Shown: positions 1 to 64,000 of the stretch, one piece after another
Position numbering within the stretch: position 1 is the first letter of the stretch
Layout: the number at the start of each line of letters is the position of its first letter
From: Rubripirellula amarantea
GTDB taxonomy: Bacteria > Planctomycetota > Planctomycetia > Pirellulales > Pirellulaceae
NCBI RefSeq assembly: GCF_007859865.1
Contig: NZ_SJPI01000002.1
Coordinates: 1,508,721 to 1,572,720, forward strand
Direction of reading: 5' to 3'
Length of the DNA stretch: 64,000 nt
Made by a program: the position numbers and the translations under genes
The notes under the pieces: generated by a model
Told to the model about the DNA's origin: nothing
Database searches by the model: none
What the model saw: the letters and a program-made list of their open reading frames with translations, nothing else

Positions 1-1509
1 TTTGATCGCAAGATCCCGTGACTTACTCCTTGGCATATTAGCGATCGCGTTAGAGTCACCCGAGGTCGTTTCCCTATGAGCCTGCGGCAACGCAGTGGTA
101 CCTGCCGTCACGCTGACATCAACGTTGCCGTTCGAATCGACAATCGCCGACGAATTTTCGGGCAGCGAAATACGGTTCACACTTCCATCGGAACGTTGAA
201 TCGTTAACCAAGTTCCCAATAGCAGTCCAACGGGAATACCACCGGCCGCCAAAGCAACCAGCAGCCAACGCGATGGCCAAGACTCATCGGAACGGGAATT
301 TATGTTTGCGTTCGGCTGGCTAAACGCATGATGTTGGAGTGGCCCAACCGTGCGAGCAAATTGAACTAGCTTAGCCAGATCAGCCTGATGGGCGAGCGGT
401 TGCAAGGCTAGAGATACGTCCTGAGCCGACGATGGGCGATCAGCGCGGTCCTTGGCAACCAATCCTTCGATGATCGCTGAAAGCTGAGACGATCTTCCTC
501 GAAACGGATCAGGCACCGTGATTGGATCAGGCGAAACGTGGGCGGTCAGCTTAGCGAAGTTCGTGGCGTGATTTGCATCATCGTAAGGTGCCGAACCAGT
601 CAGTAGTTTCAGCAGTGTACAACCGAGGGAATAAAGATCCGAACGAATGTCAACGTCACGCGCATCGTGAATTTGTTCCGGCGACATGTAGTCGGCCGTT
701 CCAAGCGCCAATCCAGTTGCCGTACCATCAACCTGCGATCCTTGCGTCAACTGAAACCGAGCTAGTCCGAGATCAAGCAGCTTCACCTCTCCATCGCGAT
801 TGAGCATGATGTTCGACGGCTTGACGTCGCGATGCACGAGACCGTTTCGGTTAGCATACTCAAGTGCTGCGGCAACGGCTCGGCCGATCGCGGCAACGGC
901 TTCAGGCGACAACGGACCGAGCCGTTGCACAATCTGGCTGAGGTCTAGTCCGTCGACGTACTCCATGATCAACACGGGTTGACCGCTAAGTTCACGCGCG
1001 TCCAAGGCCGAGACGATGTTAGGATGGCTGAGTTGCCCAAGTGCCCGCATCTCCGCTTCAAAGCGCTGAGTTGCTCGCTTATCAGATAAGCGTTTGCCCG
1101 AAATGATTTTGACGGCGACGTCGCGTCCCAATCGAAGGTGCTCGGCTCGATAAACAATGCCCATCCCGCCATGTGCGACCGCATCGAGCAGTCGGTAGTC
1201 ACCCAAATCCATGGGCAATGCGAACGGCTCGGCGTGAGGATCATCGTCCTTGTCACGGTTAATCGCTCCCAACGCCAACGAAGTGGCCCAGTCACAGTCG
1301 GGTTCCTCCATGAATGGGTTGGCGGATTCCGATTGTCGCAACTGCTGAAGCAACGAATCGCTCGAGTCGGATTCGATCTTCGCCAGTTTTCCCCGACATT
1401 CCTCACACTGTTGAACATGCTCGACCACTGGCGATTCTTGAAGCTCACCGAGCCGGCCATGGACCAGATCAACCAGTGTTTCGTCGGACGGACATAAAGA
1501 AACTTGCAT
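1..1509 (-). CDS. Membrane Ser/Thr protein kinase with N-terminal anti-sigma-like zinc motif (C-terminus beyond window)
   Basis: The reading frame is open from an ATG at 1509 to the window edge, giving 503 residues without a stop. An H-x3-C-x2-C motif (H31, C35, C38) resembles the zinc-binding anti-sigma fold. A Hanks-type kinase domain follows at about 103-372: glycine loop HGGMGIV, Lys134 in VAVKII, HRDVKPSN with Asp228, DLG with Asp246, and the SPEQ activation segment end. One membrane helix lies at about 415-437, followed by an extracytoplasmic part that runs off the window. It sits 74 bp downstream of an ECF sigma factor on the same strand, the usual arrangement for planctomycete sigma/kinase pairs. 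I infer that it controls that sigma factor by binding, phosphorylation or both. Kinase assignment is firm; the zinc-finger role is inference. Confidence 0.93.
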   Translation of the reverse strand, partial: MQVSLCPSDETLVDLVHGRLGELQESPVVEHVQQCEECRGKLAKIESDSSDSLLQQLRQSESANPFMEEPDCDWATSLALGAINRDKDDDPHAEPFALPMDLGDYRLLDAVAHGGMGIVYRAEHLRLGRDVAVKIISGKRLSDKRATQRFEAEMRALGQLSHPNIVSALDARELSGQPVLIMEYVDGLDLSQIVQRLGPLSPEAVAAIGRAVAAALEYANRNGLVHRDVKPSNIMLNRDGEVKLLDLGLARFQLTQGSQVDGTATGLALGTADYMSPEQIHDARDVDIRSDLYSLGCTLLKLLTGSAPYDDANHATNFAKLTAHVSPDPITVPDPFRGRSSQLSAIIEGLVAKDRADRPSSAQDVSLALQPLAHQADLAKLVQFARTVGPLQHHAFSQPNANINSRSDESWPSRWLLVALAAGGIPVGLLLGTWLTIQRSDGSVNRISLPENSSAIVDSNGNVDVSVTAGTTALPQAHRETTSGDSNAIANMPRSKSRDLAIK

Positions 1510-1583
1510 GATAGGGAGCCTTTTTGAACAAAATGACAGTCAAAACAACGTCTACAGTTAAGAACGTCGTGGTCTGACACCAT

Positions 1584-2180
1584 TTATGTGGGCAATTCAC
1601 CCAGCCGCTGTTTCAGCCGTCGAAGCACCCGGCAACGGGCCTGATAAACCGACGATACTCGCAACGACAGTCGGTCGGCCACTTCGGCCGCAGGCATATT
1701 TTCGATGGCGGTCATGCGGAATGCTTCCCAGGTCTTCGGTTCAAACTCGTCGCGGATCAAACTAAGCACCCGCTGAGCCACTGTGACTTCAATCGCTGAA
1801 ATGGAAGAGGGGTCAGCATCGAGATCGGGCACCGCCTGTAACCAATTCAACGCATCGGTGCCGCCTTGAGGCTGAGCCTGACGTGACCGGCGTCGATAGT
1901 GGTCCGCAACTTTGGTTCGCGTGATCGTCGCCATCCAAGCCCGGAAACTCGCACCGGGCCGATCACGGTCGAATTGATGAATCTTAGCGGAAATCGTTGC
2001 GAAAACGTCTTGAACAACGTCTGCGGCATCGTGTCCGGTCAGCCCCGATTTTCGGCACCAATGGTAGATCACAGGCGAAAAGGTCTCGACCAAACGTGTC
2101 CAGGCGGGCGAGTTCATTTCACGAAGTCGGACGAGAAACAACGACGAGATACTAGGTGAATGAGTCATGATATCACCCAT
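1584..2180 (-). CDS. ECF-type RNA polymerase sigma-70 factor
   Basis: The 198-residue protein has sigma region 2 (about residues 30-95, with DAADVVQDVF and FRAWMATITRTKVADHYRR) and region 4 (about 140-190, ending in SVYQARCRVLRRLKQRL). It would direct RNA polymerase to a dedicated promoter set. The length and wording are typical of planctomycete ECF factors. Two starts are possible: ATG at 2180, or ATG at 2168, where GGGTGA just upstream could serve as ribosome binding site. The membrane kinase with an anti-sigma-like motif lies 74 bp downstream, probably in the same transcript. The signal sensed and the regulon are unknown. Confidence 0.93.
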   Translation of the reverse strand: MGDIMTHSPSISSLFLVRLREMNSPAWTRLVETFSPVIYHWCRKSGLTGHDAADVVQDVFATISAKIHQFDRDRPGASFRAWMATITRTKVADHYRRRSRQAQPQGGTDALNWLQAVPDLDADPSSISAIEVTVAQRVLSLIRDEFEPKTWEAFRMTAIENMPAAEVADRLSLRVSSVYQARCRVLRRLKQRLGELPT

Positions 2181-2526
2181 TCTAGCTCATTCACATTCAC
2201 GACATTGGACTCACTCGCGATCAAACATTAGTCGGTCACCGATGCCTGATCCAAGCAAGATTCGCGGCCACAGCAAACGGGGCAGGGTACTTCGGCATGT
2301 CTTTCCCCAAGCATAGTACCGGAAGCAATGCCGCGTGGTTGCCCGTTTTAATCGAGTTGCACCACCGATCGCACAATCACGAGCACTCGCGATTGCATGT
2401 TACCGAGATGCCAACGCGCCGAATGACCATGGGCTGTCCGTCAAACCAACGAACGACGCGGGAAGCGAACTGTCAGTCCGCAGCGCGGGCGGACATTCGG
2501 TCGCCTCAATAGAACGAACCTTCACG
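2181..2526. other. Intergenic, no gene recognised
   Basis: These 346 bp separate two minus-strand genes and should hold the sigma-factor promoter. Short frames on both strands here have no recognisable domain, no good ribosome binding site, and overlap each other. Confidence 0.5.
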
Positions 2527-3579
2527 CTACGGCGTCGTGATGTGTCCGAAGGCGTCGCCTTTAACGTCGACTGATTCGCTAACCGGAGGATCCTGAGTAA
2601 GGCGAACCGAGAGTGCCGCAGTGTAAGTGCTGCGTTCTTCTTCACTGCCAAACTCCAAAGGTCGAAGCTCATGTAGTTCATCGAGCGAACGCAAATGGTG
2701 CTTCTCGAGAAAAACGATGAGGCCATCCAACAGGCGACGGATCGTATCGGCACCGTTTCGGTAGACCTCGGAAGTGACCATCGCCACATCGGCACCGGCC
2801 AACAGCACTTTGATCACATCCTCACTTGAGGCAACGCCGGCACTGGCAGCAATCGACATTGCCGGGCAATGACCATGAACTTGCATGATATGGCCAATGG
2901 TATCGACAACTCGCCCTGGTTGAGTGAGCGACCAGTGAGAGTTGAGCTTGAACGAGTCGAGGCAGATGTCCACGTTGGGTTGGCGCCCATACATCACCAA
3001 GCCATCGGCTCCCGAACAAATCCGCCGAGCAAGATGCGGAATACTCAACCCACCACGTTCGAGTTTGATGAATAAAGGTACGGTGATGGACTGCTTGATC
3101 TCGGAAATGGCGTCAACCACCGAGTTCTCTAAGTCAATCGCCCCCGTGTAGTCGCTCACCGGGCCGTGATGCACGTTTAACTCAATCGCAGCAGCACCCG
3201 CTTCTTCTAACTCGCCAGCAAAATCTAGCCAACCGCTGTCGGTATATCCATTGAGCGACGCAATCACCGGTATGGTTGAATAGGTGGCAGCGCGGTTCAC
3301 AAGCGCCAAGTAGCACTCTGCACTTTGACACGCGGTGTGGACATAGTAACGGTTGCTTCGGTTCAGCAACTCTCGTTCGCGCTGGGATACGGGTCGATCG
3401 GTTTTGATTGCCCAACGCACCACCTGTTCTTCGAACAACGATGGTAGCACGATCGCACCCGCGCCAGCTTCTTCAAATGAACGCCGAGTCTGTTCGTCAG
3501 CCGTTAATGGGCAAGCACCGACAATGATTGGTGACCGCAGACATAGGCCACCGTAGTGCGTCGTCAGATTCAAACTCAT
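2527..3579 (-). CDS. Dihydroorotate dehydrogenase-like flavoprotein
   Basis: A 350-residue FMN-type TIM barrel. It opens LNLTTHYGGLCLRSPIIVGA and continues with the SLFEEQV loop, IELNVHH, a lysine-containing VPLFIKLERGG strand, and phosphate-binding SIAASAGVASSEDVIKVLLAGAD near the end. This is the dihydroorotate dehydrogenase-like family often found outside pyrimidine operons, so the true substrate is not certain. No other pyrimidine gene is nearby. A universal stress protein gene ends 44 bp upstream on the same strand, and the two are likely cotranscribed. The overall family is clear; pyrD function is doubtful. Confidence 0.88.
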   Translation of the reverse strand: MSLNLTTHYGGLCLRSPIIVGACPLTADEQTRRSFEEAGAGAIVLPSLFEEQVVRWAIKTDRPVSQRERELLNRSNRYYVHTACQSAECYLALVNRAATYSTIPVIASLNGYTDSGWLDFAGELEEAGAAAIELNVHHGPVSDYTGAIDLENSVVDAISEIKQSITVPLFIKLERGGLSIPHLARRICSGADGLVMYGRQPNVDICLDSFKLNSHWSLTQPGRVVDTIGHIMQVHGHCPAMSIAASAGVASSEDVIKVLLAGADVAMVTSEVYRNGADTIRRLLDGLIVFLEKHHLRSLDELHELRPLEFGSEEERSTYTAALSVRLTQDPPVSESVDVKGDAFGHITTP

Positions 3580-3623
3580 TGATACACTCGATTAAGGGAG
3601 ACAAGAGAGAAGAAGAGGCGACG

Positions 3624-4541
3624 TTAAGAGGATGCCATTTCTGATTGCGAGACTTGTTCAGATCGCCTGCTGGTGTTGATCCCGCGAGAGATCCAAACGC
3701 TGCAAGGAGAGTGTCGAAGCACGTAACGTGATGTGCTGCCCAGCAAGAAACGTGAAAGATTTCCACGTGGCGTTTCGCCAACCACCATCAGATCAATTCC
3801 ATTTTTCTCGGCAAAGCTAACCAGACTTTCTCCGCGATGCTCTGACTCAATCAAGTGAGTTCGAATGTCAGAGGCGACGTCGGACAATTGAAGTTTTGAT
3901 TCCTTCAAATCCTCGTCATGTTGCTTCACTGATTGCTCGTCGTGAATCAGCTCGCCGTAGACACCAAGAAGATAGGTGACGATTGACACAACATGAAATT
4001 CGGTTCCGCTCGTCCAAGGAATTTCACCGATCTCGGCAATCGCTCGCTTAGCTGGTTCGCCACCTTCGTAACCTAAGCAAACGCGAATAGGACGCGGGCT
4101 GTCTTCTAAACCGCTCGGACGGACCACCAGAACGCTGCATGGCGCATGGGTCGCCACGTGATCGCTCACGCTGCCAAGCAGAACGCGACTTAACTGAGAT
4201 CGCCCCGTCGCACCGACCACGACCAAATCAACGTTCAACTCTTTGGCCGCCTGAACAATCGTTTCACCGATATTCCCTTGGCGATACTCGTGATGGATCA
4301 GCACATTGGCACCATCGAACTTCTCACATACGTTCGCGTGCGTCGCTTCAGCGAGTTCGCGTGCATGTGAATTGACCTGCTCAATCATCTCGGTAGCGGC
4401 GTAACTACCGTGAATGTAGACCGGTTCGATCACGGTCAGAATGGTCAATTCAAGACGGTCGCGATGGGGTAAGTGTGCGAGCAATCGAACCGCTTGGTCG
4501 GAAGCTGGTGAGCCGTCGACGGCGAGGAGTACGTGGCGCAT
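3624..4541 (-). CDS. Tandem universal stress protein (two UspA domains)
   Basis: The 305-residue protein has two UspA folds. The first starts MRHVLLAVDGSPAS and ends with the nucleotide-binding GATGRSQLSRVLLGSVSDHV and SVLVVRP. The second, from about residue 155, ends with GETPRGNLSRFLLGSTSRYV and SVWISRG. The G-x2-G-x9-G(S/T) ATP-binding signature is intact in domain one and near-intact in domain two. An open frame extends upstream to 4640, but the conserved UspA start is at the ATG at 4541. It probably forms an operon with the flavoprotein downstream. The family usually responds to starvation, hypoxia or redox stress; the trigger here is unknown. Confidence 0.92.
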   Translation of the reverse strand: MRHVLLAVDGSPASDQAVRLLAHLPHRDRLELTILTVIEPVYIHGSYAATEMIEQVNSHARELAEATHANVCEKFDGANVLIHHEYRQGNIGETIVQAAKELNVDLVVVGATGRSQLSRVLLGSVSDHVATHAPCSVLVVRPSGLEDSPRPIRVCLGYEGGEPAKRAIAEIGEIPWTSGTEFHVVSIVTYLLGVYGELIHDEQSVKQHDEDLKESKLQLSDVASDIRTHLIESEHRGESLVSFAEKNGIDLMVVGETPRGNLSRFLLGSTSRYVLRHSPCSVWISRGINTSRRSEQVSQSEMASS

Positions 4542-4868
4542 TGTCTTTCTATCCCACAGTTTGGCGTCATAAGGTTGTGAATCTAGCCAATACGCATGCA
4601 ATCCGAGTGCCAAAGAGCGCATAGCCTGCGGGCGCGGCAAATCAGTGACACGACGTGTGCGTACTGTCTCAGGATGAGTCCCTACGTCTCATCGCTATGT
4701 CACAACCCGTACAGGTAAACGAAACTTCAGCATCATCATCAACCGACTCTTCCGATTCAGGTCTTTGGGCACTCATGCCTAAATCGCCGCAGCATGAATT
4801 TAGCCTGGGCTCCGAGAGGACATGCGACGTCAACACCTCGAGTCAGAACATCAGACGACCTAGAAACA
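4542..4868. other. Intergenic, no gene recognised
   Basis: This 327-bp gap lies between the universal stress gene and glutamate dehydrogenase, both on the minus strand. It should carry the stress gene promoter and the gdhA 3' end. The plus-strand frame across it is low-complexity with no domain, and I see no convincing terminator. Confidence 0.45.
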
Positions 4869-6224
4869 TCAGACAACCCCGAAGGCCAACATTGCATCGG
4901 CAACCTTCTTGAACCCCGCGATGTTCGCACCACGCACGTAGTCGCAATAGCCGCCGCCCATCTGACCGTACTCAAGGCATTGCTTATGGATACCGTCCAT
5001 GATGTCGACAAGCAATTGTTGCAGTTGCTCTTCCTTCCAAGAGATGCGGGCTGAATTCTGGCTCATTTCGAGACCGGACACGGCTACTCCGCCTGCATTC
5101 GCTGCTTTACCAGGTGCGAAAAGAACTTTGGCCTTTTTGAAGACGTGAACGCCTTTGAGTTCCGTGGGCATGTTTGCCCCCTCGCTGATCGCAATGCAAC
5201 CATTCTTGACAAGCGATTGAGCGTCCTCGCTCGATAACTCATTTTGCGTAGCGCACGGCAGCGCTACGTCGCAGGGGACGTTCCATGGCGACTTAGCTTC
5301 GTGATAGGTCGCTCCTTTGAACTCTTCAACATACTCACTAATTCGACCGCGACGGACATTCTTCAACTGCTTGATCCAGCGAAGTTTTTCAAGGTTGATG
5401 CCATCGGGGTCATGAATAAACCCACCACTATCGGACAACGTTACCACGCTTGCACCTAGATGCGTCAACTTCTCGGCTGCATGAGTTGCAACGTTCCCTG
5501 ATCCCGAGACGACCGCGATTTTCCCGCGCAAGTCATCGTCTTTGGTTTTCAGCATGTTGGCAAGGAAATACACCGCGCCATAACCAGTTGCCTCCGTTCG
5601 AATCAGCGATCCGCCATATTCGAGTCCTTTGCCTGTCAGCACTCCGGTGAATTGATTAGTAATTCGCTTGTATTGCCCGAACATGTACCCGATCTCACGA
5701 GCCCCCACGCCGATGTCTCCTGCTGGAACATCCACGTCCGCACCGACATGGCGATAGAGTTCGGTCATGAACGATTGACAAAAGCGCATCACTTCTCGAT
5801 CGCTCTTACCCTTAGGGTTAAAGTTCGCACCGCCCTTTGCACCACCCATCGGCAAACCTGTGAGCGCATTCTTGAAGGTCTGCTCGAACGCTAAGAACTT
5901 TAGCACGCTTTCCGTGACGGAGGGATGAAACCGAATGCCGCCTTTATACGGACCGATGGAATTGTTGTTCTGCACTCGCCAACCACGTTGCACGCGCACA
6001 TTTCCGTTGTCGTCTTCCCAGCAAACTCGAAAAGAAATGATCCGATCCGGTTCGGCAATCCGCCTTAGGATTTGTGCTTCGTGATAGCGTTCCTTATCGG
6101 CAATAAACTCGAAGATATCTTCGGCGACTTCTTGGACCGCTTGTATGAACTCGGATTGTCCAGGATTTCGTTTTGCCACACCCTGCATGAATTTGGGTAA
6201 GTCGACATGTTCAGAGATGGCCAT
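4869..6224 (-). CDS. gdhA: NADP-type glutamate dehydrogenase
   Basis: It reductively aminates 2-oxoglutarate with ammonium to glutamate, or the reverse. The 451-residue length matches the hexameric bacterial GdhA type (about 447). Key segments are GPYKGGIRFHPSV (Lys94), the PMGGAKGGANFNPKGKS glutamate site with Lys130, PAGDIGVGAREIGYM with Asp170, the nucleotide-binding GSGNVATHAAEKL, and the C-terminal GANIAGFKKVADAML. The start at 6224 has AAGGAT eight bases upstream; the frame is open to 6260, but that extension lacks conservation signals. An aldehyde dehydrogenase gene ends 65 bp upstream, so the two may be expressed together. NADP rather than NAD use is inferred from the family type. Confidence 0.95.
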   Translation of the reverse strand: MAISEHVDLPKFMQGVAKRNPGQSEFIQAVQEVAEDIFEFIADKERYHEAQILRRIAEPDRIISFRVCWEDDNGNVRVQRGWRVQNNNSIGPYKGGIRFHPSVTESVLKFLAFEQTFKNALTGLPMGGAKGGANFNPKGKSDREVMRFCQSFMTELYRHVGADVDVPAGDIGVGAREIGYMFGQYKRITNQFTGVLTGKGLEYGGSLIRTEATGYGAVYFLANMLKTKDDDLRGKIAVVSGSGNVATHAAEKLTHLGASVVTLSDSGGFIHDPDGINLEKLRWIKQLKNVRRGRISEYVEEFKGATYHEAKSPWNVPCDVALPCATQNELSSEDAQSLVKNGCIAISEGANMPTELKGVHVFKKAKVLFAPGKAANAGGVAVSGLEMSQNSARISWKEEQLQQLLVDIMDGIHKQCLEYGQMGGGYCDYVRGANIAGFKKVADAMLAFGVV

Positions 6225-6289
6225 AGATAAATCCTTTTTGGTGATAAGTGGTTGAGCCACTGACGCTGGAAAACAGGCATCAGCATGAC

Positions 6290-7726
6290 TTACGAGTTTC
6301 TTCGAATTACCAGGTTGCGAATTTCTGTCATTTCTTCCATTGCGAAACGAATTCCTTCGCGTCCTAGCCCCGAATCCTTGACTCCGCCGTAAGGCATATT
6401 GTCCACGCGATAGCTGGGGACATCGTTAATAACGACGCCGCCAACTTCGAGTCGATCCCAGGCATCCAATGATTTGAACAGATCGCGAGTGAAGATGCCT
6501 GCCTGCAAGCCAAACTTGCTGTCGTTTACTTGATCGAGGGCCGCGTCAAAATTAGAAAAGCGGGACAGAATCGCGAGCGGGCCAAACGCTTCTTCACGGT
6601 TCACCTTTGCATTTGCGGGCACATCTTCCAACAATGTCGCGGTCATCATTGCCCCTGTTCGTTGGCCACCGCAAAGAAGTTTAGCCCCGTCCGCGACTGC
6701 TTCGCTAATCCAACCTTCCAGTCGCTCGGCCTCTTTGTCGTCAATCATGGGACCGATAAATGTCGAACGATCTTTGGGATCGCCGCAAACAAGCTCGCGG
6801 GTCCGCTCGATTAGCCGATCGCGAAACTGATCATAAATATTGTCGTGAATGATAATGCGTTGGACGCTCACACAGCTTTGCCCGGACTGGTAGAAGGCGC
6901 CCACGATGATGCGTTCCAACGCGTCGTCCAAATCAGCGTCCTGATCAATAACGACGGCAGCGTTGCCACCGAGTTCCAACACCACTTTCTTCTTTCCCGC
7001 CTTGGCCTTCAATTCCCAACCCACATCCGACGAACCGGTGAAGGACAATAGTTTTAGTCGATCATCGACTGTGAATTGATCCGCTGCTTCGCGACGAACG
7101 GGAAGAATCGAGAACGCCCCAATGGGCAAGCTCGTTTCAGCCAGTACCTCGCCGATCATGATCGCTCCCAAAGGCGTCCGGCTGGCAGGTTTCATCACCA
7201 ACGGACATCCAACCGCAATGGCCGGCGCGATTTTGTGGGCGGCCAAGTTCAGCGGAAAATTGAATGGCGAAATAAAACTGCATGGGCCGATGGGAACTCG
7301 CTTCCACATGCCCTGATAGCCCTTGGATCTCTGCGAGATATCGAGCGGTTGAACCTCACCGGTCATCCGCACTGATTCCTCAGCAGCGATCCGAAACGTA
7401 TCGATCAGCCGCGAAACTTCGCCTTCGCTGTCCTTAATCGGCTTGCCCGCTTCCACGCAAAGAGAATATGCAAGTTCGTCAAACCGGTCTTTGAATCTTT
7501 CGACGCAGTGCATCAAGACGTCTTGGCGTTCATAGCTTGCCATCCGCGCCATTGGCTCGACCGCTCGCACGCAACCTGCAATCGCGGTGTTGATCATTTC
7601 ACGATTGGCAAGAGCAACTCTAAACGCGACCTTACCGGTAAACTTGTCAGTCACCGCGAGATCATCGTTGGGTTGCTCTGCTTTATTGTTCAAATAGAGC
7701 GGATAGACGTCCTTCAAGATGCTCAT
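6290..7726 (-). CDS. NAD(P)-dependent aldehyde dehydrogenase
   Basis: A 478-residue ALDH superfamily enzyme oxidising an aldehyde to an acid. The oxyanion Asn155 is in SPFNFPLNLAAHKIAPA. The cofactor loop is FTGSSDVGW, the general base Glu251 is in LELGGNAAVV, and the nucleophile Cys285 is in GQSCVSVQRI. EEAFGPLA and the C-terminal SGLGREG are also present. The SVQRI segment after the cysteine recalls the lactaldehyde and non-phosphorylating glyceraldehyde-3-phosphate dehydrogenase branches more than betaine aldehyde types. Being upstream of gdhA would suit succinate semialdehyde too. Substrate is not determined. Confidence 0.9.
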   Translation of the reverse strand: MSILKDVYPLYLNNKAEQPNDDLAVTDKFTGKVAFRVALANREMINTAIAGCVRAVEPMARMASYERQDVLMHCVERFKDRFDELAYSLCVEAGKPIKDSEGEVSRLIDTFRIAAEESVRMTGEVQPLDISQRSKGYQGMWKRVPIGPCSFISPFNFPLNLAAHKIAPAIAVGCPLVMKPASRTPLGAIMIGEVLAETSLPIGAFSILPVRREAADQFTVDDRLKLLSFTGSSDVGWELKAKAGKKKVVLELGGNAAVVIDQDADLDDALERIIVGAFYQSGQSCVSVQRIIIHDNIYDQFRDRLIERTRELVCGDPKDRSTFIGPMIDDKEAERLEGWISEAVADGAKLLCGGQRTGAMMTATLLEDVPANAKVNREEAFGPLAILSRFSNFDAALDQVNDSKFGLQAGIFTRDLFKSLDAWDRLEVGGVVINDVPSYRVDNMPYGGVKDSGLGREGIRFAMEEMTEIRNLVIRRNS

Positions 7727-7857
7727 CGTTGCGCACTCAGCGATTGGTTTGGTGTCGGATACTCGTTCGCGTTGATAGCGATACCAATAGAGCTCGCGAT
7801 GATTCGAAAGAAAGATATCTGACGACGATACGGCATGTTGGTCGTGAGCATATCAGA

Positions 7858-8445
7858 CTATTTGTTGGCTTCGGCGGTGAGCTTTTTCAGCGAGTGCTCG
7901 ATCGCTCCAACCAATTTTTTCGACGCATTGACCGAAAAGCGATAGGTATCGACTTTATCTTTTGTTTTGTTCTCCAACTGAAGAAATCTTGCGTCCTGAT
8001 CCGAGTCAACCGATAACGCCCACTCCGCGTCCTTCAAAGCCGTTTCAACTTTCGATCGCTGGACCTTGTCCGTCGGTTTTGACTCAATGGCTTTGGCAAA
8101 CGCCTTGAGCAAAGTTTCGGTTTGATTCGCATCGAGCATCAGCATTCCACCAGCCGGAGGTGCGGCTTCACCAGGCTTCAATGGGACCATCAGCGAAAGT
8201 TGGACCGAAGGATCCATGCCCGCGTAGTTCGTTGAATTCACGTACGTGTATCCGGTGCGGGATGTGCCGGTGTGAACGAACGGCGATGGATCACCAATCC
8301 ATGACGCGTTCCCAATCACCACCGAATGAATGGTCGGATCGAACGTGTCGTCCTCGGGGTGCCAGTCCGCACCAAGCAAAGTCCCCGGAACGAACCCTAA
8401 CACCAAAATGATGCTGAACAGGAAAGAAGCGAGCGTGCGATTCAT
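7858..8445 (-). CDS. Secreted protein of unknown function
   Basis: I do not recognise a family. The 195-residue protein begins with a clear signal peptide (basic NR, hydrophobic core to about residue 24, cleavage after LLGA). The mature N-half contains GYTYVNSTNYAGMDPSVQ, and the C-half is a lysine/glutamate-rich amphipathic helical region (about 105-195). It probably acts in the periplasm or outside the cell. It lies 131 bp upstream of the aldehyde dehydrogenase on the same strand, a gap large enough for separate transcription. Confidence 0.75.
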   Translation of the reverse strand: MNRTLASFLFSIILVLGFVPGTLLGADWHPEDDTFDPTIHSVVIGNASWIGDPSPFVHTGTSRTGYTYVNSTNYAGMDPSVQLSLMVPLKPGEAAPPAGGMLMLDANQTETLLKAFAKAIESKPTDKVQRSKVETALKDAEWALSVDSDQDARFLQLENKTKDKVDTYRFSVNASKKLVGAIEHSLKKLTAEANK

Positions 8446-8799
8446 AGGGTCATCCTTATCGTCGGAGGAGTCAAAATTTAGTGTTGGCTAGGCGATCATT
8501 CTTAGCGATGGCGCGGGAACGAATACTAATTTAGTCGATCGCTTGAATCATGAAGGGACAGATCATCCGCATCCCCGTGTGCGTAATGTCTCAATCCAAG
8601 CAGATACCTTGGTTGTCCTTGACGACGACTGGGCTTGAGTACATGAACTAAAGCTAAGAATCGTTTATGTTGTAGTTAGCACAACGATGGTCAATGACCA
8701 AGATGCGATCAAGTTCTAGCGGTGTTTTCACCGTAATCAAATTGGCCAACTCGAAAGTTGCCTTTCTTAACCAGTGATTTCGAATGAAAGTGATGATTG
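8446..8799. other. Divergent intergenic region with palindromes
   Basis: This 354-bp region separates the divergent secreted-protein and haemoglobin genes. A perfect 13-bp palindrome centred on an A (TGGTCAATGACCA, 8688-8700) lies about 100 bp before the haemoglobin start and could be an operator. A small hairpin, CGGTG-TTTT-CACCG, follows at 8720-8733. No ORF here looks coding. Confidence 0.4.
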
Positions 8800-9186
8800 A
8801 TGACGGAAAATAGCAAAGACTCGCTTTTTGATCGCCTGGGCGGCGCAGAGTCACTGACGATAATGGTTAAAGAAATGTACGAGAGCGTTTTGCGCGACGA
8901 AGAACTCGCCCCGTTCTTCGCGAACACGCCGATGGAGCGTCTGCATCATATGCAGTTTCAGTTTTTGGCTTCTGCGCTGGACGGTCCTGCTGGGTACACG
9001 GGCGCTGAACTGACGTCGGTTCATGCCGGCCGTGGAATCACCGGTCAGCACTTTGCTAAATTCTGCGGGCATTTTGCCGAGACACTCGAACGTCATGGGG
9101 CAAGTCCTCAGGACGTCGACGAAGTGTTAGGTCGTTTGGCGTTGTACAAAGACAAGATTACCGGAGATGCCAACGTCGATGGTTAG
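8800..9186 (+). CDS. Group I (N-type) truncated haemoglobin
   Basis: A 128-residue haem protein of the 2-on-2 globin fold. By comparison with mycobacterial trHbN, the proximal histidine is His75 in SVHAGRGI, the B10 tyrosine is Tyr27 in KEMYESVL, and the E11 glutamine is Gln52 in HHMQFQFL. The FDRLGG start and HFAKFCGHFAETL helix also match. Tyr-B10 plus Gln-E11 is the pocket linked to O2 binding and NO dioxygenation in trHbN, so NO detoxification is a reasonable inference. ATG at 8800 is taken as the start. The next gene begins 39 bp downstream on the same strand. Confidence 0.92.
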   Translation: MTENSKDSLFDRLGGAESLTIMVKEMYESVLRDEELAPFFANTPMERLHHMQFQFLASALDGPAGYTGAELTSVHAGRGITGQHFAKFCGHFAETLERHGASPQDVDEVLGRLALYKDKITGDANVDG

Positions 9187-9225
9187 CGATTGCTCCCGAA
9201 TCATATTCAACCGAAGGTGGCTTCG

Positions 9226-9750
9226 ATGAACGAACCAGACACCTCGCGTTGGCGATCGCTGCTAAAGATGCAACCCACGTTTAGTCTTGAGCTAAGCGAT
9301 GAGGCATCCGACTTTGCGAAACGAATCCGCGATTCAATTCCTCAGTTTGATTTCCGTGATCATGTATCCACGGCTGGTACCTGTATCGACTTCAAAATCG
9401 ATCCACAGGAACGACGATTCTGGTCACCGCACTTATCCGTCCAAGTGCATTCGCTCGAGGAAGGATCGCAGGTTCGAGCACGCTTCTCACCTCGGCCCGA
9501 GATTTGGACGATGTTCATGGCCGTGTATGGCGTGATGGCGATCATTGCCTTCGGTGCTGCGATCTTCGCGTACGTGCAGTGGTTCCTGGGCGACCGCCCG
9601 TGGGCAATCGTACTGATCCCATTCTGTTTATTAGTAATCGTAACGCTGCATGTCGCCAGCTTGATCGGCCAAAACTTAAGCGCCGATCAGATGCACACGC
9701 TGCATGAACGATTCAACCAAGTTGTGGCTGCTGCCAAGCAATCCAACTAG
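9226..9750 (+). CDS. Two-helix membrane protein of unknown function
   Basis: No named family recognised. The 174-residue protein has a soluble N-half of about 95 residues, then two adjacent hydrophobic helices (about residues 98-120 and 127-150), then a short tail. The start at 9226 has GAAGGTGG just upstream. The frame is open back to a TTG at 9190, which has no such site. It follows the truncated haemoglobin by 39 bp and is probably cotranscribed with it, then ends in a hairpin. The pairing suggests a link to NO or oxygen stress, but nothing in the sequence shows a mechanism. Confidence 0.78.
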   Translation: MNEPDTSRWRSLLKMQPTFSLELSDEASDFAKRIRDSIPQFDFRDHVSTAGTCIDFKIDPQERRFWSPHLSVQVHSLEEGSQVRARFSPRPEIWTMFMAVYGVMAIIAFGAAIFAYVQWFLGDRPWAIVLIPFCLLVIVTLHVASLIGQNLSADQMHTLHERFNQVVAAAKQSN

Positions 9751-9774
9751 ACATCGCAAGGTTCTTGCGATGTC
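9750..9774. terminator. Hairpin between convergent genes
   Basis: A perfect 11-bp stem (GACATCGCAAG and its complement) with a 3-base loop begins at the last base of the membrane-protein stop codon and faces the convergent map gene. There is no U-tract on either strand, so it may stabilise 3' ends rather than terminate by itself. Confidence 0.5.
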
Positions 9775-9830
9775 AAACTTAGCTACGATGAAGATGTAAG
9801 TCTTGGATGCTAGTCTTGGATGAGAGTTCA

Positions 9831-10655
9831 CTACGATTCAGATACCGCTGCGGCGGAATGAAACACGTGCCCTTTTTGCGGACCGTGCTGGGTGCCCGTC
9901 AATATTTCGGGTCCGTCTTCGGTCATCAAAACGGAGTGCTCGAATTGGGCGGAGGGCCGTCCATCTTTCGTTCGCACAGTCCAACCATCGGACTTGTCAC
10001 TGCGAGTGTAGCGACTGCCGGCATTGATCATTGGCTCGACCGTGAAACACATGCCGGGATACAGTCGGTCGATACGGCTTTGGCGATTGGGAAAGTGAGG
10101 AATGGATGGGTCCAGGTGGAATTGACGGCCCAGTCCATGACCAACGTATTCGCGAACCACCGTGAAGCCTCGGCGATGAGCCTCGGGAACCACCGTTTCA
10201 CCAATCAATGAAACGCGACATCCAGGGGTCAACGCGTCGATGGCAAGGTGCATGCAATCAAATGCACACTGCATCACGGCACGCTTCTCTTCGGACACTT
10301 CACCGATCATGAACGTCTCGCTTTGATCGCCATGCCATCCATCGACGATGGTCGTGATGTCCACGTTGATAATGTCGCCGTCCTTGAGTTCATAGTCATC
10401 GGGAATCCCGTGACAGATCACTTCGTTCACGCTCGTGCAACAGCTCTTGGGGTAGTTCTGATATCCCAGCGTTGCAGCGACATGACCATGATCGCGGGTC
10501 CAGTCGCTGACGAGCTGGTCAATTTTCCCAGTCGTGACTCCCGCATGCACATGCGGTCGCAGGTAGTCCATCAACTGCGCGTTCACACGTCCAGCACGCC
10601 GCATTGAATCTTGTTGCTCAGGGGTGAGGATGAGCTTCTTTTGCTTCTTCAACAT
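9831..10655 (-). CDS. map: Methionine aminopeptidase, type I
   Basis: It removes the initiator methionine from new proteins. The 274-residue protein has all five dinuclear metal ligands: Asp99 (INVDITTIVDGWHGD), Asp110, His173 (YVGHGLG), Glu207 (FTVEPM) and Glu239 (AQFEHSV), plus the active-site His82 in CHGIP. The ATG at 10655 is preferred over the adjacent in-frame TTG at 10658. It is slightly longer than E. coli MAP, with a short basic N-terminal extension (LKKQKKL). It is transcribed alone and is convergent with the haemoglobin operon. Confidence 0.95.
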   Translation of the reverse strand: MLKKQKKLILTPEQQDSMRRAGRVNAQLMDYLRPHVHAGVTTGKIDQLVSDWTRDHGHVAATLGYQNYPKSCCTSVNEVICHGIPDDYELKDGDIINVDITTIVDGWHGDQSETFMIGEVSEEKRAVMQCAFDCMHLAIDALTPGCRVSLIGETVVPEAHRRGFTVVREYVGHGLGRQFHLDPSIPHFPNRQSRIDRLYPGMCFTVEPMINAGSRYTRSDKSDGWTVRTKDGRPSAQFEHSVLMTEDGPEILTGTQHGPQKGHVFHSAAAVSES

Positions 10656-11079
10656 CAACTTGAAGGGTTCGAGGAGATCCGAGGGAAGGGCAATCCGACA
10701 ATTCAGTTCAGTGCCCGCTAATCATCGTCATTGGTTCGTCGCTAGTTCGCTGCTGCGTGACAGTTTCAAATATTACGGGCACTAAATCTTAACGACTACT
10801 TTCAACTTCAACGGGCACTTCGGCGGGTCAGCACGACTTCGGCAAAGCCGCCGCCCAGCAGGCCCCGCCGTCGGGCGAGCCCCGCCATCAGGCAGCCCCG
10901 ATATCAGGCAAACCCCGAATTCAGTTAGTCCCAGCATCCGGTTTCCAGGACCTAGTGCTCCCAAACCCCGAACGGCCAGGCACCGTTGACGAATGGCCCT
11001 ATGGTACCAGCCGACCGAGCACAGCCCAAGACTTGAAATCGGGCGGCCAAAATTAGGGATTTGAAAGCAGAGCCTTGCA
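10656..11079. other. Intergenic with degenerate GC-rich repeats
   Basis: This region holds the map promoter side and a low-complexity stretch (10863-10944, listed separately). A minus-strand frame across 10782-11147 is a by-product of the repeats: it has no domain and an implausible Arg/Gly/Cys-rich composition. Confidence 0.45.
10863..10944. repeat. Five degenerate 16-17 bp tandem units
   Basis: Units start at 10863, 10880, 10896, 10913 and 10929. The first four begin CCCCG and the last begins TCCCA. Most continue with a (G/A)TCAGGC-like core. Divergence rises towards the right end. It lies in the map/secretin intergenic region, outside any credible gene. Confidence 0.55.
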
Positions 11080-11235
11080 ATGAGCGACACGAAACCGAGC
11101 CCGAAGAAGTCAAAAATCAACCGCGGGGAGCAAAACTTGTTCCGCATGCAGGGGTTAGAACGAATGTCAACCGTTCTCGAAGCTCTACGGGATCGAGATC
11201 ACGGGAAGAACGTTCTGCGAAGTTACCTCAAGTGA
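11080..11235 (+). CDS. Possible 51-residue basic peptide
   Basis: An ATG at 11080 opens a 51-codon frame ending in TGA at 11235. The product is charged, with a lysine-rich N-terminus (KPSPKKSK) and an amphipathic C-half (LERMSTVLEALRDRDHGKNV). It ends 54 bp before the secretin-like gene on the same strand. The composition looks more protein-like than the other short frames nearby, but the ribosome binding site is weak and I recognise no family. It may be a leader gene of the secretion operon or chance. Confidence 0.3.
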   Translation: MSDTKPSPKKSKINRGEQNLFRMQGLERMSTVLEALRDRDHGKNVLRSYLK

Positions 11236-11289
11236 CTACGATAAGTCAGTCTCTTTACAGCACAAAACAAGGCCTATTGGTCTCTATTT

Positions 11290-14142
11290 ATGAAAATGAA
11301 TTTCGACCGCTGCTCTCTTAGCGTCCCTGCGGCGCTCTCGCTAATCCTCGTTTGGGGAAGCTTCACGAGCCCCCTAGCCCCCGCGCAAGCCCCTGAATCT
11401 AGGGTTACTGACAGCGAGGGGATGTTGAAATTCAATTTTTCCGGGGCCGATTGGCGTAGCGTTCTCGAGTGGTTTGCCGAGGAAGCCGACCTATCGCTTC
11501 AGCTCGATCAAGTGCCCCTGGGCACCTTTACCTTCGCCGATCCACAACGCAGCTATTCGATTGGCGATGCACTCGATGTGCTCAACCTTTCTTTGATGAA
11601 ACGAGGCTACTCGGTTGTACGTCGAGGTCGACTGTTGCAGGTGATCGACCTGGAAGCCGAGAACGCAGAAAAGCTGATCAGCGAAATTGCCGAGCTCGTT
11701 CCGCCAGACCAACTCGATTCGAGAGGCCGCAGCGACATTGTTAGCACGGTGTTTCCACTGGGAAGCCTTACCGCTCAAGCGGCTCGAGAGGAGCTCGCTC
11801 AGTTGATCGGGCCGTGGGGCCGAGTGGTCGTGCTTGAAAGCGCTCGACAGGTCAAAGTGACCGAGACCGCGACGAAGTTGATCGCAATCCGAGATTTGCT
11901 TCGATCAACGGAAACCGCTGACACCGAAGTGATCGAAATCGTTCTCAAACACCGAAGCGCAGACGAAGTGCTTGAGATTGCGAGACCCCTTTTAGGGATT
12001 GAACCCGGCGAGAACTCCAGCGAAGACATTCGAATTTCGGTCAGCCCATTAGCCGACCGAATCTACGCCACCGGTTTGCCAGGCAAAACAGGCCTGTTGA
12101 AATCGTTGGTGGTTAAAGCCGACACCCCGATTGTGATTGCGGCGGCGGAAGATGGCGAAGAAATTGCTTTGCCAAACTTTAGAACTCACCGCATCAACAT
12201 TGCCGATACCGCGACGGTTTTTGACGTTCTGCAAACCTTGCTGGCTGGAACCCCCGACGCGCGTATCGCGATCGACCCCAAGACGAACTCGATCGTTGCG
12301 TGGGCACGTCCGCAAACGCACGAGATGATTTCGAAATCAATCGCTGAAATGGAAGGCAAGGGTCAAGACTTCAAGATCATAGAATTGCGACGTCTCGATC
12401 CCGCACAAGCATTGCTGACGATCAACAAGTTCTTCGGAGTCAGCGCGGAAGGCGGCGTGGGACCAACCATCGACGGAGACCCAGAAACCGGCAAACTATG
12501 GGTTCGCGGAACGCCTGAGCAAATCGCCACGGTGGAACGATTGATCGGCGAACTTGAAGGCGGCAGTCCTCTGGGTGAAATGAGCGACAAGGTTCGCGTG
12601 TTGCCGTACTCAGGTCGTGTTGGCCAAGATGCCCTGATCCATGCGCAAAGTCTGTGGCCCGTCACAGGACGATCCAACTCGATTCGCGTGATCACACCTT
12701 CGCAGTTTCAGTCCGAAAATCCTTCGGGCGGAATTCAAGAACGTCGCATCCGACGCCCGGAACCCGAAGACGACAAGCGGCGTGCGCCCGCTCGCAAGCA
12801 ACCGCCCCTAGAACTCGAGGGCACGACCGAAGCAAGCTATCGTGCTGGCACGAAGAATTCGCCCCAGTACGCATCACAGCCTACCGCTCAATACACCTGG
12901 GTCACCGAGCCTCAATCGCCGGATCAAACCTCAGGTGACGAAGACCTCGGTAAGGAAACTTCGATCAGCACCATGGGTGGCGGCGATATTGTGATCCAGA
13001 TGACTCCGGCCGGAATCTTGATTGCATCGGAGGACACAGAGGCACTCGATGCTTTCGAGTCGCTCATGAAATCACTTGCGGAACCCAACTTGTCGACCTC
13101 TGACCTGCCCACGATTTACTGGCTCAAGTACACCAAAGCCGACGAAGCTGCGGAATTGATTTCTAAGGTGCTCGGCGGAACCGAAAGCGCAATCTCATCA
13201 GCCGTCGATAGCGTGTCTGGTGGGTTTGGCGGCGGGATGCTGGGCGGCTTGATGGGCATGGGAGGCGGCGGTGAATCGCAATCCAGTTCAGCGAAGTCAA
13301 TTTTGACCGCAACCGGTTCGATCAGCATTGTTCCCGATGCGAGGCTCAATGCGTTATTCGTGCAAGCCAATTCCGGTGACCTGCAAAAGATTGAAATGAT
13401 CTTGGAAAAAATCGACCGTGCCGAAAGTCCCGAGAACATTGAAACCAAAGGTCGCCCCGGGATCATTCCCGTGATCTACCAGGATGCTGCTGAGGTTGCC
13501 AAAGTGATCAAAGAAGTCCTTGGCGACCGCATCGAAGGACAAAGTTCCAAGCAAAGCGGTGGTGGCGGAGGAGGCGGTGGCGGTGGCGGAGGCGGCGGAC
13601 CCTCACCGCGAGATTTTTTCCAAGCACTTCGTGGAGGCGGTGGTGGTGGCGGACAAGATAAAGAAGGGACCACTAGCCAACCCACAAAGATCAACATTGC
13701 CGTCGATGCAAAGAGCAACTCGCTTGTCGTTGTCGCAACACCCAACGATTTTGCTGATGTCGAAGAACTCGTCCGGCAACTTGATGCTGGCGGGATGAAT
13801 ACCGAGGAGACCGTTACTACCTATACGATCAGTGGCAACGTAAACCCAGACGTTATGAAGGCGGCGTTGGAGTCAATATTGGGCAAGCAAACGGGATCGA
13901 CATCGAGCAGCGACTCGAAGTCCGGCTCCACCGCATCTAGCACAAGTACGTCAGGATCCAGCACCAGCACGGAACAAAGCGCAGCCGATATCCAACGACG
14001 TATCGAATTCTTCCGCTCGCTTCGTGGCGGTGGCGGAGGAGGAGGCAGTCCCTTTGGTGGCGGCCGATCCGGCGGTGGTGGCTTTGGTGGTGGTCGACCT
14101 GGCGGTGGTGGCGGAGGAGGAGGCCGGCGAGGCGGACAGTAA
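11290..14142 (+). CDS. Secretin N-domain repeat protein lacking the secretin barrel
   Basis: The 950-residue exported protein has a signal peptide to about residue 34. Several secretin N1/NolW-like modules follow, recognisable by repeated patterns such as VIEIVLKHRSADEVLEIARPLL, FKIIELRRLDPAQALL, IYWLKYTKADEAAELI and IPVIYQDAAEVAKVI. Each is followed by a strand like RLNALFVQANSGDLQKIEMI. A run of 14 glycines lies near residues 757-772, a Ser/Thr-rich linker near 870-895, and a Gly/Arg-rich tail from about 912 to the end. The conserved C-terminal secretin barrel with its VP-LGDIP motif is absent. GspE and GspF homologues follow at once, so it likely belongs to a type II/IV pilus-like export system, as a periplasmic scaffold rather than the pore. 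Confidence 0.88.
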   Translation: MKMNFDRCSLSVPAALSLILVWGSFTSPLAPAQAPESRVTDSEGMLKFNFSGADWRSVLEWFAEEADLSLQLDQVPLGTFTFADPQRSYSIGDALDVLNLSLMKRGYSVVRRGRLLQVIDLEAENAEKLISEIAELVPPDQLDSRGRSDIVSTVFPLGSLTAQAAREELAQLIGPWGRVVVLESARQVKVTETATKLIAIRDLLRSTETADTEVIEIVLKHRSADEVLEIARPLLGIEPGENSSEDIRISVSPLADRIYATGLPGKTGLLKSLVVKADTPIVIAAAEDGEEIALPNFRTHRINIADTATVFDVLQTLLAGTPDARIAIDPKTNSIVAWARPQTHEMISKSIAEMEGKGQDFKIIELRRLDPAQALLTINKFFGVSAEGGVGPTIDGDPETGKLWVRGTPEQIATVERLIGELEGGSPLGEMSDKVRVLPYSGRVGQDALIHAQSLWPVTGRSNSIRVITPSQFQSENPSGGIQERRIRRPEPEDDKRRAPARKQPPLELEGTTEASYRAGTKNSPQYASQPTAQYTWVTEPQSPDQTSGDEDLGKETSISTMGGGDIVIQMTPAGILIASEDTEALDAFESLMKSLAEPNLSTSDLPTIYWLKYTKADEAAELISKVLGGTESAISSAVDSVSGGFGGGMLGGLMGMGGGGESQSSSAKSILTATGSISIVPDARLNALFVQANSGDLQKIEMILEKIDRAESPENIETKGRPGIIPVIYQDAAEVAKVIKEVLGDRIEGQSSKQSGGGGGGGGGGGGGGPSPRDFFQALRGGGGGGGQDKEGTTSQPTKINIAVDAKSNSLVVVATPNDFADVEELVRQLDAGGMNTEETVTTYTISGNVNPDVMKAALESILGKQTGSTSSSDSKSGSTASSTSTSGSSTSTEQSAADIQRRIEFFRSLRGGGGGGGSPFGGGRSGGGGFGGGRPGGGGGGGGRRGGQ

Positions 14143-14208
14143 TCGTCTCACACTGGCAATTCTCAGGCGACCATTCGATCTTTTTTAAACTCATTTAGCT
14201 TTTAAACC

Positions 14209-15894
14209 ATGCAAGCTGGAAATATTCTTCATCGCCGCGGACTGCTGAACGACGAACAGCTTCAGCAGAGCATCAAGGCCGATACCTCGGGCGTATTGCA
14301 GGCAGCGGTTTCGCTTGGTTACATCGATGAACAAAAGGCACTCGAAGCGCTCGCCGACGAAGTGGGTTTGGAATACGTCGACCTGCGCACGCGTGACATC
14401 GACCTCGAAGCCTTGAAAGATTTCCCACAGAAGCTGATCTACCGTAACTCGCTTTTTCCGATCGGCTTTTCGGATGATTCGATCGTCGTCGCTACCAGCG
14501 ATCCGCTTGACCTCTACCCGCTCGACGAAGCGAGTGCGGCCACGGGGCGAAATATTGTGCCGGTCGTGGCCCAGAAAGAAGAAATCGCTCGCCTGATGAA
14601 TCGACACCTCGGTGTCGGTAGCGAAACCATCGAAGGCATGATGGCGGCCAAGGGCGAAAGCGAAGTCGAATTGCTTGAGCAGTTGGAAACCGACGGCAGC
14701 GAACTGAGCGAAATGGCTCAGGAAGCCTCGGTGGTTCGATTGGTGAACGAGATCTTGTTGGAAGCCATTCAGTCGCGGACCAGTGACGTCCACATCGAAT
14801 CGCAAGGTAGCGGCTTAGTCGTTCGTTTTCGAATCGACGGAATTCTGCATACGCAGCCCACGCCGCCAGAGATCAACCGGTTCCAAGCTGCGATCATCAG
14901 CCGTTTGAAGATCATGGCACACTTGAACATTGCCGAAAAACGATTGCCTCAAGACGGTCGAATCAAGCTTCGCGTTCACGGCCGCGAAGTCGACATTCGC
15001 TTGAGTGTGATTCCGATGATCCACGGCGAAGGCTTGGTCATGCGGATTCTCGATAAGGCGTCGATGGTATTCGAGCTGCAAAGCTTGGGCATGTCGCGTG
15101 AAATTTATGATCGTTTCAGCAAGATCATTCAATTGCCACACGGTATCGTGCTGGTTACGGGTCCCACCGGTTCTGGTAAAACGACAACGCTTTACAGCAG
15201 CCTGCTTCAGATTCGATCGCCGGAAACGAAGATCATCACGACGGAAGATCCGGTCGAGTATCAGCTTGATGGAATCAATCAAATTCAGGTCCATCCTAAG
15301 ATCGGCCTTACTTTCGCCGCCTCGCTGCGAAGTATCTTGCGTCATGACCCGGACGTCGTCCTCGTCGGTGAAATTCGTGACTTGGAAACGGCTGAAAATG
15401 CGATCCAGGCGTCGCTGACCGGACACCTCGTGTTTAGCACCTTGCACACCAACGATGCATCAAGCGCGTTCACTCGAATGGGCGACATGGGCGTCGAGCC
15501 GTTTTTGGTTGCCGGAACCGTCGAAGGAGTGATGGCACAACGGTTGTTGCGTCGTTTGTGCCCTCACTGCAAAGAACCTGTTGAGCCGTCCAAAGCGGAC
15601 TTGCCCCCTGACTTCCCCCACGATCGCTTCAACGGTGAAACGCTGTATCAACCCGTCGGTTGTCGCGAATGTCGTGGATTTGGATACAGCGGCCGAATGG
15701 GTATTTACGAATTACTAGTCACCAACGACGCGATTCGGCAACTGGCTCAGGACCGTGCTAGCAGTTGGAACATTCGGCGTGAAGCAGTCAACAATGGAAT
15801 GCGAACGTTGCGAATGGACGCATTCGATAAGGTCATCGCGGGCCACACCAGTGTTGACGAACTCTTGCGAGTGACCAAGGGCGACGTTCAGTAA
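14209..15894 (+). CDS. gspE: GspE/PilB-type secretion ATPase
   Basis: It is the cytoplasmic hexameric ATPase that powers type II secretion or pilus assembly. The 561-residue protein has the GspE N-domain (LHRRGLLNDEQL..., about 1-150). Walker A GPTGSGKTTT begins at residue 318. The Asp box holds ITTEDPVEYQ, Walker B is DPDVVLVGEIRD near 382, and the His box is LVFSTLHTNDA. A four-cysteine zinc site is CPHC near 450 and CREC near 486. It starts 66 bp after the secretin-like gene and 128 bp before gspF on the same strand. GspE and PilB cannot be separated by motifs alone. Confidence 0.95.
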   Translation: MQAGNILHRRGLLNDEQLQQSIKADTSGVLQAAVSLGYIDEQKALEALADEVGLEYVDLRTRDIDLEALKDFPQKLIYRNSLFPIGFSDDSIVVATSDPLDLYPLDEASAATGRNIVPVVAQKEEIARLMNRHLGVGSETIEGMMAAKGESEVELLEQLETDGSELSEMAQEASVVRLVNEILLEAIQSRTSDVHIESQGSGLVVRFRIDGILHTQPTPPEINRFQAAIISRLKIMAHLNIAEKRLPQDGRIKLRVHGREVDIRLSVIPMIHGEGLVMRILDKASMVFELQSLGMSREIYDRFSKIIQLPHGIVLVTGPTGSGKTTTLYSSLLQIRSPETKIITTEDPVEYQLDGINQIQVHPKIGLTFAASLRSILRHDPDVVLVGEIRDLETAENAIQASLTGHLVFSTLHTNDASSAFTRMGDMGVEPFLVAGTVEGVMAQRLLRRLCPHCKEPVEPSKADLPPDFPHDRFNGETLYQPVGCRECRGFGYSGRMGIYELLVTNDAIRQLAQDRASSWNIRREAVNNGMRTLRMDAFDKVIAGHTSVDELLRVTKGDVQ

Positions 15895-16022
15895 CGCGTG
15901 AACTTCGAAATGATCGCTCAGCTATAATTCTTCTTTCACCATGCTCGTTCTAATCGGCGATTTAACCTCGCTGTGTCATTCATCCACTTAATTCAAACGG
16001 AATGATTTCCGTTCCAACTTTC

Positions 16023-17240
16023 ATGGCAACCTTCTCTTACACTGCTCGCGACATGACCGGCAAATTGGTCACTGGTTCGCTCGAAGCGAACAACGAACGA
16101 GACGTGGCGGTGATGCTTTCGGAACGGTCGCTCTTTCCTGTTAACGTCAAGGACAGCTCTACCAAGACCGGTGTCGTCGCGACGATGTCGGGCGGGCGAA
16201 AGAAAGTCAACGGTCAAGTGATGGCCGTTTTCTATTCGCAACTCGCATCCCTGTTGCGCGCAGGTGTGCCGATGATCCGCTCGCTAAACGTTTTGGGCGA
16301 ACAATCCAGTAGTCCCGTGCTTGGTGAAGTGATTAGCGAAATTCGCGGACGCGTTGAAGATGGTGAATCGCTTGGCGACGCGATGGCCGCTTACCCCAAG
16401 ATCTTCAGTGACATGGGGTGCAACATGGTCCGAGCGGGCAGTGAAGGTGGGTTTCTTGAAGACGCGCTCGAACGCGTGGGGGCTTTCACCGAATTGCAAG
16501 AAGACTTGAAGGGGCGTACGGTCAGCGCGATGGCTTACCCGATCTTCCTGTTTTCAGTCGGCAGCGTCGTATTGTCAGCATTGTTGGTCTTCTTCGTTCC
16601 CAAATTCGACATGCTTTTTGAACGCTTGCGGTCCAAGGGGCAAATGCCAGTGATGACGGAATGGCTGCTATCATTCAGTGCCTTCCTACAAAGTTACGGC
16701 TGGATCTTGTTGGTTGCGATGGCTGGACTTGTCATTGCGATCCGAATGCACCTGAAGACCGATGCGGGACGGGACACCGCAGATCGTTTCAAGTTGAAGA
16801 TCCCCGTGCTGGGCAACATCTTAATGAACTTGTCAGTGGCTCGATTTTGCCGCGTGCTCGGTACGCTGCTGGGTAACGGCGTTCCCATATTAAAGTCGCT
16901 TGAAATCAGCAGCACTGCTGCGGGCAACCGCCTGCTTTCGCGTTCGATTACGTCAGCCACCGAGAACATCAAGAGTGGTGAAAGCCTGGCTTCGCCCCTC
17001 CGTGCATCCGGTTACTTTCCACCGTCGGTGATCGAAATGATCAGTGTTGGTGAAGAAAGCAATTCACTCGACACCGTGTTGCCCGATATCGCGGATTCGC
17101 TCGAAAAGATCACCTTCCGCCGCTTGGACCTGTTCGTTCGTTTGCTCGAACCAATCATGCTGCTCGTGATGGCGATTCTAGTACTAGGCGTTGTCCTTTC
17201 GCTACTCGTTCCAGTTCTAAAATCGAGCACGACGCTTTAA
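16023..17240 (+). CDS. gspF: GspF/PilC-type inner-membrane secretion protein
   Basis: It is the polytopic membrane platform that works with the GspE ATPase. The 405-residue protein starts MATFSYTARDMTGKLVTGSL, the classic GspF opening, so the ATG at 16023 is preferred over an in-frame ATG at 16002. Two homologous GspF domains are visible: FYSQLASLLRAGVPMIRSL near residues 70-90, and FCRVLGTLLGNGVPILKSLE near 275-295. They are separated by membrane helices near 170-195 and 218-240, with a final helix near 378-400. No pseudopilin gene follows, so the substrate or fibre subunit must be encoded elsewhere. Confidence 0.94.
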   Translation: MATFSYTARDMTGKLVTGSLEANNERDVAVMLSERSLFPVNVKDSSTKTGVVATMSGGRKKVNGQVMAVFYSQLASLLRAGVPMIRSLNVLGEQSSSPVLGEVISEIRGRVEDGESLGDAMAAYPKIFSDMGCNMVRAGSEGGFLEDALERVGAFTELQEDLKGRTVSAMAYPIFLFSVGSVVLSALLVFFVPKFDMLFERLRSKGQMPVMTEWLLSFSAFLQSYGWILLVAMAGLVIAIRMHLKTDAGRDTADRFKLKIPVLGNILMNLSVARFCRVLGTLLGNGVPILKSLEISSTAAGNRLLSRSITSATENIKSGESLASPLRASGYFPPSVIEMISVGEESNSLDTVLPDIADSLEKITFRRLDLFVRLLEPIMLLVMAILVLGVVLSLLVPVLKSSTTL

Positions 17241-17327
17241 GTCGATTCGGCGGTGACGCGAGCGATGAAGCAAGCGGTAAGGCGAGCCGGCGTTATCGCA
17301 CGATTGGTTCTTGCCAGCTTCGGTGCG

Positions 17328-20027
17328 TTAGACATCCATCGTCTTGTCGATCCACGTTTTCCATTCGCTTATTTCCTGAGCCGATAAGTTCGGTTCGGGA
17401 AGCGGCGACAACTTTGTGCTGGCGTGGACCGATGCAGTGTTGGACTTTGTGCTTGAAACCGGCATTGGGGCGCGGACGGTTAGTAACCCGTTGACATTCA
17501 CTTCGAAGCCAATCGTGCGAGTTCGTTGGTCGCCCGCCCCTGACCCAACGTCGAGATCATAGCGTCCGAGCGTTTGCCAGTTGTCATCTTTGACGCCGGC
17601 GGATTCCACCAACGACACAGTCATCGATTCACGTTTAGAACTTGCGGTTAGACGTCGATTGGTGCGGGCGGGCAACAACGTGCCCTTGGGAATGATCGGC
17701 AAGATCCGGCGACGACCCTTCGCGTCCTCGACCAGGATCCCAATCGAATGGCTCGTCACCGTGCGCGGAGGCATCATGATGTCACTACGCCCGGGTAGTT
17801 CCGAGGCCAAGCAAGCCGCCGCCCCTCGTGCCACGTCCGCGCGATCGATCGACTGCATTTCGATGTCCTGAATCGCTTCAGGCAAGACTCGTTCGCGGAC
17901 CTGCTTGATCCGCAGCAGCGCCCCTAGCGACGCACACAGGTCGATCTCACTGGGGTCTACCGAAGCTTCTTTACAACACGTTTCGATTGCCTGACCGACC
18001 GCTTCCATCAAGTCCAAGCAGGATGCCAACCAAACCGATCTGTCGACTGTGACCGATACCGGTTTGCCTTTCATCGTGATCGCGATGCTGGTCGACGTCA
18101 TCAACAACATGGCGTTCATCGCCTTCTCGCATTCGATCTGCAATTGCGTCGCGGAATGAATACTCTTCTTCGGATTGACGCCTGTTTGTTCTTTGATCAG
18201 CTCCGCAGCGATATCAACGAGTCGCTGCAGCCAAGGAAGGCTCCCTTGCAACCAATGTCCTGCGGTTGAAAGCTGCTGCAGCCGCAATGCACTGCGTCGA
18301 ATCAGCGCGACCTCCGTTGCCGATCCCGTCACCGAGATAAACAGGATCGTCTCGTTCTTGTCCTGAGACACAGTCAAACGTGGCTCTGAATCGTTCGATG
18401 GCGACTCTTGATCTGCGGTTGTCGATGGTTCGACCGTCGACTCAGAAATGGAAAGCGATTGGACCGCAGCAATGGATCGATCAACGATCCGAACCGAACT
18501 GAAGCCCGCCAATTCGGCCGCCTGCGAAATGCTGCGACGATGCAATTGGTCGTAACTCGACGGTACCGTAATCGCAGTCGCATGCGGTGCAGGACCTTTG
18601 TAGGACGAGTCCGACAGCATTCGCTTCATCAACATTGCCAACAAAACTTCCGGCGGACATTGCCGGCTCGCGACGCTTCGGTTGACCAGCTTATTGCCGA
18701 TGTACATGTGAACGCAGTGCACCATCGCCTGGGGTGATCGTGCGCGTAGGTCCATTGCGTCGGCATCAAATACCAAACCCGGGTTACTAGCGATGGCCAT
18801 CCGAAATAGCCGATGGCCGTCGCGTCCAGGCGCTAGCGAAGTGATCGTCCCATCGGGCGACGAAACCGCGATCGACGCGTACTGCATCCCAAAGTCGATT
18901 CCCAGCACGGTAGCAGTCGCGCCGGAGGTTGATCCGCCTGACACGGTCGACAAGTCAGGCCTGGATTGACGCTGCGCAAACTCGGCGAGCCAATTGGGCG
19001 TGTCCGATTCGCTGGCATAATTCCCCAGGTCGTCGATCACCTCGTCAAGCGAAGCGTATCGCTGGTCCGGCGACTTTGCCATCATCCGCGAAAAGATATT
19101 GGCAAAGTTCAAGTCGACGTCGTCGCGAGCTTGCATCAGATCAGGGATTTCGCCATGACGATGGCCGTAAACCTGATCCAAGTATTCACCCGTGAACGGT
19201 GGGTTGGCCGTCAACAAGAAATACAGCGTTGCGCCGAGCGAATAAATGTCACTTCGCGAATCGACGTTGTCAGGATCTTCAAGTTGTTCGGGTGACATGA
19301 ACGGCAACGTACCAATCAAGCGGCCACGAGTTGCGGACTTTGATTCGGGATCGGACGGTTCTTGGGGATCGCTGTTAGAATTTAGCGCCACGTTTTGCAT
19401 TTGAGCCAAACCTAGGTCCAACACTTTCACAGTGCCGTCTTTGGACCGCATCAGGTTCCCCGGTTTGACGTCACGGTGAACAATTCCACTGCGATGAGCA
19501 TGCAGTAAACCGAGGGCGGCTTGCCGAATGGTTGCGGCAGCCTCACCAACGCTCATTGGCCCGCTTCCGCTGATGACCTGAGTTAGCGTCATTCCGTCGA
19601 CGTACTCCATTGCCAAGAAGTGAACGACCCCGAACTCTTCGGATTCCACTTCCCCAGCGTCGAACGCAGCAACAATATTGGGATGCAACAATCGCGACGC
19701 CGCTCGCACTTCGGCATAGAAGCGAGCCACCGCGTCTTCGTTGTCCATTCGCTCGATGGGCAACATTTTGATGGCAACGATTCGCTGCATACGGACATGT
19801 TCGGCCAGGTAGACGTTGCCCATGCCGCCCGAGCCAATCAACCCTCGCAATTCGTAATCACCGATGCGTTTAGGAGTATCGCCAAAATCATTCTTAGTGG
19901 CCTTGAGATTCGCCGACAAATCAAAGCCGTCAAAATCGCAAAAGTCCGCTTCGGAACCTGATATCCCGGAAAAATCCCGGGTAGGTTCTTCGGAGATCGG
20001 CAGCGATTCTTCAGAAAAATCGGTCAC
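17328..20027 (-). CDS. Ser/Thr protein kinase fused to a degenerate Hsp70
   Basis: The 899-residue protein has two known folds in one chain. A kinase domain spans about 57-338: IGSGGMGNVY, Lys87 in VAIKML, HRDVKPGN with Asp186, DLG with Asp204, SPEQ. From about 374 it follows Hsp70: GIDFGMQYASIAV (phosphate 1 region), ATAITVPSSYDQLHRRSISQ, AAELAGFSSVRIVDRSIAA, and LGALLRIKQV (adenosine region) near 700. A beta-type substrate-binding part at about 755-855 contains SIGILVED, LGRYDLDV and FEVNVNGLLTV. The DLGGGT phosphate-2 loop is replaced by SVTGSA near 565, so the ATPase is probably weak or dead. The helical lid is absent. No membrane segment is seen. The kinase may use the Hsp70 part to recognise unfolded or peptide ligands. 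Confidence 0.92.
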   Translation of the reverse strand: MTDFSEESLPISEEPTRDFSGISGSEADFCDFDGFDLSANLKATKNDFGDTPKRIGDYELRGLIGSGGMGNVYLAEHVRMQRIVAIKMLPIERMDNEDAVARFYAEVRAASRLLHPNIVAAFDAGEVESEEFGVVHFLAMEYVDGMTLTQVISGSGPMSVGEAAATIRQAALGLLHAHRSGIVHRDVKPGNLMRSKDGTVKVLDLGLAQMQNVALNSNSDPQEPSDPESKSATRGRLIGTLPFMSPEQLEDPDNVDSRSDIYSLGATLYFLLTANPPFTGEYLDQVYGHRHGEIPDLMQARDDVDLNFANIFSRMMAKSPDQRYASLDEVIDDLGNYASESDTPNWLAEFAQRQSRPDLSTVSGGSTSGATATVLGIDFGMQYASIAVSSPDGTITSLAPGRDGHRLFRMAIASNPGLVFDADAMDLRARSPQAMVHCVHMYIGNKLVNRSVASRQCPPEVLLAMLMKRMLSDSSYKGPAPHATAITVPSSYDQLHRRSISQAAELAGFSSVRIVDRSIAAVQSLSISESTVEPSTTADQESPSNDSEPRLTVSQDKNETILFISVTGSATEVALIRRSALRLQQLSTAGHWLQGSLPWLQRLVDIAAELIKEQTGVNPKKSIHSATQLQIECEKAMNAMLLMTSTSIAITMKGKPVSVTVDRSVWLASCLDLMEAVGQAIETCCKEASVDPSEIDLCASLGALLRIKQVRERVLPEAIQDIEMQSIDRADVARGAAACLASELPGRSDIMMPPRTVTSHSIGILVEDAKGRRRILPIIPKGTLLPARTNRRLTASSKRESMTVSLVESAGVKDDNWQTLGRYDLDVGSGAGDQRTRTIGFEVNVNGLLTVRAPMPVSSTKSNTASVHASTKLSPLPEPNLSAQEISEWKTWIDKTMDV

Positions 20028-20172
20028 GCGGTTGGATCACAAAGAGTGTTAAGAAAGTGACGGGCGAGATGCACGGGCGAGAAAAGGTGTTTACGTGCCG
20101 CTAGACAGAAAAGGTTCTGCCTGCTGAAATTCTAGCATAAACCTTTGAGTGTACCCCTCGCGAAAGCTATTT

Positions 20173-21087
20173 ATGAAGACGCCCATTCGCATTGCCACGC
20201 GCCAGAGCCCACTTGCGCTGTGGCAGGCCGAATTTGTGGCCAGCCAGCTAAATCAGCAAGGTATCGAATCAATTCTCGTTCCGTTGGTTAGCGGTGGCGA
20301 TGTGGACATGGCCCCCATCGATGGCACGCGACAGGTTGGGGTATTTACCAAGCGAATTCAGCAAGCCTTGGCTGATGACGAAGCGGATGTGGCTGTTCAC
20401 TCGCTCAAGGACCTGCCCACGGAAATTAACGAGCATTTTCGCCTGGCCGCCGTACCAACCCGAGAGACCGTTGCAGATTGTCTTGTGTCCCCTTCGAGCA
20501 TGTCGATCGCCGAACTGCCTGCCAGCGCTAAGGTGGGCACCGGCAGCCGCCGACGAGCCGCCCAGTTGTTATCGCTCCGCAGTGATCTGGATGTCCAACC
20601 CATTCGTGGGAATGTCCAAACGAGACTGTCGAAACTGGAGTCCCAAGAATTCGACGCGATCATGCTCGCTGACGCAGGAATCGTGCGTCTGGAAATGAAC
20701 GATTTACCGCGATACCACTGCACGCTTGAAGAAATGCTTCCTGCGCCGGGTCAAGGCGCCTTGGGGATCGAGGTCCGCAGTGATGACGACGACGCGTATG
20801 AAGCGCTGCAGTTCCTAAACCATCGCGATACTCGGATTTCCGTTGTTGCTGAACGAGCATTGTTAGCGCGATTGCATGGGGGATGTCTTGCACCCATCGG
20901 AGCGTACGCCGTCATCGAAGATGGACGACTGAAGATGTCAGCCGTCGTGTTGTCGCAAGATGGCCTGACCCGACTAGATGAACAGGGTGAGATTGACGCA
21001 ATTGATGAGTCATCCGCACTGGAATTGGCGGCTCAATTGAGTGAGCGATTGATCGAAAGAGGCGCAGCCGAATTAATTGTTCGCTAA
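20173..21087 (+). CDS. hemC: Hydroxymethylbilane synthase (porphobilinogen deaminase)
   Basis: It polymerises four porphobilinogen units to hydroxymethylbilane in tetrapyrrole synthesis. The 304-residue protein shows [67 protein letters not shown], and [13 protein letters not shown], whose Cys238 carries the dipyrromethane cofactor. The ATG at 20173 fits the family start; the frame is open to a GTG at 20149. No other haem gene is next to it. It is divergent from the kinase-Hsp70 gene and is followed by a structured RNA with its own terminator. Confidence 0.96.
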
Positions 21088-21170
21088 GCCACCAAGAAAA
21101 TCGCGATCAAAAATTGCGAACCTGGGCAATCTGAATATTCGGTCTTTTCGTGAATTATCCAGCGTGCTGC

Positions 21171-21176
21171 TACAAT
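21171..21176 (+). promoter_or_regulatory. Putative -10 box of the structured RNA
   Basis: TACAAT lies 84 bp after the hemC stop and about 7 bases before the start of the folded region. A clear -35 box is missing (TCGTGA at 17-bp spacing matches only 3 of 6), so this is a weak prediction. If real, the RNA has its own promoter. Confidence 0.35.
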
Positions 21177-21182
21177 TTGGTG

Positions 21183-21455
21183 ATCTGACCAGAAAGTTCT
21201 GTCGATGCACTTTGCTGACCGCCTAGGCGTGTCTAAACTTCAGGCGTTGGCTTTGAACAAAGCCTTCGCGCTTCGAGATAGTAGTTTTCGGCAGAGGGAT
21301 CATTTTTAGGGTTCGCCTAGATCATTAAAAGGCTTGTGCAGAAGCACGCTGAGATCTACGCGTTTCTCCCAGCGGCTCCATTTTGCCGCCGAAATCTCGA
21401 AGCAAGTTTAAGGCCGAATGGCAATCACTCGCTGATTGTCATTCGGCTTTTTTTT
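21183..21455 (+). ncRNA. Probable structured small RNA, family not identified
   Basis: About 270 bases downstream of hemC fold strongly and end in a strong terminator. A perfect hairpin GGCTTT-GAAC-AAAGCC lies at 21249-21264. A long-range helix pairs 21270-21279 with 21394-21403 (10 bp) and, after a 7-base bulge, 21287-21292 with 21388-21393 (6 bp). Inside it, 21318-21323 pairs with 21353-21358, flanked by CGC/GCG, and a GTGC-AGAA-GCAC hairpin sits at 21336-21347. The layout of closing helix, large internal loop and apical helix recalls 6S RNA, but I cannot match a 6S consensus. It lacks tmRNA, RNase P and SRP RNA signatures. No credible ORF covers it. It could also be a processed hemC 3' UTR. 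Confidence 0.55.
21413..21455 (+). terminator. Strong rho-independent terminator
   Basis: A 15-bp stem (21413-21427 with 21433-21447, one G-U wobble) and a 5-base loop are followed by eight T residues at 21448-21455. It ends the structured RNA and possibly hemC read-through. Confidence 0.85.
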
Positions 21456-21513
21456 CGCTGTTTTCGATAGACGCGGCAGCGGGCCAAGCATTGCGGGCAG
21501 CTTTGGCACATAC

Positions 21514-21556
21514 GTGCGATCAGAACTAGCACAGCGGTGCGATCAATTCTGGCACA
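21514..21556. repeat. Two imperfect 20-bp direct repeats
   Basis: GTGCGATCAGAACTAGCACA at 21514-21533 and a copy at 21537-21556 with 4 differences. They lie between the terminator and the BON-domain gene in otherwise featureless sequence (21456-21724). Confidence 0.45.
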
Positions 21557-21724
21557 CCTTGCACCTTCACGCCTTCACGATCTTGGTCTCTGATCTGACG
21601 GACTCGACTCAGCGAAAGGGCGGTTTACGACGGCACCGAACTTGCCAGGTGCAGCCCGGATTAAGCATGTGCCGTTTGTCGGCAGCGAATGCTACGCAGC
21701 ATCATCAGCCCTACGTGAAGATCA

Positions 21725-21973
21725 TCAGGCGGCCTGTGAGCGAATGCTGACGTTCACGCTCACTTGGCTCAGAACGCCGACACGTCGAATCGCGGGCAAT
21801 AGCAACTGCACGAGCGTTTCCGAAGGTAACTCACCCGAGATAACCACTCGAGAGTCCTGGACATCGATCTGCAGCGAATCAGCGTGAGCTTGCAGCATGC
21901 GATCGTTACGAAAGGTTTGAGCGATTTTTTCGCGGGTACGGCGATCGCGAGTTGCAATTTCGTTCAGCGTCAT
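21725..21973 (-). CDS. Small BON-domain protein
   Basis: The 82-residue protein has one BON-like module: LQIDVQDSRVVISGELPSET, a helix, then RRVGVLSQVSVNVSI. The pattern of short strand, SGELPSE turn, helix and V-x-VNV strand is that of BON domains, which bind phospholipids or associate with membranes. No signal peptide is visible, so it may be cytoplasmic. The frame is open to 22051, but the ATG at 21973 has GGGAG upstream. It stands alone, divergent from the next gene. Confidence 0.68.
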   Translation of the reverse strand: MTLNEIATRDRRTREKIAQTFRNDRMLQAHADSLQIDVQDSRVVISGELPSETLVQLLLPAIRRVGVLSQVSVNVSIRSQAA

Positions 21974-22419
21974 GGCTGTTGCTCCCGAGTTTGGCAAAGT
22001 GGTTTGTCGCCTTACGCGCGGCAGGTAAGAGGCGTAAGAAAACAATTGCACGCTGAGAAGTAATAAGCGAGTAAAATTCTATCTCGCAAACGTCGTTCCA
22101 AAAAAACGAGCAACCCGGACTTGGCCTGATCGTTTTATTTGCCACCATCATGGTCAAGGTCCAGCGACTGCAACGCTTGCAACGATTCCCCTGATTAACA
22201 CACTCGTGGGTTACCACAATCGTGGGTTGCTTTGCTCTCGGGTTGCCGTGCTGGCGGGATGCTACAAACGGTTGATCAGAATTCGCAAGTTCAAATTCCA
22301 GCGATTCTGGCCGGACGGTTTATTCGCCATACACTACCGCTGACGCATCTCGTCCGTTGACCTATCACGTCTAACTGGACTCACGCGTTACACCTTCCTC
22401 ATCCCATATTCTTTCTATC
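21974..22419. other. Divergent intergenic region, nothing recognised
   Basis: 446 bp between the BON gene (minus) and a plus-strand hypothetical. It must contain both promoters. A short imperfect duplication around TCGTGGGTTACCACAATCG (22203-22230) is the only pattern seen. Confidence 0.4.
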
Positions 22420-22935
22420 ATGCCTGCTATCCCTAAAGACTTTCGCAGTTCGTTCCAACGACTTGGCGACCCCATTTTCTCACTCATCGAAGCCGCTCCG
22501 ATGCCAAGTTTGGGAGAAGGTCCTGATGTACCCGCGATCGCCCAGCAAGTTCGCGCGATCCAATCGAACGAGCTATCGGCACCAGAGCAAACCGCTGAAC
22601 TGGTCCGCAGTGCGATGTGGTTGTTGGCGGGCGACCTCGATCGCAGTCACGACATCAGCCAGTCCATCGAGACAGCCGACGGAAGCCTGTTGCATGGGAT
22701 CATGCACCGACGTGAAGGGGATTTCAGCAACGCGAAATATTGGTTTCGGCGTGTCGGCGATCACGAAGTTCTGCAGTCGTTGTCGCAGAACGAAGGCGGC
22801 TACGACGACCCGTTCGAATTTGTTAACGATTGCCAATCTGCACTTCGCAAAAACGACGAACAGCTCATTTCACGGTGTGAACAAGTGCAATGGACGGAAT
22901 GGACATTCGTAATGCATCACCTGTTGACCCAATAA
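22420..22935 (+). CDS. Conserved hypothetical protein
   Basis: I have no function for it. The 171-residue soluble protein contains MWLLAGDLDRSHDISQSIET and HGIMHRREGDFSNAKYWFRR, a wording I associate with a widespread uncharacterised family in planctomycetes and related phyla. The alternating helices could form a short TPR-like array. No signal peptide or membrane helix is present. A hairpin-rich untranslated stretch follows. Confidence 0.82.
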   Translation: MPAIPKDFRSSFQRLGDPIFSLIEAAPMPSLGEGPDVPAIAQQVRAIQSNELSAPEQTAELVRSAMWLLAGDLDRSHDISQSIETADGSLLHGIMHRREGDFSNAKYWFRRVGDHEVLQSLSQNEGGYDDPFEFVNDCQSALRKNDEQLISRCEQVQWTEWTFVMHHLLTQ

Positions 22936-23467
22936 AGTGATTCAGCCGTCAGAAAGGGAGATTCCGGTGACTAGCAAATAAACTTTTAGCTGTTTTTGGT
23001 CCAAGTTCACCACAGGTACTTCCGATATCAAAGTGCAGACAGGTGACGCTCAAGGCCTATGCGTGGGGCAAAAGCCGACAGCAAAACTGTCATTCGAACG
23101 GCCCAGGTTTTTCCAATAGCAACGCTGTGGGGCATTGTTGTTGGGGCACAAGAACCTGGGCCGTTTTCGTTGTATCCATAACCGGTGCAACCGCGGTTGG
23201 CGAGAGACCAAACCGCGGACTTCTTTCACACTCTGTGATGTTCCCAGGCAACGATCGTGTTGCCAAAAGACCACATTGATTTAGCGATAAAGCAACCTGA
23301 TGAACGGGCCATGCTGCTGAACCCCGTGATTTGCTGAGGTTTGCGGCCTCACGGATGCAATCCACGGTTTGTGGCACAGCAACTGCTTTTCAAACATACC
23401 GCACGGGTTTCGATGATTGCGGTCAACGCGATGATCGGTTGTCCGCGCCCTAGTTTGTCGTTGCCCT
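22936..23467 (+). ncRNA. Hairpin-rich untranslated region, possible structured RNA
   Basis: This 532-bp gap between two plus-strand genes holds a run of consecutive hairpins: 23046-23064 (ACGC/GCGT), 23067-23076 (GGC-AAAA-GCC), and 23077-23091 (GACAG-CAAAA-CTGTC). A large stem-loop at 23097-23166 has an outer 17-bp arm with one mismatch and an inner arm of about 11 pairs. Further hairpins are at 23191-23218 (CCGCGGTTGG arm), 23226-23238 (TCACA-CTC-TGTGA) and 23247-23264 (GGCAAC/GTTGCC). It is not a recognisable riboswitch, tmRNA or SRP RNA. It may be the leader of the gene at 23468 or a separate RNA. Strand is inferred from the flanking genes. Confidence 0.4.
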
Positions 23468-24346
23468 ATGCACTGTACTCTCGTTGCCGATCTCGCTGCA
23501 CTCGTGTCCCAACACGGGCCTGCCATTCTTTGTGGACGCGACACGATTCCGTCTCATGCGATCGCGCAATACTGGTCGGCATCGAGCAATCGCTTTGAAC
23601 TTTGGCACCAGACCTTGGCACGCTATCGTCGCGCTCAGCAATCCGGCGAAACGATCCGCTTGAAAGCTTGGTGGACGGAGCATGTCACGGTGCTCGAAGA
23701 AGTCTTGGTGACTGAGATGCTTACCCGCGTTGTAGCTGCGTTAGCAGCCGGCTTGGACAAAAAGTACGGCATCGAAGAACTGTCACCGGTCACGCATGCG
23801 GTGCATTTGAACCACTTGGAAGCTCGCAATCGGGTTCAACAAATCATGCTCTTTGGACGCGGCAACTCGGTCCAGGACGCAGTGCGACTCAATCGACTTC
23901 GCCAAGGTGTCGAACGTTGGACGGACACATTGATCGGGTGCTTGGCGAGTCAGCATCCTGAACTCGCCCGCTACGGCATGAATCAAGATCGAACCAGGCA
24001 ACATGCTGAAGAGTATCGTTCTTCGGGCATCGGAATCGCCCAGCGAACTACGCACTGGCTGATGAACTCAGCAATGAACGATATGTTGCGTCGTCGCACG
24101 TCCAAGACTACGGCTCTTCCGCAAGCCAACCGCAACGTTGCCGCATCGGTGGTGATGATGCTGCGGCCTGACTTGTTCGACAGCGTCGGGGCGCTGAAGT
24201 CGTTATGGTTGCATCGACTGCAGTCCAGCACTCACCAAGCCGATCGAGTGCTAGAGGAACTCAAGCAACCTGACATTGAAAAAGCAGTCACGGCCGACGG
24301 CATGGATTCGACCAGCGGAAACTTTCTTGATCGTTGGTACTGTTGA
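23468..24346 (+). CDS. Hypothetical protein
   Basis: No family recognised. The 292-residue soluble protein is mostly helical, rich in Arg, Leu and Gln. Conspicuous segments are LEARNRVQQIMLFGRGNSVQ in the middle and an HRLQSSTHQADRVLEEL helix near the C-terminus. There is no signal peptide or membrane helix. The ATG at 23468 has no clear Shine-Dalgarno sequence. The long structured region upstream suggests post-transcriptional control. Confidence 0.72.
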   Translation: MHCTLVADLAALVSQHGPAILCGRDTIPSHAIAQYWSASSNRFELWHQTLARYRRAQQSGETIRLKAWWTEHVTVLEEVLVTEMLTRVVAALAAGLDKKYGIEELSPVTHAVHLNHLEARNRVQQIMLFGRGNSVQDAVRLNRLRQGVERWTDTLIGCLASQHPELARYGMNQDRTRQHAEEYRSSGIGIAQRTTHWLMNSAMNDMLRRRTSKTTALPQANRNVAASVVMMLRPDLFDSVGALKSLWLHRLQSSTHQADRVLEELKQPDIEKAVTADGMDSTSGNFLDRWYC

Positions 24347-24463
24347 TCTCTTGTACTTGCGTTCGTCGGTATCTCGATCGTTGATGTTTCTAATCGCTGT
24401 TCACTAACCAACGGTGTTTACCATTAGTCGTCGTCGACGATCACTACAAGTCCAAGACCTTCT

Positions 24464-25447
24464 TCACAGCTTTACGCGACAAAGATACGCGTCAGCGGTA
24501 ATGTAAAGCGTTTTGAAATCGTGACTGAAACCGCAGTTGCTTGTTCGCTCGCCCGTGATGATACGGCCAAGCAATTGACCGTCCATGTTTAGCACATAGA
24601 TACCACCCGGTCCGCTGCCAAAGATGATTCCCGATGGATGAATCGCCAATCCATCCGGCAACCCCGGAAACTCCTTCATTGCCTCAGTCGCATTGAACAG
24701 CTCGGTTCCTGGCCCCAATGTTTTGTCGTCTTGGATTGGAAACTTCATCCATATTGGTTTGTCAGGATCGCTTTGCGCAACGATCAAGTGCTTCTCGTCG
24801 GGTGATAAGCCAACGCCATTGGGGCGTGTGAGTTCTTTGGTGAGCAAATGGAGTTTGCCTTGCGTGTCCCAACGAAACACTCCGCAGAAATCCAGCTCTC
24901 GTCTTGGATCCGAGGCACGTTCGGGAAGTCCGTACGGTGGGTCGGTGAAGTAGATATCACCTGACTTCGCAAAAACAAGATCGTTGGGACTGTTAAGCCG
25001 ACTTCCTTGATAAGCATCGACGATCGTTCGTTTACCGCCTCCCACCGTAAGAACGGACAACCGACGATCGCCGTGCTCGCAAGCGGTCAATCGGCCTTTG
25101 GGGTCGATCGCTAGCCCGTTGCTGCCCGGTTCAAGCCCGTAGTAAGAAACGCCGGTGTAACCACTAGGGTTCATGAACAATTCAACGCCTCGTGACTCGG
25201 ACCAGCGAAAGATGCTGTTGCGAGGAATGTCAGAGAACAGCAGGTAGCCGCCCTGGTCATCGTTCACCCACACGGGCCCTTCGGTCCACGTGAACCCAGC
25301 GGCAAGGACTTCGATCTCTGCACCAGCGGGAACCAGTTCGTCGAATTTGGGATCGAGTCGTTCGATCCGCCCTAATACGTCCGGCGTTTGTGAAAACAGC
25401 GACGAAGCGAAACAGGACAAAACCAGAAAAGTCGTGACGCGAAACAC
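24464..25447 (-). CDS. Secreted SMP-30/gluconolactonase-family protein
   Basis: The 327-residue protein has a signal peptide (to about residue 19) and a six-bladed SMP-30 propeller. Typical pieces are WTEGPVWV with the metal-ligand Glu, GLAIDPKGRLTACEHGDRRL, NSPNDLVFAKSGDIYFTDPPYGL with the Asn and Asp metal sites, LTRPNGVGLSPDEKHL, and GLPDGLAIHPSG. Members hydrolyse sugar lactones such as gluconolactone with a divalent metal. Export points to extracytoplasmic sugar-acid metabolism, in line with the lyases and esterases elsewhere in the window. It is convergent with the preceding gene and shows no operon. Confidence 0.93.
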   Translation of the reverse strand: MFRVTTFLVLSCFASSLFSQTPDVLGRIERLDPKFDELVPAGAEIEVLAAGFTWTEGPVWVNDDQGGYLLFSDIPRNSIFRWSESRGVELFMNPSGYTGVSYYGLEPGSNGLAIDPKGRLTACEHGDRRLSVLTVGGGKRTIVDAYQGSRLNSPNDLVFAKSGDIYFTDPPYGLPERASDPRRELDFCGVFRWDTQGKLHLLTKELTRPNGVGLSPDEKHLIVAQSDPDKPIWMKFPIQDDKTLGPGTELFNATEAMKEFPGLPDGLAIHPSGIIFGSGPGGIYVLNMDGQLLGRIITGERTSNCGFSHDFKTLYITADAYLCRVKL

Positions 25448-25711
25448 GAAGCAGCCTCAGGCAAATGCAGGAAGTAAACACGGAAAACTAGGACAGGACC
25501 ACCACAGCGTAGACGCACGTATCCCGGCCCATTGTAACAACCGCAGCGAAAGCAAGGGCGAGTCGCAGCGGCAGCGCACCGCAAGGATCAGGGCAGCGCT
25601 GTCCACAGAGCATCATAGTCAGCACATCCTTAGAAGTGCGTGCAAGAAAGTGCGTCCTTAGTCGGAAGAACTGGGGAGCGGACGCTCGTGGCGGGTGCTG
25701 GCTAGTGTCGC
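25448..25711. other. Intergenic before shikimate kinase
   Basis: Divergent region between the lactonase-like gene and shikimate kinase. It leads into the 13-bp tandem repeat listed next. No ORF here looks coding. Confidence 0.4.
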
Positions 25712-25788
25712 GCGATCTGGCAATGCGATCTGGCAATGCGATCTGGCAATGCGTCTGGCACTGCGATCTGGCAATGCGATCTGGCACT
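25712..25788. repeat. Six tandem 13-bp units upstream of shikimate kinase
   Basis: Unit GCGATCTGGCAAT. Copies begin at 25712, 25725, 25738, 25751 (12 bp, one base deleted), 25763 and 25776. Copies 4 and 6 end in CT-type variants. The array ends 25 bp before the favoured shikimate kinase start, so it sits in the leader or promoter. The 13-bp unit with one deletion would break a reading frame, arguing against translation. Confidence 0.85.
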
Positions 25789-25813
25789 GGAGTGTGGCGT
25801 TGAGACAGGGACT

Positions 25814-26470
25814 GTGTTGATCGAATCCATTCTTCTCGATAATGTCAGTGGAAACCGAGATCACCTCGTCCTGCACGAACTATCACCCGAGCCATCACCA
25901 TTGAATCCAGCGCCCTCTTTGGCCGTTCCTGTTTATTTGACCGGGTACCGAGCCAGCGGCAAAACGTCCGTCGCCAAGCGACTGGGTGAACAACTTGGCG
26001 TGCCCGTGATCGATTTGGATGCCGAGATCGTTTCTTCAGCGAAGGCTTCCATTGCCGAAATTTTTTCCCAGTCCGGCGAGGCTGGCTTCCGCGATCTCGA
26101 GACCGAGCAGTTGCGACGCTTTGCCGAACGGGTTTCCGGCCGAGAACCTCGGGCGATAATTGTTTCGCTAGGCGGGGGAGCAATCTTGCGAGAGGTCAAT
26201 CGAGCGGTGATCGCGAAATCGGGCCCCTGTGTTTGGCTGGACGCGGACACTGCCACCATCATTGGCCGACTGCGGAAAGATTCCGCCAGTTCGCATCAGC
26301 GTCCTGGCCTGACTGACCTACCGCTCGAACAAGAAGTCGAAAACTTGTTGGCAACCCGTCGCCCACTCTATCAACAGGTTTCACAACTGAGGATTGATAC
26401 CTCGGACCTGAGCATCGAAGAGATCTGCCGCCAGATCGTCGATTGGCTTGGTCAGAATCACTGCGATTAA
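25814..26470 (+). CDS. aroK: Shikimate kinase
   Basis: It phosphorylates shikimate at the 3-hydroxyl in aromatic amino acid synthesis. The 218-residue protein has a Walker A variant GYRASGKTS near residues 43-51, DLDAEI for shikimate binding, FRDLETEQL, a GGGAI Walker-B-like turn, and the lid RPGLTDLPLEQEVENLLATRRPLYQQ. The start is uncertain. The frame is open to 25736, but that would translate the tandem repeat. GTG at 25814, or TTG at 25817, has AGGGA upstream. The result is about 40 residues longer at the N-terminus than typical shikimate kinases, so an even later TTG start is possible. Confidence 0.9.
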   Translation: MLIESILLDNVSGNRDHLVLHELSPEPSPLNPAPSLAVPVYLTGYRASGKTSVAKRLGEQLGVPVIDLDAEIVSSAKASIAEIFSQSGEAGFRDLETEQLRRFAERVSGREPRAIIVSLGGGAILREVNRAVIAKSGPCVWLDADTATIIGRLRKDSASSHQRPGLTDLPLEQEVENLLATRRPLYQQVSQLRIDTSDLSIEEICRQIVDWLGQNHCD

Positions 26471-26536
26471 GTGATCGCGAAATCGGTCTGTTGCCAAGAT
26501 AGCGAACCACGGTAACCTATGAGGCCCGTGGTAGGG

Positions 26537-26555
26537 TGCCCAGATTGGTTGGGCA
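26537..26555. promoter_or_regulatory. Small inverted repeat between genes
   Basis: TGCCCA and TGGGCA separated by 7 bases, 66 bp after the shikimate kinase stop and 85 bp before the next gene. Too weak for a terminator; possibly an operator or chance. Confidence 0.25.
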
Positions 26556-26640
26556 TCGCATTGGTACGGCTACCTTTGACTTTCACCCTGTAGAGAAAAA
26601 ACGGGGTGTTGATAACGACGTTTAATGGAAGGACGACGCA

Positions 26641-27387
26641 GTGTTTGTATCAGCATCAACTGAGTGCTGGCCTGATTTGGAACTCACGGAGGCCATCGAG
26701 GTCCTGTCGGACCTGGAATTCACGGCTGTTGAAATTGCGATTCATGAATCTGGTAAAGTCAAACCTAGCGAATTGCTGGCTGACTTAGATCGTGCCGTGC
26801 AGTTACTTCGCTACACCCACCGACTAGATATCTCGGGCTACAGTGTCGAATTGGAGTCTACCGGCGATCAAATGTACGATGACTTCGCCAGCATCTGTCA
26901 TTTGGCCAAGACCACCAAGGTCGTCAACATCACGGTCCCATCGGCCGAACATGGCACCCCATTCAACGAAGAGGTCGAGCGACTTCAAAAGCTGGTCGAG
27001 ATCGGCGAGAAGGAAGGCGTGCGAGTGAGTGTTCGCAGCCAACTTGGCCGCATGAGCGAAGACGTTGATACGTTAATGGTGCTCTGCAACAACGTTGACG
27101 GTCTCGGTGTCACGATGGATCCAAGCGTTTACATCACCAGTTCGACCAACAGCAAGAACTTGGACAACATCCTAAAGTTTGTCTGCAACGTTCACCTGCG
27201 TGACACTCGGCCGGATGCGTTTCAGGTCAGCGTCGGTCAAGGCGAAGTTGACTACGGCAAAATTGTCACGCAATTATCGCGTGAGAAATACGACCGAGCG
27301 ATGACGGTTCACATGGTTCCGATGGAAGGCCTAGACCACCGGGTCGAGCTTCGAAAACTGCGACGCTTGCTCGAAACACTGATGTAA
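26641..27387 (+). CDS. Sugar-phosphate isomerase/epimerase-like TIM barrel
   Basis: The 248-residue protein belongs to the AP-endonuclease-2/xylose-isomerase-like TIM barrel superfamily. Visible metal-site strands are EFTAVEIAIHESG, VVNITVPSAEHG, LGVTMDPSVYI, NVHLRDTRP and VGQGEVDYGKIV. The GTG start at 26641 has GGAAGGA seven bases upstream, a strong site. The reaction is unknown; relatives isomerise or epimerise sugars or act in inositol catabolism. It is followed by a Nudix gene 82 bp downstream. Confidence 0.85.
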   Translation: MFVSASTECWPDLELTEAIEVLSDLEFTAVEIAIHESGKVKPSELLADLDRAVQLLRYTHRLDISGYSVELESTGDQMYDDFASICHLAKTTKVVNITVPSAEHGTPFNEEVERLQKLVEIGEKEGVRVSVRSQLGRMSEDVDTLMVLCNNVDGLGVTMDPSVYITSSTNSKNLDNILKFVCNVHLRDTRPDAFQVSVGQGEVDYGKIVTQLSREKYDRAMTVHMVPMEGLDHRVELRKLRRLLETLM

Positions 27388-27469
27388 GTCGAACCGTCGA
27401 GACTTTCTCGCCAGAACCTAATCGTTTCAGATCGCAATCCTTTCAGAACGCAATCTCTGCTGACCGATC

Positions 27470-28276
27470 GTGGATGACCTTGCCTTCAACGAATCTCTGC
27501 CCAACCACTTACCCGAGTGGTTGGGTGACGATGGCAGATCGGCGAACCAACCGAGCTCGCCTGCCTGGCCTCGGCGTTCGTTGCGTTTCAAACCCACATC
27601 GCGTGTCGCACGCAGTCGGTTAGCGCCCCAACTCGCCTATGGACGTCATCGCGGACCAGCGCCGCATCACGTCCGCGAAGCAGCCGTCTTAGTCGCGATC
27701 TACCGTGATTCCAAATTGGGGTGGACGATCCCACTGACCATGCGTCCGCCAACGCTGTCTCATCATGGGGGACAAATATCGTTGCCGGGTGGACGGATTG
27801 AAAAAGGCGAGAGTGTTCTTCAAGCCGCCAAGCGAGAATACGAAGAGGAATTGGGGTTACCGCCCGAGATGATTTCGATCTGTGGGAATCTGACGCCTCA
27901 ATATGTGTACGCCAGCAACCACCGCGTGTCATCGATTGTTGCCGTCATCCAACCGCCGCCTCACCCATGGCAGCCCGATCCGGCGGAAGTCGCAGACGTG
28001 GTTTTGCTACCCTTGGCTCATTTGCTAAGACGTCACCCGTTGTCTCGAAAACTGGTTTCGCGGCGGATACAGCCGGTATTGAGCAATCTAGAAGATACCG
28101 GGGCACCACGCGAATTTACGTTTTTCGCGCCTGCCTATTTGATTTCTCAACGAAGCGGTGAAAATGCTGCTGAATCTCCCAGTGGTGTAAACCACGAAAT
28201 ATGGGGAGCCACGGCAATCATCTTGGACGAACTGGCCCGCCGAATCAGGCTAGGTTTGGAACGGATGTTGCATTAA
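27470..28276 (+). CDS. Nudix hydrolase, CoA pyrophosphatase-like
   Basis: The 268-residue protein carries a complete Nudix box, GGRIEKGE...REYEEELGL, at about residues 107-130. It is preceded by MRPPTLSHHGGQISLPGG, which matches the NudL/CoA-pyrophosphatase signature (L-x-HxGQ-SFPGG type). It hydrolyses a nucleoside diphosphate linked to another group, plausibly CoA. The start is GTG at 27470. The Arg/Pro-rich N-terminal 60 residues are longer than in E. coli NudL. It is transcribed in line with the TIM-barrel gene and thioredoxin. Confidence 0.9.
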   Translation: MDDLAFNESLPNHLPEWLGDDGRSANQPSSPAWPRRSLRFKPTSRVARSRLAPQLAYGRHRGPAPHHVREAAVLVAIYRDSKLGWTIPLTMRPPTLSHHGGQISLPGGRIEKGESVLQAAKREYEEELGLPPEMISICGNLTPQYVYASNHRVSSIVAVIQPPPHPWQPDPAEVADVVLLPLAHLLRRHPLSRKLVSRRIQPVLSNLEDTGAPREFTFFAPAYLISQRSGENAAESPSGVNHEIWGATAIILDELARRIRLGLERMLH

Positions 28277-28295
28277 AGCTTTGAATTGTTCCGGG

Positions 28296-28324
28296 CTGCC
28301 AAAATTGGAAAGCTTGTTTACAAT
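28296..28324 (+). promoter_or_regulatory. Putative trxA promoter
   Basis: CTGCCA at 28296-28301 and TACAAT at 28319-28324, 17 bases apart. Transcription would begin near 28331, leaving a leader of about 70 bases with AAGGAA before the trxA start. Confidence 0.4.
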
Positions 28325-28402
28325 TCTCATTGCGGTGCGTGGTCACCCGTCCCCAGCAGTGTCTCCATTGCCCATAACACAACCATTTTGAAGGAAACGA
28401 AC

Positions 28403-28732
28403 ATGGCCTCCGACGCCGTTAAAGAATTCACTGACGACAACTTTGACTCGGAAGTTCTGCAGTCCGACGCGCCTGTGCTCGTCGATTTCTGGGCTCCCTG
28501 GTGCGGTCCCTGCCGTCAAATCGCTCCGATGATCGACGAACTTGCCTCGGAAAATCCGGGCGTCAAGATTGGCAAGATCAACATCGACGACAATCCTGGC
28601 ATTGCTCAAAAGTTTGGCATCAGCAGCATTCCTACGCTGCTTGTCTTCAAGGGTGGCGAAGTATCTGAAAGCTTCGTGGGAGTTCGTCCGAAGTCGGCGC
28701 TTCAAGAAGCGCTTGACTCGTCGATTGCTTAA
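28403..28732 (+). CDS. trxA: Thioredoxin
   Basis: A 109-residue thioredoxin that reduces disulfides in cytoplasmic proteins. The active site is WCGPC with Cys34 and Cys37, preceded by VLVDFWAP. The cis-proline lies in ISSIPTLLVFKGGE. Length equals that of E. coli TrxA. The ATG at 28403 has AAGGAAAC upstream; the open frame back to 28286 is untranslated leader. A strong terminator follows, so this is a single-gene unit or the end of the Nudix transcript. Confidence 0.97.
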   Translation: MASDAVKEFTDDNFDSEVLQSDAPVLVDFWAPWCGPCRQIAPMIDELASENPGVKIGKINIDDNPGIAQKFGISSIPTLLVFKGGEVSESFVGVRPKSALQEALDSSIA

Positions 28733-28810
28733 TCGCTTCTTCGTTCACGAGTCGCTTGGCAATCGCCATTCACTCTTCGCTAGCCACTAGTCAAACGATC
28801 AAAATTTTCA

Positions 28811-28845
28811 ACGCTGACCTGAATACCCAGGTCGGCGTTTTTTAT
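28811..28845 (+). terminator. trxA rho-independent terminator
   Basis: ACGCTGACCTG pairs with CAGGTCGGCGT (one G-U pair) around a 5-base loop, followed by a T-run at 28838-28843. It lies 79 bp after the trxA stop. Confidence 0.85.
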
Positions 28846-28911
28846 TGACTTGTCGGAAACAACTAAGATCTCATTCGGTCCGTCTCGGTGCGTCTAGCCA
28901 GGGACGTTTGT

Positions 28912-29883
28912 CTATTGCCGAATTTCGATGTTGAAGTCGTCGAAGTAGATCGTTTCGTCTTTTGAGGCAGCCCAGGCCGATGTGCTGCCACCAAAGAACG
29001 TGGTGAAGTAGAACATGTCGATCTTGAGGTCGTCCGTGTATCGAAACTCAATCCCTCGTTCGGCCAACATTCGTTTTCCGTCTAACCACCCCAGGATGAT
29101 GCCGTTGGCACGACCGACGTCGTTGAGCTTGACCAAACTGGTAATTCGGTACCACTTTCCCGCCACGATCTCGATGTCCTCGTCATCCTGGTCTCTCCAA
29201 TACAACTTGTCCTCTTGCTTGCCGTCAAGTTTGGATCCTGAAGTGGGATGCTTCACGTATTGCATCAACTTAGCGCTATGTTGAACCGGATCCCCAGGCG
29301 TTCCGCTTAGATCTGTTCGCCACATCATTCGCGCCGCCCAACCGTTGTACCCATCGGCGGGTTTCGAACCCGAAGGTGCAGTACCGCCAGCGAGGCCGGG
29401 TAATTTTCCGCCGCGAACAAAATCAAAACCCTCACCGAACTTAACTCGATAGCGAAGGCGAACCATCGTTGCCGGTTGATCCCAACGCATTTGCCACTGA
29501 GCGCCACCTTGTTTAGGGCCTACACTGCCGGCCGGAAAATCAATCGACAGTGCTTTGCCACGACCGCGAAATGCTTCCTCGGGTCCGACAATGTTCACCC
29601 ACCCTTCGCGAATGCCATCTTCCCAAATCGGTTCGTTCCAATCGGCGTCTAAATCGTCACGCGTGTAGCTTTGTTCTTCGTCGTACTTGCTAAAGTTCAA
29701 GTCGAAGATCTCCTGAGCACTGGCGGAACTCGACATGCAAAGAAGCATCGCTGCCAAGCAAGTGCAGCGAATTGCATTGCGAGCGATCGACGGAAGCTGA
29801 TCACGAATCGAGCGTGGATTGGGATAGCTCGAAGCAGGGGCCAGGTTGGCAACCAGGTGATGCCGTGGAGTGATCTGTTGCAT
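28912..29883 (-). CDS. Secreted polysaccharide lyase, PL14-like
   Basis: The 323-residue protein has a long basic N-region and a hydrophobic signal core (about 38-56, ending ASAQ). The mature jelly-roll domain shows LRYRVKFGEGFDFVRGGKLP, GLAGG, WAARMMWR, WYRITSLVKLNDVGRANGII, and a closing MFYFTTFFGG with a YFDDFNIEI strand. This order matches the PL14-type alginate/glucuronan lyase domain. It probably cleaves uronic-acid polysaccharides of algal origin by beta-elimination; the exact substrate is inferred. It is convergent with trxA and divergent from the DUF1553 locus. Confidence 0.82.
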   Translation of the reverse strand: MQQITPRHHLVANLAPASSYPNPRSIRDQLPSIARNAIRCTCLAAMLLCMSSSASAQEIFDLNFSKYDEEQSYTRDDLDADWNEPIWEDGIREGWVNIVGPEEAFRGRGKALSIDFPAGSVGPKQGGAQWQMRWDQPATMVRLRYRVKFGEGFDFVRGGKLPGLAGGTAPSGSKPADGYNGWAARMMWRTDLSGTPGDPVQHSAKLMQYVKHPTSGSKLDGKQEDKLYWRDQDDEDIEIVAGKWYRITSLVKLNDVGRANGIILGWLDGKRMLAERGIEFRYTDDLKIDMFYFTTFFGGSTSAWAASKDETIYFDDFNIEIRQ

Positions 29884-30197
29884 GGGGAGGCTCTGGGTCT
29901 TGTAACGACGTGGACGCGATCAGACAGCAAGGCAACCGATCCGTCCTGGCAAGACCTCACCAATCATCCAATGTTTCAGTTCTGGACCCTCATAAGTTAC
30001 GAACATGGGAAAGATAGGCAACCTGTTGCTTTCCAATTGCCTGTCTTTTTCCTGCGTTTTGATGATGAAGCGGGCTAAGCTTCGGTGCGCCATCATTTCT
30101 ACCTCTCAGGCACTAAGGCAGTGGAAAAGGCTTTCATGTAGAATCTAATGACCCGTATTTCGTCACTAAGAATGTGTCTCTATCGACGTTGAATATC
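29884..30197. other. Divergent intergenic region with an orphan terminator
   Basis: 314 bp between the lyase (minus) and the cytochrome-DUF1553 gene (plus). It contains a plus-strand terminator-like hairpin (listed next) with no plus-strand gene before it. No coding frame looks credible. Confidence 0.45.
30010..30050 (+). terminator. Orphan terminator-like hairpin
   Basis: AAAGATAGGCAA pairs with TTGCCTGTCTTT (12 bp, one wobble) around a 15-base loop, followed by two more T residues that extend the T-run to five. On the plus strand the nearest upstream gene is trxA, 1.3 kb away and already terminated. Confidence 0.55.
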
Positions 30198-33100
30198 ATG
30201 CTCATCAGGCTGCGAAATATCGCCCGCCCCAAGATTTCGCTTAGCTTTTTGGCTGTCAGTTGCATCGCTTTCACTGCCAACGTGTCAAATTCCGGTGCGA
30301 CCGGGGCTGGCGAGATTGACTTTGCCCGCGACATTCGCCCCATCTTGGCGGATGCCTGCTACCACTGCCATGGACCCGACGAAGCGAAGCGGGAAGCGGA
30401 GCTGCGACTGGATTCCTTCGACGCGGCGACGGCAGACCTGGGTGGTCATGCTGCAATCGTTCCTCGCGATTCCCACGCCAGCGAGATGCTTGCTCGCATG
30501 AGGTCCGATGACGAGGACCTTCGAATGCCTCCGCCGGAATCTGGTAAGTCCCTTTCCCCAAATGATGTAGAAACAATCAGCAAATGGATCGACGAGGGCG
30601 CTGTCTATTCCGAACACTGGGCCTTCTCGCCGCCAACTCAACCTGAACTGCCCAAAGTGAGCGAAGGCGCTGAACCATCGCCGACAAAACTCACCGAGAT
30701 CGATCACTTCATACGAGCTCGACTTGAACATCAAGGACTCGAGCCCAGCCCGATGGCAAATCGCCGGACTTTGATTCGCCGCTTATCACTGGACTTGATT
30801 GGACTGCCCCCGACGCCCGAGCAAGTTGACACATTCTTAAAAGACGATTCTGACAACGCCTATGAAAGACTCATCGACCGCTTGCTCGCGTCGAAGCACT
30901 ATGGCGAGCGTTGGGGACGACTTTGGCTCGACGCGGCTCGCTATGCCGATAGCGATGGATTCGAGAAAGACAAACCTCGATTTGTCCATTTCTATCGCGA
31001 CTGGGTAGTCAACGCTCTTAACGACGATATGCCTTACGATCAGTTTGTGATCGAACAAATAGCGGGCGATTTGCTTGATGATCCGACTCAGGATCAACTC
31101 GTTGCCACGGGGTTTCTGCGCAACTCGATGATCAACGAAGAAGGCGGCGCAGATCCTGAACAATTCCGCATGGAAGCTCTGTATGATCGAATGGACGCTA
31201 TCGGGAAATCGGTTTTGGGTTTGACGATTCAATGCGCCCAATGTCACACCCACAAGTACGACCCGATCTCTCACACTGAATATTATTCGATGCTTTCGTT
31301 CTTGAATGATTGCGACGAAGCCTGCATTACGGTTTACACCCCGGAAGAGAACGAGCAACGCCAACGCGTGCACGAAGAACTCGTTGCGATTCGCAAAGAG
31401 CTACGTCAAGAACACTTGGAAGTAGTCGACGCGTTCCAAGCTTGGCTCGACGAACAAGAACTTGCATCGGAAACAATTTCCGAAAGGCAAACTTGGACCC
31501 CGCTTGAGTTCGACTTTCTGGAAAACACCATTGGCGGCCAGAAGTTCTTTCGCAAACCCGACGGGAGCTATCGTGGCGAAGGGTACGCTCCGACGTTGGC
31601 CAATCCGCAAGGCGACGCGATCGTTCACCTACCAACGGTTTCGGCGATGCGTCTTGAATTGCTTAACGATGACAATCTTCCCCATTCCGGTCCCGGTCGC
31701 AGCGTTGACGGCACCTGGGCGTTGACGGACATCAATGTTTTCTATTCTCACAACGAAGGTAAGGACTGGAAGAAAGCGAAATTGATCGCGGCCGACGCGA
31801 CGATCCATCCTCCTCGACAACGGCTTGACCCACGTTACTTTGCGAAACAGCCGAATCCCAAACGAGTTACCGGTGGTGTCGGATACGCCATTGATGGGGA
31901 CGACAACACGGCCTGGACAGGATCATTGGGGCCTGGGCGTCGCAATGACCCACAAACGGGTTGGTTCAAGTTCTCGCAACCGATCGCTTCACAAAACGGC
32001 AAACCGATTTTGCTACGCGTGGAACTGAGGCAACGGCACGGCGGGTGGAACAGCGATGACAACCAAAACTTCAATATCGGATGTTTTCGCGTCAGTGTGA
32101 CCGAGGGTGACTACGCCGTCGATTCGCTGCCGCCAAAACTACGGTCTGCGGTTGAACAAGATCGGTTGTCGACCGACCAACGTGATGCATTGTTCGATCA
32201 TTTTGTGGCGCAACCAACCTCACTTCGTTCTTGGCAGAAGCGGATGGAAGACGCCTGGGAAATCTACCCCAGCGGAACCTCGCAACTTGTGCTCAAAGCT
32301 CGCGACGAAGCGCGGCAAACGCATCGACTCGAGCGAGGTGATTTCTTGAGCCCTCGTGAATCAGTGGATCCGGCAGTACCTCAGTTCCTGCACGCCATTA
32401 ATGATCGAGACGCCGACGGCAAACTCGATCGTCTTGACTTCGCCCACTGGATGGTTGACAAGAAAAGTCCCACGACCGCGCGATCGATCGTCAATCGAAT
32501 CTGGCAGGCGTATTTCGCGAACGGCATCACTCTCACTTCGGACGACTTGGGACTTCAGGGCGAACCTCCTACGCACCCAGACTTGTTGGATTGGCTGGCG
32601 GTTGACCTGATGGCGAGTGGTTGGAAGTTGAAGTCGCTGCATCGACGCATTGTGATGTCAGCGACCTATCGCCAATCATCTGACTTCAACGAAGATCTAC
32701 TTCAACGCGATCCACAGAACCGCTATTTAGCACGATCCCCTCGTATTCGAGTACCGGCCGAAACAGTTCGAGACATCGCGTTATCGGCCAGCGGTCTGCT
32801 TAATCCTCAGATCGGTGGTCTCCCGGTTTATCCGCCTGCACCCGACTTTTTGTTCGAGCCGCCGGCCAGCTACGGACCTAAGACTTGGAACGACGAGTTG
32901 GACGAACAAAAGTATCGACGAGCTTTTTACACGTTCCGATTCCGCTCCGTGCCTTATCCGGCATTTCAAGCGTTCGACGCTCCCACGGGAGAAGTATCAT
33001 GCGTTCGACGAAGCCAATCCAACACGCCGCTACAGGCCCTCGTGACGCTCAACGAACCGCTTTACCTTGAATGTGCTCAACACTTGGCGATCGAGGTTTT

Positions 33101-33368
33101 GTCGGCAGACATGCAAAGCGATGTCGAACGATTCGAGTTGCTTTATCAGCGATGCCTTTCACGCTATCCGGATGATCGCGAGATTGAGGTGATGCAGCGA
33201 ATGCTTGATCAACAGCAAGAACGAATGAAGGAAGATCAAGATCTTGCCAAGTCGTTGGTGGGCGACCCGACGATCGCCTCCGATTCCGATTCGATCGCTC
33301 AACAGGCGGCCTGGACGGCGATCTGCCGTGTGGTACTCAATCTTGACGAAGCAATCACCAAAGAATAA
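30198..33368 (+). CDS. Planctomycete cytochrome-C/DUF1549/DUF1553 protein
   Basis: The product is about 1056 residues. After a signal-like N-terminus come a PSCyt1 haem motif (ADACYHCHGPDE), RMPPP, and the DUF1549 (PSCyt2) domain, with RRLSLDLIGLPPTPEQVDTF, LASKHYGERWGRLWLDAARYADSDG and a second CxxCH in CAQCHTHKYDPI. A discoidin-like insert lies around 480-650. The DUF1553 (PSD1) domain starts near RSIVNRIWQAYFANGI, with RRSQSNTPLQALVTLN near the end. The function of this class is unproven; it is presumed extracytoplasmic and redox-related. The ATG at 30198 is chosen; an in-frame GTG lies at 30174. A DUF1501 gene follows after 49 bp, the standard pairing. Confidence 0.93.
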   Translation: MLIRLRNIARPKISLSFLAVSCIAFTANVSNSGATGAGEIDFARDIRPILADACYHCHGPDEAKREAELRLDSFDAATADLGGHAAIVPRDSHASEMLARMRSDDEDLRMPPPESGKSLSPNDVETISKWIDEGAVYSEHWAFSPPTQPELPKVSEGAEPSPTKLTEIDHFIRARLEHQGLEPSPMANRRTLIRRLSLDLIGLPPTPEQVDTFLKDDSDNAYERLIDRLLASKHYGERWGRLWLDAARYADSDGFEKDKPRFVHFYRDWVVNALNDDMPYDQFVIEQIAGDLLDDPTQDQLVATGFLRNSMINEEGGADPEQFRMEALYDRMDAIGKSVLGLTIQCAQCHTHKYDPISHTEYYSMLSFLNDCDEACITVYTPEENEQRQRVHEELVAIRKELRQEHLEVVDAFQAWLDEQELASETISERQTWTPLEFDFLENTIGGQKFFRKPDGSYRGEGYAPTLANPQGDAIVHLPTVSAMRLELLNDDNLPHSGPGRSVDGTWALTDINVFYSHNEGKDWKKAKLIAADATIHPPRQRLDPRYFAKQPNPKRVTGGVGYAIDGDDNTAWTGSLGPGRRNDPQTGWFKFSQPIASQNGKPILLRVELRQRHGGWNSDDNQNFNIGCFRVSVTEGDYAVDSLPPKLRSAVEQDRLSTDQRDALFDHFVAQPTSLRSWQKRMEDAWEIYPSGTSQLVLKARDEARQTHRLERGDFLSPRESVDPAVPQFLHAINDRDADGKLDRLDFAHWMVDKKSPTTARSIVNRIWQAYFANGITLTSDDLGLQGEPPTHPDLLDWLAVDLMASGWKLKSLHRRIVMSATYRQSSDFNEDLLQRDPQNRYLARSPRIRVPAETVRDIALSASGLLNPQIGGLPVYPPAPDFLFEPPASYGPKTWNDELDEQKYRRAFYTFRFRSVPYPAFQAFDAPTGEVSCVRRSQSNTPLQALVTLNEPLYLECAQHLAIEVLSADMQSDVERFELLYQRCLSRYPDDREIEVMQRMLDQQQERMKEDQDLAKSLVGDPTIASDSDSIAQQAAWTAICRVVLNLDEAITKE

Positions 33369-33417
33369 TCCAACTGCGTTTTGCATTTCACCTTTCGAGG
33401 TTAACTGAACTTTGCCA

Positions 33418-34833
33418 ATGAACAATTCATCCGATCCTGTTGCACGTCGCTGGTTCTTGAGTCAATGCGGACTGGGCGTCGGCGCAGCCGCTCTTTCGTC
33501 ACTCCTTAGTGAGGAGGCGTCTGGCAATTCAAACGTCAGCGATCCTATGGCAGTGCGTCCGCCGCATTTTCCTGCCAAGGTAAAGAACGTGATTTGCCTT
33601 TTCATGGCGGGCGCACCCAGCCACTTGGACTTGTTCGACTATAAACCCAAGCTTGCGGAGTTTGATGGGACGCTACCACCCCCGGAATTGCTCGAAGGTT
33701 ATCGTGCCGCCTTCATTGACCCCAGCAGCAAGTTGTTGGGCCCCAAATTCAAGTTCGCTAAACATGGCCAGTGCGGCGCCGAGATAAGTGAACTGTTGCC
33801 TCATACAGCGAGCATTGCCGACGAGCTTACGATTATCAAGTCGATGAAGACTGACGCGTTTAACCATGCGCCGGCTCAATTGATGATGAACACCGGCAGC
33901 CAATTGTTCGGCAAGCCAAGCATGGGCGCATGGTCGTTGTACGGACTAGGAAACGAGTCGAAAGACTTGCCCGGTTTTGTCGTTTTCAGCAGTGGCAAGA
34001 AAGGCCCAAGCGGAGGCAGTTCGTGCTGGGGAAGCGGTTTCTTGCCCTCGGTCTACCAGGGCGTTCAGTTTCGCAGCGGAAGCGAGCCGGTGCTTTATCT
34101 TTCGGACCCGCCGGGTGTGGATCGTAAACTGCAGCGGGATTCGCTTGATGCGATCAACGAACTTAATCGAATTCACTTAGCCAAAACGCTCGATCCGGAA
34201 ATCGCAACCAGGATCAATTCATTTGAAATGGCTTATCGGATGCAAGCGACGGCTCCTGAAGTGATGGACCTCAATAACGAGACTGCTGAAACTTTGCGAT
34301 CTTATGGTGCTGAACCCGGCAAGTCATCGTTCGCGAACGATTGCTTGCTGGCCCGACGTCTGGTGGAACGCGGTGTTCGATTCGTGCAACTTTATCACGA
34401 AGCCTGGGACCAACACGGTGCCTTGGTTAGTGGGTTAAAGACGAACTGCCAAGACACTGATCAGGCCTGTGCGGCTTTGGTAAAGGACTTGGGCGATCGT
34501 GGGCTGCTGGACGAGACGCTCGTAATCTGGGGCGGTGAATTTGGTCGGACTCCGATGACTCAAGGCGAAGGAGGCGACGGACGAGATCACCACCCCAACG
34601 CGTTTACCATGTGGATGGCTGGGGGAGGACTCAAGAAGGGAATGACTTACGGTGAGACCGACGAACTTGGATTCAATGTCGTCGACGGGGGCGTTCACGT
34701 ACGCGACTTGCACGCCACAATCTTGCACTTGTTGGGCCTCGACCACATGAAGCTTTCCTATCGTGTGCAAGGTCTCGACCAACGTCTCACCGGCGTCGAA
34801 GAAGCGCACGTGGTGAAAGAAATCCTCGCGTAA
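33418..34833 (+). CDS. DUF1501 family protein
   Basis: The 471-residue protein has an RRWFLSQCGLGVGAAALSSL start, a Tat-like signal. It then shows the DUF1501 body: VICLFMAGAPSHLDLFDYKP, a middle RLVERGVRFVQLYHEAWDQH, VIWGGEFGRTP and a metal-type GRDHHPNAFTMWMAGGG, ending LHLLGLDH and YRVQGLDQRLTG. The fold belongs to the alkaline-phosphatase/sulfatase superfamily. It is presumably an exported hydrolase that works with the DUF1553 partner upstream. No sulfatase formylglycine motif is present. The ATG at 33418 is preferred to TTG at 33412. Confidence 0.93.
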   Translation: MNNSSDPVARRWFLSQCGLGVGAAALSSLLSEEASGNSNVSDPMAVRPPHFPAKVKNVICLFMAGAPSHLDLFDYKPKLAEFDGTLPPPELLEGYRAAFIDPSSKLLGPKFKFAKHGQCGAEISELLPHTASIADELTIIKSMKTDAFNHAPAQLMMNTGSQLFGKPSMGAWSLYGLGNESKDLPGFVVFSSGKKGPSGGSSCWGSGFLPSVYQGVQFRSGSEPVLYLSDPPGVDRKLQRDSLDAINELNRIHLAKTLDPEIATRINSFEMAYRMQATAPEVMDLNNETAETLRSYGAEPGKSSFANDCLLARRLVERGVRFVQLYHEAWDQHGALVSGLKTNCQDTDQACAALVKDLGDRGLLDETLVIWGGEFGRTPMTQGEGGDGRDHHPNAFTMWMAGGGLKKGMTYGETDELGFNVVDGGVHVRDLHATILHLLGLDHMKLSYRVQGLDQRLTGVEEAHVVKEILA

Positions 34834-34887
34834 CGGTTGATAGGCTTTCGCCTTCGCTACCGCGCTGATTGGATCAAGCATGCGTGT

Positions 34888-36321
34888 TCAGTTCGATTCC
34901 CATCGGACGGCCAACAACCTAGCCAAGCTCAAGAAACCGATTCCGCAGATCATCAGCACAATCATTTGCGGTGCGAGCGACCCGATGGGTAGGTCTCGCC
35001 AAAAGACTTTGTCGTACCCATCCAAAGCCCAAGCGTTAAATGTCCATTGGCCAAAGCCGCGAAGTCGCTCGCTCATCACGTAGCGTGGCACCATGGAACC
35101 GCCAAGCGCGCTCATGGTCAAGATCAAGATCACCGATAACCCGTTGAGTTGGCCTCGGGATTTACAAAGCGTAGCCAATAGCAGTCCAAACGCTGATGCC
35201 GCAGCGGAAGTTACGATTGTCATTGCAATGAAACCATCAAGGTGGCCCCACAAATCGACTCCGAACACGAACTGAGCCCACATGAACATGGCAAAGACTT
35301 GCACGGTGCCCAAAGAGGTCATGTAGAACCATTTCCCAAGCAACAGATGATCCATCGTCAACTGAGTGGATAGCAACCGGTCAAGGGTTTCGTTTTCTCG
35401 TTCTTCTAAAAACGCGCCACCACCACCCGATGCTCCAAACAGCAAGAACATCACTGCGATTCCAGCAGCGTACATGCTGACAACCGGATTCGCTTTGCCT
35501 TCCCCAATGACGTCCACAACGCGAACGGGATCTTCAGCTCGCGGCGATTTCAACGACTGTGGGTCGTCGGCAGGTGATGAATAGGGACCAGCACTGATCT
35601 CTGATTCCCACTGGGTGCTCGACGGGTTACTCGACGGGTTACTTAACGGGGAACTCGACTCGTGCGTGGCCTGTTTGATGGCCCCTGGCGGGTCCGCAAT
35701 AATGACGCCGGACTGGTCCGCAATGATGGCACCGGACTGGTCCGCAATAATGGAGCTGGGCGGGTCCGGAATATGCGATGCAGGAACCGTCTGAGAAACC
35801 TCGACGGGCGACTTGAACACGTCAAATTCTGCGGCTTCGGCTTCCGCCCTTGCCATCATGATGGCGCGAGCCACCAAGGCGGTCGCTACTTGCGAAGCGA
35901 CTTGATCCGAGGAATCGGACAGCAGGTCGGCACTGATGTTCTTCGCCGAATCGGAATCCAGCGCCGCAACCGCGTGACGATCACCGTTGTGTAAAACGAT
36001 CGCCATGGTCAAGCTGCCTTCCTGGACCATCGCCTGAGCCCGTTGGCGATCGAGCGGCACATCGCCTGAATCATCCGACATCCGCATGAATCGTAGTCCC
36101 GCGCTCTGCTGCAATGTAGCCATCACGGATGCGCTGATTTCGGTCTGGACTTCGTCAATCGCGACGACCTTAATTTTCGGAGTCGTGCTGCCGCCGATAC
36201 CATTGCCAAAGATGAGCGCGAAGATGCTGAAGAAGGCGATCGGTACGACGAACGTCAGCATCAACTCGATGCGGTTGTGCATCAAGCGTCGTAGACTTAC
36301 TTGGAATACTGTCCAAACCAT
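34888..36321 (-). CDS. ABC-2 type transporter permease
   Basis: The 477-residue membrane subunit has one N-terminal helix (about 18-40) and a large extracytoplasmic loop (about 45-285). Four or five helices follow: PVVSMYAAGIAVMFLLFGAS, FYMTSLGTVQVFAMFMWAQF, AMTIVTSAAASAFGLLLATL, LSVILILTMSALGGSMVP and a terminal one. This matches the ABC2_membrane_3 exporter type. The loop includes two different short tandem repeats (35619-35654 and 35691-35762). The ATPase gene lies 20 bp upstream on the same strand, so the two form one exporter. The substrate is not evident. Confidence 0.92.
   Translation of the reverse strand: MVWTVFQVSLRRLMHNRIELMLTFVVPIAFFSIFALIFGNGIGGSTTPKIKVVAIDEVQTEISASVMATLQQSAGLRFMRMSDDSGDVPLDRQRAQAMVQEGSLTMAIVLHNGDRHAVAALDSDSAKNISADLLSDSSDQVASQVATALVARAIMMARAEAEAAEFDVFKSPVEVSQTVPASHIPDPPSSIIADQSGAIIADQSGVIIADPPGAIKQATHESSSPLSNPSSNPSSTQWESEISAGPYSSPADDPQSLKSPRAEDPVRVVDVIGEGKANPVVSMYAAGIAVMFLLFGASGGGGAFLEERENETLDRLLSTQLTMDHLLLGKWFYMTSLGTVQVFAMFMWAQFVFGVDLWGHLDGFIAMTIVTSAAASAFGLLLATLCKSRGQLNGLSVILILTMSALGGSMVPRYVMSERLRGFGQWTFNAWALDGYDKVFWRDLPIGSLAPQMIVLMICGIGFLSLARLLAVRWESN
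35619..35654. repeat. Three 12-bp tandem units in permease loop
   Basis: CTCGACGGGTTA occurs at 35619-35630 and 35631-35642, with a variant at 35643-35654. It encodes repeated SNPS-type residues on the minus strand, near residues 223-234. Confidence 0.75.
35691..35762. repeat. Three 24-bp tandem units in permease loop
   Basis: Units start at 35691, 35715 and 35739, beginning GGTCCGCAAT on the plus strand. They encode an eight-residue repeat of the form IIADQSGA on the minus strand. Partial copies flank both sides. Confidence 0.85.
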
Positions 36322-36341
36322 CTCAGATCCGTCATTGATTA

Positions 36342-37328
36342 TTAGTCGCGAAGTTCGTGACCGGTCAGGTGCAGGAACACGTGGTGCAGCGATGGCGATT
36401 GAACTTCAATATCCGAGACGTCATATCCTTGTTGGCGGACCGCTTCCAAAAGAATGGGAAGCCCCGTGGAAACTTTATCAATCCGCGTGGATAACCGGTC
36501 GTTACCGACTTGCCCTATGTCAGCGTGGGGAGCCGACAACAATTGGGGCAGCGGACGATCCAACCGAAGTCTGACCATTCGCGAGGACCCAACGGATCGC
36601 TCGATTAATTGGTTGATCGTGCCATCGGCCACAACGCGTCCTTGGTCCACAATGATGATCCGGTCGCTTCGCTTTTCAGCCTCGTCGAGATGGTGAGTGG
36701 TCAACAAGATCGAAGTGCCTTGCTCATTCAATTGATCCAGCATCGAAAAAATCTTTTCTCGGCTTTGCGGATCGACTCCAACGGTCGGTTCATCGAGAAG
36801 CAGGATTTGGGGTGAGTGTAGAACTCCGCACGCCAAATTCACTCGGCGCTTCATGCCGCCCGAGAACGATTGGACCATCGAGTCCGCTCGATCATCGAGC
36901 CCGGTCCACGCTAGCGCCCACTCAACGCGATCCTTTAATGCCTTGCGGCGCAGACCGTGAAACTTCCCAAACGCGACTAGGTTTTCTCGCGTGGTTAGAT
37001 CGCCGTACAACGCGATCTCTTGCGGAACGATCCCTATCGCGCTGCGTGCGTGCGGCGAGTCGATCGGCGAACCCGCCAAACGGATTTCTCCCGACGAAGG
37101 CTTGGTGCGTCCTGAAACGCATCGGATGGTCGTTGTCTTACCGGCTCCGTTGGGCCCCAACAAGGCAACCCGTTCGCCCGGCGCGATTGAAAACGACAGT
37201 CCCGCTAGCGCGTGCCGCGACCCGAACGACTTTTTGAGGTCGCAGACTTCCAATAGAGGAGAATCGAGAGGGACGGTTGGGATCAACGCTGGTCTCGGTA
37301 AGGGGTTCGGCAAGGGGTTGTGACACAA
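36342..37328 (-). CDS. ABC transporter ATP-binding protein
   Basis: The 328-residue ATPase has Walker A GPNGAGKTTT, Q-loop VPQEIALYGDLTTRENL, signature SFSGGMKRRV, Walker B ILLLDEPTVGVD and switch LLTTHHLDEAE. The C-terminal part (about 225-328) is the regulatory extension found in drug/lipid exporter ATPases. No ATG is available near the expected start. TTG at 37328 gives a proline-rich N-terminus (NPLPNPLPRP), and a later alternative start is possible. It pairs with the permease 20 bp downstream. Confidence 0.93.
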   Translation of the reverse strand: MCHNPLPNPLPRPALIPTVPLDSPLLEVCDLKKSFGSRHALAGLSFSIAPGERVALLGPNGAGKTTTIRCVSGRTKPSSGEIRLAGSPIDSPHARSAIGIVPQEIALYGDLTTRENLVAFGKFHGLRRKALKDRVEWALAWTGLDDRADSMVQSFSGGMKRRVNLACGVLHSPQILLLDEPTVGVDPQSREKIFSMLDQLNEQGTSILLTTHHLDEAEKRSDRIIIVDQGRVVADGTINQLIERSVGSSRMVRLRLDRPLPQLLSAPHADIGQVGNDRLSTRIDKVSTGLPILLEAVRQQGYDVSDIEVQSPSLHHVFLHLTGHELRD

Positions 37329-37401
37329 ACCATTTCAATCGTTATGTTAGGGCTTAGGTAGCCTCAACCGAGAGCCCATTTTTCGTCTCCCTAGGTGTCG
37401 C

Positions 37402-37998
37402 GTGGTAAATCAAACGGACCTCGAAACGCAGCCGGACTATTCGGATACCCATCGCGAACTTTGGCGTCAAAATCACCTTTCGATTTTGCTCGCGTTTGCG
37501 TTTGCCGTGTTTTTGATCGGCTCGGGCATTCTACTTTATCGGCAAAACCGATTCGTTCCTCCCCGTTTTCCGGACAGCGAATCGATTACGTCTGCCAGTG
37601 GCAACAACACGAGCGACGATATCCAATTGCCAAAGGATTCGCTGCTGATTGGCGTCGCCGGAGCTGCGAACGACCAGGGCGAAATGAAGTTGGCGATCTA
37701 TGATTCGCCAGAAAGTTTCAACGACATCGACGCATCGAAGGCTAAATTGTCAGCCACGATCGTTAACGGTGAAACTGTTTTCCTGTTGCCTATCGAAGCA
37801 CTGCCCGAGCGATTTGCAGTTGCCGTGTTTCACGACGAAAACTTGGATGGCGAACTCAACAGGAACCGCTTTGGTATCCCAAGTGAGCGGTACGGGTACA
37901 GCCGCGACGCCCGCGGATTGACGGGCCCGCCCAAGTTCTCAGACGCTGTCATCAATCGCCCAAAACCAGGCGAAATTTTAGCTATCTCGATTCGTTAG
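37402..37998 (+). CDS. DUF2141 membrane-anchored protein
   Basis: The 198-residue protein has one N-terminal membrane helix (about 28-46) and an exported DUF2141 domain from about residue 83. Matching segments are MKLAIYDSPESFND, PERFAVAVFHDENLDGELN, FGIPSERYGYSRDARG and PPKFSDAVI. The domain is a beta-rich fold of unknown role. The start is GTG at 37402, divergent from the ABC operon. Its stop interleaves with that of the convergent gene: TAG on plus and TAA on minus share 37996-37997. Confidence 0.88.
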   Translation: MVNQTDLETQPDYSDTHRELWRQNHLSILLAFAFAVFLIGSGILLYRQNRFVPPRFPDSESITSASGNNTSDDIQLPKDSLLIGVAGAANDQGEMKLAIYDSPESFNDIDASKAKLSATIVNGETVFLLPIEALPERFAVAVFHDENLDGELNRNRFGIPSERYGYSRDARGLTGPPKFSDAVINRPKPGEILAISIR

Positions 37999-39482
37999 CT
38001 TTTGGCCGGCGGCACAGCACGGGGTTGTTCCGCCGCAATGGCGTTATCAGCCGATCGACGATTAGCCTTCCCGGCCGCTGCAGTATCGTCCGATGAACGA
38101 CGACCGGCACCAAGGTAATCGCTCCAACGGCGACCTCCCCTGGCTTCGGTGGGTCCAGGCGCGATCATGAACACAGTACCCAGGCCAAAGATCAATCCGG
38201 CCATCGTGCTTCCTAGAGCGATGATCGATCCGCCGGGCCCATTGGGGTGATCACTGACTTGCGGAGGCCCAAGAGGCGAGATCAAGTTAGTCGACAGAGC
38301 CGCGGAACGAGTCGCACTGGCCTCGGCCAACGATCGTTCAGCCTCAGCCAACATTTCGGTTCGATGCTTCACATCGGCATCCAGCTTGGAATAGTCGGTA
38401 CGAATCACCGCTAAGTGGCCAAGACGGTTATTCAGCATCTTGGCTCGCTCAGCCAGCGTTGCTACTCGATTTCGTTGCAGTGCCAAGCGAGGTTCGTTCG
38501 CAGCAATGGCCGCTTTGGTTTCTTGTTGCATACGGTCGCGAATTTCCAACTCCGTCTGCATCGCGGCGCGTAATTTTGGATTCGATTCGGTGTAGATGCC
38601 AGCCATTTGGCTCGCTGCCAATTGAGCGTCAATCAAACCGTCTTTCAAGCGTGAAAGCGATGGCTGGCTGTCAAGTAATTCACTTCCGCTGATCAACAAT
38701 CGTTGCGGATCGTCCGCACCGGCAACCAATAGCGAATGAAGCGATTCCAGCTTCTGCATTTCCAGTTCAGCGGCTTGCAATTCCCGAGTGGTTTCTTCCA
38801 GGGTTCTGCGATTAGTACCATCGCCGGAAATCGTATCGTTCAAGTTACGAAGATCACCCAGGTCAGTTCCGAACTCGATCTCGATCTCTCGAAGTTTGGC
38901 GGCAACATGGTTTAGGTTTCTGGCGGCTAAGTCGCGAGCATGGCTTAACTCTCCAATGACGCTGTCGGCGCGAACACGACGCACTTTGCGAAGTTGGTCG
39001 GTCAAGCTGATGTACATCGCATTGCAGAACGCATCGGCGCGTTCTTGACTCTTGGCCTTCACCGACAGATAGACGACTTCAGTGTTGCCAAATTCAGACC
39101 CCTTAGGAGCAACCAAATTCACGAACTTGGTGGCGATTGTGTCGATGTCATCAGTGGTTGGCCACGTTGGGTCCGTCCCACCGCCGGGCGGTCCGATTCG
39201 ACGCAGTGCTTCCGCGACGACTTCCGGATTTCGGGTCATTTCCAAGATTGTCTCTTGCGCCGCTTTCAGATCCGTCTGGCTTGCGAATCGGCCCAAACGA
39301 TCTAGCGAACTGGTCGCTTCATCGCGAACCACAAGCGGTTGCCGAGCTGTGTAATAATCGCTGCTGAACAACGCGTACACCAATCCCACGCAACCGAACA
39401 AGATTGCGGCACCACCCCAAAGCGGTGCGAATAGGACAAGGATGTTTCGAACGTGTTTCCAAGGAATCGGATTGGAGCTCAT
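37995..39482 (-). CDS. Wzz/GumC-like polysaccharide chain-length protein
   Basis: The 495-residue inner-membrane protein has an N-terminal helix (about 15-38) and a Wzz-type periplasmic domain (YYTARQPLVVRDEATS). A long coiled coil follows (about 165-400, with RDLAARNLNHVAAKLREIEI and RTEMLAEAERSLAEASATRS). A second membrane helix (about 425-445) is preceded by the Pro-rich segment ISPLGPPQVSDHPNGPGG. No tyrosine kinase domain is attached. It would control the length or export of an exopolysaccharide. A short Ala/Arg-rich cytoplasmic tail follows the last helix. No polysaccharide synthesis genes are adjacent. Confidence 0.88.
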   Translation of the reverse strand: MSSNPIPWKHVRNILVLFAPLWGGAAILFGCVGLVYALFSSDYYTARQPLVVRDEATSSLDRLGRFASQTDLKAAQETILEMTRNPEVVAEALRRIGPPGGGTDPTWPTTDDIDTIATKFVNLVAPKGSEFGNTEVVYLSVKAKSQERADAFCNAMYISLTDQLRKVRRVRADSVIGELSHARDLAARNLNHVAAKLREIEIEFGTDLGDLRNLNDTISGDGTNRRTLEETTRELQAAELEMQKLESLHSLLVAGADDPQRLLISGSELLDSQPSLSRLKDGLIDAQLAASQMAGIYTESNPKLRAAMQTELEIRDRMQQETKAAIAANEPRLALQRNRVATLAERAKMLNNRLGHLAVIRTDYSKLDADVKHRTEMLAEAERSLAEASATRSAALSTNLISPLGPPQVSDHPNGPGGSIIALGSTMAGLIFGLGTVFMIAPGPTEARGGRRWSDYLGAGRRSSDDTAAAGKANRRSADNAIAAEQPRAVPPAKS

Positions 39483-39699
39483 GACCGGCTTCGTCGGTGA
39501 TTAGGGAGGGACCAGATTCAAAAACCTAGGTCGCATTGCATGAACTCGCCCACAAAATGTCATTGCAGCAACAGTTTAAGGTCCGCTTGTGACGAACGAT
39601 CGGGTTAAACCATTTTTTCAACGCCGCCAGCATGTCACTTATTCCGTTCAAGCGCGCCCTAGTCCACGAATGTCCTGGAATTCCAAACCACGCGTTGAA

Positions 39700-42450
39700 C
39701 TAAGGCAAGACCTCAACCGTGATCGGAGTTGTGGTGATTCCGCCGTTGACATTGGCCGTCAAGAAGAACGATCGCTTGCCGACCGGCGAAGTCGGATCGG
39801 CCGTGATAAAGAATTCTCGTTCGGTTTCACCGGCAAGCAAAAGCAAACCGTTCAGGCCAATATTGTCAACGATCACGCCAAACGCTGTGTTACGCCCGGC
39901 TCCTTCTTTTCCGAAACTGACTTCGTTGTTGAAGTCTTCCTGGCGATCCAAAACCAGCCGTGCCGACACCGTTTCGCCGCGTCGCACTTGCAGTGTCCAA
40001 TCCGTAGAGTCGCTCACCTGAATCAACTCTTTCTCGACAGGCTCGATTCGAGGAACTGCCTGCGGTCGACCACCAAGTTTAAATTTGCCGATACTTCCTA
40101 CGTGTCGCTCGACCACTCGTCCATTGATTCGTGCACTCGCAACAAGCGTAGGTTCGACTTCGCCTTCCCATCCTTCAATCGCCTCAGGAACCCAAACGGT
40201 TCCATGGGCATACCGCTGACTTTCTTCAATGGTGAGCGGAAAGTTTGTGACTAGCCCTTCCGGCAATCCTTGAACATGAAATTCAACCGGGCCTTCGAAG
40301 TCGTCCAATCGCTTGACCCGCACCGTCAATTCTCGACCCGCTCCGCGAAGAAGTTCAGCCGTTATTGGTTCCACGCTCGGTTCAAACATCGGTTCCGCCG
40401 CACGAACTTGCACGCGATATCCGTACCCTTGGCCGCCTTCACCCCGAGTATCAGAAATCTGAATCTGGAAGAGTCCATCAACAGGAGCGGTGAAGATAAT
40501 TCGGCTCGCGTTCCCCGCCTCGCGTCTTGGATCGTCGTCATTCTCGTAGTAGATATCGAACACTGGCAATCCATTTGCGACCGGCAGTTCGCCTTCGGCT
40601 AACTGGCGAACAACGTAAGCTGGTTCACCCAATGCGTGCGTCGTGTGCGATGTTCCAAAGTAAGTCCAACGAGATGCCTCATTTGGATAGACGTTAAACC
40701 CAGAATCGGGACCCCGAGGGTGCAACCACATCCGCGTGACCTCACCGGACGCATACAAATAGTCGTTCAGGTGAATTTCTTCGTAATTGAACAAACGAAA
40801 ATCGTTGACTTGAACACTATCTTTGCCCCGAAACGTGAAGTAGGTATCCCGGATCGCTTGCAGACGCGTTCGCAGAACTGGCGCGCCTTGCTGGTCATGA
40901 ATGGAAACGATCGGATCGATGCGACTATCGGTTAACGCATCAGCGTCAATCGCCCATACTTCTCCGCGATTCGCATGCCACGAATAGACATCCACTTCGC
41001 CAGCTTCCGAAACGGTCCCGCTGATTTCAGCACCGCGCGGGATTGTGATGGGCGATTGATCGACACTTGCACGCTCGCTCTCATTGACTTTCGCAAGTGG
41101 CCCCAAGTCCAGATAGACCTTTGATAGTTCCGATCCTTCGCTTAATGCGTCGGATCGCACATCGGGAACTTCCCGGGTTACGGTTTGACCGGTCATCAAG
41201 GACACCAGCAAAGATTTTCCGCTGGGTAAAATGCAAAGGTCGCTGCCGGGCGAAGGAAGCGATTCGATGGCTGGCCCAAGAACCCATTCGTTTGTCGAAA
41301 TTGTTTTCAAATTCCCGGCCTCGCTGAGCACAACAACGGTAGAGCCGTCGGGTGTGATGACAAAGTTGACAATCGGCGATTCATCGACGAAGCGAGTCGC
41401 CACAAGTGGGTTCGTTCGCGGTTCGGTACGGCTGACCAACTTCCAAACACGCAATCGATTATCGCGACTTCCCGCGATGATGTACTTTCCATCACGAGTG
41501 ACTTCTACTGCGAAAACTTCGCCCTCGGGTTGGCCCAGCGTATCAAGTCGCTCGCCTGATTCGACATTCCAAACCTTTAAAGTTTCATCGGCGCAAGCGC
41601 TGACGATTACCTCTCCGTCAGGCGAAAACGCCAAATCGTAGATTGCACCGTTGTGGCCAGTGAACTTGCGAATGGGTTCACCTGTCGTAGCATCCCACAG
41701 AATGATTTCGTGGTCGTAACCTGCCGTTGCGACCCTTTTTTCGTCTGGAGCAAAGACCGCAGCATAGATCGTATCGCGATGTCCGACCATTTCGCGAACG
41801 AGCTCGCCATCACTCACCGAGTAGATACTAGCTAGACCGTAGGCGCCGGTAAGTCCCGAGGCAATCAACACCTTCGATCCATCGCGATTGAAGCGTAGCG
41901 AATTGACTTTGCCGAGTTCACCTTTGAGCGTCGTGACCACATGGTCCTTCGCGTCCACGATCTCGACCCGATCAAACCGAGCGATTGCGCGAAGCATTCC
42001 GTCAGGGGCGATCGCGATGGCAGTCACTGGCAGAACGACTTGCTCGTCCACAGCAATCTTCGGAATACGCAATTCTCGTTTGATCGGCATGTCGCCGTCT
42101 GGCCCAACGGCGCCCTGTTCAATCCAAGCTTCAAGGATTGCCAATTCATCCTCGGTCAGTCCAGGTTGATCGTCGGGAGGCATGATTGGTTCCATCTTGC
42201 CCGCAGCCATCAAGAACATGCGACTACTTTTGGGGACACCTGCGGTGATCGCAACACCGTTTTCGCCTCCTTGTATTATCGCTGCGTGCGTTTCCATCAC
42301 AAACTCGCCTGACGCGTCTTCACTTGTGTGGCAACCAATGCAGTACGTTTCCAGAATCGGAAACACATCACGCACAAAATCCACCGGCTCACCAGCCAGT
42401 GCGGGCAACGTAAGAGTAACCCAGAAGATCAAAGTAAAAAGTGAGCGCAT
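39700..42450 (-). CDS. Planctomycete cytochrome with WD40 propeller
   Basis: The 916-residue secreted protein starts with signal peptide MRSLFTLIFWVTLTLPALAG, then a PSCyt1 haem motif (LETYCIGCHTSED) and MPPDDQPGLTEDE. A WD40 propeller follows (about 120-410; repeats such as GHRDTIYAAVFAPDEKRVAT and GHNGAIYDLAFSPDGEVIVS). A pre-peptidase-like beta domain lies around 490-730, and Ig-like strands extend to the C-terminus. The frame is open to 42525, but the signal peptide fixes the ATG at 42450. It is the third gene of the minus-strand locus, 32 bp after the DUF1549/1553 gene. The role is presumed extracytoplasmic electron transfer or assembly with its partners. Confidence 0.92.
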   Translation of the reverse strand: MRSLFTLIFWVTLTLPALAGEPVDFVRDVFPILETYCIGCHTSEDASGEFVMETHAAIIQGGENGVAITAGVPKSSRMFLMAAGKMEPIMPPDDQPGLTEDELAILEAWIEQGAVGPDGDMPIKRELRIPKIAVDEQVVLPVTAIAIAPDGMLRAIARFDRVEIVDAKDHVVTTLKGELGKVNSLRFNRDGSKVLIASGLTGAYGLASIYSVSDGELVREMVGHRDTIYAAVFAPDEKRVATAGYDHEIILWDATTGEPIRKFTGHNGAIYDLAFSPDGEVIVSACADETLKVWNVESGERLDTLGQPEGEVFAVEVTRDGKYIIAGSRDNRLRVWKLVSRTEPRTNPLVATRFVDESPIVNFVITPDGSTVVVLSEAGNLKTISTNEWVLGPAIESLPSPGSDLCILPSGKSLLVSLMTGQTVTREVPDVRSDALSEGSELSKVYLDLGPLAKVNESERASVDQSPITIPRGAEISGTVSEAGEVDVYSWHANRGEVWAIDADALTDSRIDPIVSIHDQQGAPVLRTRLQAIRDTYFTFRGKDSVQVNDFRLFNYEEIHLNDYLYASGEVTRMWLHPRGPDSGFNVYPNEASRWTYFGTSHTTHALGEPAYVVRQLAEGELPVANGLPVFDIYYENDDDPRREAGNASRIIFTAPVDGLFQIQISDTRGEGGQGYGYRVQVRAAEPMFEPSVEPITAELLRGAGRELTVRVKRLDDFEGPVEFHVQGLPEGLVTNFPLTIEESQRYAHGTVWVPEAIEGWEGEVEPTLVASARINGRVVERHVGSIGKFKLGGRPQAVPRIEPVEKELIQVSDSTDWTLQVRRGETVSARLVLDRQEDFNNEVSFGKEGAGRNTAFGVIVDNIGLNGLLLLAGETEREFFITADPTSPVGKRSFFLTANVNGGITTTPITVEVLP

Positions 42451-42482
42451 TTGATGGCGAATTCTTTTTCGAGGAAGGGTGA

Positions 42483-45026
42483 TCAATGATTGAACGTAAA
42501 CTCGGTGCTCGTCAAAACACTCCACGCAACGTCCTGCATCGCAGTTTTTCGGTCGTCGCCATACTCAGCGATTATGGACAACATATTCTCAAGTTCATTG
42601 TCCGTTGGCTTTCGAACCAACGCACGCTCGAACAACGCTTCGATGATTTCGATGTCGCTCTTGCCCTCTTTGATCGCTCGATTGACGAAATTGTCTTCGT
42701 CGGCCAGCTTCGGATTAATCGTTTCTCCGTTGGACATGTGAAGCACCTGAACCATGCTCGGTTCTTGACTGCGTTCACATTCGCAAACAATTTCACGAGG
42801 GTTTCGGCCAAATGTTTTCAAGAAGTACGAATCCACCGCGGCATCATAAAGCTCGATCGCGCGTGTGCCTTTTTCATAGAAATCCGTGTCTTGATAATCG
42901 GCCCCCGGAAATGCAAGTCGCGTGAAGTCGGTACTTGTACCAAGCACTTGATCGATCGAATCCAGCAACACTTCCGCCATCATCCGCCGCGGGTAATAGC
43001 GGCTCATGTATTTCTCTTCGGAACGGTTCATCGCCAACGGCACGCTGCTTCGGGCGTAGGTCTCGCTTCGCATGATCGCACGCATCAATTGCTTCAGATC
43101 AAACTTGGCATCAATAAGATGCTCGGCCGCTGCCGCCAACAATGGCTCATTGGAAGCGGGATTGCTGTGGCGCAGATCATCGACCTGTTCCACCAACCCA
43201 CGCCCAAAAAAATTGGCCCAGATTCGGTTTGTAATCGACCTTGCGAAGTAAGGATTCTCTGGACTTGTCATCCATTGAGCGAGCGGTTCGCGGCGATCGT
43301 TCGGGTCATCGATCGCCAGCGACGGTGCATCGAGCGGGGCCGGAGGTTGCGGCTTTCCATTCTTAGGCTGAATCAAATCACCGTCGGTAACCACGTACAA
43401 TGTCCGTAAGCCATCGCCATTTCGCCCATCGCCACCCCAGCCCTTAGCGCGAACTCGGGCGAACAGGTTTGCCATGGCGTAGTATTGATCATTCGTCCAT
43501 TTTTCGAGCGGGTGGTTGTGGCATTTTGCACAACCAATCGAAAGCCCCATGAAGGCTTGGCACGCACTCTCGGTCATCTCTTCAGGTGACTGATTAAGAG
43601 CGTAAAAGTTTGTTGCCCCATTTTCGTCGCTTCTGCCCTTTGCCGTTAAGACCTCACGCACCAACTGGTCCCACGGCATGTTGTCACGCACACGCTGATG
43701 AACCCATTGGTAGTACGTCTTGACCGCGATCGGACGAAGCCGGGTTCCGTTGATGACAAGCATGTCGCTCCACTTGTAAGCCCAATAGTCGACGTAGTCC
43801 TCGCTCGACAACAGGTGCTCAATCAACCAGTCTCGTCGTGTGGATTCAGGTTGATCCCGGTACTGTTCGATTTCTTCGGCGCGTGGCAATCGGCCGATAC
43901 AGTCGATCGTTGCTCGACGCAGAAATTCATCGTCGCTGCAGGTTGGCGAAGGTGGCAATTTCAAGGTCGCTAGCTGTTGCAGATTCAATTCATCAATGAA
44001 ATTCTTCCGCGGCGCTTCATCAAATTCATCGGTGCTGATGTCGTTCTGGTAAGGAACCGTCATACGAGCGAGTGCAACTTTACTGCCGAACCACACCAAC
44101 ACGGCACTTTCACCACTTCCGCGTACGGTAACCTTTCCGTCCGCTTCGACACTTGCAACCGCCTCATCAGTTGCCGAGAACTGAGACCAGTGCGTGACAT
44201 CGACGACACGCCCATCGTCATAATGGGCACTGACAAGAACTTGCGAATGTTCTTCGGGAGCAAGCAAGGCTAGCTCCGGCATCACACTAATATGTTCGAG
44301 CGTGGCATCCTCATCGCTGGGAGCCTTCGCACCGGACGCGATCCACTGAGCCAACACTTCATAGTCACGCGAATTGACATCAAGCTTTAAACCGCCTTTG
44401 TGTGGCAGGGCACCCGTTGGCTTGGCTAATAACAAGCTTTGACCCGGATCGCCCATTTCAATACGACGACCACGAGCCTGCAACGCAATTGCCGCGTAAT
44501 CAGAATCGCTGTCGTAACCACGCAGCGATAATCGGAATCCGCCTTTCCCCGCCAACGCGCCGTGGCATGCTCCCATGTTGCACCCCTGCTTAGCGAGAAC
44601 GCTTTGCACGTCATTTCGAAAACTCCACTCGTGCGATTCCCCGGCGCCGACGACCGAAACTGTTGCGGTCGCTCGCGATCCATCGTCCGCTGAGACGGTG
44701 ATGGTCGCTTCGCCATTACCGACGGCAAACACGACGCCGCCGCTCACCTTGGCAACCGATGCGTCAGTGGATTCAATCTGCAAATCTGCTAGATCGACCG
44801 TTGCCGAGGCGTATCCGTCACGAGTAGTCACCACGCTGATTCGTTGCTGGCCCTCGGGACCATGCAGAGTGACTGCCTCGGGATACACTCGCAACTCGAC
44901 CGCGAAAGCGTGAACTGCAAACGCATTCAACGCGAGCAAGCCAAACAGTGAAAGAGTGAATCGCATGAGCATTAATCGTAGGGAAGGGAAATTCATAAAG
45001 AGAGGCACAGGATCTAACCGCAGCAT
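42483..45026 (-). CDS. DUF1549/DUF1553 protein with Ig-like domains and CX4CH motif
   Basis: The 847-residue exported protein has a signal-type N-terminus (about 18-42) and a bacterial Ig-like (BIG2) module (VVFAVGNGEATITVSADDGS). The unusual motif GCNMGACHG follows, where four residues rather than two separate the cysteines. A second BIG2-like module precedes DUF1549 (FLRRATIDCIGRLPRAEEIE, a CxxCH in CAKCHNHPLEKW) and DUF1553 (FARSITNRIWANFFGRGLVE, SMVQVLHMSNGETINPKL). The ATG at 45026 overlaps the TGA of the DUF1501 gene by one base (TGATG), so the two are translationally coupled. It belongs to the same presumed extracytoplasmic system as its neighbours. Confidence 0.93.
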   Translation of the reverse strand: MLRLDPVPLFMNFPSLRLMLMRFTLSLFGLLALNAFAVHAFAVELRVYPEAVTLHGPEGQQRISVVTTRDGYASATVDLADLQIESTDASVAKVSGGVVFAVGNGEATITVSADDGSRATATVSVVGAGESHEWSFRNDVQSVLAKQGCNMGACHGALAGKGGFRLSLRGYDSDSDYAAIALQARGRRIEMGDPGQSLLLAKPTGALPHKGGLKLDVNSRDYEVLAQWIASGAKAPSDEDATLEHISVMPELALLAPEEHSQVLVSAHYDDGRVVDVTHWSQFSATDEAVASVEADGKVTVRGSGESAVLVWFGSKVALARMTVPYQNDISTDEFDEAPRKNFIDELNLQQLATLKLPPSPTCSDDEFLRRATIDCIGRLPRAEEIEQYRDQPESTRRDWLIEHLLSSEDYVDYWAYKWSDMLVINGTRLRPIAVKTYYQWVHQRVRDNMPWDQLVREVLTAKGRSDENGATNFYALNQSPEEMTESACQAFMGLSIGCAKCHNHPLEKWTNDQYYAMANLFARVRAKGWGGDGRNGDGLRTLYVVTDGDLIQPKNGKPQPPAPLDAPSLAIDDPNDRREPLAQWMTSPENPYFARSITNRIWANFFGRGLVEQVDDLRHSNPASNEPLLAAAAEHLIDAKFDLKQLMRAIMRSETYARSSVPLAMNRSEEKYMSRYYPRRMMAEVLLDSIDQVLGTSTDFTRLAFPGADYQDTDFYEKGTRAIELYDAAVDSYFLKTFGRNPREIVCECERSQEPSMVQVLHMSNGETINPKLADEDNFVNRAIKEGKSDIEIIEALFERALVRKPTDNELENMLSIIAEYGDDRKTAMQDVAWSVLTSTEFTFNH

Positions 45027-46402
45027 CACGCAAACAGCTCCCTGATTTCTCGCACACCAAAGTCGACCAACGGGAACGGACGTCCGCCGGGGCCCGGCAA
45101 TTCGGCGTGCAGATCCAAGCCCATGCTTTTGAAAATCGTCGCGATGATCTCGCCAGGGTTGGTCGGTCGGTCGGCTGGAACGGCGCCAATCGGGTCACTG
45201 GCACCAATCGCTCGTCCGCCCTGCACACCGCCGCCGGCAAACGTGCAGGTAAAGACGTTGGGCCAATGATCGCGACCACCGGCCGGATTCACTTTGGGAG
45301 TTCGGCCGAACTCAGCCAATCCGCAAACCATCGTGTCCGCCAACATGCCCCGTTGGTCCAAGTCCGAAATCAATGCTGAATATCCTTGGTCGTACATAGG
45401 CGCGACGATATTCTTCATCCCATCGATTGTCGTGAACGGCTTACTACCGTGGATGTCCCAAGTGATCTCGCCAAAAACCGTGAGAAAAGTATTCACGGTC
45501 ACAAATCTAACGCCGGCTTCGATCAGTCGCCGAGACAACAAACAACACTGTCCGAAACGATTCATTCCATAGCGCTCGCGAACCTGAATTGGTTCATTGG
45601 ATAGGTCAAACGCTTCTCGTGCTTGCGGACTATTCATCAGTCGATAAGCAGCCTCAAAATTCTTATCAAGCATCTTGGCGGACTCCGTTGCCTCCATCGC
45701 AGCCATATGATCCTCGATCGTTGCCCGCATACGACGACGTCGGTCGATGCGTACATCGCCCAGCGTTGAAGGCGGCAACAAATCAGGAACCTTAAAGTTT
45801 TCAACGCTCGGGTCAGCCATCAATGCGAAAGGGTCGTAAGCCTTTCCAAGAAACCCACCCGCCTGACCATTGGGCAAGTTGCCACCGCCACGCCCCATTG
45901 TCTCGGGCAGAACCACATGAGCGGGCAAGTCACTTCGTCGGCCGCGCAAGTACTGAACCACCGCTCCTGCGTGAGGATAGTTCACGCCACCGGTGAACTG
46001 GCGGCCCGTTTGCATCATTTGCCAGCCCGCATCGTGCACTGCCGCCGCGTTGTGGTAGCACGACCGCACAATGGAAAACTTATCTGCCACTTCCGCGTGC
46101 ATCGGCAAAATTTCAGATACTTGGAAGTCGCCCTTTGACGAGATCGGCTTGAACGGACCGCGCACTTCCGCTGGTGCGTTGGGCTTCATGTCGAACGTAT
46201 CTAACTGGCTCGGTGCACCGAGATTGAAAATCATGATGCACGATCGCTTGTCGTGCTTTGGATCGACCGCACCTTGCTCGGCCGCGGCTAACCACTGCGG
46301 CAAACCAAGCCCGATGCCGCCAAGCGTTCCCACCTGAAGAAAATCGCGGCGAGTAGATCCGTTGCAGGTGTGCGCCTTACCGCGCGAAGTCAAATTCAGC
46401 AT
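45026..46402 (-). CDS. Tat-exported DUF1501 protein
   Basis: The 458-residue protein begins with a textbook twin-arginine signal (STRRDFLQVGTLGGIGLGLP). Its DUF1501 body has CIMIFNLGAPSQLDTFDMKP, NYPHAGAVVQYLRGRRSDLP, RFGQCCLLSRRLIEAGVRFV, GLAEFGRTPKVNPAGGRDHW and a closing LPGPGGRPFPLVDFG. It is thought to have the alkaline-phosphatase-like fold. It leads a three-gene minus-strand locus (DUF1501, DUF1549/1553, cytochrome-WD40) and faces the AraC-type regulator across about 140 bp. The Tat signal suggests folding or cofactor loading in the cytoplasm before export. Confidence 0.94.
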   Translation of the reverse strand: MLNLTSRGKAHTCNGSTRRDFLQVGTLGGIGLGLPQWLAAAEQGAVDPKHDKRSCIMIFNLGAPSQLDTFDMKPNAPAEVRGPFKPISSKGDFQVSEILPMHAEVADKFSIVRSCYHNAAAVHDAGWQMMQTGRQFTGGVNYPHAGAVVQYLRGRRSDLPAHVVLPETMGRGGGNLPNGQAGGFLGKAYDPFALMADPSVENFKVPDLLPPSTLGDVRIDRRRRMRATIEDHMAAMEATESAKMLDKNFEAAYRLMNSPQAREAFDLSNEPIQVRERYGMNRFGQCCLLSRRLIEAGVRFVTVNTFLTVFGEITWDIHGSKPFTTIDGMKNIVAPMYDQGYSALISDLDQRGMLADTMVCGLAEFGRTPKVNPAGGRDHWPNVFTCTFAGGGVQGGRAIGASDPIGAVPADRPTNPGEIIATIFKSMGLDLHAELPGPGGRPFPLVDFGVREIRELFA

Positions 46403-46507
46403 GAATCACCGAGATGTAATGGTGCGGAAGAAGTGATAGGCAGGGCATTCGGGTCCAGAGTCTTCCCCAATGAACCACTTATTCTACTTCACCGCCGTAC
46501 TAGGGGA

Positions 46508-46537
46508 TTGGAACGATCGCGCAATGTTTTGTATAAA
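46508..46537 (+). promoter_or_regulatory. Putative promoter of the AraC-type regulator
   Basis: TTGGAA at 46508-46513 and TATAAA at 46532-46537 with an 18-base spacer. Seven bases after the -10 box falls exactly on the regulator's ATG at 46544, so the mRNA may be leaderless. The promoter lies in the intergenic region shared with the divergent DUF1501 operon. Confidence 0.5.
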
Positions 46538-46543
46538 TCGCGC

Positions 46544-47296
46544 ATGCAACGAAAATTCCAATGCCTGCGAAGCCAGCTCTTCAATTCTCTCGGGGACGCC
46601 ACCGAGTTGCTGCGTCTGTTCGATTTTCTGCCTGGCGTTTATCTGTATGTCAAAGACAGGCAAGGACGCTTTGTAGGCATGAATGCCCAATGGGTCGAAA
46701 TGCGAGGAGCTCAATCGCAAGACGAGCTCATTGGTAAGACAGACGCTGATTTGCATCCGCTCTATTGGGCTCGCCAATATCAGGAAGAAGATCGCCGGGT
46801 GATGGAGTCCGCAATTGAATTGCCCAATCAGGTATGGCTTGTTCCAGCAGGCGACGGCAAGCTCAGCACCTTTGTTAGCAGCAAGATCCCGATTCACGGA
46901 CGAAAACGAGATGTGATCGGCATCGCGGGCGTGATGTACCAGTCCCATCCTTCGCCAACGGACAACGCGAGCACTAATCCGACCGAGATCGCTACGGATA
47001 TCATTGCCGCTCGTTTTCGCGGTCCATTGGAAATCAAGCAAATTGCCGCTGAGGTGAACCTAAGTGTCAGTCAACTCAACCGGCGTTTCCGGGATTCTTA
47101 CCAGATCTCTCCGTCGGAATATCTGCAGCGTGTCCGCATTCACGAAGCGAGCCGTTTATTGGCAGATTCAGACCTTTCAATCGGCGTAGTGGCGTTGGAT
47201 TGCGGCTTCTACGACCAAGCGCACCTGAGTCGAAGCTTTAAGAAACGCTTTGGAATGACGCCACGAGAGTTTCGCATCGAGTCGCAAGAATCTTAA
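46544..47296 (+). CDS. PAS-containing AraC-family transcription regulator
   Basis: The 250-residue regulator has an N-terminal PAS domain (about 20-130; FDFLPGVYLYVKDRQGRFVG, ELIGKTDADLHP). It also has a C-terminal AraC double helix-turn-helix (about 150-245): LEIKQIAAEVNLSVSQLNRR and IGVVALDCGFYDQAHLSRSF, ending KKRFGMTPREFR. The PAS domain would bind a ligand or cofactor. The frame is open from 46370, but the family start is the ATG at 46544, which lacks a Shine-Dalgarno sequence and sits where transcription should begin. Being divergent from the DUF1501/DUF1553 operon, it probably controls that operon. Confidence 0.92.
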   Translation: MQRKFQCLRSQLFNSLGDATELLRLFDFLPGVYLYVKDRQGRFVGMNAQWVEMRGAQSQDELIGKTDADLHPLYWARQYQEEDRRVMESAIELPNQVWLVPAGDGKLSTFVSSKIPIHGRKRDVIGIAGVMYQSHPSPTDNASTNPTEIATDIIAARFRGPLEIKQIAAEVNLSVSQLNRRFRDSYQISPSEYLQRVRIHEASRLLADSDLSIGVVALDCGFYDQAHLSRSFKKRFGMTPREFRIESQES

Positions 47297-47461
47297 TTAC
47301 TATGGCACACTGAAGTACCGACATCGCCAAGCGTACGCTGAGTACTAGGCGGTGTCTTGGTGAGCTGGAATACGGTCGAGTGATCGGTTCCTCATAGAGG
47401 CAATTCACGCTAAATTCAGACTCTTCTCGATCGCAGTTTGCGCTTACACAGGATCAACGAC

Positions 47462-48418
47462 GTGCCCCATTTTGATGTATTCAACGGAGATGCCGATGGC
47501 ATCTGTGCGCTTCACCAGTTGCGATTGGCGAATCCGATGGACAGCACATTGATCACGGGAGTGAAACGTGACATCGACCTCGTACGCCGGGTTCCCGCAA
47601 AGGAAAACACAACCGTCACTGTCTTGGATGTCTCCCTCGATAAGAACCGCGATGCCTTATTGAAACTGATCGAATCGGGCGCCTCGATCGAGTACTTCGA
47701 TCATCACTTTGCGGGCGACGTTCCCGACTCAAATTCTCTGATTACTCACATCGACACCGCGGGTGATGTTTGCACTGGATTGTTGGTGAACGATCATCTC
47801 AACGACGCGTTCCTGCCTTGGGCGGTGACAGCGCTCTTCGGCGATAACCTGCACGAGAAAGCTAAATCGGTTGCCAGTCCTCTGAACCTGGACAGCGGTC
47901 AACTAAACCAGCTCGAAACGCTCGGCACACTGCTGAACTACAACGGCTACGGCAGCTCACTGGAAGACTTGTTCTTCGCACCCGACCAGTTGTATTTGAA
48001 GATAAAACCGTACGCTGACCCGTTCGAGTTCATTGCTTCGGACGACACCTTTGCGACCCTTGCCGAGGGATTCGAAAGCGACATGAGTCGTGCGCGTTCG
48101 ATTGCTCCGGTGCTTGAAACATCAACTTGCGCAGCGTTCTCGTTCCCTGATGATCCCTTCGCACGCCGTGTCAGCGGAGTTTACAGTAACGAGTTGGCTC
48201 GCAATTATCCCGACCGAGCTCACGCACTGGCGAGCCTTTTGCCTTCGGGCGATTTCATGATTAGCGTCCGAGCTCCTCTTTCAACCAAGACGGGAGCCGA
48301 CGATTTGTGTCGTCAATTCCCGACCGGTGGAGGACGCAAGGCGGCGGCAGGAGTCAACGCCCTTCCGGCGTCAATGTTCGATGAGTTCTTGGCCGCAATG
48401 GAAAAGCAGTTCAGCTAA
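47462..48418 (+). CDS. DHH-family phosphoesterase-like protein
   Basis: The 318-residue protein has the DHH metal site layout: FNGDADGICALHQLRL, TVLDVSLDKN, the eponymous EYFDHHFAGD and THIDTAGDVCTGLL. A DHHA1-like glycine-rich C-terminus contains FPTGGGRKAAAGVNALP. Such proteins are exopolyphosphatases, oligoribonucleases or cyclic-dinucleotide phosphodiesterases. The middle section between about 120 and 240 does not match NrnA closely, so the substrate is open. The GTG at 47462 is preferred, with AGGATC upstream; the frame is open to 47438. It is convergent with the PEP-CTERM gene, 29 bp apart. Confidence 0.87.
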   Translation: MPHFDVFNGDADGICALHQLRLANPMDSTLITGVKRDIDLVRRVPAKENTTVTVLDVSLDKNRDALLKLIESGASIEYFDHHFAGDVPDSNSLITHIDTAGDVCTGLLVNDHLNDAFLPWAVTALFGDNLHEKAKSVASPLNLDSGQLNQLETLGTLLNYNGYGSSLEDLFFAPDQLYLKIKPYADPFEFIASDDTFATLAEGFESDMSRARSIAPVLETSTCAAFSFPDDPFARRVSGVYSNELARNYPDRAHALASLLPSGDFMISVRAPLSTKTGADDLCRQFPTGGGRKAAAGVNALPASMFDEFLAAMEKQFS

Positions 48419-48447
48419 ACGTCGCGACAGCCGCAACGCATCTCGCC

Positions 48448-49422
48448 TTAACAGCTCGGTTGAACCTTACGTTTTCGCCGCCACAGCCAACCGACCAAAC
48501 CAGCACCCGCCAAAACAATCGTTGCTGATGGTTCGGGGACCGCTGTGATTGTCACTCGATTGATCGCGTAACCATCCGCCGCAACAACGGTATCGATTTG
48601 ATCAAGGTAGCCGGTCAACAACGAAGAAAAACTGAGGTAGTTGGAACTATTGTTCGCTGACTCTCCTTCGGGAACAACGATTCCAAAATGTGCTCCAATG
48701 AGTGCCAAATCATCTCCCGATCGAATCAATGCTTGATAGCCTGAATCGCCGGGACGAAGGGACGCTTCGTCTAAAAGCACGGGATTGGTGCCACCGTTTA
48801 TATCGGTGTCGTGATCATAGACAATGGCTTCGGTCGGCTTTCGTCCACTATTGAGCGTAACGATTGTTCCCCCATCGACTTTGTTTCGCCCTGCCTGATC
48901 ATCAATTCCAACCACGAAAATGTTTCGATTCTTTAGCAGATCCACATCCGCATCAAGAATCGCCATGGGTGTGATCATGGAAGATTCCGGAATCGCCATT
49001 GGAAGTCTGTAAATCCGAACGTCACTTTTCGCCGTGACCTCCATCATTAGATCCGAGTCATAGTACGTCGTTGTCAGGTCAACGAAGTCGCTGGTTGTAA
49101 AGCTATGAATCGTACCGTTTAAACCTCGAAACTGCCCAGTAAAGGTGGGATCGGAAACCGGCAAGTCATGAGCAGCAGTAATAAAATGAAAAGGCGTTAT
49201 CAAGGCGGCCGTGCCACCGAGTCCAGTGATAGCCGCTTCGTCCAAAATAAAATCCTCGTTTGGTGAACCGTTAGCGAGGTAACGTTCATGACGAACCGGA
49301 TCGAAATCGGCAAATAAGGCTGCAATACTATTGCCGGCCAGAGAGCAACTTACAGCCCAAACAGCAAGGATTGTGAACAAGCGGTGTGTGATCCGAAAAC
49401 GAGCCACCGAAAGTGCGTTCAT
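48448..49422 (-). CDS. PEP-CTERM-anchored trypsin-like serine protease
   Basis: The 324-residue protein has a signal peptide (to about 35). A chymotrypsin-fold domain carries a complete apparent triad: His85 in FITAAHDL, Asp134 in SDVRIYRL, and Ser227 in RPGDSGYQ. A PEP-CTERM sorting signal (VPEPSATIVLAGAGLVGWLW then RRKRK) closes the protein. An exosortase would cut and anchor or release it at the outer surface. It is divergent from the sialate esterase gene. Homologous PEP-CTERM proteases are often scaffold or degradative enzymes; the target is unknown. The exosortase gene is not in this window. Confidence 0.9.
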   Translation of the reverse strand: MNALSVARFRITHRLFTILAVWAVSCSLAGNSIAALFADFDPVRHERYLANGSPNEDFILDEAAITGLGGTAALITPFHFITAAHDLPVSDPTFTGQFRGLNGTIHSFTTSDFVDLTTTYYDSDLMMEVTAKSDVRIYRLPMAIPESSMITPMAILDADVDLLKNRNIFVVGIDDQAGRNKVDGGTIVTLNSGRKPTEAIVYDHDTDINGGTNPVLLDEASLRPGDSGYQALIRSGDDLALIGAHFGIVVPEGESANNSSNYLSFSSLLTGYLDQIDTVVAADGYAINRVTITAVPEPSATIVLAGAGLVGWLWRRKRKVQPSC

Positions 49423-49622
49423 AGATGCAGCTCAAATGTGAAGAGAGTGTTCCAACCCGCACATTCTACTCTATCCACGGTAGCGCCAATCCTGGTTCCG
49501 ATGACACTCTGGACTTTCGGTCGACTATCATAGCCATCCTTCGACGCGGTTTTCGGGGGTCTAGTTTTCCGTTACCGCTCGACCTGCCTTCCCCCACCCC
49601 ACCTGAATTAGGAACCTACGTA

Positions 49623-51164
49623 ATGCTGCGAAAGCTGACTTTCCCTGTCCTATTGACTCTGTTTGCTCTAGGAATGGACTCCTCCGCCCAGGCTGAACTT
49701 AAGATGTCACCGGTCTTCGGTGACTCCATGGTTCTTCAGCGTGATCAACCCGTTCGCGTGTGGGGTTGGACCACGGCGGGGCACGAAGTGACGGTTGCAA
49801 TTGCTGGACACGAAGCAACCGCAACCGCCGATGAAGAGGGCCGCTTTGAAGTGCTGCTGGATGCCTTGCCTGCTGGCGGGCCTCATGAGATGACGATTGC
49901 CGCTGATGAGTCTCGGACCTTTACCGACGTCCTGGTTGGTGAAGTCTGGGTTTGTTCAGGACAATCCAATATGCAGTGGTCGCTTGGACAATCTAACGAC
50001 GCAGATCTTGAAGCATTGACCGCGAAGTATCCGAACCTGCGTTTGATCACCGTTCCTACCATCGCAGCCCAAACGCCTAAGAACGATTTCAACGGCTCGT
50101 GGAAAGCATGCACGCCGAAAACCGTTAAGGACTTTTCCGGTGTCGGATACCTGTTCGGCCGGCAACTGCACGAGACTCTTGATGTCCCGGTTGGATTGAT
50201 CGACAACGCCTGGGGCGGTTCAGCCGCGGAAGCATGGGTACCGCAGGACGTTCTCGCTGCCGATGGAAAGTACGAAGATCTACTGAAGCGTTGGCAACGC
50301 ACAATCGAGAATTACAACTACGAGGAAGAAGTCGCTAAGTGGAACGAACGCGTTGCAAAGTGGGAAGCAGACGGTAAGCAGGGACCGAAACCGCGTAAGC
50401 CGAACGATCAACTGCAAGGGAATCACCGTCCTGGCAATCTTTACAATGGCGTTTTGCATCCCATCATCGGGTACACCATCCGCGGGACCATTTGGTACCA
50501 AGGCGAATCCAACGCTGGTCGCGCCTATCAGTATCGCGACCTGTTTCCTTTGATGATTGAGACATGGCGAAAAGATTGGCGTCAGGGCGACTTCTCGTTC
50601 TACTGGGTGCAACTTGCTGATTTCATGAATGAGCGAACCGAACCAAGTGATAGCGCGTGGGCTGAACTGCGTGAAGCGCAAACGATGACAATGTCGAAGT
50701 TGCCCAACACCGGTGAAGCGGTGATCATCAACTTAGGCGAAGCTTCCGACATTCACCCCAAAAACAAGCAAGATGTTGCCAAGCGACTGGCAAGGTGGGC
50801 GCTCGCCAAAGACTACGGCTACACCGACTTGGCATACCACAGTCCCACTTACGCATCGCATGAAGTGCAAGGTGACAAGATTGTTGTGACCTTTGACCAC
50901 GTCGGTGGCGGTCTGGATACATTCGACGTCAACGAACTTCGTGGCTTCACGATCGCCGGCGACGACAAAGCTTTTGTCAACGCGAATGCCAAAATTCTAG
51001 GCAAGGACAAAGTTCAGGTTCGGGCGGAATCCGTCACGAACCCAGTATCGGTTCGCTACGGCTGGGCAGACAACCCGATCACGAATGTGCAAAGCAAAGA
51101 AGGGTTACCGGTAACACCTTTTCGCACTGACGATTGGGAAGGCGTGACCGCTAATAACCGGTAG
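49623..51164 (+). CDS. Secreted sialate O-acetylesterase family protein
   Basis: It removes O-acetyl groups from sialic acids or other glycans. The 513-residue SGNH-type esterase has a signal peptide ([18 protein letters not shown]..., ending SSAQA) and then [20 protein letters not shown]. The nucleophile is in [27 protein letters not shown] follows, and the Asp/His pair is in [10 protein letters not shown]. The ATG at 49623 has AGGAAC upstream; the frame is open to 49425. The stop codon lies in the first unit of a 7-bp tandem repeat. Confidence 0.93.
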
Positions 51165-51196
51165 CCGATAGCCGATAGCCGATAGCCGATAGCCGA
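51162..51196. repeat. Five perfect 7-bp tandem units at a stop codon
   Basis: TAGCCGA repeated at 51162, 51169, 51176, 51183 and 51190. The first three bases are the stop codon of the sialate esterase. The copies are exact, so recent slippage is likely. Any change in copy number leaves the protein unaltered. Confidence 0.9.
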
Positions 51197-51422
51197 AGCA
51201 ATCAAGCTGATTGTTGAATGCAGTGACCATGCGGTTTCACGCCGCATGAGTCACTTGGGGTTGGTCATTCTGGGGAGTGTGCGATTGGGCAATTTGTAGC
51301 ACGTGGACTCGTCACGCGACCGTCGGATTCTCTTGCAAACTACTTGCCTAGCGTCGTCGATAACGATTGGACGACTCCGGTCCGATGTCCTCTCCTTTCC
51401 ACTTGACCTCCCAGGAAGCTAT

Positions 51423-52598
51423 ATGCCCTTTTTGCGCGGTAACCTTGGTTTTGAACGATTCAGTGTCGCTGGTTTTGACTCGCAAATCTTCACAGACGAA
51501 CATATCGAGATCTTTCGCGGCAACGCTGCCGGTCGCAACGAAAGCTCCTCAACCGAAAACGTCCATGTCGGTTTTCTTGGCGGTGATCACTTATTCGATC
51601 AAGAATTCGACTTGCACAAAAATGTGATCAATGACGCAACCCACTTCTCGGTGCGAATTGACACCAATCAAATCCCCGCAGCGATTCGCACCGCTTGGTT
51701 GCAGATGGAATTGGCTGGATACGCAAAGGACTCTCCTTCAGGCGTTGCCACCAAGAGCCAGCGCAAAGAAGCGAAAGAAGCTGTTGAACAACGCTGTGAA
51801 GTCGAGGCCGCTTCGGGAAAATTCAGACGAATGCAACAGTTCCCCATGCTTTGGGATTTTGCCAATGGACAACTCTATTTCGGCGGCAGCGTCGGTACCG
51901 CAAGTGCCTTTGGGATCGATCTTTTTGAACGCACGTTCGAAGTAGAACTTCGACGAGTGGGTGCGGGATTGATCGCTCAAGAATGGGCAATTGAAAACGA
52001 GTGCTTCGGCGAACTCGATGACCTCGTGCCAGCACGATTTGTTGCTACTCACGAGCATCATTCACTACCTTGGGCGAACGAGCATACCCAATTGCCCGAC
52101 TTCTTGGGCAACGAGTTCCTGCTTTGGCTTTGGTGGATGACCGAAAACGATCACGACACGATCACGCTCGCCGACGATTCAGATGTGGCAGTGATTCTGA
52201 CCAAGACATTGGCGTTGGAATGCCCCGGTGGCGAGTCAGGCAAGGAAACCATCTCGGCTGAATTCCCGACACAATTGCCCGAGGCTATGCGCGCCCTTCA
52301 AAGCGGTAAGTTGCCTCGCAAGACTGGCATGCAGATCGTCAGCGACGGGCGAACGTTCGACCTAGTGCTTCAAGCAGAAACGTTTGCCATCAGTGCTGCG
52401 AAAATTCATCTCGACGAAGAAGAAGAATTCAGTGATGACGATCGCATCGACGCGATTCGCTTGTTGAGTGACACCGTCGACATGATGTACCACGCCTTCC
52501 TTGCTCGTCGCATCAACAAGGACTGGGATAAAGAAATCAAGCAGATCGAAAAGTGGCTCAAGAGACCTGAGTCGACGCAGATCAAAGCGGCTGCCTGA
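51423..52598 (+). CDS. RdgC-like protein (tentative)
   Basis: The 391-residue soluble protein begins MPFLRGNLGFERFSV. It shows a lysine/glutamate-rich helix (KSQRKEAKEAVEQRCEVEAA), then FPMLWDFANGQLYFGGSV, a later LPRKTGMQI, and a C-terminal acidic turn (DEEEEFSDDDRIDAIRLLSD) with a helix VDMMYHAFLAR. The order of a charged helix, a W-D-x-NG-x-I/L-Y strand and a final DDD-containing helix resembles RdgC, the ring-shaped DNA-binding recombination protein, but identity would be low. The ATG at 51423 has AGGAAG upstream. It stands alone, ending at a hairpin shared with the convergent gene. If not RdgC, I have no family for it. Confidence 0.8.
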   Translation: MPFLRGNLGFERFSVAGFDSQIFTDEHIEIFRGNAAGRNESSSTENVHVGFLGGDHLFDQEFDLHKNVINDATHFSVRIDTNQIPAAIRTAWLQMELAGYAKDSPSGVATKSQRKEAKEAVEQRCEVEAASGKFRRMQQFPMLWDFANGQLYFGGSVGTASAFGIDLFERTFEVELRRVGAGLIAQEWAIENECFGELDDLVPARFVATHEHHSLPWANEHTQLPDFLGNEFLLWLWWMTENDHDTITLADDSDVAVILTKTLALECPGGESGKETISAEFPTQLPEAMRALQSGKLPRKTGMQIVSDGRTFDLVLQAETFAISAAKIHLDEEEEFSDDDRIDAIRLLSDTVDMMYHAFLARRINKDWDKEIKQIEKWLKRPESTQIKAAA

Positions 52599-52616
52599 TC
52601 CCAATCGTATAGCCAT

Positions 52617-52651
52617 AGAAAAAGCAAATGCACGTCCGTTCGCATTTGCTT
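52617..52651 (-). terminator. Terminator of the Cys-Pro-Glu repeat gene
   Basis: A perfect 10-bp stem (52622-52631 with 52642-52651) and 10-base loop, followed on the minus strand by a T-tract (complement of the A-run at 52617-52623). It lies between convergent genes and may serve both. Confidence 0.7.
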
Positions 52652-52698
52652 GTTAGGTCGTTTAACGCTCAGCCAATCCATAACGAGCGTTTTCGGTT

Positions 52699-53232
52699 TC
52701 AATAAATACTCGCAGCGGAGATCTCCTTCTGTGGGTGTGCTGAAGTCAGAAGAACGGTTTTGCTAGACGATACGCTCGTAGCGACCGCGGTGGTCGTTTC
52801 CGCATGGATAAAGACTGGCTGCACCCAAACGAGAACTTCACCTTCGGCTAATGCGGGTGGCGAAATCAAACTGGCGCAACAGGGTGCTGGCTCCGGCTCG
52901 CAGACTGGTTCGGGTTCGGGCTCACAACAAACCGGTTCAGGTTCACATATCGGTTCCGGTTCACAACAAACGGGTTCCGGCTCGGGAGCAGGCTCACAGC
53001 AGACCGGCTCGGGCTCGCAGCATACTGGTTCCGGCTCACAACATACTGGTTCGGGCTCACAGCAGATCGGTTCTGGCTCTGGCTCACAGCACTCCGGCTC
53101 TGGCTCGCAACACGCTTTCTTGCAGCAGAATAGTTTCTTTAGGAACCCACCGGCGTCCGCGGATTCGATCGTTGCCCCTGAGAACACGCCGAATACTAAT
53201 CCGGCGATTGTTAGTCTTTGAATGAACTTCAT
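52699..53232 (-). CDS. Secreted Cys-Pro-Glu repeat protein
   Basis: The 177-residue protein has a signal peptide ([19 protein letters not shown], to about ADA). The next part, from about residue 27 to 120, is built of short repeats of the form CCEPEPV or CEPEPEP, with about 24 cysteines, nearly all in CC pairs. A less repetitive tail (about 125-177) follows. The frame is open to 53331, but the ATG at 53232 has GGAAG upstream. The dense disulfide potential and negative charge suggest a metal-binding or cross-linked envelope protein. Similar Cys/Pro-rich proteins are known in planctomycete cell walls, but I cannot match this one to a named family. Confidence 0.82.
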
Positions 53233-53605
53233 ACCCAGTCTTCCTTCTTTTGTCAGTCGTGATGCAGAGTACGTCTCAACGTCTTTGATTGGAGCTTTGG
53301 CAGCGAGCCAACGGTTCGCAATATCGACCACCTCCCCATGTCAAATCGCGGACATTGCAACGATAGTGCCAATCACAACGACTAGAGAATCTTGAGAACT
53401 TGGACGGCGGAGAAAACTCCACTGCCGGAAAATAGTGAACCTCTGGCGTCACTTCTCCAACAAAGCCTTTGACTTATTCACTGCAAACTGACTCGCGACC
53501 ATTGTCGAGATGCCCACGAAGTTGGCGAACGTGCCCATAAACTTCGCAATCAAACACACCAGCGACGGTGTCACTTAGTTCACGTAACGCTGGATCCCGA
53601 TGCGA
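53233..53605. other. Intergenic, nothing recognised
   Basis: 373 bp between two minus-strand genes, containing the repeat protein's promoter and the M48 gene's 3' end. No hairpin, repeat or credible frame is seen. Confidence 0.4.
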
Positions 53606-54889
53606 TCAAAGCTTGGTGGGACTGTTGCGGTTTTTCCACAGATACAAGATCCGCAACTTCATTGGCGGATGGATGCCATCGCTACTTAGCGATTCGGGTA
53701 TTCGGAACAGCGACTTCTTCGGTGACTCGGCAATCATCTGAACCAGACGTTCCACTTGATCAAGATGCAGTGGCGAGTGTTCGTGATCCTGCCAAACAGT
53801 TTCCCAATCCATTCGGTCAATTTGGTTAACTGCTTTTGCTCTTGCTTGCAGTTCTTCCTTCAAGTCCTCGTCGTCTCGGTCACTTTCCCACATGTACTTG
53901 ATGAAGCCCGAGATCGACGCCTGCTGATTGGCCTTTGCCTTCCTCCGCAATTCAAGTCGTATTGAGTCGTACAGTTCAGGTTCGGGTGTGTGACCGTACG
54001 GTGTCGCTTTTTCAATCGCCTGAGAAATCTCTTGCGGTGTCAGCAACTCGTTATCTGCGTTGACAGCCATCAATTCCAATTCGATTAGGAATCGTGTCTC
54101 GGAATCGAGACCAACCTTTAACAAACCACTGATTGATGCTTCGATACCATTGACCTGAGCTCCGAAGTCATCGCATAAATACTCGATGGCTTGGCCGTGA
54201 CGCACACGATCCAGGCTGCTGATGTACCAAAAGAATCCGCTGACGCCCGACATCACGATGAATCCCAAGAACCCATCGAGCTGGATGATTTGCACCGCAT
54301 ACACGCCGACCAAGGCGCCCAGCACGAGGGTCAATAAACGAAACCGATCGCCCGCGACATTGAACTTGTAATAGTGCCCGAGTTCATGCCCCATGATCGC
54401 TTGCACTTCTTCTCCCTGCAATTTGTGCAGCACTTGGCGATTGAGGTAGATACCGTTGAGCCCGCCAAAGAGCCGCCCTAGACGCAGTGCTCCCGCATTA
54501 AGCGATTTGTCGTTGGTGATGTAGACCGGCAAATGGTCATCGGGCAACTGTAACCGTTTGAGAACGTTCTGATACAACGACCTTAGACTGTGTTTGTCCA
54601 AATCGCCAAAACGAGTCGACTCTTTGACGTCTTCAAGCCGCTTCTTGTGCTTACCCCAAATCTGCGCCAATTCCATCATGAAAGGCCCTAAGATGACCAG
54701 ACAGGCGGTCACTGAAACGATGGGCGCGAACACGACTTGTTGCCATGAGATTAACGCAATCAGTGCAGCAATCGCGGCCAAGCGGATGACGATCCACAAC
54801 CACGTGTATTGATTGGCCTGCTGCAATTGATTGAGCAAGTCCTCTCGATCCGGTACCCCTTTGAAGTCGACGGCAGTATCGCGGTTCAC
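53606..54889 (-). CDS. M48-family membrane metallopeptidase
   Basis: The 427-residue protein has two N-terminal membrane helices (about 28-50 and 52-72) and a zinc protease domain with HELGH (His168, Glu169, His172). Further hydrophobic helices lie near 183-203 and 206-225, with a likely third ligand in AIEYLCDDFGA. The C-terminal part (about 260-427) is hydrophilic and helical. It resembles HtpX/Ste24-type proteases of membrane quality control. The GTG start at 54889 shares one base with the TAG stop of the AIM24 gene upstream (TAGTG), so they are translationally coupled. Confidence 0.92.
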   Translation of the reverse strand: MNRDTAVDFKGVPDREDLLNQLQQANQYTWLWIVIRLAAIAALIALISWQQVVFAPIVSVTACLVILGPFMMELAQIWGKHKKRLEDVKESTRFGDLDKHSLRSLYQNVLKRLQLPDDHLPVYITNDKSLNAGALRLGRLFGGLNGIYLNRQVLHKLQGEEVQAIMGHELGHYYKFNVAGDRFRLLTLVLGALVGVYAVQIIQLDGFLGFIVMSGVSGFFWYISSLDRVRHGQAIEYLCDDFGAQVNGIEASISGLLKVGLDSETRFLIELELMAVNADNELLTPQEISQAIEKATPYGHTPEPELYDSIRLELRRKAKANQQASISGFIKYMWESDRDDEDLKEELQARAKAVNQIDRMDWETVWQDHEHSPLHLDQVERLVQMIAESPKKSLFRIPESLSSDGIHPPMKLRILYLWKNRNSPTKL

Positions 54890-55626
54890 TAGAACGCCGC
54901 CTGCAATACTGTACTTAAGAACCCGCCAGAGGGTTTACCGCGAGTTTGGTAGTAGACATCGCCGGGGCCAGTGTAGCGATTAATCAACCCTTCGCCCGAC
55001 AGCAATGAATCCTTAATCGAATCGGTTGCTTTAACGAGCTGATAGGTCACCGTGTCGGCGAAGGCGACGACGAAACGGTTGTCAACGAATAGAACTTCAT
55101 TAGCTTCGAGTCGGCGATGCTCGATCGCTCCGAAGGTTTGACAAAACACGAAACCGTCGCCCGACTCTCCTCGACCGGTCGCGTGCATCAGGAACAAGCC
55201 TTTGCGGCTCATCAGTCCTTTGACGCCACCGTACTTCACATGCACATCGGTAGGACCAATATTGGCCAAATAGGAACCGTGCGTGAGATAGTACCCTGAG
55301 CTAGCCGAAACATCCAAAGCCACGATGTCGCCGTAGCTCTCGGGAGCCAATACCAACGATTGCATGTCAGCCTTGGCGGAGAACTCAGCCGTGAAAAAAC
55401 TTTCTCCTCCAAGCCAGCTCTTAAATCCGCCAAGGATCGAGTGACGATTCTTTCGTTGTCCGTTAGACGTTTGATTGGCTGACTCTTGTCGACCCGCATG
55501 CGCTGAGATCCCAACCTTGGCGGTCATCGACAGCATGCTGTTAGGCTGAGCAACAACGAAGTCACCCGCAGAGAGCGAGAACTCCAGCGTCGAAAACGCA
55601 GGTGCGTGACAAACACGAAATTCCAT
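54889..55626 (-). CDS. AIM24/TIGR00266 family protein
   Basis: The 245-residue beta-rich protein matches the TIGR00266/AIM24 family: FVVAQPNSMLSMTAKVGISA, LGGFKSWLGGESFFTAEF, LVLAPESYGDIVALDV, SSGYYLTHGSYLA, GLFLMHATGRG, LFVDNRFVVAFADTV, and a final GPGDVYYQTRGKPSGG. Its biochemical role is unknown; it often neighbours membrane proteins. A small insert of polar residues lies at about 45-62. It is coupled to the M48 protease gene by a one-base overlap, implying a shared membrane-related task. Confidence 0.93.
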   Translation of the reverse strand: MEFRVCHAPAFSTLEFSLSAGDFVVAQPNSMLSMTAKVGISAHAGRQESANQTSNGQRKNRHSILGGFKSWLGGESFFTAEFSAKADMQSLVLAPESYGDIVALDVSASSGYYLTHGSYLANIGPTDVHVKYGGVKGLMSRKGLFLMHATGRGESGDGFVFCQTFGAIEHRRLEANEVLFVDNRFVVAFADTVTYQLVKATDSIKDSLLSGEGLINRYTGPGDVYYQTRGKPSGGFLSTVLQAAF

Positions 55627-55705
55627 AACAATTCGATCAGCGCGCTGAACGCTCTCGTTTCAGGAGCTCAAACAAACAGAGGAAGCGATGAGACTCGGAC
55701 GTTCG

Positions 55706-55945
55706 TTAAAAGTCCGAATCAACTTCCGTGCCTGTTGCATACTTGTTTCGAAGCAAATATCCAACCAGCGATATGACACCAAGAATGCCTAGGAAAATGA
55801 ACAGAGCGACCATTCGAGATACGCCTAGAAGATCCGAAATCCCCGTGATGCAAATATCGTAGATCACAATTCGAATGAACCAACTGACCATCCGGCCAAT
55901 TCCACCGCCGCGCCGACCGAGTAACTTCATCGAGTTCATGTGCAT
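55706..55945 (-). CDS. Small membrane protein of unknown function
   Basis: The 79-residue protein has a basic start (KLLGRRGGG) and two hydrophobic stretches (about 20-37 and 43-63), ending in a charged tail. The ATG at 55945 has GAGGTG close upstream, a good ribosome binding site. It lies 79 bp upstream of the AIM24/M48 pair on the same strand and may share their transcript. I recognise no family. Confidence 0.65.
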   Translation of the reverse strand: MHMNSMKLLGRRGGGIGRMVSWFIRIVIYDICITGISDLLGVSRMVALFIFLGILGVISLVGYLLRNKYATGTEVDSDF

Positions 55946-56118
55946 CACACCTCAGGGACAATTTCGTCAAAAGAACCATTCATCTTTTAAAAAACAGAAG
56001 CCAGAGCATAAGCGATTCGCCACCGCATTGGATATAGGAACACATCACTGGCACGTCCCAGGTTACCCGTAAACAGCTCACGAAATCCCGATAATAGGGA
56101 CAAATTCGCTCCGCATGC

Positions 56119-57678
56119 TCAACCGCCCACGTTGATTCGCCTCAGCAAATCAAGCATCTTCTTGCTAAACGGCGTCAGACGTGTTCGGTTGAACTGGTCA
56201 CCCAACTTGCGAATTGCTTCGGCCTGGGTCGGATAAGGATGAATCGCGGCACCAATCTTCCCTAGCCCCAATCCGTTAACCATCGCCACCGTGATCTCAG
56301 AAATCATGTCACCTGCGTTCTCGGCCACGATTGTCGCGCCGACAATGGTGTCCGTGCCTTTCTTGGTGTGCACCTTGACGAACCCATCGTCTTGGCCCTC
56401 CAAGATTGCACGATCGACATCGGCAAAGTGCTGCACGTAGGTGTCAATTTCAAGCCCCTCTTTCTTTGCTTCGTCTTCGTAGTAACCAACGTGTGCGACT
56501 TCGGGCGACGTGTAGGTGGCCCAGGGAATCACCAAGTCGCTCGACTTCTTTTTCCCAAATGGGCCAAGTGCGAACAAGGCGTTTTGGATCACGATGCGAG
56601 CCTGGAAGTCGGCGGCATGAGTGAACTTGTACTTCGAACAAATATCACCGGCAGCAAAGATTCGCGCGTTCGATGTTTGCAAGTTGTCGTTCACGTCAAT
56701 GCCTTTGTCATCGTACTTCACGTTGACGGCTTCTAAATTGAGGCCTTCGACATTGGGAGCTCTTCCGACGGCGATTAACAACTGGTCGACGATCGTTTCG
56801 TTGGGAACGCCGTTCTGACTTACCGAAACGCGGATCGCACCGTGGTCAGCCGGGCCGACCTTCATATCTTCGCTGTACAAGATCATGTGAATACCGTCGC
56901 GTTGAAAATGCTTTTGAACAATCGCGGCAGCCTCGGGATCTTCACGCGGAAGTATTTGACTCCCGCGCTGATATAAGAAAACATCGCTGCCCAACCGAGC
57001 AAACGCTTGAGCCATCTCGCTGCCGATCGGCCCCGCCCCGACGATGCCAAACCGCTTGGGGAGCTCCGTCAACGAAAACAAATTCTCGTTCGTCAGGTAC
57101 GACACTGAATCCAACCCCGGTATCATCGGTGCCGAAGCTCGCGCACCCGATGCGATCACTGCTTTCTTGAACTGGACCTGACTTTTCGTACCATCGTTTC
57201 GACTTACTGTGATCGTTTCATCGTTGTCGAACGATCCCCGTCCGAAAAACACGTCGATCCCAAGTTCCGAAAATCGCTTCGCCGAATCATTGGGGCTGAT
57301 CTTTGCGCGAAGTCGTCGCATTCGCTGCATCGCAGCACCAAAATCTAGCTCAACACCATCGGGAACGCGGACACCAAATGACGAGGCATCGCGAACGGTC
57401 GCAGCAACACGAGAGGCGCGGATGATCCCTTTCGAAGGCACGCAACCGACGTTCAGGCAATCCCCACCCATCAACTCACGTTCGATCAACGCGACGCGTG
57501 CTCCGAGTCCCGCGGCTCCGGCGGCCGCGACAAGGCCAGCGGTGCCAGCGCCGATTACCACCAAATGATACGGGGCTTTGGGCGTGGGATTGACCCACTG
57601 GGGTGGATGAACGTTCGCTTCGAGTTCGCGGTTGTATTCGTCGTGAGGTTGCAATTGAATTAGGACAGAAGCGGACAT
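56119..57678 (-). CDS. Mercuric-reductase-like pyridine nucleotide disulfide oxidoreductase
   Basis: The 519-residue flavoprotein has an FAD motif VVIGAGTAGLVAAAGAAGLG, redox-active Cys74 and Cys79 in GGDCLNVGCVPSKG, and an NAD(P) motif FGIVGAGPIGSEMAQAF. The second FAD motif is ARIFAAGDICS, and the dimerisation domain ends with the His-containing AAIHPYPTQAEAI. It lacks the N-terminal MerA metal-binding domain and the C-terminal vicinal cysteines of true MerA. It is therefore more likely a general reductase acting with the VTT membrane protein upstream, a pairing I have seen often. The ATG at 57678 is preferred over the longer frame to 57798, which overlaps the VTT gene. Confidence 0.92.
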   Translation of the reverse strand: MSASVLIQLQPHDEYNRELEANVHPPQWVNPTPKAPYHLVVIGAGTAGLVAAAGAAGLGARVALIERELMGGDCLNVGCVPSKGIIRASRVAATVRDASSFGVRVPDGVELDFGAAMQRMRRLRAKISPNDSAKRFSELGIDVFFGRGSFDNDETITVSRNDGTKSQVQFKKAVIASGARASAPMIPGLDSVSYLTNENLFSLTELPKRFGIVGAGPIGSEMAQAFARLGSDVFLYQRGSQILPREDPEAAAIVQKHFQRDGIHMILYSEDMKVGPADHGAIRVSVSQNGVPNETIVDQLLIAVGRAPNVEGLNLEAVNVKYDDKGIDVNDNLQTSNARIFAAGDICSKYKFTHAADFQARIVIQNALFALGPFGKKKSSDLVIPWATYTSPEVAHVGYYEDEAKKEGLEIDTYVQHFADVDRAILEGQDDGFVKVHTKKGTDTIVGATIVAENAGDMISEITVAMVNGLGLGKIGAAIHPYPTQAEAIRKLGDQFNRTRLTPFSKKMLDLLRRINVGG

Positions 57679-57748
57679 GATGTGTTGACTTTCGGTGTGA
57701 GACTTGTCTGAAGTGGTGATGATGGGTGAAACGTCTTCGTCCGATGAC

Positions 57749-58567
57749 TCAGACCTTAGGCGTCCCGTCAGTGTCAAGAATCGCCGATGAACCTCCACGA
57801 TTAAAGAACTTCATCATGTATCGAACCGCGAGCGGAAAGACACCTAGCAACACGAAAGCGACAACGATTTGTGTGAGTTGACTTGACGTGAAAGCTGCAC
57901 CGACACCTTTCTCGGCAAGCGTCTGCAAATCGGGCACACTCGAACCGGCATAGACGTAAACAATCGTCGCAGCCAGCATTCCTAATTGACTGACCCACCA
58001 AAAGGTGATTGTTCGGATCGGCGTTAGGCCCATCACCGCATTGATGATAAAGAAGGGAACAGCGGGGATTAGCCGTAACGTGAACAGGAAGAATGCCCCT
58101 TCCCGTTCAAGTGCAGCATTGAAGCTTTCCAGCCTTTCCCCAAATCGCTTTTGAATCGCGTCTCGAAACAGAAAACGGCTAAGCAAGAACGCCATCGTCG
58201 CGCCCGCAGTCGAAGCGAAACTGACCAACACCACTCCGCGAAACAGGCCAAAGTACCAGCCATACACTAAGGTTAAAATGGCGGCCCCCGGCAACGACAA
58301 ACCGGTGACGACCACATAGACCAAAAACGCCGCACCATAAACTAGCACAGGGTTCTCAGCCTGGAATTCACGCAATCGCCCCTCTTGCTTGGCAAGGTTT
58401 TCCAAACTCAGAAGATCGCCGTACTGCGTGTACGCGACCAAAACAACGGCAGCGACCACCAAGAAGACGGCAACCTTCACTAGCGTGTTTGACTTGGAGA
58501 CTACACCATCGGCCGGCTTGCTGTCTGGTTGATCGTTTTCGCGTGATGATTCTAGATTGGGCGTCAT
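57749..58567 (-). CDS. TVP38/TMEM64 (VTT/DedA-like) membrane protein
   Basis: The 272-residue protein has an N-terminal helix (about 28-46) and the VTT core. Core segments are LVYGAAFLVYVVVTGLSLPGAAILTLVYGWYF, the conserved FASTAGATMAFLLSRFLFRD, FLFTLRLIPAVPFFIINAVMGLT, and two more helices to about 250. DedA/VTT proteins are linked to lipid scrambling or transport. The flavoprotein gene follows 70 bp downstream, and a DUF547 gene is divergent. This trio suggests a shared membrane-redox function. Confidence 0.93.
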   Translation of the reverse strand: MTPNLESSRENDQPDSKPADGVVSKSNTLVKVAVFLVVAAVVLVAYTQYGDLLSLENLAKQEGRLREFQAENPVLVYGAAFLVYVVVTGLSLPGAAILTLVYGWYFGLFRGVVLVSFASTAGATMAFLLSRFLFRDAIQKRFGERLESFNAALEREGAFFLFTLRLIPAVPFFIINAVMGLTPIRTITFWWVSQLGMLAATIVYVYAGSSVPDLQTLAEKGVGAAFTSSQLTQIVVAFVLLGVFPLAVRYMMKFFNRGGSSAILDTDGTPKV

Positions 58568-58816
58568 AACTTTCCTTTTACCGCAGATGACGTGCCATTC
58601 CTGGGATCCGCCAAATGTTGACGTTTCCGAGAAACTTTTTGTCAGTCGTGCCCCACCAATGCGGTAACGGTTTCCAAGGCTTTTGTATGGCGAACTTAAA
58701 TGAGCGATCGAAACGCTTCACCTCGGCGGACCATGCTACCCGATCACCATCCTGGCAGTGTTGAAGTACTACACTTGCCTTGGAAGTAGGCAAACGTCTG
58801 GAACGGAGTCAGTTGC

Positions 58817-59656
58817 ATGAAAGAAGTCTTCTCTCTTGGTTTGTCCGTTGTGATCGCGATCGTTGGTTCTTTCGCAATCGCACCTCACCGATGCATCGCC
58901 GGAACTACGGTAACCGTCGGTTCAAATGTGGCACCAAGCCAACAAATTCCGGTGGAACAAATTGACCATCAGCGATGGGATAACCTCCTTGAACAGTATG
59001 TCGATCAAGCCGGAAACGTGAACTACGCAAAATGGAAACAATCGACAGATGACCTTCAGGCTCTCGACAGCTACTTAGCCACGCTATCGACCGCTAACCC
59101 CAATGCATCAAAGGACCGCGCCGCCAAACTTGCGTTTTGGATCAATGCTTATAACTCATTGACCGTCCGTGGAATCCTTCGCGAATACCCAACCACCAGC
59201 ATCCGGAATCACACGGCCAAGCTGTTCGGCTACAACATTTGGGACGACCTTTTGCTCATCGTCGGTGGCGAACCCTATTCGTTGAATCAGATCGAGCATG
59301 AAGTGTTGCGCAAGATGGGCGAACCACGCATCCACTTTGCGATCGTGTGTGCTTCGCGCGGCTGTCCACGGCTTCGCAATGAAGCCTACACGCCCGCTGA
59401 CGTGGATGCCCAGTTGTCGGACAACGCCACAAACTTCTTCGCCAACTCTTCCAACTTTCAGTACAACCGCGCGTCAGGAACTTTCAAACTCTCAGCCATC
59501 ATGAATTGGTTCGCAGACGATTTCGGCAACGACCGAGCCTCTCAACTTCGTTCGATCGCTCCTTTTCTTCCGTCGAAGGACGCCCGCGATGCGGCGATGG
59601 CTAATGCGGTTTCAGTGGTTCACCTTAGCTACAATTGGGGGCTAAACGAACAGTAG
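58817..59656 (+). CDS. Secreted DUF547 protein
   Basis: The 279-residue protein has a signal peptide (to about residue 28) and a DUF547 domain: LLEQYVDQAGNVNYAKWKQ, LAFWINAYNSLTVRGILREY, GEPYSLNQIEHEVLR, IHFAIVCASRGCPRLRNEAY and IMNWFADDFG. The function is unknown; the CASRGCP motif is a candidate active site with a Cys-His-type fold. It is divergent from the VTT-flavoprotein pair, a co-occurrence typical for this family. The ATG at 58817 has a weak ribosome binding site (GGAGTC). Confidence 0.92.
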   Translation: MKEVFSLGLSVVIAIVGSFAIAPHRCIAGTTVTVGSNVAPSQQIPVEQIDHQRWDNLLEQYVDQAGNVNYAKWKQSTDDLQALDSYLATLSTANPNASKDRAAKLAFWINAYNSLTVRGILREYPTTSIRNHTAKLFGYNIWDDLLLIVGGEPYSLNQIEHEVLRKMGEPRIHFAIVCASRGCPRLRNEAYTPADVDAQLSDNATNFFANSSNFQYNRASGTFKLSAIMNWFADDFGNDRASQLRSIAPFLPSKDARDAAMANAVSVVHLSYNWGLNEQ

Positions 59657-60041
59657 TCCATGGATAGTTGATCGACTGATCTTGTTGTGTCTTAAGATCA
59701 GTCCGCAACGAAGAGCTTTCCCAAACCAAGCCTACAACTAGTCGCCGTGACTCGAACTGCGGCCCTTCGCAACCAGGTCAGACCAACCCAGAAAACGCAG
59801 TGGCCCCCCCCATTTCGACATCTACTAGCAAGAGCGTGAGGAACGTGAAGGATCAACAGCCTGCCTCTCAACGCCCCCCCGAGATACGGCGGTCATCGCG
59901 ACAGGCACATCCCTAACCCGTGGAGAACCCTAGTGCGCTCACAGGTAATGGTCTGATTGTTTTAGGATCGCACCAGGAGCCCGGTTGTCGCTAAACTCAT
60001 TGAGCCTATCGACTCCCATTCCTTTGAGCGATTTCTACCTC
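59657..60041. other. Intergenic with one hairpin
   Basis: 385 bp after the DUF547 gene. A perfect 10-bp stem (GACTGATCTT, 59674-59683 with 59694-59703) without a T-tract follows the DUF547 stop. The rest is unremarkable and should hold the kinase promoter. Confidence 0.5.
59674..59703 (+). terminator. Hairpin after the DUF547 gene
   Basis: Perfect 10-bp inverted repeat with a 10-base loop, 17 bp after the stop codon. The missing T-run makes it a weak terminator at best. Confidence 0.45.
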
Positions 60042-62249
60042 ATGTCGTCGCAAGAACCGTTTCCGTTGCCCAAGATCTTTGATTCACAAACGATCACTCA
60101 CGAACTTAGCGATAGTTTGTTGGGTGCGATTCAACGGAATCCTCGACTTGAGAAAAGACTTGGTCAAATGCCTGCGGATGAGAAGACCATCGCGTGGTCG
60201 TCCGATTCGGTAGATGATTTCTCGCACCCGGACTTGGATCTGGACCTCAGCACATCCACCCCGGTGATGTCGCCGAGTGATTTATCGGAAACCGTGGACT
60301 TTAGCGTCGACGAACCGGTGCCCACAACCTTGCCCATCGATATGGGTTTCGTACCGCTGCGTCAGATCACCAGCGTAGGTAGCGGAAGTCGCGACGATGC
60401 CGACTATCGCTTGGTGGGAAAACTGGGTGCCGGCGGTACCGCGGTCGTGTTCCAGGCTCACCAACGAGCCGTTGATCGTGAAGTCGCCGTGAAGATGCTC
60501 CGTAGTGAACTCGCCCTTAAGCCGACTTCTCGAGAACGCTTCCTCACCGAGGCTCGCGTGATTGGTGGGCTGGATCACCCTAACGTGATTGCCTTGCATG
60601 AGGTTTACGCCGATCAAGACGGTTCGCTGTTCTATTCAATGAAGCGAATTGACGGAACGAGTTGGGATAAGCAAATAGGCGAATATACGCTCGACCAGAA
60701 TATCGAAACCTTATTTCGGGTGGCCGATGCGATTCGATACGCTCACTCGCGTGGCTTGATTCACCGCGATATCAAACCCGAGAATGTTATGCTCGGACGT
60801 TTCGGTGAAGTGCTGTTGGCCGATTGGGGTTTGGCGATTCATCACCTCGAACAGAGCTCGAACGCTGAAGCAAGTCGTTCGATCGGCGGCACACCAGCGT
60901 ACATGGCGCCCGAACTTGCCAGCGCGGCGGCCGGCTCGATCACTTTTCAAACAGACGTCTACCTGCTCGGCGCTATTCTTTACCAAATACTTACGGGGTA
61001 TCCGCCACATCGTGGCGAGAGTCTGTTGGAATGCATCGTGGCCGCATCCAATAACGTCATCGAACCATCCGAGATCGAAGGTGAGATGATGGAAATTGCG
61101 ATGAAGGCGATGGCGACCGATCCAAAGAATCGGTTCCATGATGTCGACGAATTCGTGGCCGCGATCAAGAATCAACGTAAGCACGAACAGAGTCAACGAT
61201 TGGTACGACGTGCCGTTCGTCGCGTCGAAGGCATGGATAACTCCGATCACAATGGTGACGTCTACCGTGACTTCGGCATCGCCGATGCACTGCTGGCTGA
61301 AGCTATCGAAGAATGGCCTGAAAATGAAAAAGCCCACGTTACCCGCAAACGTTTGCAACTTAAACTCGCTGCGATTGCAACCGAACGAGGCGACTATGAC
61401 TTGGCCGCCAACTTGTACGAAGCCGCCGGTGAAGGTGAATCGGATGAGGCCGAGATGGTGCAGTTCCACCGCATGCGACGCGATGCTAGCCAGCAACAAG
61501 TGTCTCGTTACTCGGTATTGTTCACTCAGTCGCCCGACCCAGGTTTGCTGGTGCAGATGAAGTCAGCCAAGATCGTCGAAGCAAACCTAGCTTTCGCAGA
61601 AATGTTTGGCTATTCCGGCGACGAAGTTGTCGGTCAACGTATTAGCGACCTAAATCTTTGGGTCAGCACCGAATGTCAAAAGAAATTAGTCGAAGCGGTC
61701 AAACGTGATGGCAGTGTGGATGACTTTGGCGCCGAGTTGCTGCACACCGATGGGCATCACATCGACGTTTTGATCAATGCGCGAATCGTCGAAGTGCTCG
61801 GCGAGACGATGTTGCTTTCGACAATGCGCGACATTTCGCTTCGCAAAAAAGCCGAACGTGAACTCAAGGCAAGTCAATCAAGATTGCGTGACTTGCAACG
61901 GATGGCGGGCCTCGCAACTTGGTCTTACGACGTAGAGTCGCAGAAGGTGAAGTGGAATAACGAAGCCTTCCTGTTAGCCGGACGATCGCTTGATGAGGGA
62001 ACGCCCACTCGCGAAGAATTGTTCGAAATGGTTCACCCCGACGATCGAGCTCGTTTGCAAGAAGCACTTGAGCTAGCGATCCAAACGGGCGCTGCCTATG
62101 AGCTTTCGGTACGTCAACGTGGCGGCGACGGCGAATACGTTTGGGTCAGGGTGCGTGGACAACCTATCCTTAACGAGTCCGGGAAGGCCGTCGAGGTCTT
62201 TGGCGTGTTCATGGAACGACCGCAACGCAGTAAGCCCCGTGATACCTAA
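60042..62249 (+). CDS. Ser/Thr protein kinase with two C-terminal PAS domains
   Basis: The roughly 735-residue cytoplasmic protein has an acidic N-terminal region. Its kinase domain spans about 121-385: GAGGTAVVF, Lys151 in VAVKML, HRDIKPEN with Asp243, DWG with Asp261 in place of DFG, MAPEL. A helical TPR-like segment lies at about 395-475. Two PAS domains follow: about 480-590 (FTQSPDPGLLVQM, FAEMFGYSGDEVVGQRISDL, MRDISLRKKAE) and about 605-725 (MAGLATWSYDVE, MVHPDDR, EYVWVRVRGQPIL). PAS domains after a eukaryotic-type kinase suggest redox, light or ligand sensing. ATG at 60042 is preferred; the frame is open to TTG at 59985. There is no membrane segment. Confidence 0.92.
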   Translation: MSSQEPFPLPKIFDSQTITHELSDSLLGAIQRNPRLEKRLGQMPADEKTIAWSSDSVDDFSHPDLDLDLSTSTPVMSPSDLSETVDFSVDEPVPTTLPIDMGFVPLRQITSVGSGSRDDADYRLVGKLGAGGTAVVFQAHQRAVDREVAVKMLRSELALKPTSRERFLTEARVIGGLDHPNVIALHEVYADQDGSLFYSMKRIDGTSWDKQIGEYTLDQNIETLFRVADAIRYAHSRGLIHRDIKPENVMLGRFGEVLLADWGLAIHHLEQSSNAEASRSIGGTPAYMAPELASAAAGSITFQTDVYLLGAILYQILTGYPPHRGESLLECIVAASNNVIEPSEIEGEMMEIAMKAMATDPKNRFHDVDEFVAAIKNQRKHEQSQRLVRRAVRRVEGMDNSDHNGDVYRDFGIADALLAEAIEEWPENEKAHVTRKRLQLKLAAIATERGDYDLAANLYEAAGEGESDEAEMVQFHRMRRDASQQQVSRYSVLFTQSPDPGLLVQMKSAKIVEANLAFAEMFGYSGDEVVGQRISDLNLWVSTECQKKLVEAVKRDGSVDDFGAELLHTDGHHIDVLINARIVEVLGETMLLSTMRDISLRKKAERELKASQSRLRDLQRMAGLATWSYDVESQKVKWNNEAFLLAGRSLDEGTPTREELFEMVHPDDRARLQEALELAIQTGAAYELSVRQRGGDGEYVWVRVRGQPILNESGKAVEVFGVFMERPQRSKPRDT

Positions 62250-62293
62250 AGCTATAGTGATGCCTAAAGCTTTAGTGATACCTATAGTCTTGG
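62240..62293. repeat. Three 18-bp tandem units at a stop codon
   Basis: TGATACCTAAAGCTATAG at 62240, with variants at 62258 (2 changes) and 62276 (several). The TAA stop of the kinase is inside the first unit. It separates the kinase from the convergent CPBP protease gene. Confidence 0.75.
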
Positions 62294-62330
62294 TAATACT
62301 CAGAGCCTGAATCGCATCACGAAGCGTTCG

Positions 62331-63311
62331 TCAGGCTGGACCCGCCGAACTCAACGTTTGCTCGGTCATTCCCATCGTGCCGGGCGTTGCAGTGGTGTGC
62401 AAACGTAGCGAATAAAGTTTTTTCAAGGACAACGCAAACGCCGCCAACGTCAGAGTCCCGCCAATGATGCAAAACATCGTTGATGGTATTTCGGGAAAAC
62501 CCCAATGAAATTTCCCGACCTGATAAACATTCCAGCCGCTATTGATGAACGCATGGCAAAACACACCGGGCCAAATTGAGTTGGTTCGCCATGCGATCAC
62601 GCCCAGCCAAACACCGACGATTGTCGCCAATGCGATTCCATGCGGTGAAACGTGGAAGAGTCCAAACACCACGGACGTGATCCCGATTGCGACCGCGGGA
62701 CGAAACCGCTGCAACAATCGACGCTGCATGAATCCACGGAACGATAACTCTTCAAAGAAGCCTGGAAGCACCCCGATCACGATGATGAAAACAACCGCCC
62801 AGGGAGTGGTGAGATTCCTGTAGAGTTCCAACACGGATTGATCGCCTGGCCAAACCTTTTCAATCAATATCACAACGGCGACGGAAACTAATAAGACCGG
62901 GACTGACCCGATCATGAATAGACCGAACGAGTATCCTGAAATGGCGGGCCAACCAAGCCCCAACCGCTCGCTGAGTGAACAATTCGCCCGACGCGCACTT
63001 AGCACCGCAAAGAACCAAATCAATAGCCCGCTAATGACTTGCGACAGCACAATCATCAGAATAAAGATAGACGGTCGCATGAACTCAGCCGGCAAATTGT
63101 TCGCCGCTTCCTGCAAATTTTGACCGGTGGACATCTTTTGCAACAACACCACGACCGCCATCACGATCTGAACTCCGATCATCGCCACTAGTTCAATCAG
63201 GGCGATTACAAAGAGTGGCCATATCCTCGGCTTCGCTTGGCCATTCTCGTTCGATATCGGCGATGAGTCCAAAGCCTCATTCGCGGGAGCATACGGCGAT
63301 GGGTTTGTCAT
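62331..63311 (-). CDS. CPBP-family intramembrane metalloprotease
   Basis: The 326-residue integral membrane protein belongs to the CPBP/Rce1-like (ABI) family: GVLPGFFEELSFRGFMQRRL with the paired glutamates, VVFGLFHVSP, and WPGVFCHAFINSGWNV with the final histidine. About eight hydrophobic helices span residues 25-310. Members cleave prenylated or other membrane peptides, or mature bacteriocins. The ATG at 63311 is preferred; the frame is open to 63455. The ABC-2 permease gene lies upstream on the same strand, which could indicate export of a processed peptide. Confidence 0.92.
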   Translation of the reverse strand: MTNPSPYAPANEALDSSPISNENGQAKPRIWPLFVIALIELVAMIGVQIVMAVVVLLQKMSTGQNLQEAANNLPAEFMRPSIFILMIVLSQVISGLLIWFFAVLSARRANCSLSERLGLGWPAISGYSFGLFMIGSVPVLLVSVAVVILIEKVWPGDQSVLELYRNLTTPWAVVFIIVIGVLPGFFEELSFRGFMQRRLLQRFRPAVAIGITSVVFGLFHVSPHGIALATIVGVWLGVIAWRTNSIWPGVFCHAFINSGWNVYQVGKFHWGFPEIPSTMFCIIGGTLTLAAFALSLKKLYSLRLHTTATPGTMGMTEQTLSSAGPA

Positions 63312-63501
63312 AACGAATGCTTTCGGTAGTGCGATTGCGATGAATTGGTCGCTTGATACTCGACAAAATTGGATAGCAAGGTCGTCCAGACAAACAACTA
63401 AGTGATGAGGCATCCGTTGCACCTGACAGATCGGTTGCGGGCTCACCGCTGTCACGTCTGGTCTTTCTCATTTCCGCTCACTCGTACTTCATGTTAATCC
63501 A

Positions 63502-64000
63502 TTAGCCCCGAACGAAGTTGCGTTGAAACAATCGACTGGCGATGACCATCATCACGATCGCAAAACCCAGTTGCACCGCAACCGCGAAAAGGACCTTAGA
63601 ACTCCCCAATCCGAGTCCATCCCAAAAGTAGCCCTGAAATGCCGACATCGCCCAATACGTCGGTGTGCTCTTGCACATCCATTCAACTGCCCTTGGCAAT
63701 TCGATCATCTGCAGCGGAAACCAGCATCCGCCAAGCGCAGCAAAAGTCAAAGTAACCAACGGAGTCATCGAATCGGCTTGTTTGGGAGTTCGTGAAAACG
63801 CGGCGATAAGCATTCCGAAACTTGTGGCTGCAACAGTCCAAACCAACGAAATCATGACCAGGGTTACCGGATCGCGGAACACTCCGATCCCAAACAACAA
63901 CTCCCCGTAAAGCAACAGAATGATCATTTGGATCATTCCCACGATCAACGTGAACAGAACTTTGCCTAGCAAGATGCTATTGCGAGACACGGGCGAAGCC
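63502..64000 (-). CDS. ABC-2 type permease, C-terminal part (cut by window edge)
   Basis: The frame is open to the right edge. It starts inside ...EASPVSRNSILLGKVLFTL, the conserved stretch before the ABC-2 transmembrane block, so the real start lies outside. Four or five helices are visible: LIVGMIQMIILLLYGELLFGI, LVMISLVWTVAATSFGMLIA, PLVTLTFAALGGCWFPL and a terminal VQLGFAIVMMVIASRLF. It is not the partner of the ATPase at 36-37 kb. It may work with an ATPase outside the window and with the CPBP protease downstream (190-bp gap). Confidence 0.88.
   Translation of the reverse strand, partial: ASPVSRNSILLGKVLFTLIVGMIQMIILLLYGELLFGIGVFRDPVTLVMISLVWTVAATSFGMLIAAFSRTPKQADSMTPLVTLTFAALGGCWFPLQMIELPRAVEWMCKSTPTYWAMSAFQGYFWDGLGLGSSKVLFAVAVQLGFAIVMMVIASRLFQRNFVRG

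Follow-up and report, generated by a model that had tools for sequence, protein, structure and literature searches.

The gene at 17328..20027 of the window (the whole 64-kb stretch of DNA that was analyzed) encodes an intact Hanks-type Ser/Thr kinase joined in one chain to an Hsp70 fold whose ATPase residues have largely been replaced. The loss of the ATPase residues is fixed across a clade of orthologues rather than a local accident, and the ATPase-dead module is maintained by purifying selection. Since the ATPase was dismantled but the shape kept by selection, the Hsp70 fold is most likely the docking or sensing part of the protein. We therefore propose, with moderate confidence, a nucleotide-independent pseudo-Hsp70 that would act as docking or regulatory module of a soluble kinase.

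The single 899-residue frame described by the first-pass annotation was borne out. It is open on the minus strand, with a GTG start codon at 20027 and the stop codon at 17328-17330; frame 1 of the plus strand contained many stops across 17328-20027. The gene, its parts and its divergent neighbor are arranged as follows.

17328..20027, minus strand: whole gene, kinase plus pseudo-Hsp70, 899 aa (open frame)
19008..19880, minus strand: Hanks-type Ser/Thr kinase domain, PknB-like, approximately residues 50-340 (Lys87, Asp186, Asp204)
18915..19007, minus strand: kinase-Hsp70 linker, approximately residues 341-371 (pLDDT <50 at 351-369)
17769..18914, minus strand: pseudo nucleotide-binding domain, approximately residues 372-753 (GIDFGM, Lys70 lost, E171 replaced by R517, SVTGSA)
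17460..17768, minus strand: beta substrate-binding domain (SBD-beta), approximately residues 754-856
17331..17381, minus strand: C-terminal helix, residues 883-899, with W889 and W892, counterpart of the first lid helix
20028..20172: divergent intergenic region of 145 bases, common to the gene and hemC
20173..21087, plus strand: hemC (hydroxymethylbilane synthase), head-to-head neighbor (name read from sequence)

Pfam Pkinase matched residues 58-325 (E 7.2e-41) and Pfam HSP70 matched residues 437-874 (E 5.8e-30, 104.5 bits with a cut-off of 20.6). Six further matches up to E 1 were to weaker kinase-like models and, in one case, to the actin-like MreB. The nucleotide-binding domain (NBD) and SBD-beta that had been proposed to follow the kinase were thus recovered by Pfam and also by an AlphaFold2 model of the protein (pTM 0.81), in which an Hsp70 fold was found past residue 370.

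The kinase, previously described as intact, carries Lys87, Asp186 of the HRD motif and Asp204 of the DLG motif. The Gly loop, catalytic Lys, alpha-C Glu, HRDxKxxN and D(F/L)G were present in the window protein and in 37/37 aligned orthologues, one of which reads DMG in place of DLG. For two loci (L066 and L068) the N-terminal part of the kinase was missing in the frame read. The nearest solved structure listed for the domain was PknB (39% identity, rmsd 1.3), and the likeness to PknB of Mycobacterium tuberculosis and to the Stk1 PASTA kinases lies in the fold of the kinase domain. In contrast to these, the window protein had no Pfam match to PASTA repeats and no hydrophobic segment resembling a membrane span. 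The NCBIfam model NF033483 (Stk1/PknB PASTA kinase) reached 259.7 bits through the kinase only, below its cut-off of 450 bits. The best 25 of 35 matches to PADLOC defence kinase models, PD-T4-6 included, comprised only the kinase part (within residues 48-373). Because no membrane span was apparent (highest 19-residue hydropathy 1.15), the protein is probably cytosolic. In this it differs from the majority of kinases in planctomycetes, where transmembrane regions are reported for typically 70-80% (PMC11032199).

To follow the fate of the ATPase, residues were counted in 38 rows (the window protein and 37 orthologues), 13 rows of a sister clade, 7 intact rows and 2 references. The R. maiorica gene (L028/L118) was left out of the counts. 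It is an orthologue split between two overlapping frames (L118:4831-7564, strain SM1, same gene as L028); the break may be genuine or stem from a sequencing error.

As read before, the phosphate 1 loop is GIDFGM and the phosphate 2 loop SVTGSA, where DnaK of the same genome has GIDLGTT and DLGGGT. Of six ATPase residues (D8, T11, K70, E171, D194 and T199) the window protein retains D8 alone. The catalytic Glu171 of DnaK is replaced by Arg in 38/38 rows, and by Lys (12) or Arg (1) in the sister clade. At Lys70 the 38 rows carry P26 M5 H3 Q3 A1 and the sister clade Q13; Asp194 has become G22 S12 C2 A1 T1 and is lost in 13/13 sister-clade rows as well. T11 is replaced by M35 A2 L1, T199 reads A29 G4 T3 S2 (replaced in 35/38), G198 remains Gly in 1/38 and G342 is replaced. 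The intact rows and references have T11, K70, E171, D194, G198 and T199 throughout. The loop alignment thus extends the earlier reading to all 38 rows and all 13 sister-clade rows, each with Arg or Lys at Glu171 and without Lys70 and Asp194. That 51/51 rows reverse the charge of the catalytic Glu would seem to exceed mere drift. Since Asp8 (36/38) and one or two loop glycines remain, the module may still bind nucleotide weakly. The NBD was the least conserved part, with a median identity of 39.6% compared to 61.9% for the kinase.

A close match was present in 39/149 genomes of the family, the own genome included (best E <=2.8e-79; the best of the next genome 2.9e-47). A scan of named genomes with an alignment as query gave 49 loci, including Rhodopirellula baltica, Stieleria, Roseiconus, Roseimaritima and Aporhodopirellula, and gave none with a single protein as query. 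In a wider search at E 1e-70, a threshold that can miss divergent members of the sister clade, the family was found only in Pirellulaceae, with matches in 28/397 class and 2/392 phylum genomes (three candidates scored per genome; sets overlapping the earlier ones). Twenty distant matches consisted of the 13 degenerate sister-clade members, six fusions with intact ATPase (L066, L070-L074) and L069, which has no kinase and was rejected as a candidate fusion. Three additional intact fusions were L168-L170, with L170 coming from another family. The ATPase loops were kept in all 26 standalone Hsp70 rows and in all 9 intact-fusion rows. Two sister-clade proteins (L062:5412-8942 and L064:8275-12027) have two tandem kinase domains followed by the pseudo-Hsp70.

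The own genome (6.9 Mb, 9 contigs) also encodes a canonical DnaK (L001) and two further Hsp70s, of 599 (L002) and 514 residues (L003), the latter with its ATPase loops intact. A second, diverged relative of the window gene is located on contig C1 from 415110 (L180/L208; L208:1501-4095). It has 865 aa and a more eroded HSP70 part, scoring 13.3 bits, under the Pfam cut-off of 20.6. In 60 family genomes searched with it at 1e-80 the only match outside was the window-gene orthologue in genome G006. An absence of the SBD from L180 was considered and rejected, since an SBD-like stretch, as read from sequence, closes the complete frame.

Other kinase-Hsp70 fusions of the family have their ATPase intact, so its loss looks derived. 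A single loss, in an ancestor common to the two sister clades, is probable, and this ancestor was perhaps a fusion with a once-active lidless Hsp70. Trees were built with the window protein and 17/37 orthologues; L180 was represented by 808 of its 865 residues and formed a very long branch. The Hsp70 tree unites the two degenerate clades on a long branch (SH-aLRT 100) and places the intact fusions among standalone Hsp70s, apart from the degenerate ones. In the kinase tree 7/9 intact-fusion kinases are sister to the degenerate clades (96). The kinases of L072 and L170 are placed elsewhere, and therefore the kinase-Hsp70 fusion probably arose more than once. When the Hsp70 tree, with L180 omitted, was constrained to group these seven intact fusions with the degenerate clades, the cost was 7.55 log units (p-AU 0.342), so that this single grouping is neither rejected nor demonstrated.

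Selection was estimated from 14 close pairs, after dropping those with undefined dS (3/14 for NBD, 3/14 for SBD and 2/14 for kinase). The dN/dS values ranged from 0.026-0.209 for the NBD (11 pairs), 0.005-0.363 for the SBD (11 pairs) and 0.017-0.144 for the kinase (12 pairs); the values are rough because many dS exceed 1, but none is near 1.

A recurrent neighbor of the gene is hemC, found in divergent orientation at 26/33 testable named orthologous loci and at 15/20 long unnamed loci (the two sets overlap). The first count omits 5/38 named loci with <500 bases upstream (L081, L085, L090, L092 and L094). hemC was missing in the Roseimaritima-type (g29), g39-type and g7-type lineages, and gave no match in the sister-clade and intact-fusion loci L056-L075 and L113-L123, several of which end shortly upstream. 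A promoter shared with hemC is possible. In two g39-type loci without hemC (L098 and L109) a PP2C-like phosphatase gene, named from its sequence, lies tail-to-tail with the kinase, possibly a kinase-phosphatase pair. An FHA-like protein was noted in L048, and the intact fusions L070 and L073 are both flanked by a divergent leuC-like gene and, opposite to it, by a thiC-like gene; these names were likewise read from sequence. Eleven other neighbors in the window, including type II secretion genes, were not found beside orthologues, with the exceptions of gspE-like matches in L045 and one 27% gspF-like match in L059. A link to the neighboring type II secretion genes was rejected, as the adjacency is not conserved.

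The window contained no CIRCE element at <=3 mismatches and no RNA element at Rfam gathering scores, and no sigma-70-like site or terminator was found in 19900-20300. Among 23 hemC-kinase intergenic stretches (4/27 were dropped as too short) the top 7-base word occurred in 7/23, which equals the block-shuffle maximum of 7. Heat-shock control was rejected on these grounds: no CIRCE, no sigma-70-like site and no shared word above the shuffles.

In the AlphaFold2 model the Hsp70 part superposes on DnaK and BiP in their docked, ATP form, and the predicted arrangement of NBD and SBD is accordingly docked and ATP-like. This is tempered by the fact that AlphaFold2 may favor docking whenever an Hsp70 is lidless; only one lid helix is left in the model (residues ~883-899) and the remainder is missing. 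R151, R167 and L484, assigned to the interface or to allostery in ATP-bound DnaK (PMC4595643), were each conserved in 38/38 rows. The sister clade keeps R151 in 13/13 and carries Q13 at R167 and L6 W6 V1 at L484. Other interface positions have changed in the 38 rows: Y145 (S18 C18 I1 V1), D148 (Q38), K155 (Lys in 4) and D481 (N28 D10).

The peptide-binding part had been said to keep its pattern. The SBD-beta fold is indeed kept, but the pattern is incomplete. The positions I401, I438 and V440 remain hydrophobic in the 38 rows, whereas the central pocket residue V436 is replaced by M18 L7 P4 Q4 H2 T1 R1 K1, F426 by L31 I7, and A429 is variable. Moreover, the VLLLD linker is replaced in the window protein and the orthologues shown, a change already seen in lidless intact relatives, and the lid is reduced as described above. 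As V436 varies and may even be Pro, Gln, His, Arg or Lys, these alignments argue against conserved peptide binding of the DnaK type.

In the mechanism we favor, the pseudo-Hsp70 would be a nucleotide-independent module held in a docked, ATP-like state, and ATP would be used by the kinase alone. The SBD-beta, the NBD surface or both would bind a protein, namely an exposed peptide, a co-chaperone or a dedicated partner. The occupied module would then activate the tethered kinase or bring a kinase substrate close. Against this mechanism speak the variable V436, the other changed interface positions, the low conservation of the NBD, the possible weak binding of nucleotide and the placement of the intact fusions in the Hsp70 tree.

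A more specific version was the idea of a chaperone fold reused as a peptide or misfolding sensor that drives the kinase. Here SBD-beta would bind exposed hydrophobic peptide and switch the kinase on, as a one-chain proteostasis switch. The earlier interpretation as a whole is partly supported. The selected fold, the hydrophobic positions named above and the precedent of Ssz1 speak for its sensor part; the only partly conserved pocket, the loss of lid and linker and the lack of a CIRCE element in the window speak against it, and we consider it doubtful. A stress array of R. baltica, which lists three Ser/Thr kinases by RB number with one of them heat-induced (PMC2754498), is neutral for this question.

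If the pocket drifts while the docking residues stay invariant, the module might instead be a scaffold for one dedicated partner (a co-chaperone, J-protein, ribosome or metabolic client) without general peptide binding. The invariant residues C457, specific to the clade, and W817 and W892, common with the sister clade, would fit such a role. However, hemC is the only gene with steady linkage, and even it is absent in 7/33 testable loci; the scaffold is in our view unlikely.

Ssz1 of the yeast ribosome-associated complex is lidless and non-hydrolysing, binds chains with low affinity and uses its SBD-beta to bind peptide (PMC7083937). It resembles the window module in its Hsp70 fold, the lack of ATP hydrolysis (predicted for the window module), the missing alpha lid and the presence of SBD-beta; it differs in binding ATP, in having a J-protein partner and a detached linker, and in being a kinase-less chain (PMC7083937), and the NBD and SBD of the window protein are modeled as docked. 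By analogy, the best reading is that the pseudo-Hsp70 is Ssz1-like in mechanism, and because Ssz1 still binds chains, a sensor or docking role fits better than a folding role. The analogy could be carried further, with an NBD that binds ATP without hydrolysis and a module tuned by nucleotide occupancy, that is by energy state. The intact NBD fold in the model and the retained Asp8, G197 (37/38) and G341 (36/38) are consistent with this, but the replacement of T11, K70, E171, D194, G342 and T199, with a fixed Arg or Lys at E171, makes it quite improbable.

A further variant would be a stress kinase that senses, within one chain, through a pseudo-Hsp70 permanently docked and free of nucleotide. 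Given the head-to-head hemC and the clade-invariant Cys457-Pro458 pair, such a kinase may also read the supply of haem or a haem precursor. The pair is invariant in 38/38 clade rows and occurs in only 1 of the other 23 aligned rows. Pro458 was inherited from Hsp70, and only the Cys is new. In HRI a mutant of the Cys-Pro cysteine retains haem inhibition (PMC13181343). These two points weaken the haem reading, and the variant as a whole is very unlikely. An evolutionary relic, a broken Hsp70 merely carried behind the kinase, has a parallel in the more eroded second relative of the own genome but is extremely improbable given dN/dS far under 1 in every computed NBD and SBD pair, a confidently predicted fold and retention in 39/149 family genomes.

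The architecture itself is not new. A survey of prokaryotic Ser/Thr kinases from 2005 lists 'Kinase + HSP70' in Pirellula sp. (gi|32474490; PMC1262709), the same architecture in the same bacterial group, and the window protein is therefore a variant of a kind already on record. One kinase-Hsp70 fusion was present among 7 Hsp70 matches in the searched strain of R. baltica, and gi|32474490 is thus probably an orthologue of the window gene. The account in the sections of PMC1262709 considered here makes no mention of ATPase loss, conservation, docking or hemC; new here are the loss of the ATPase and its fixation, the model of a docked state and the link to hemC. Within one open-licence library, PMC1262709 was the only report of a kinase-Hsp70 fusion, and no hemC link to such a fusion was found. 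The words Hsp70 and DnaK were absent from the main text of PMC11032199 on Planctomycetota kinases, as far as that text was available, and the portion of PMC7159879 considered, on Hsp70 in conflict systems, does not treat the fusion.

The lidless intact Hsp70s and kinase fusions of Planctomycetota (L003; L066, L070-L074 and L168-L170) have the same fold length, an altered linker in those shown and sometimes the same kinase type as the window protein. They differ in that none has lost GIDLGTT, NEP, DLGGGT or the counterpart of Lys70. Sse1 (Hsp110/Sse1), unlike the window module, has a complete lid, and it works as an exchange factor. Pseudokinases are famous; a pseudo-chaperone covalently joined to a working kinase was not described in the library mentioned above. 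IRE1 and PERK are kinases watched by BiP, their activity being tied to Hsp70. The activity of the kinase HRI is tied to Hsp70 too (PMC13181343). In all of these Hsp70 is a separate chaperone, and no sequence kinship is claimed. If the stress-kinase reading is true, one polypeptide would do what HRI and IRE1 do with a separate Hsp70. Related bacteria hold intact and dismantled kinase-Hsp70 versions side by side, so that the signaling role of an Hsp70 fold without ATP cycling becomes directly testable. The same comparison could show whether the docked state alone suffices for partner binding.

In other families of the order, neighboring Hsp70 gene pairs with intact loops were observed (L152, L154, L155, L156, L158, L160 and L162), each combining a longer protein of 666-766 aa with a shorter one of 512-603 aa. 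The window contains two more kinase genes, at ~1-1509 on the minus strand and at 59985-62249 on the plus strand, with matches at C2:1509300 and C2:1569119.
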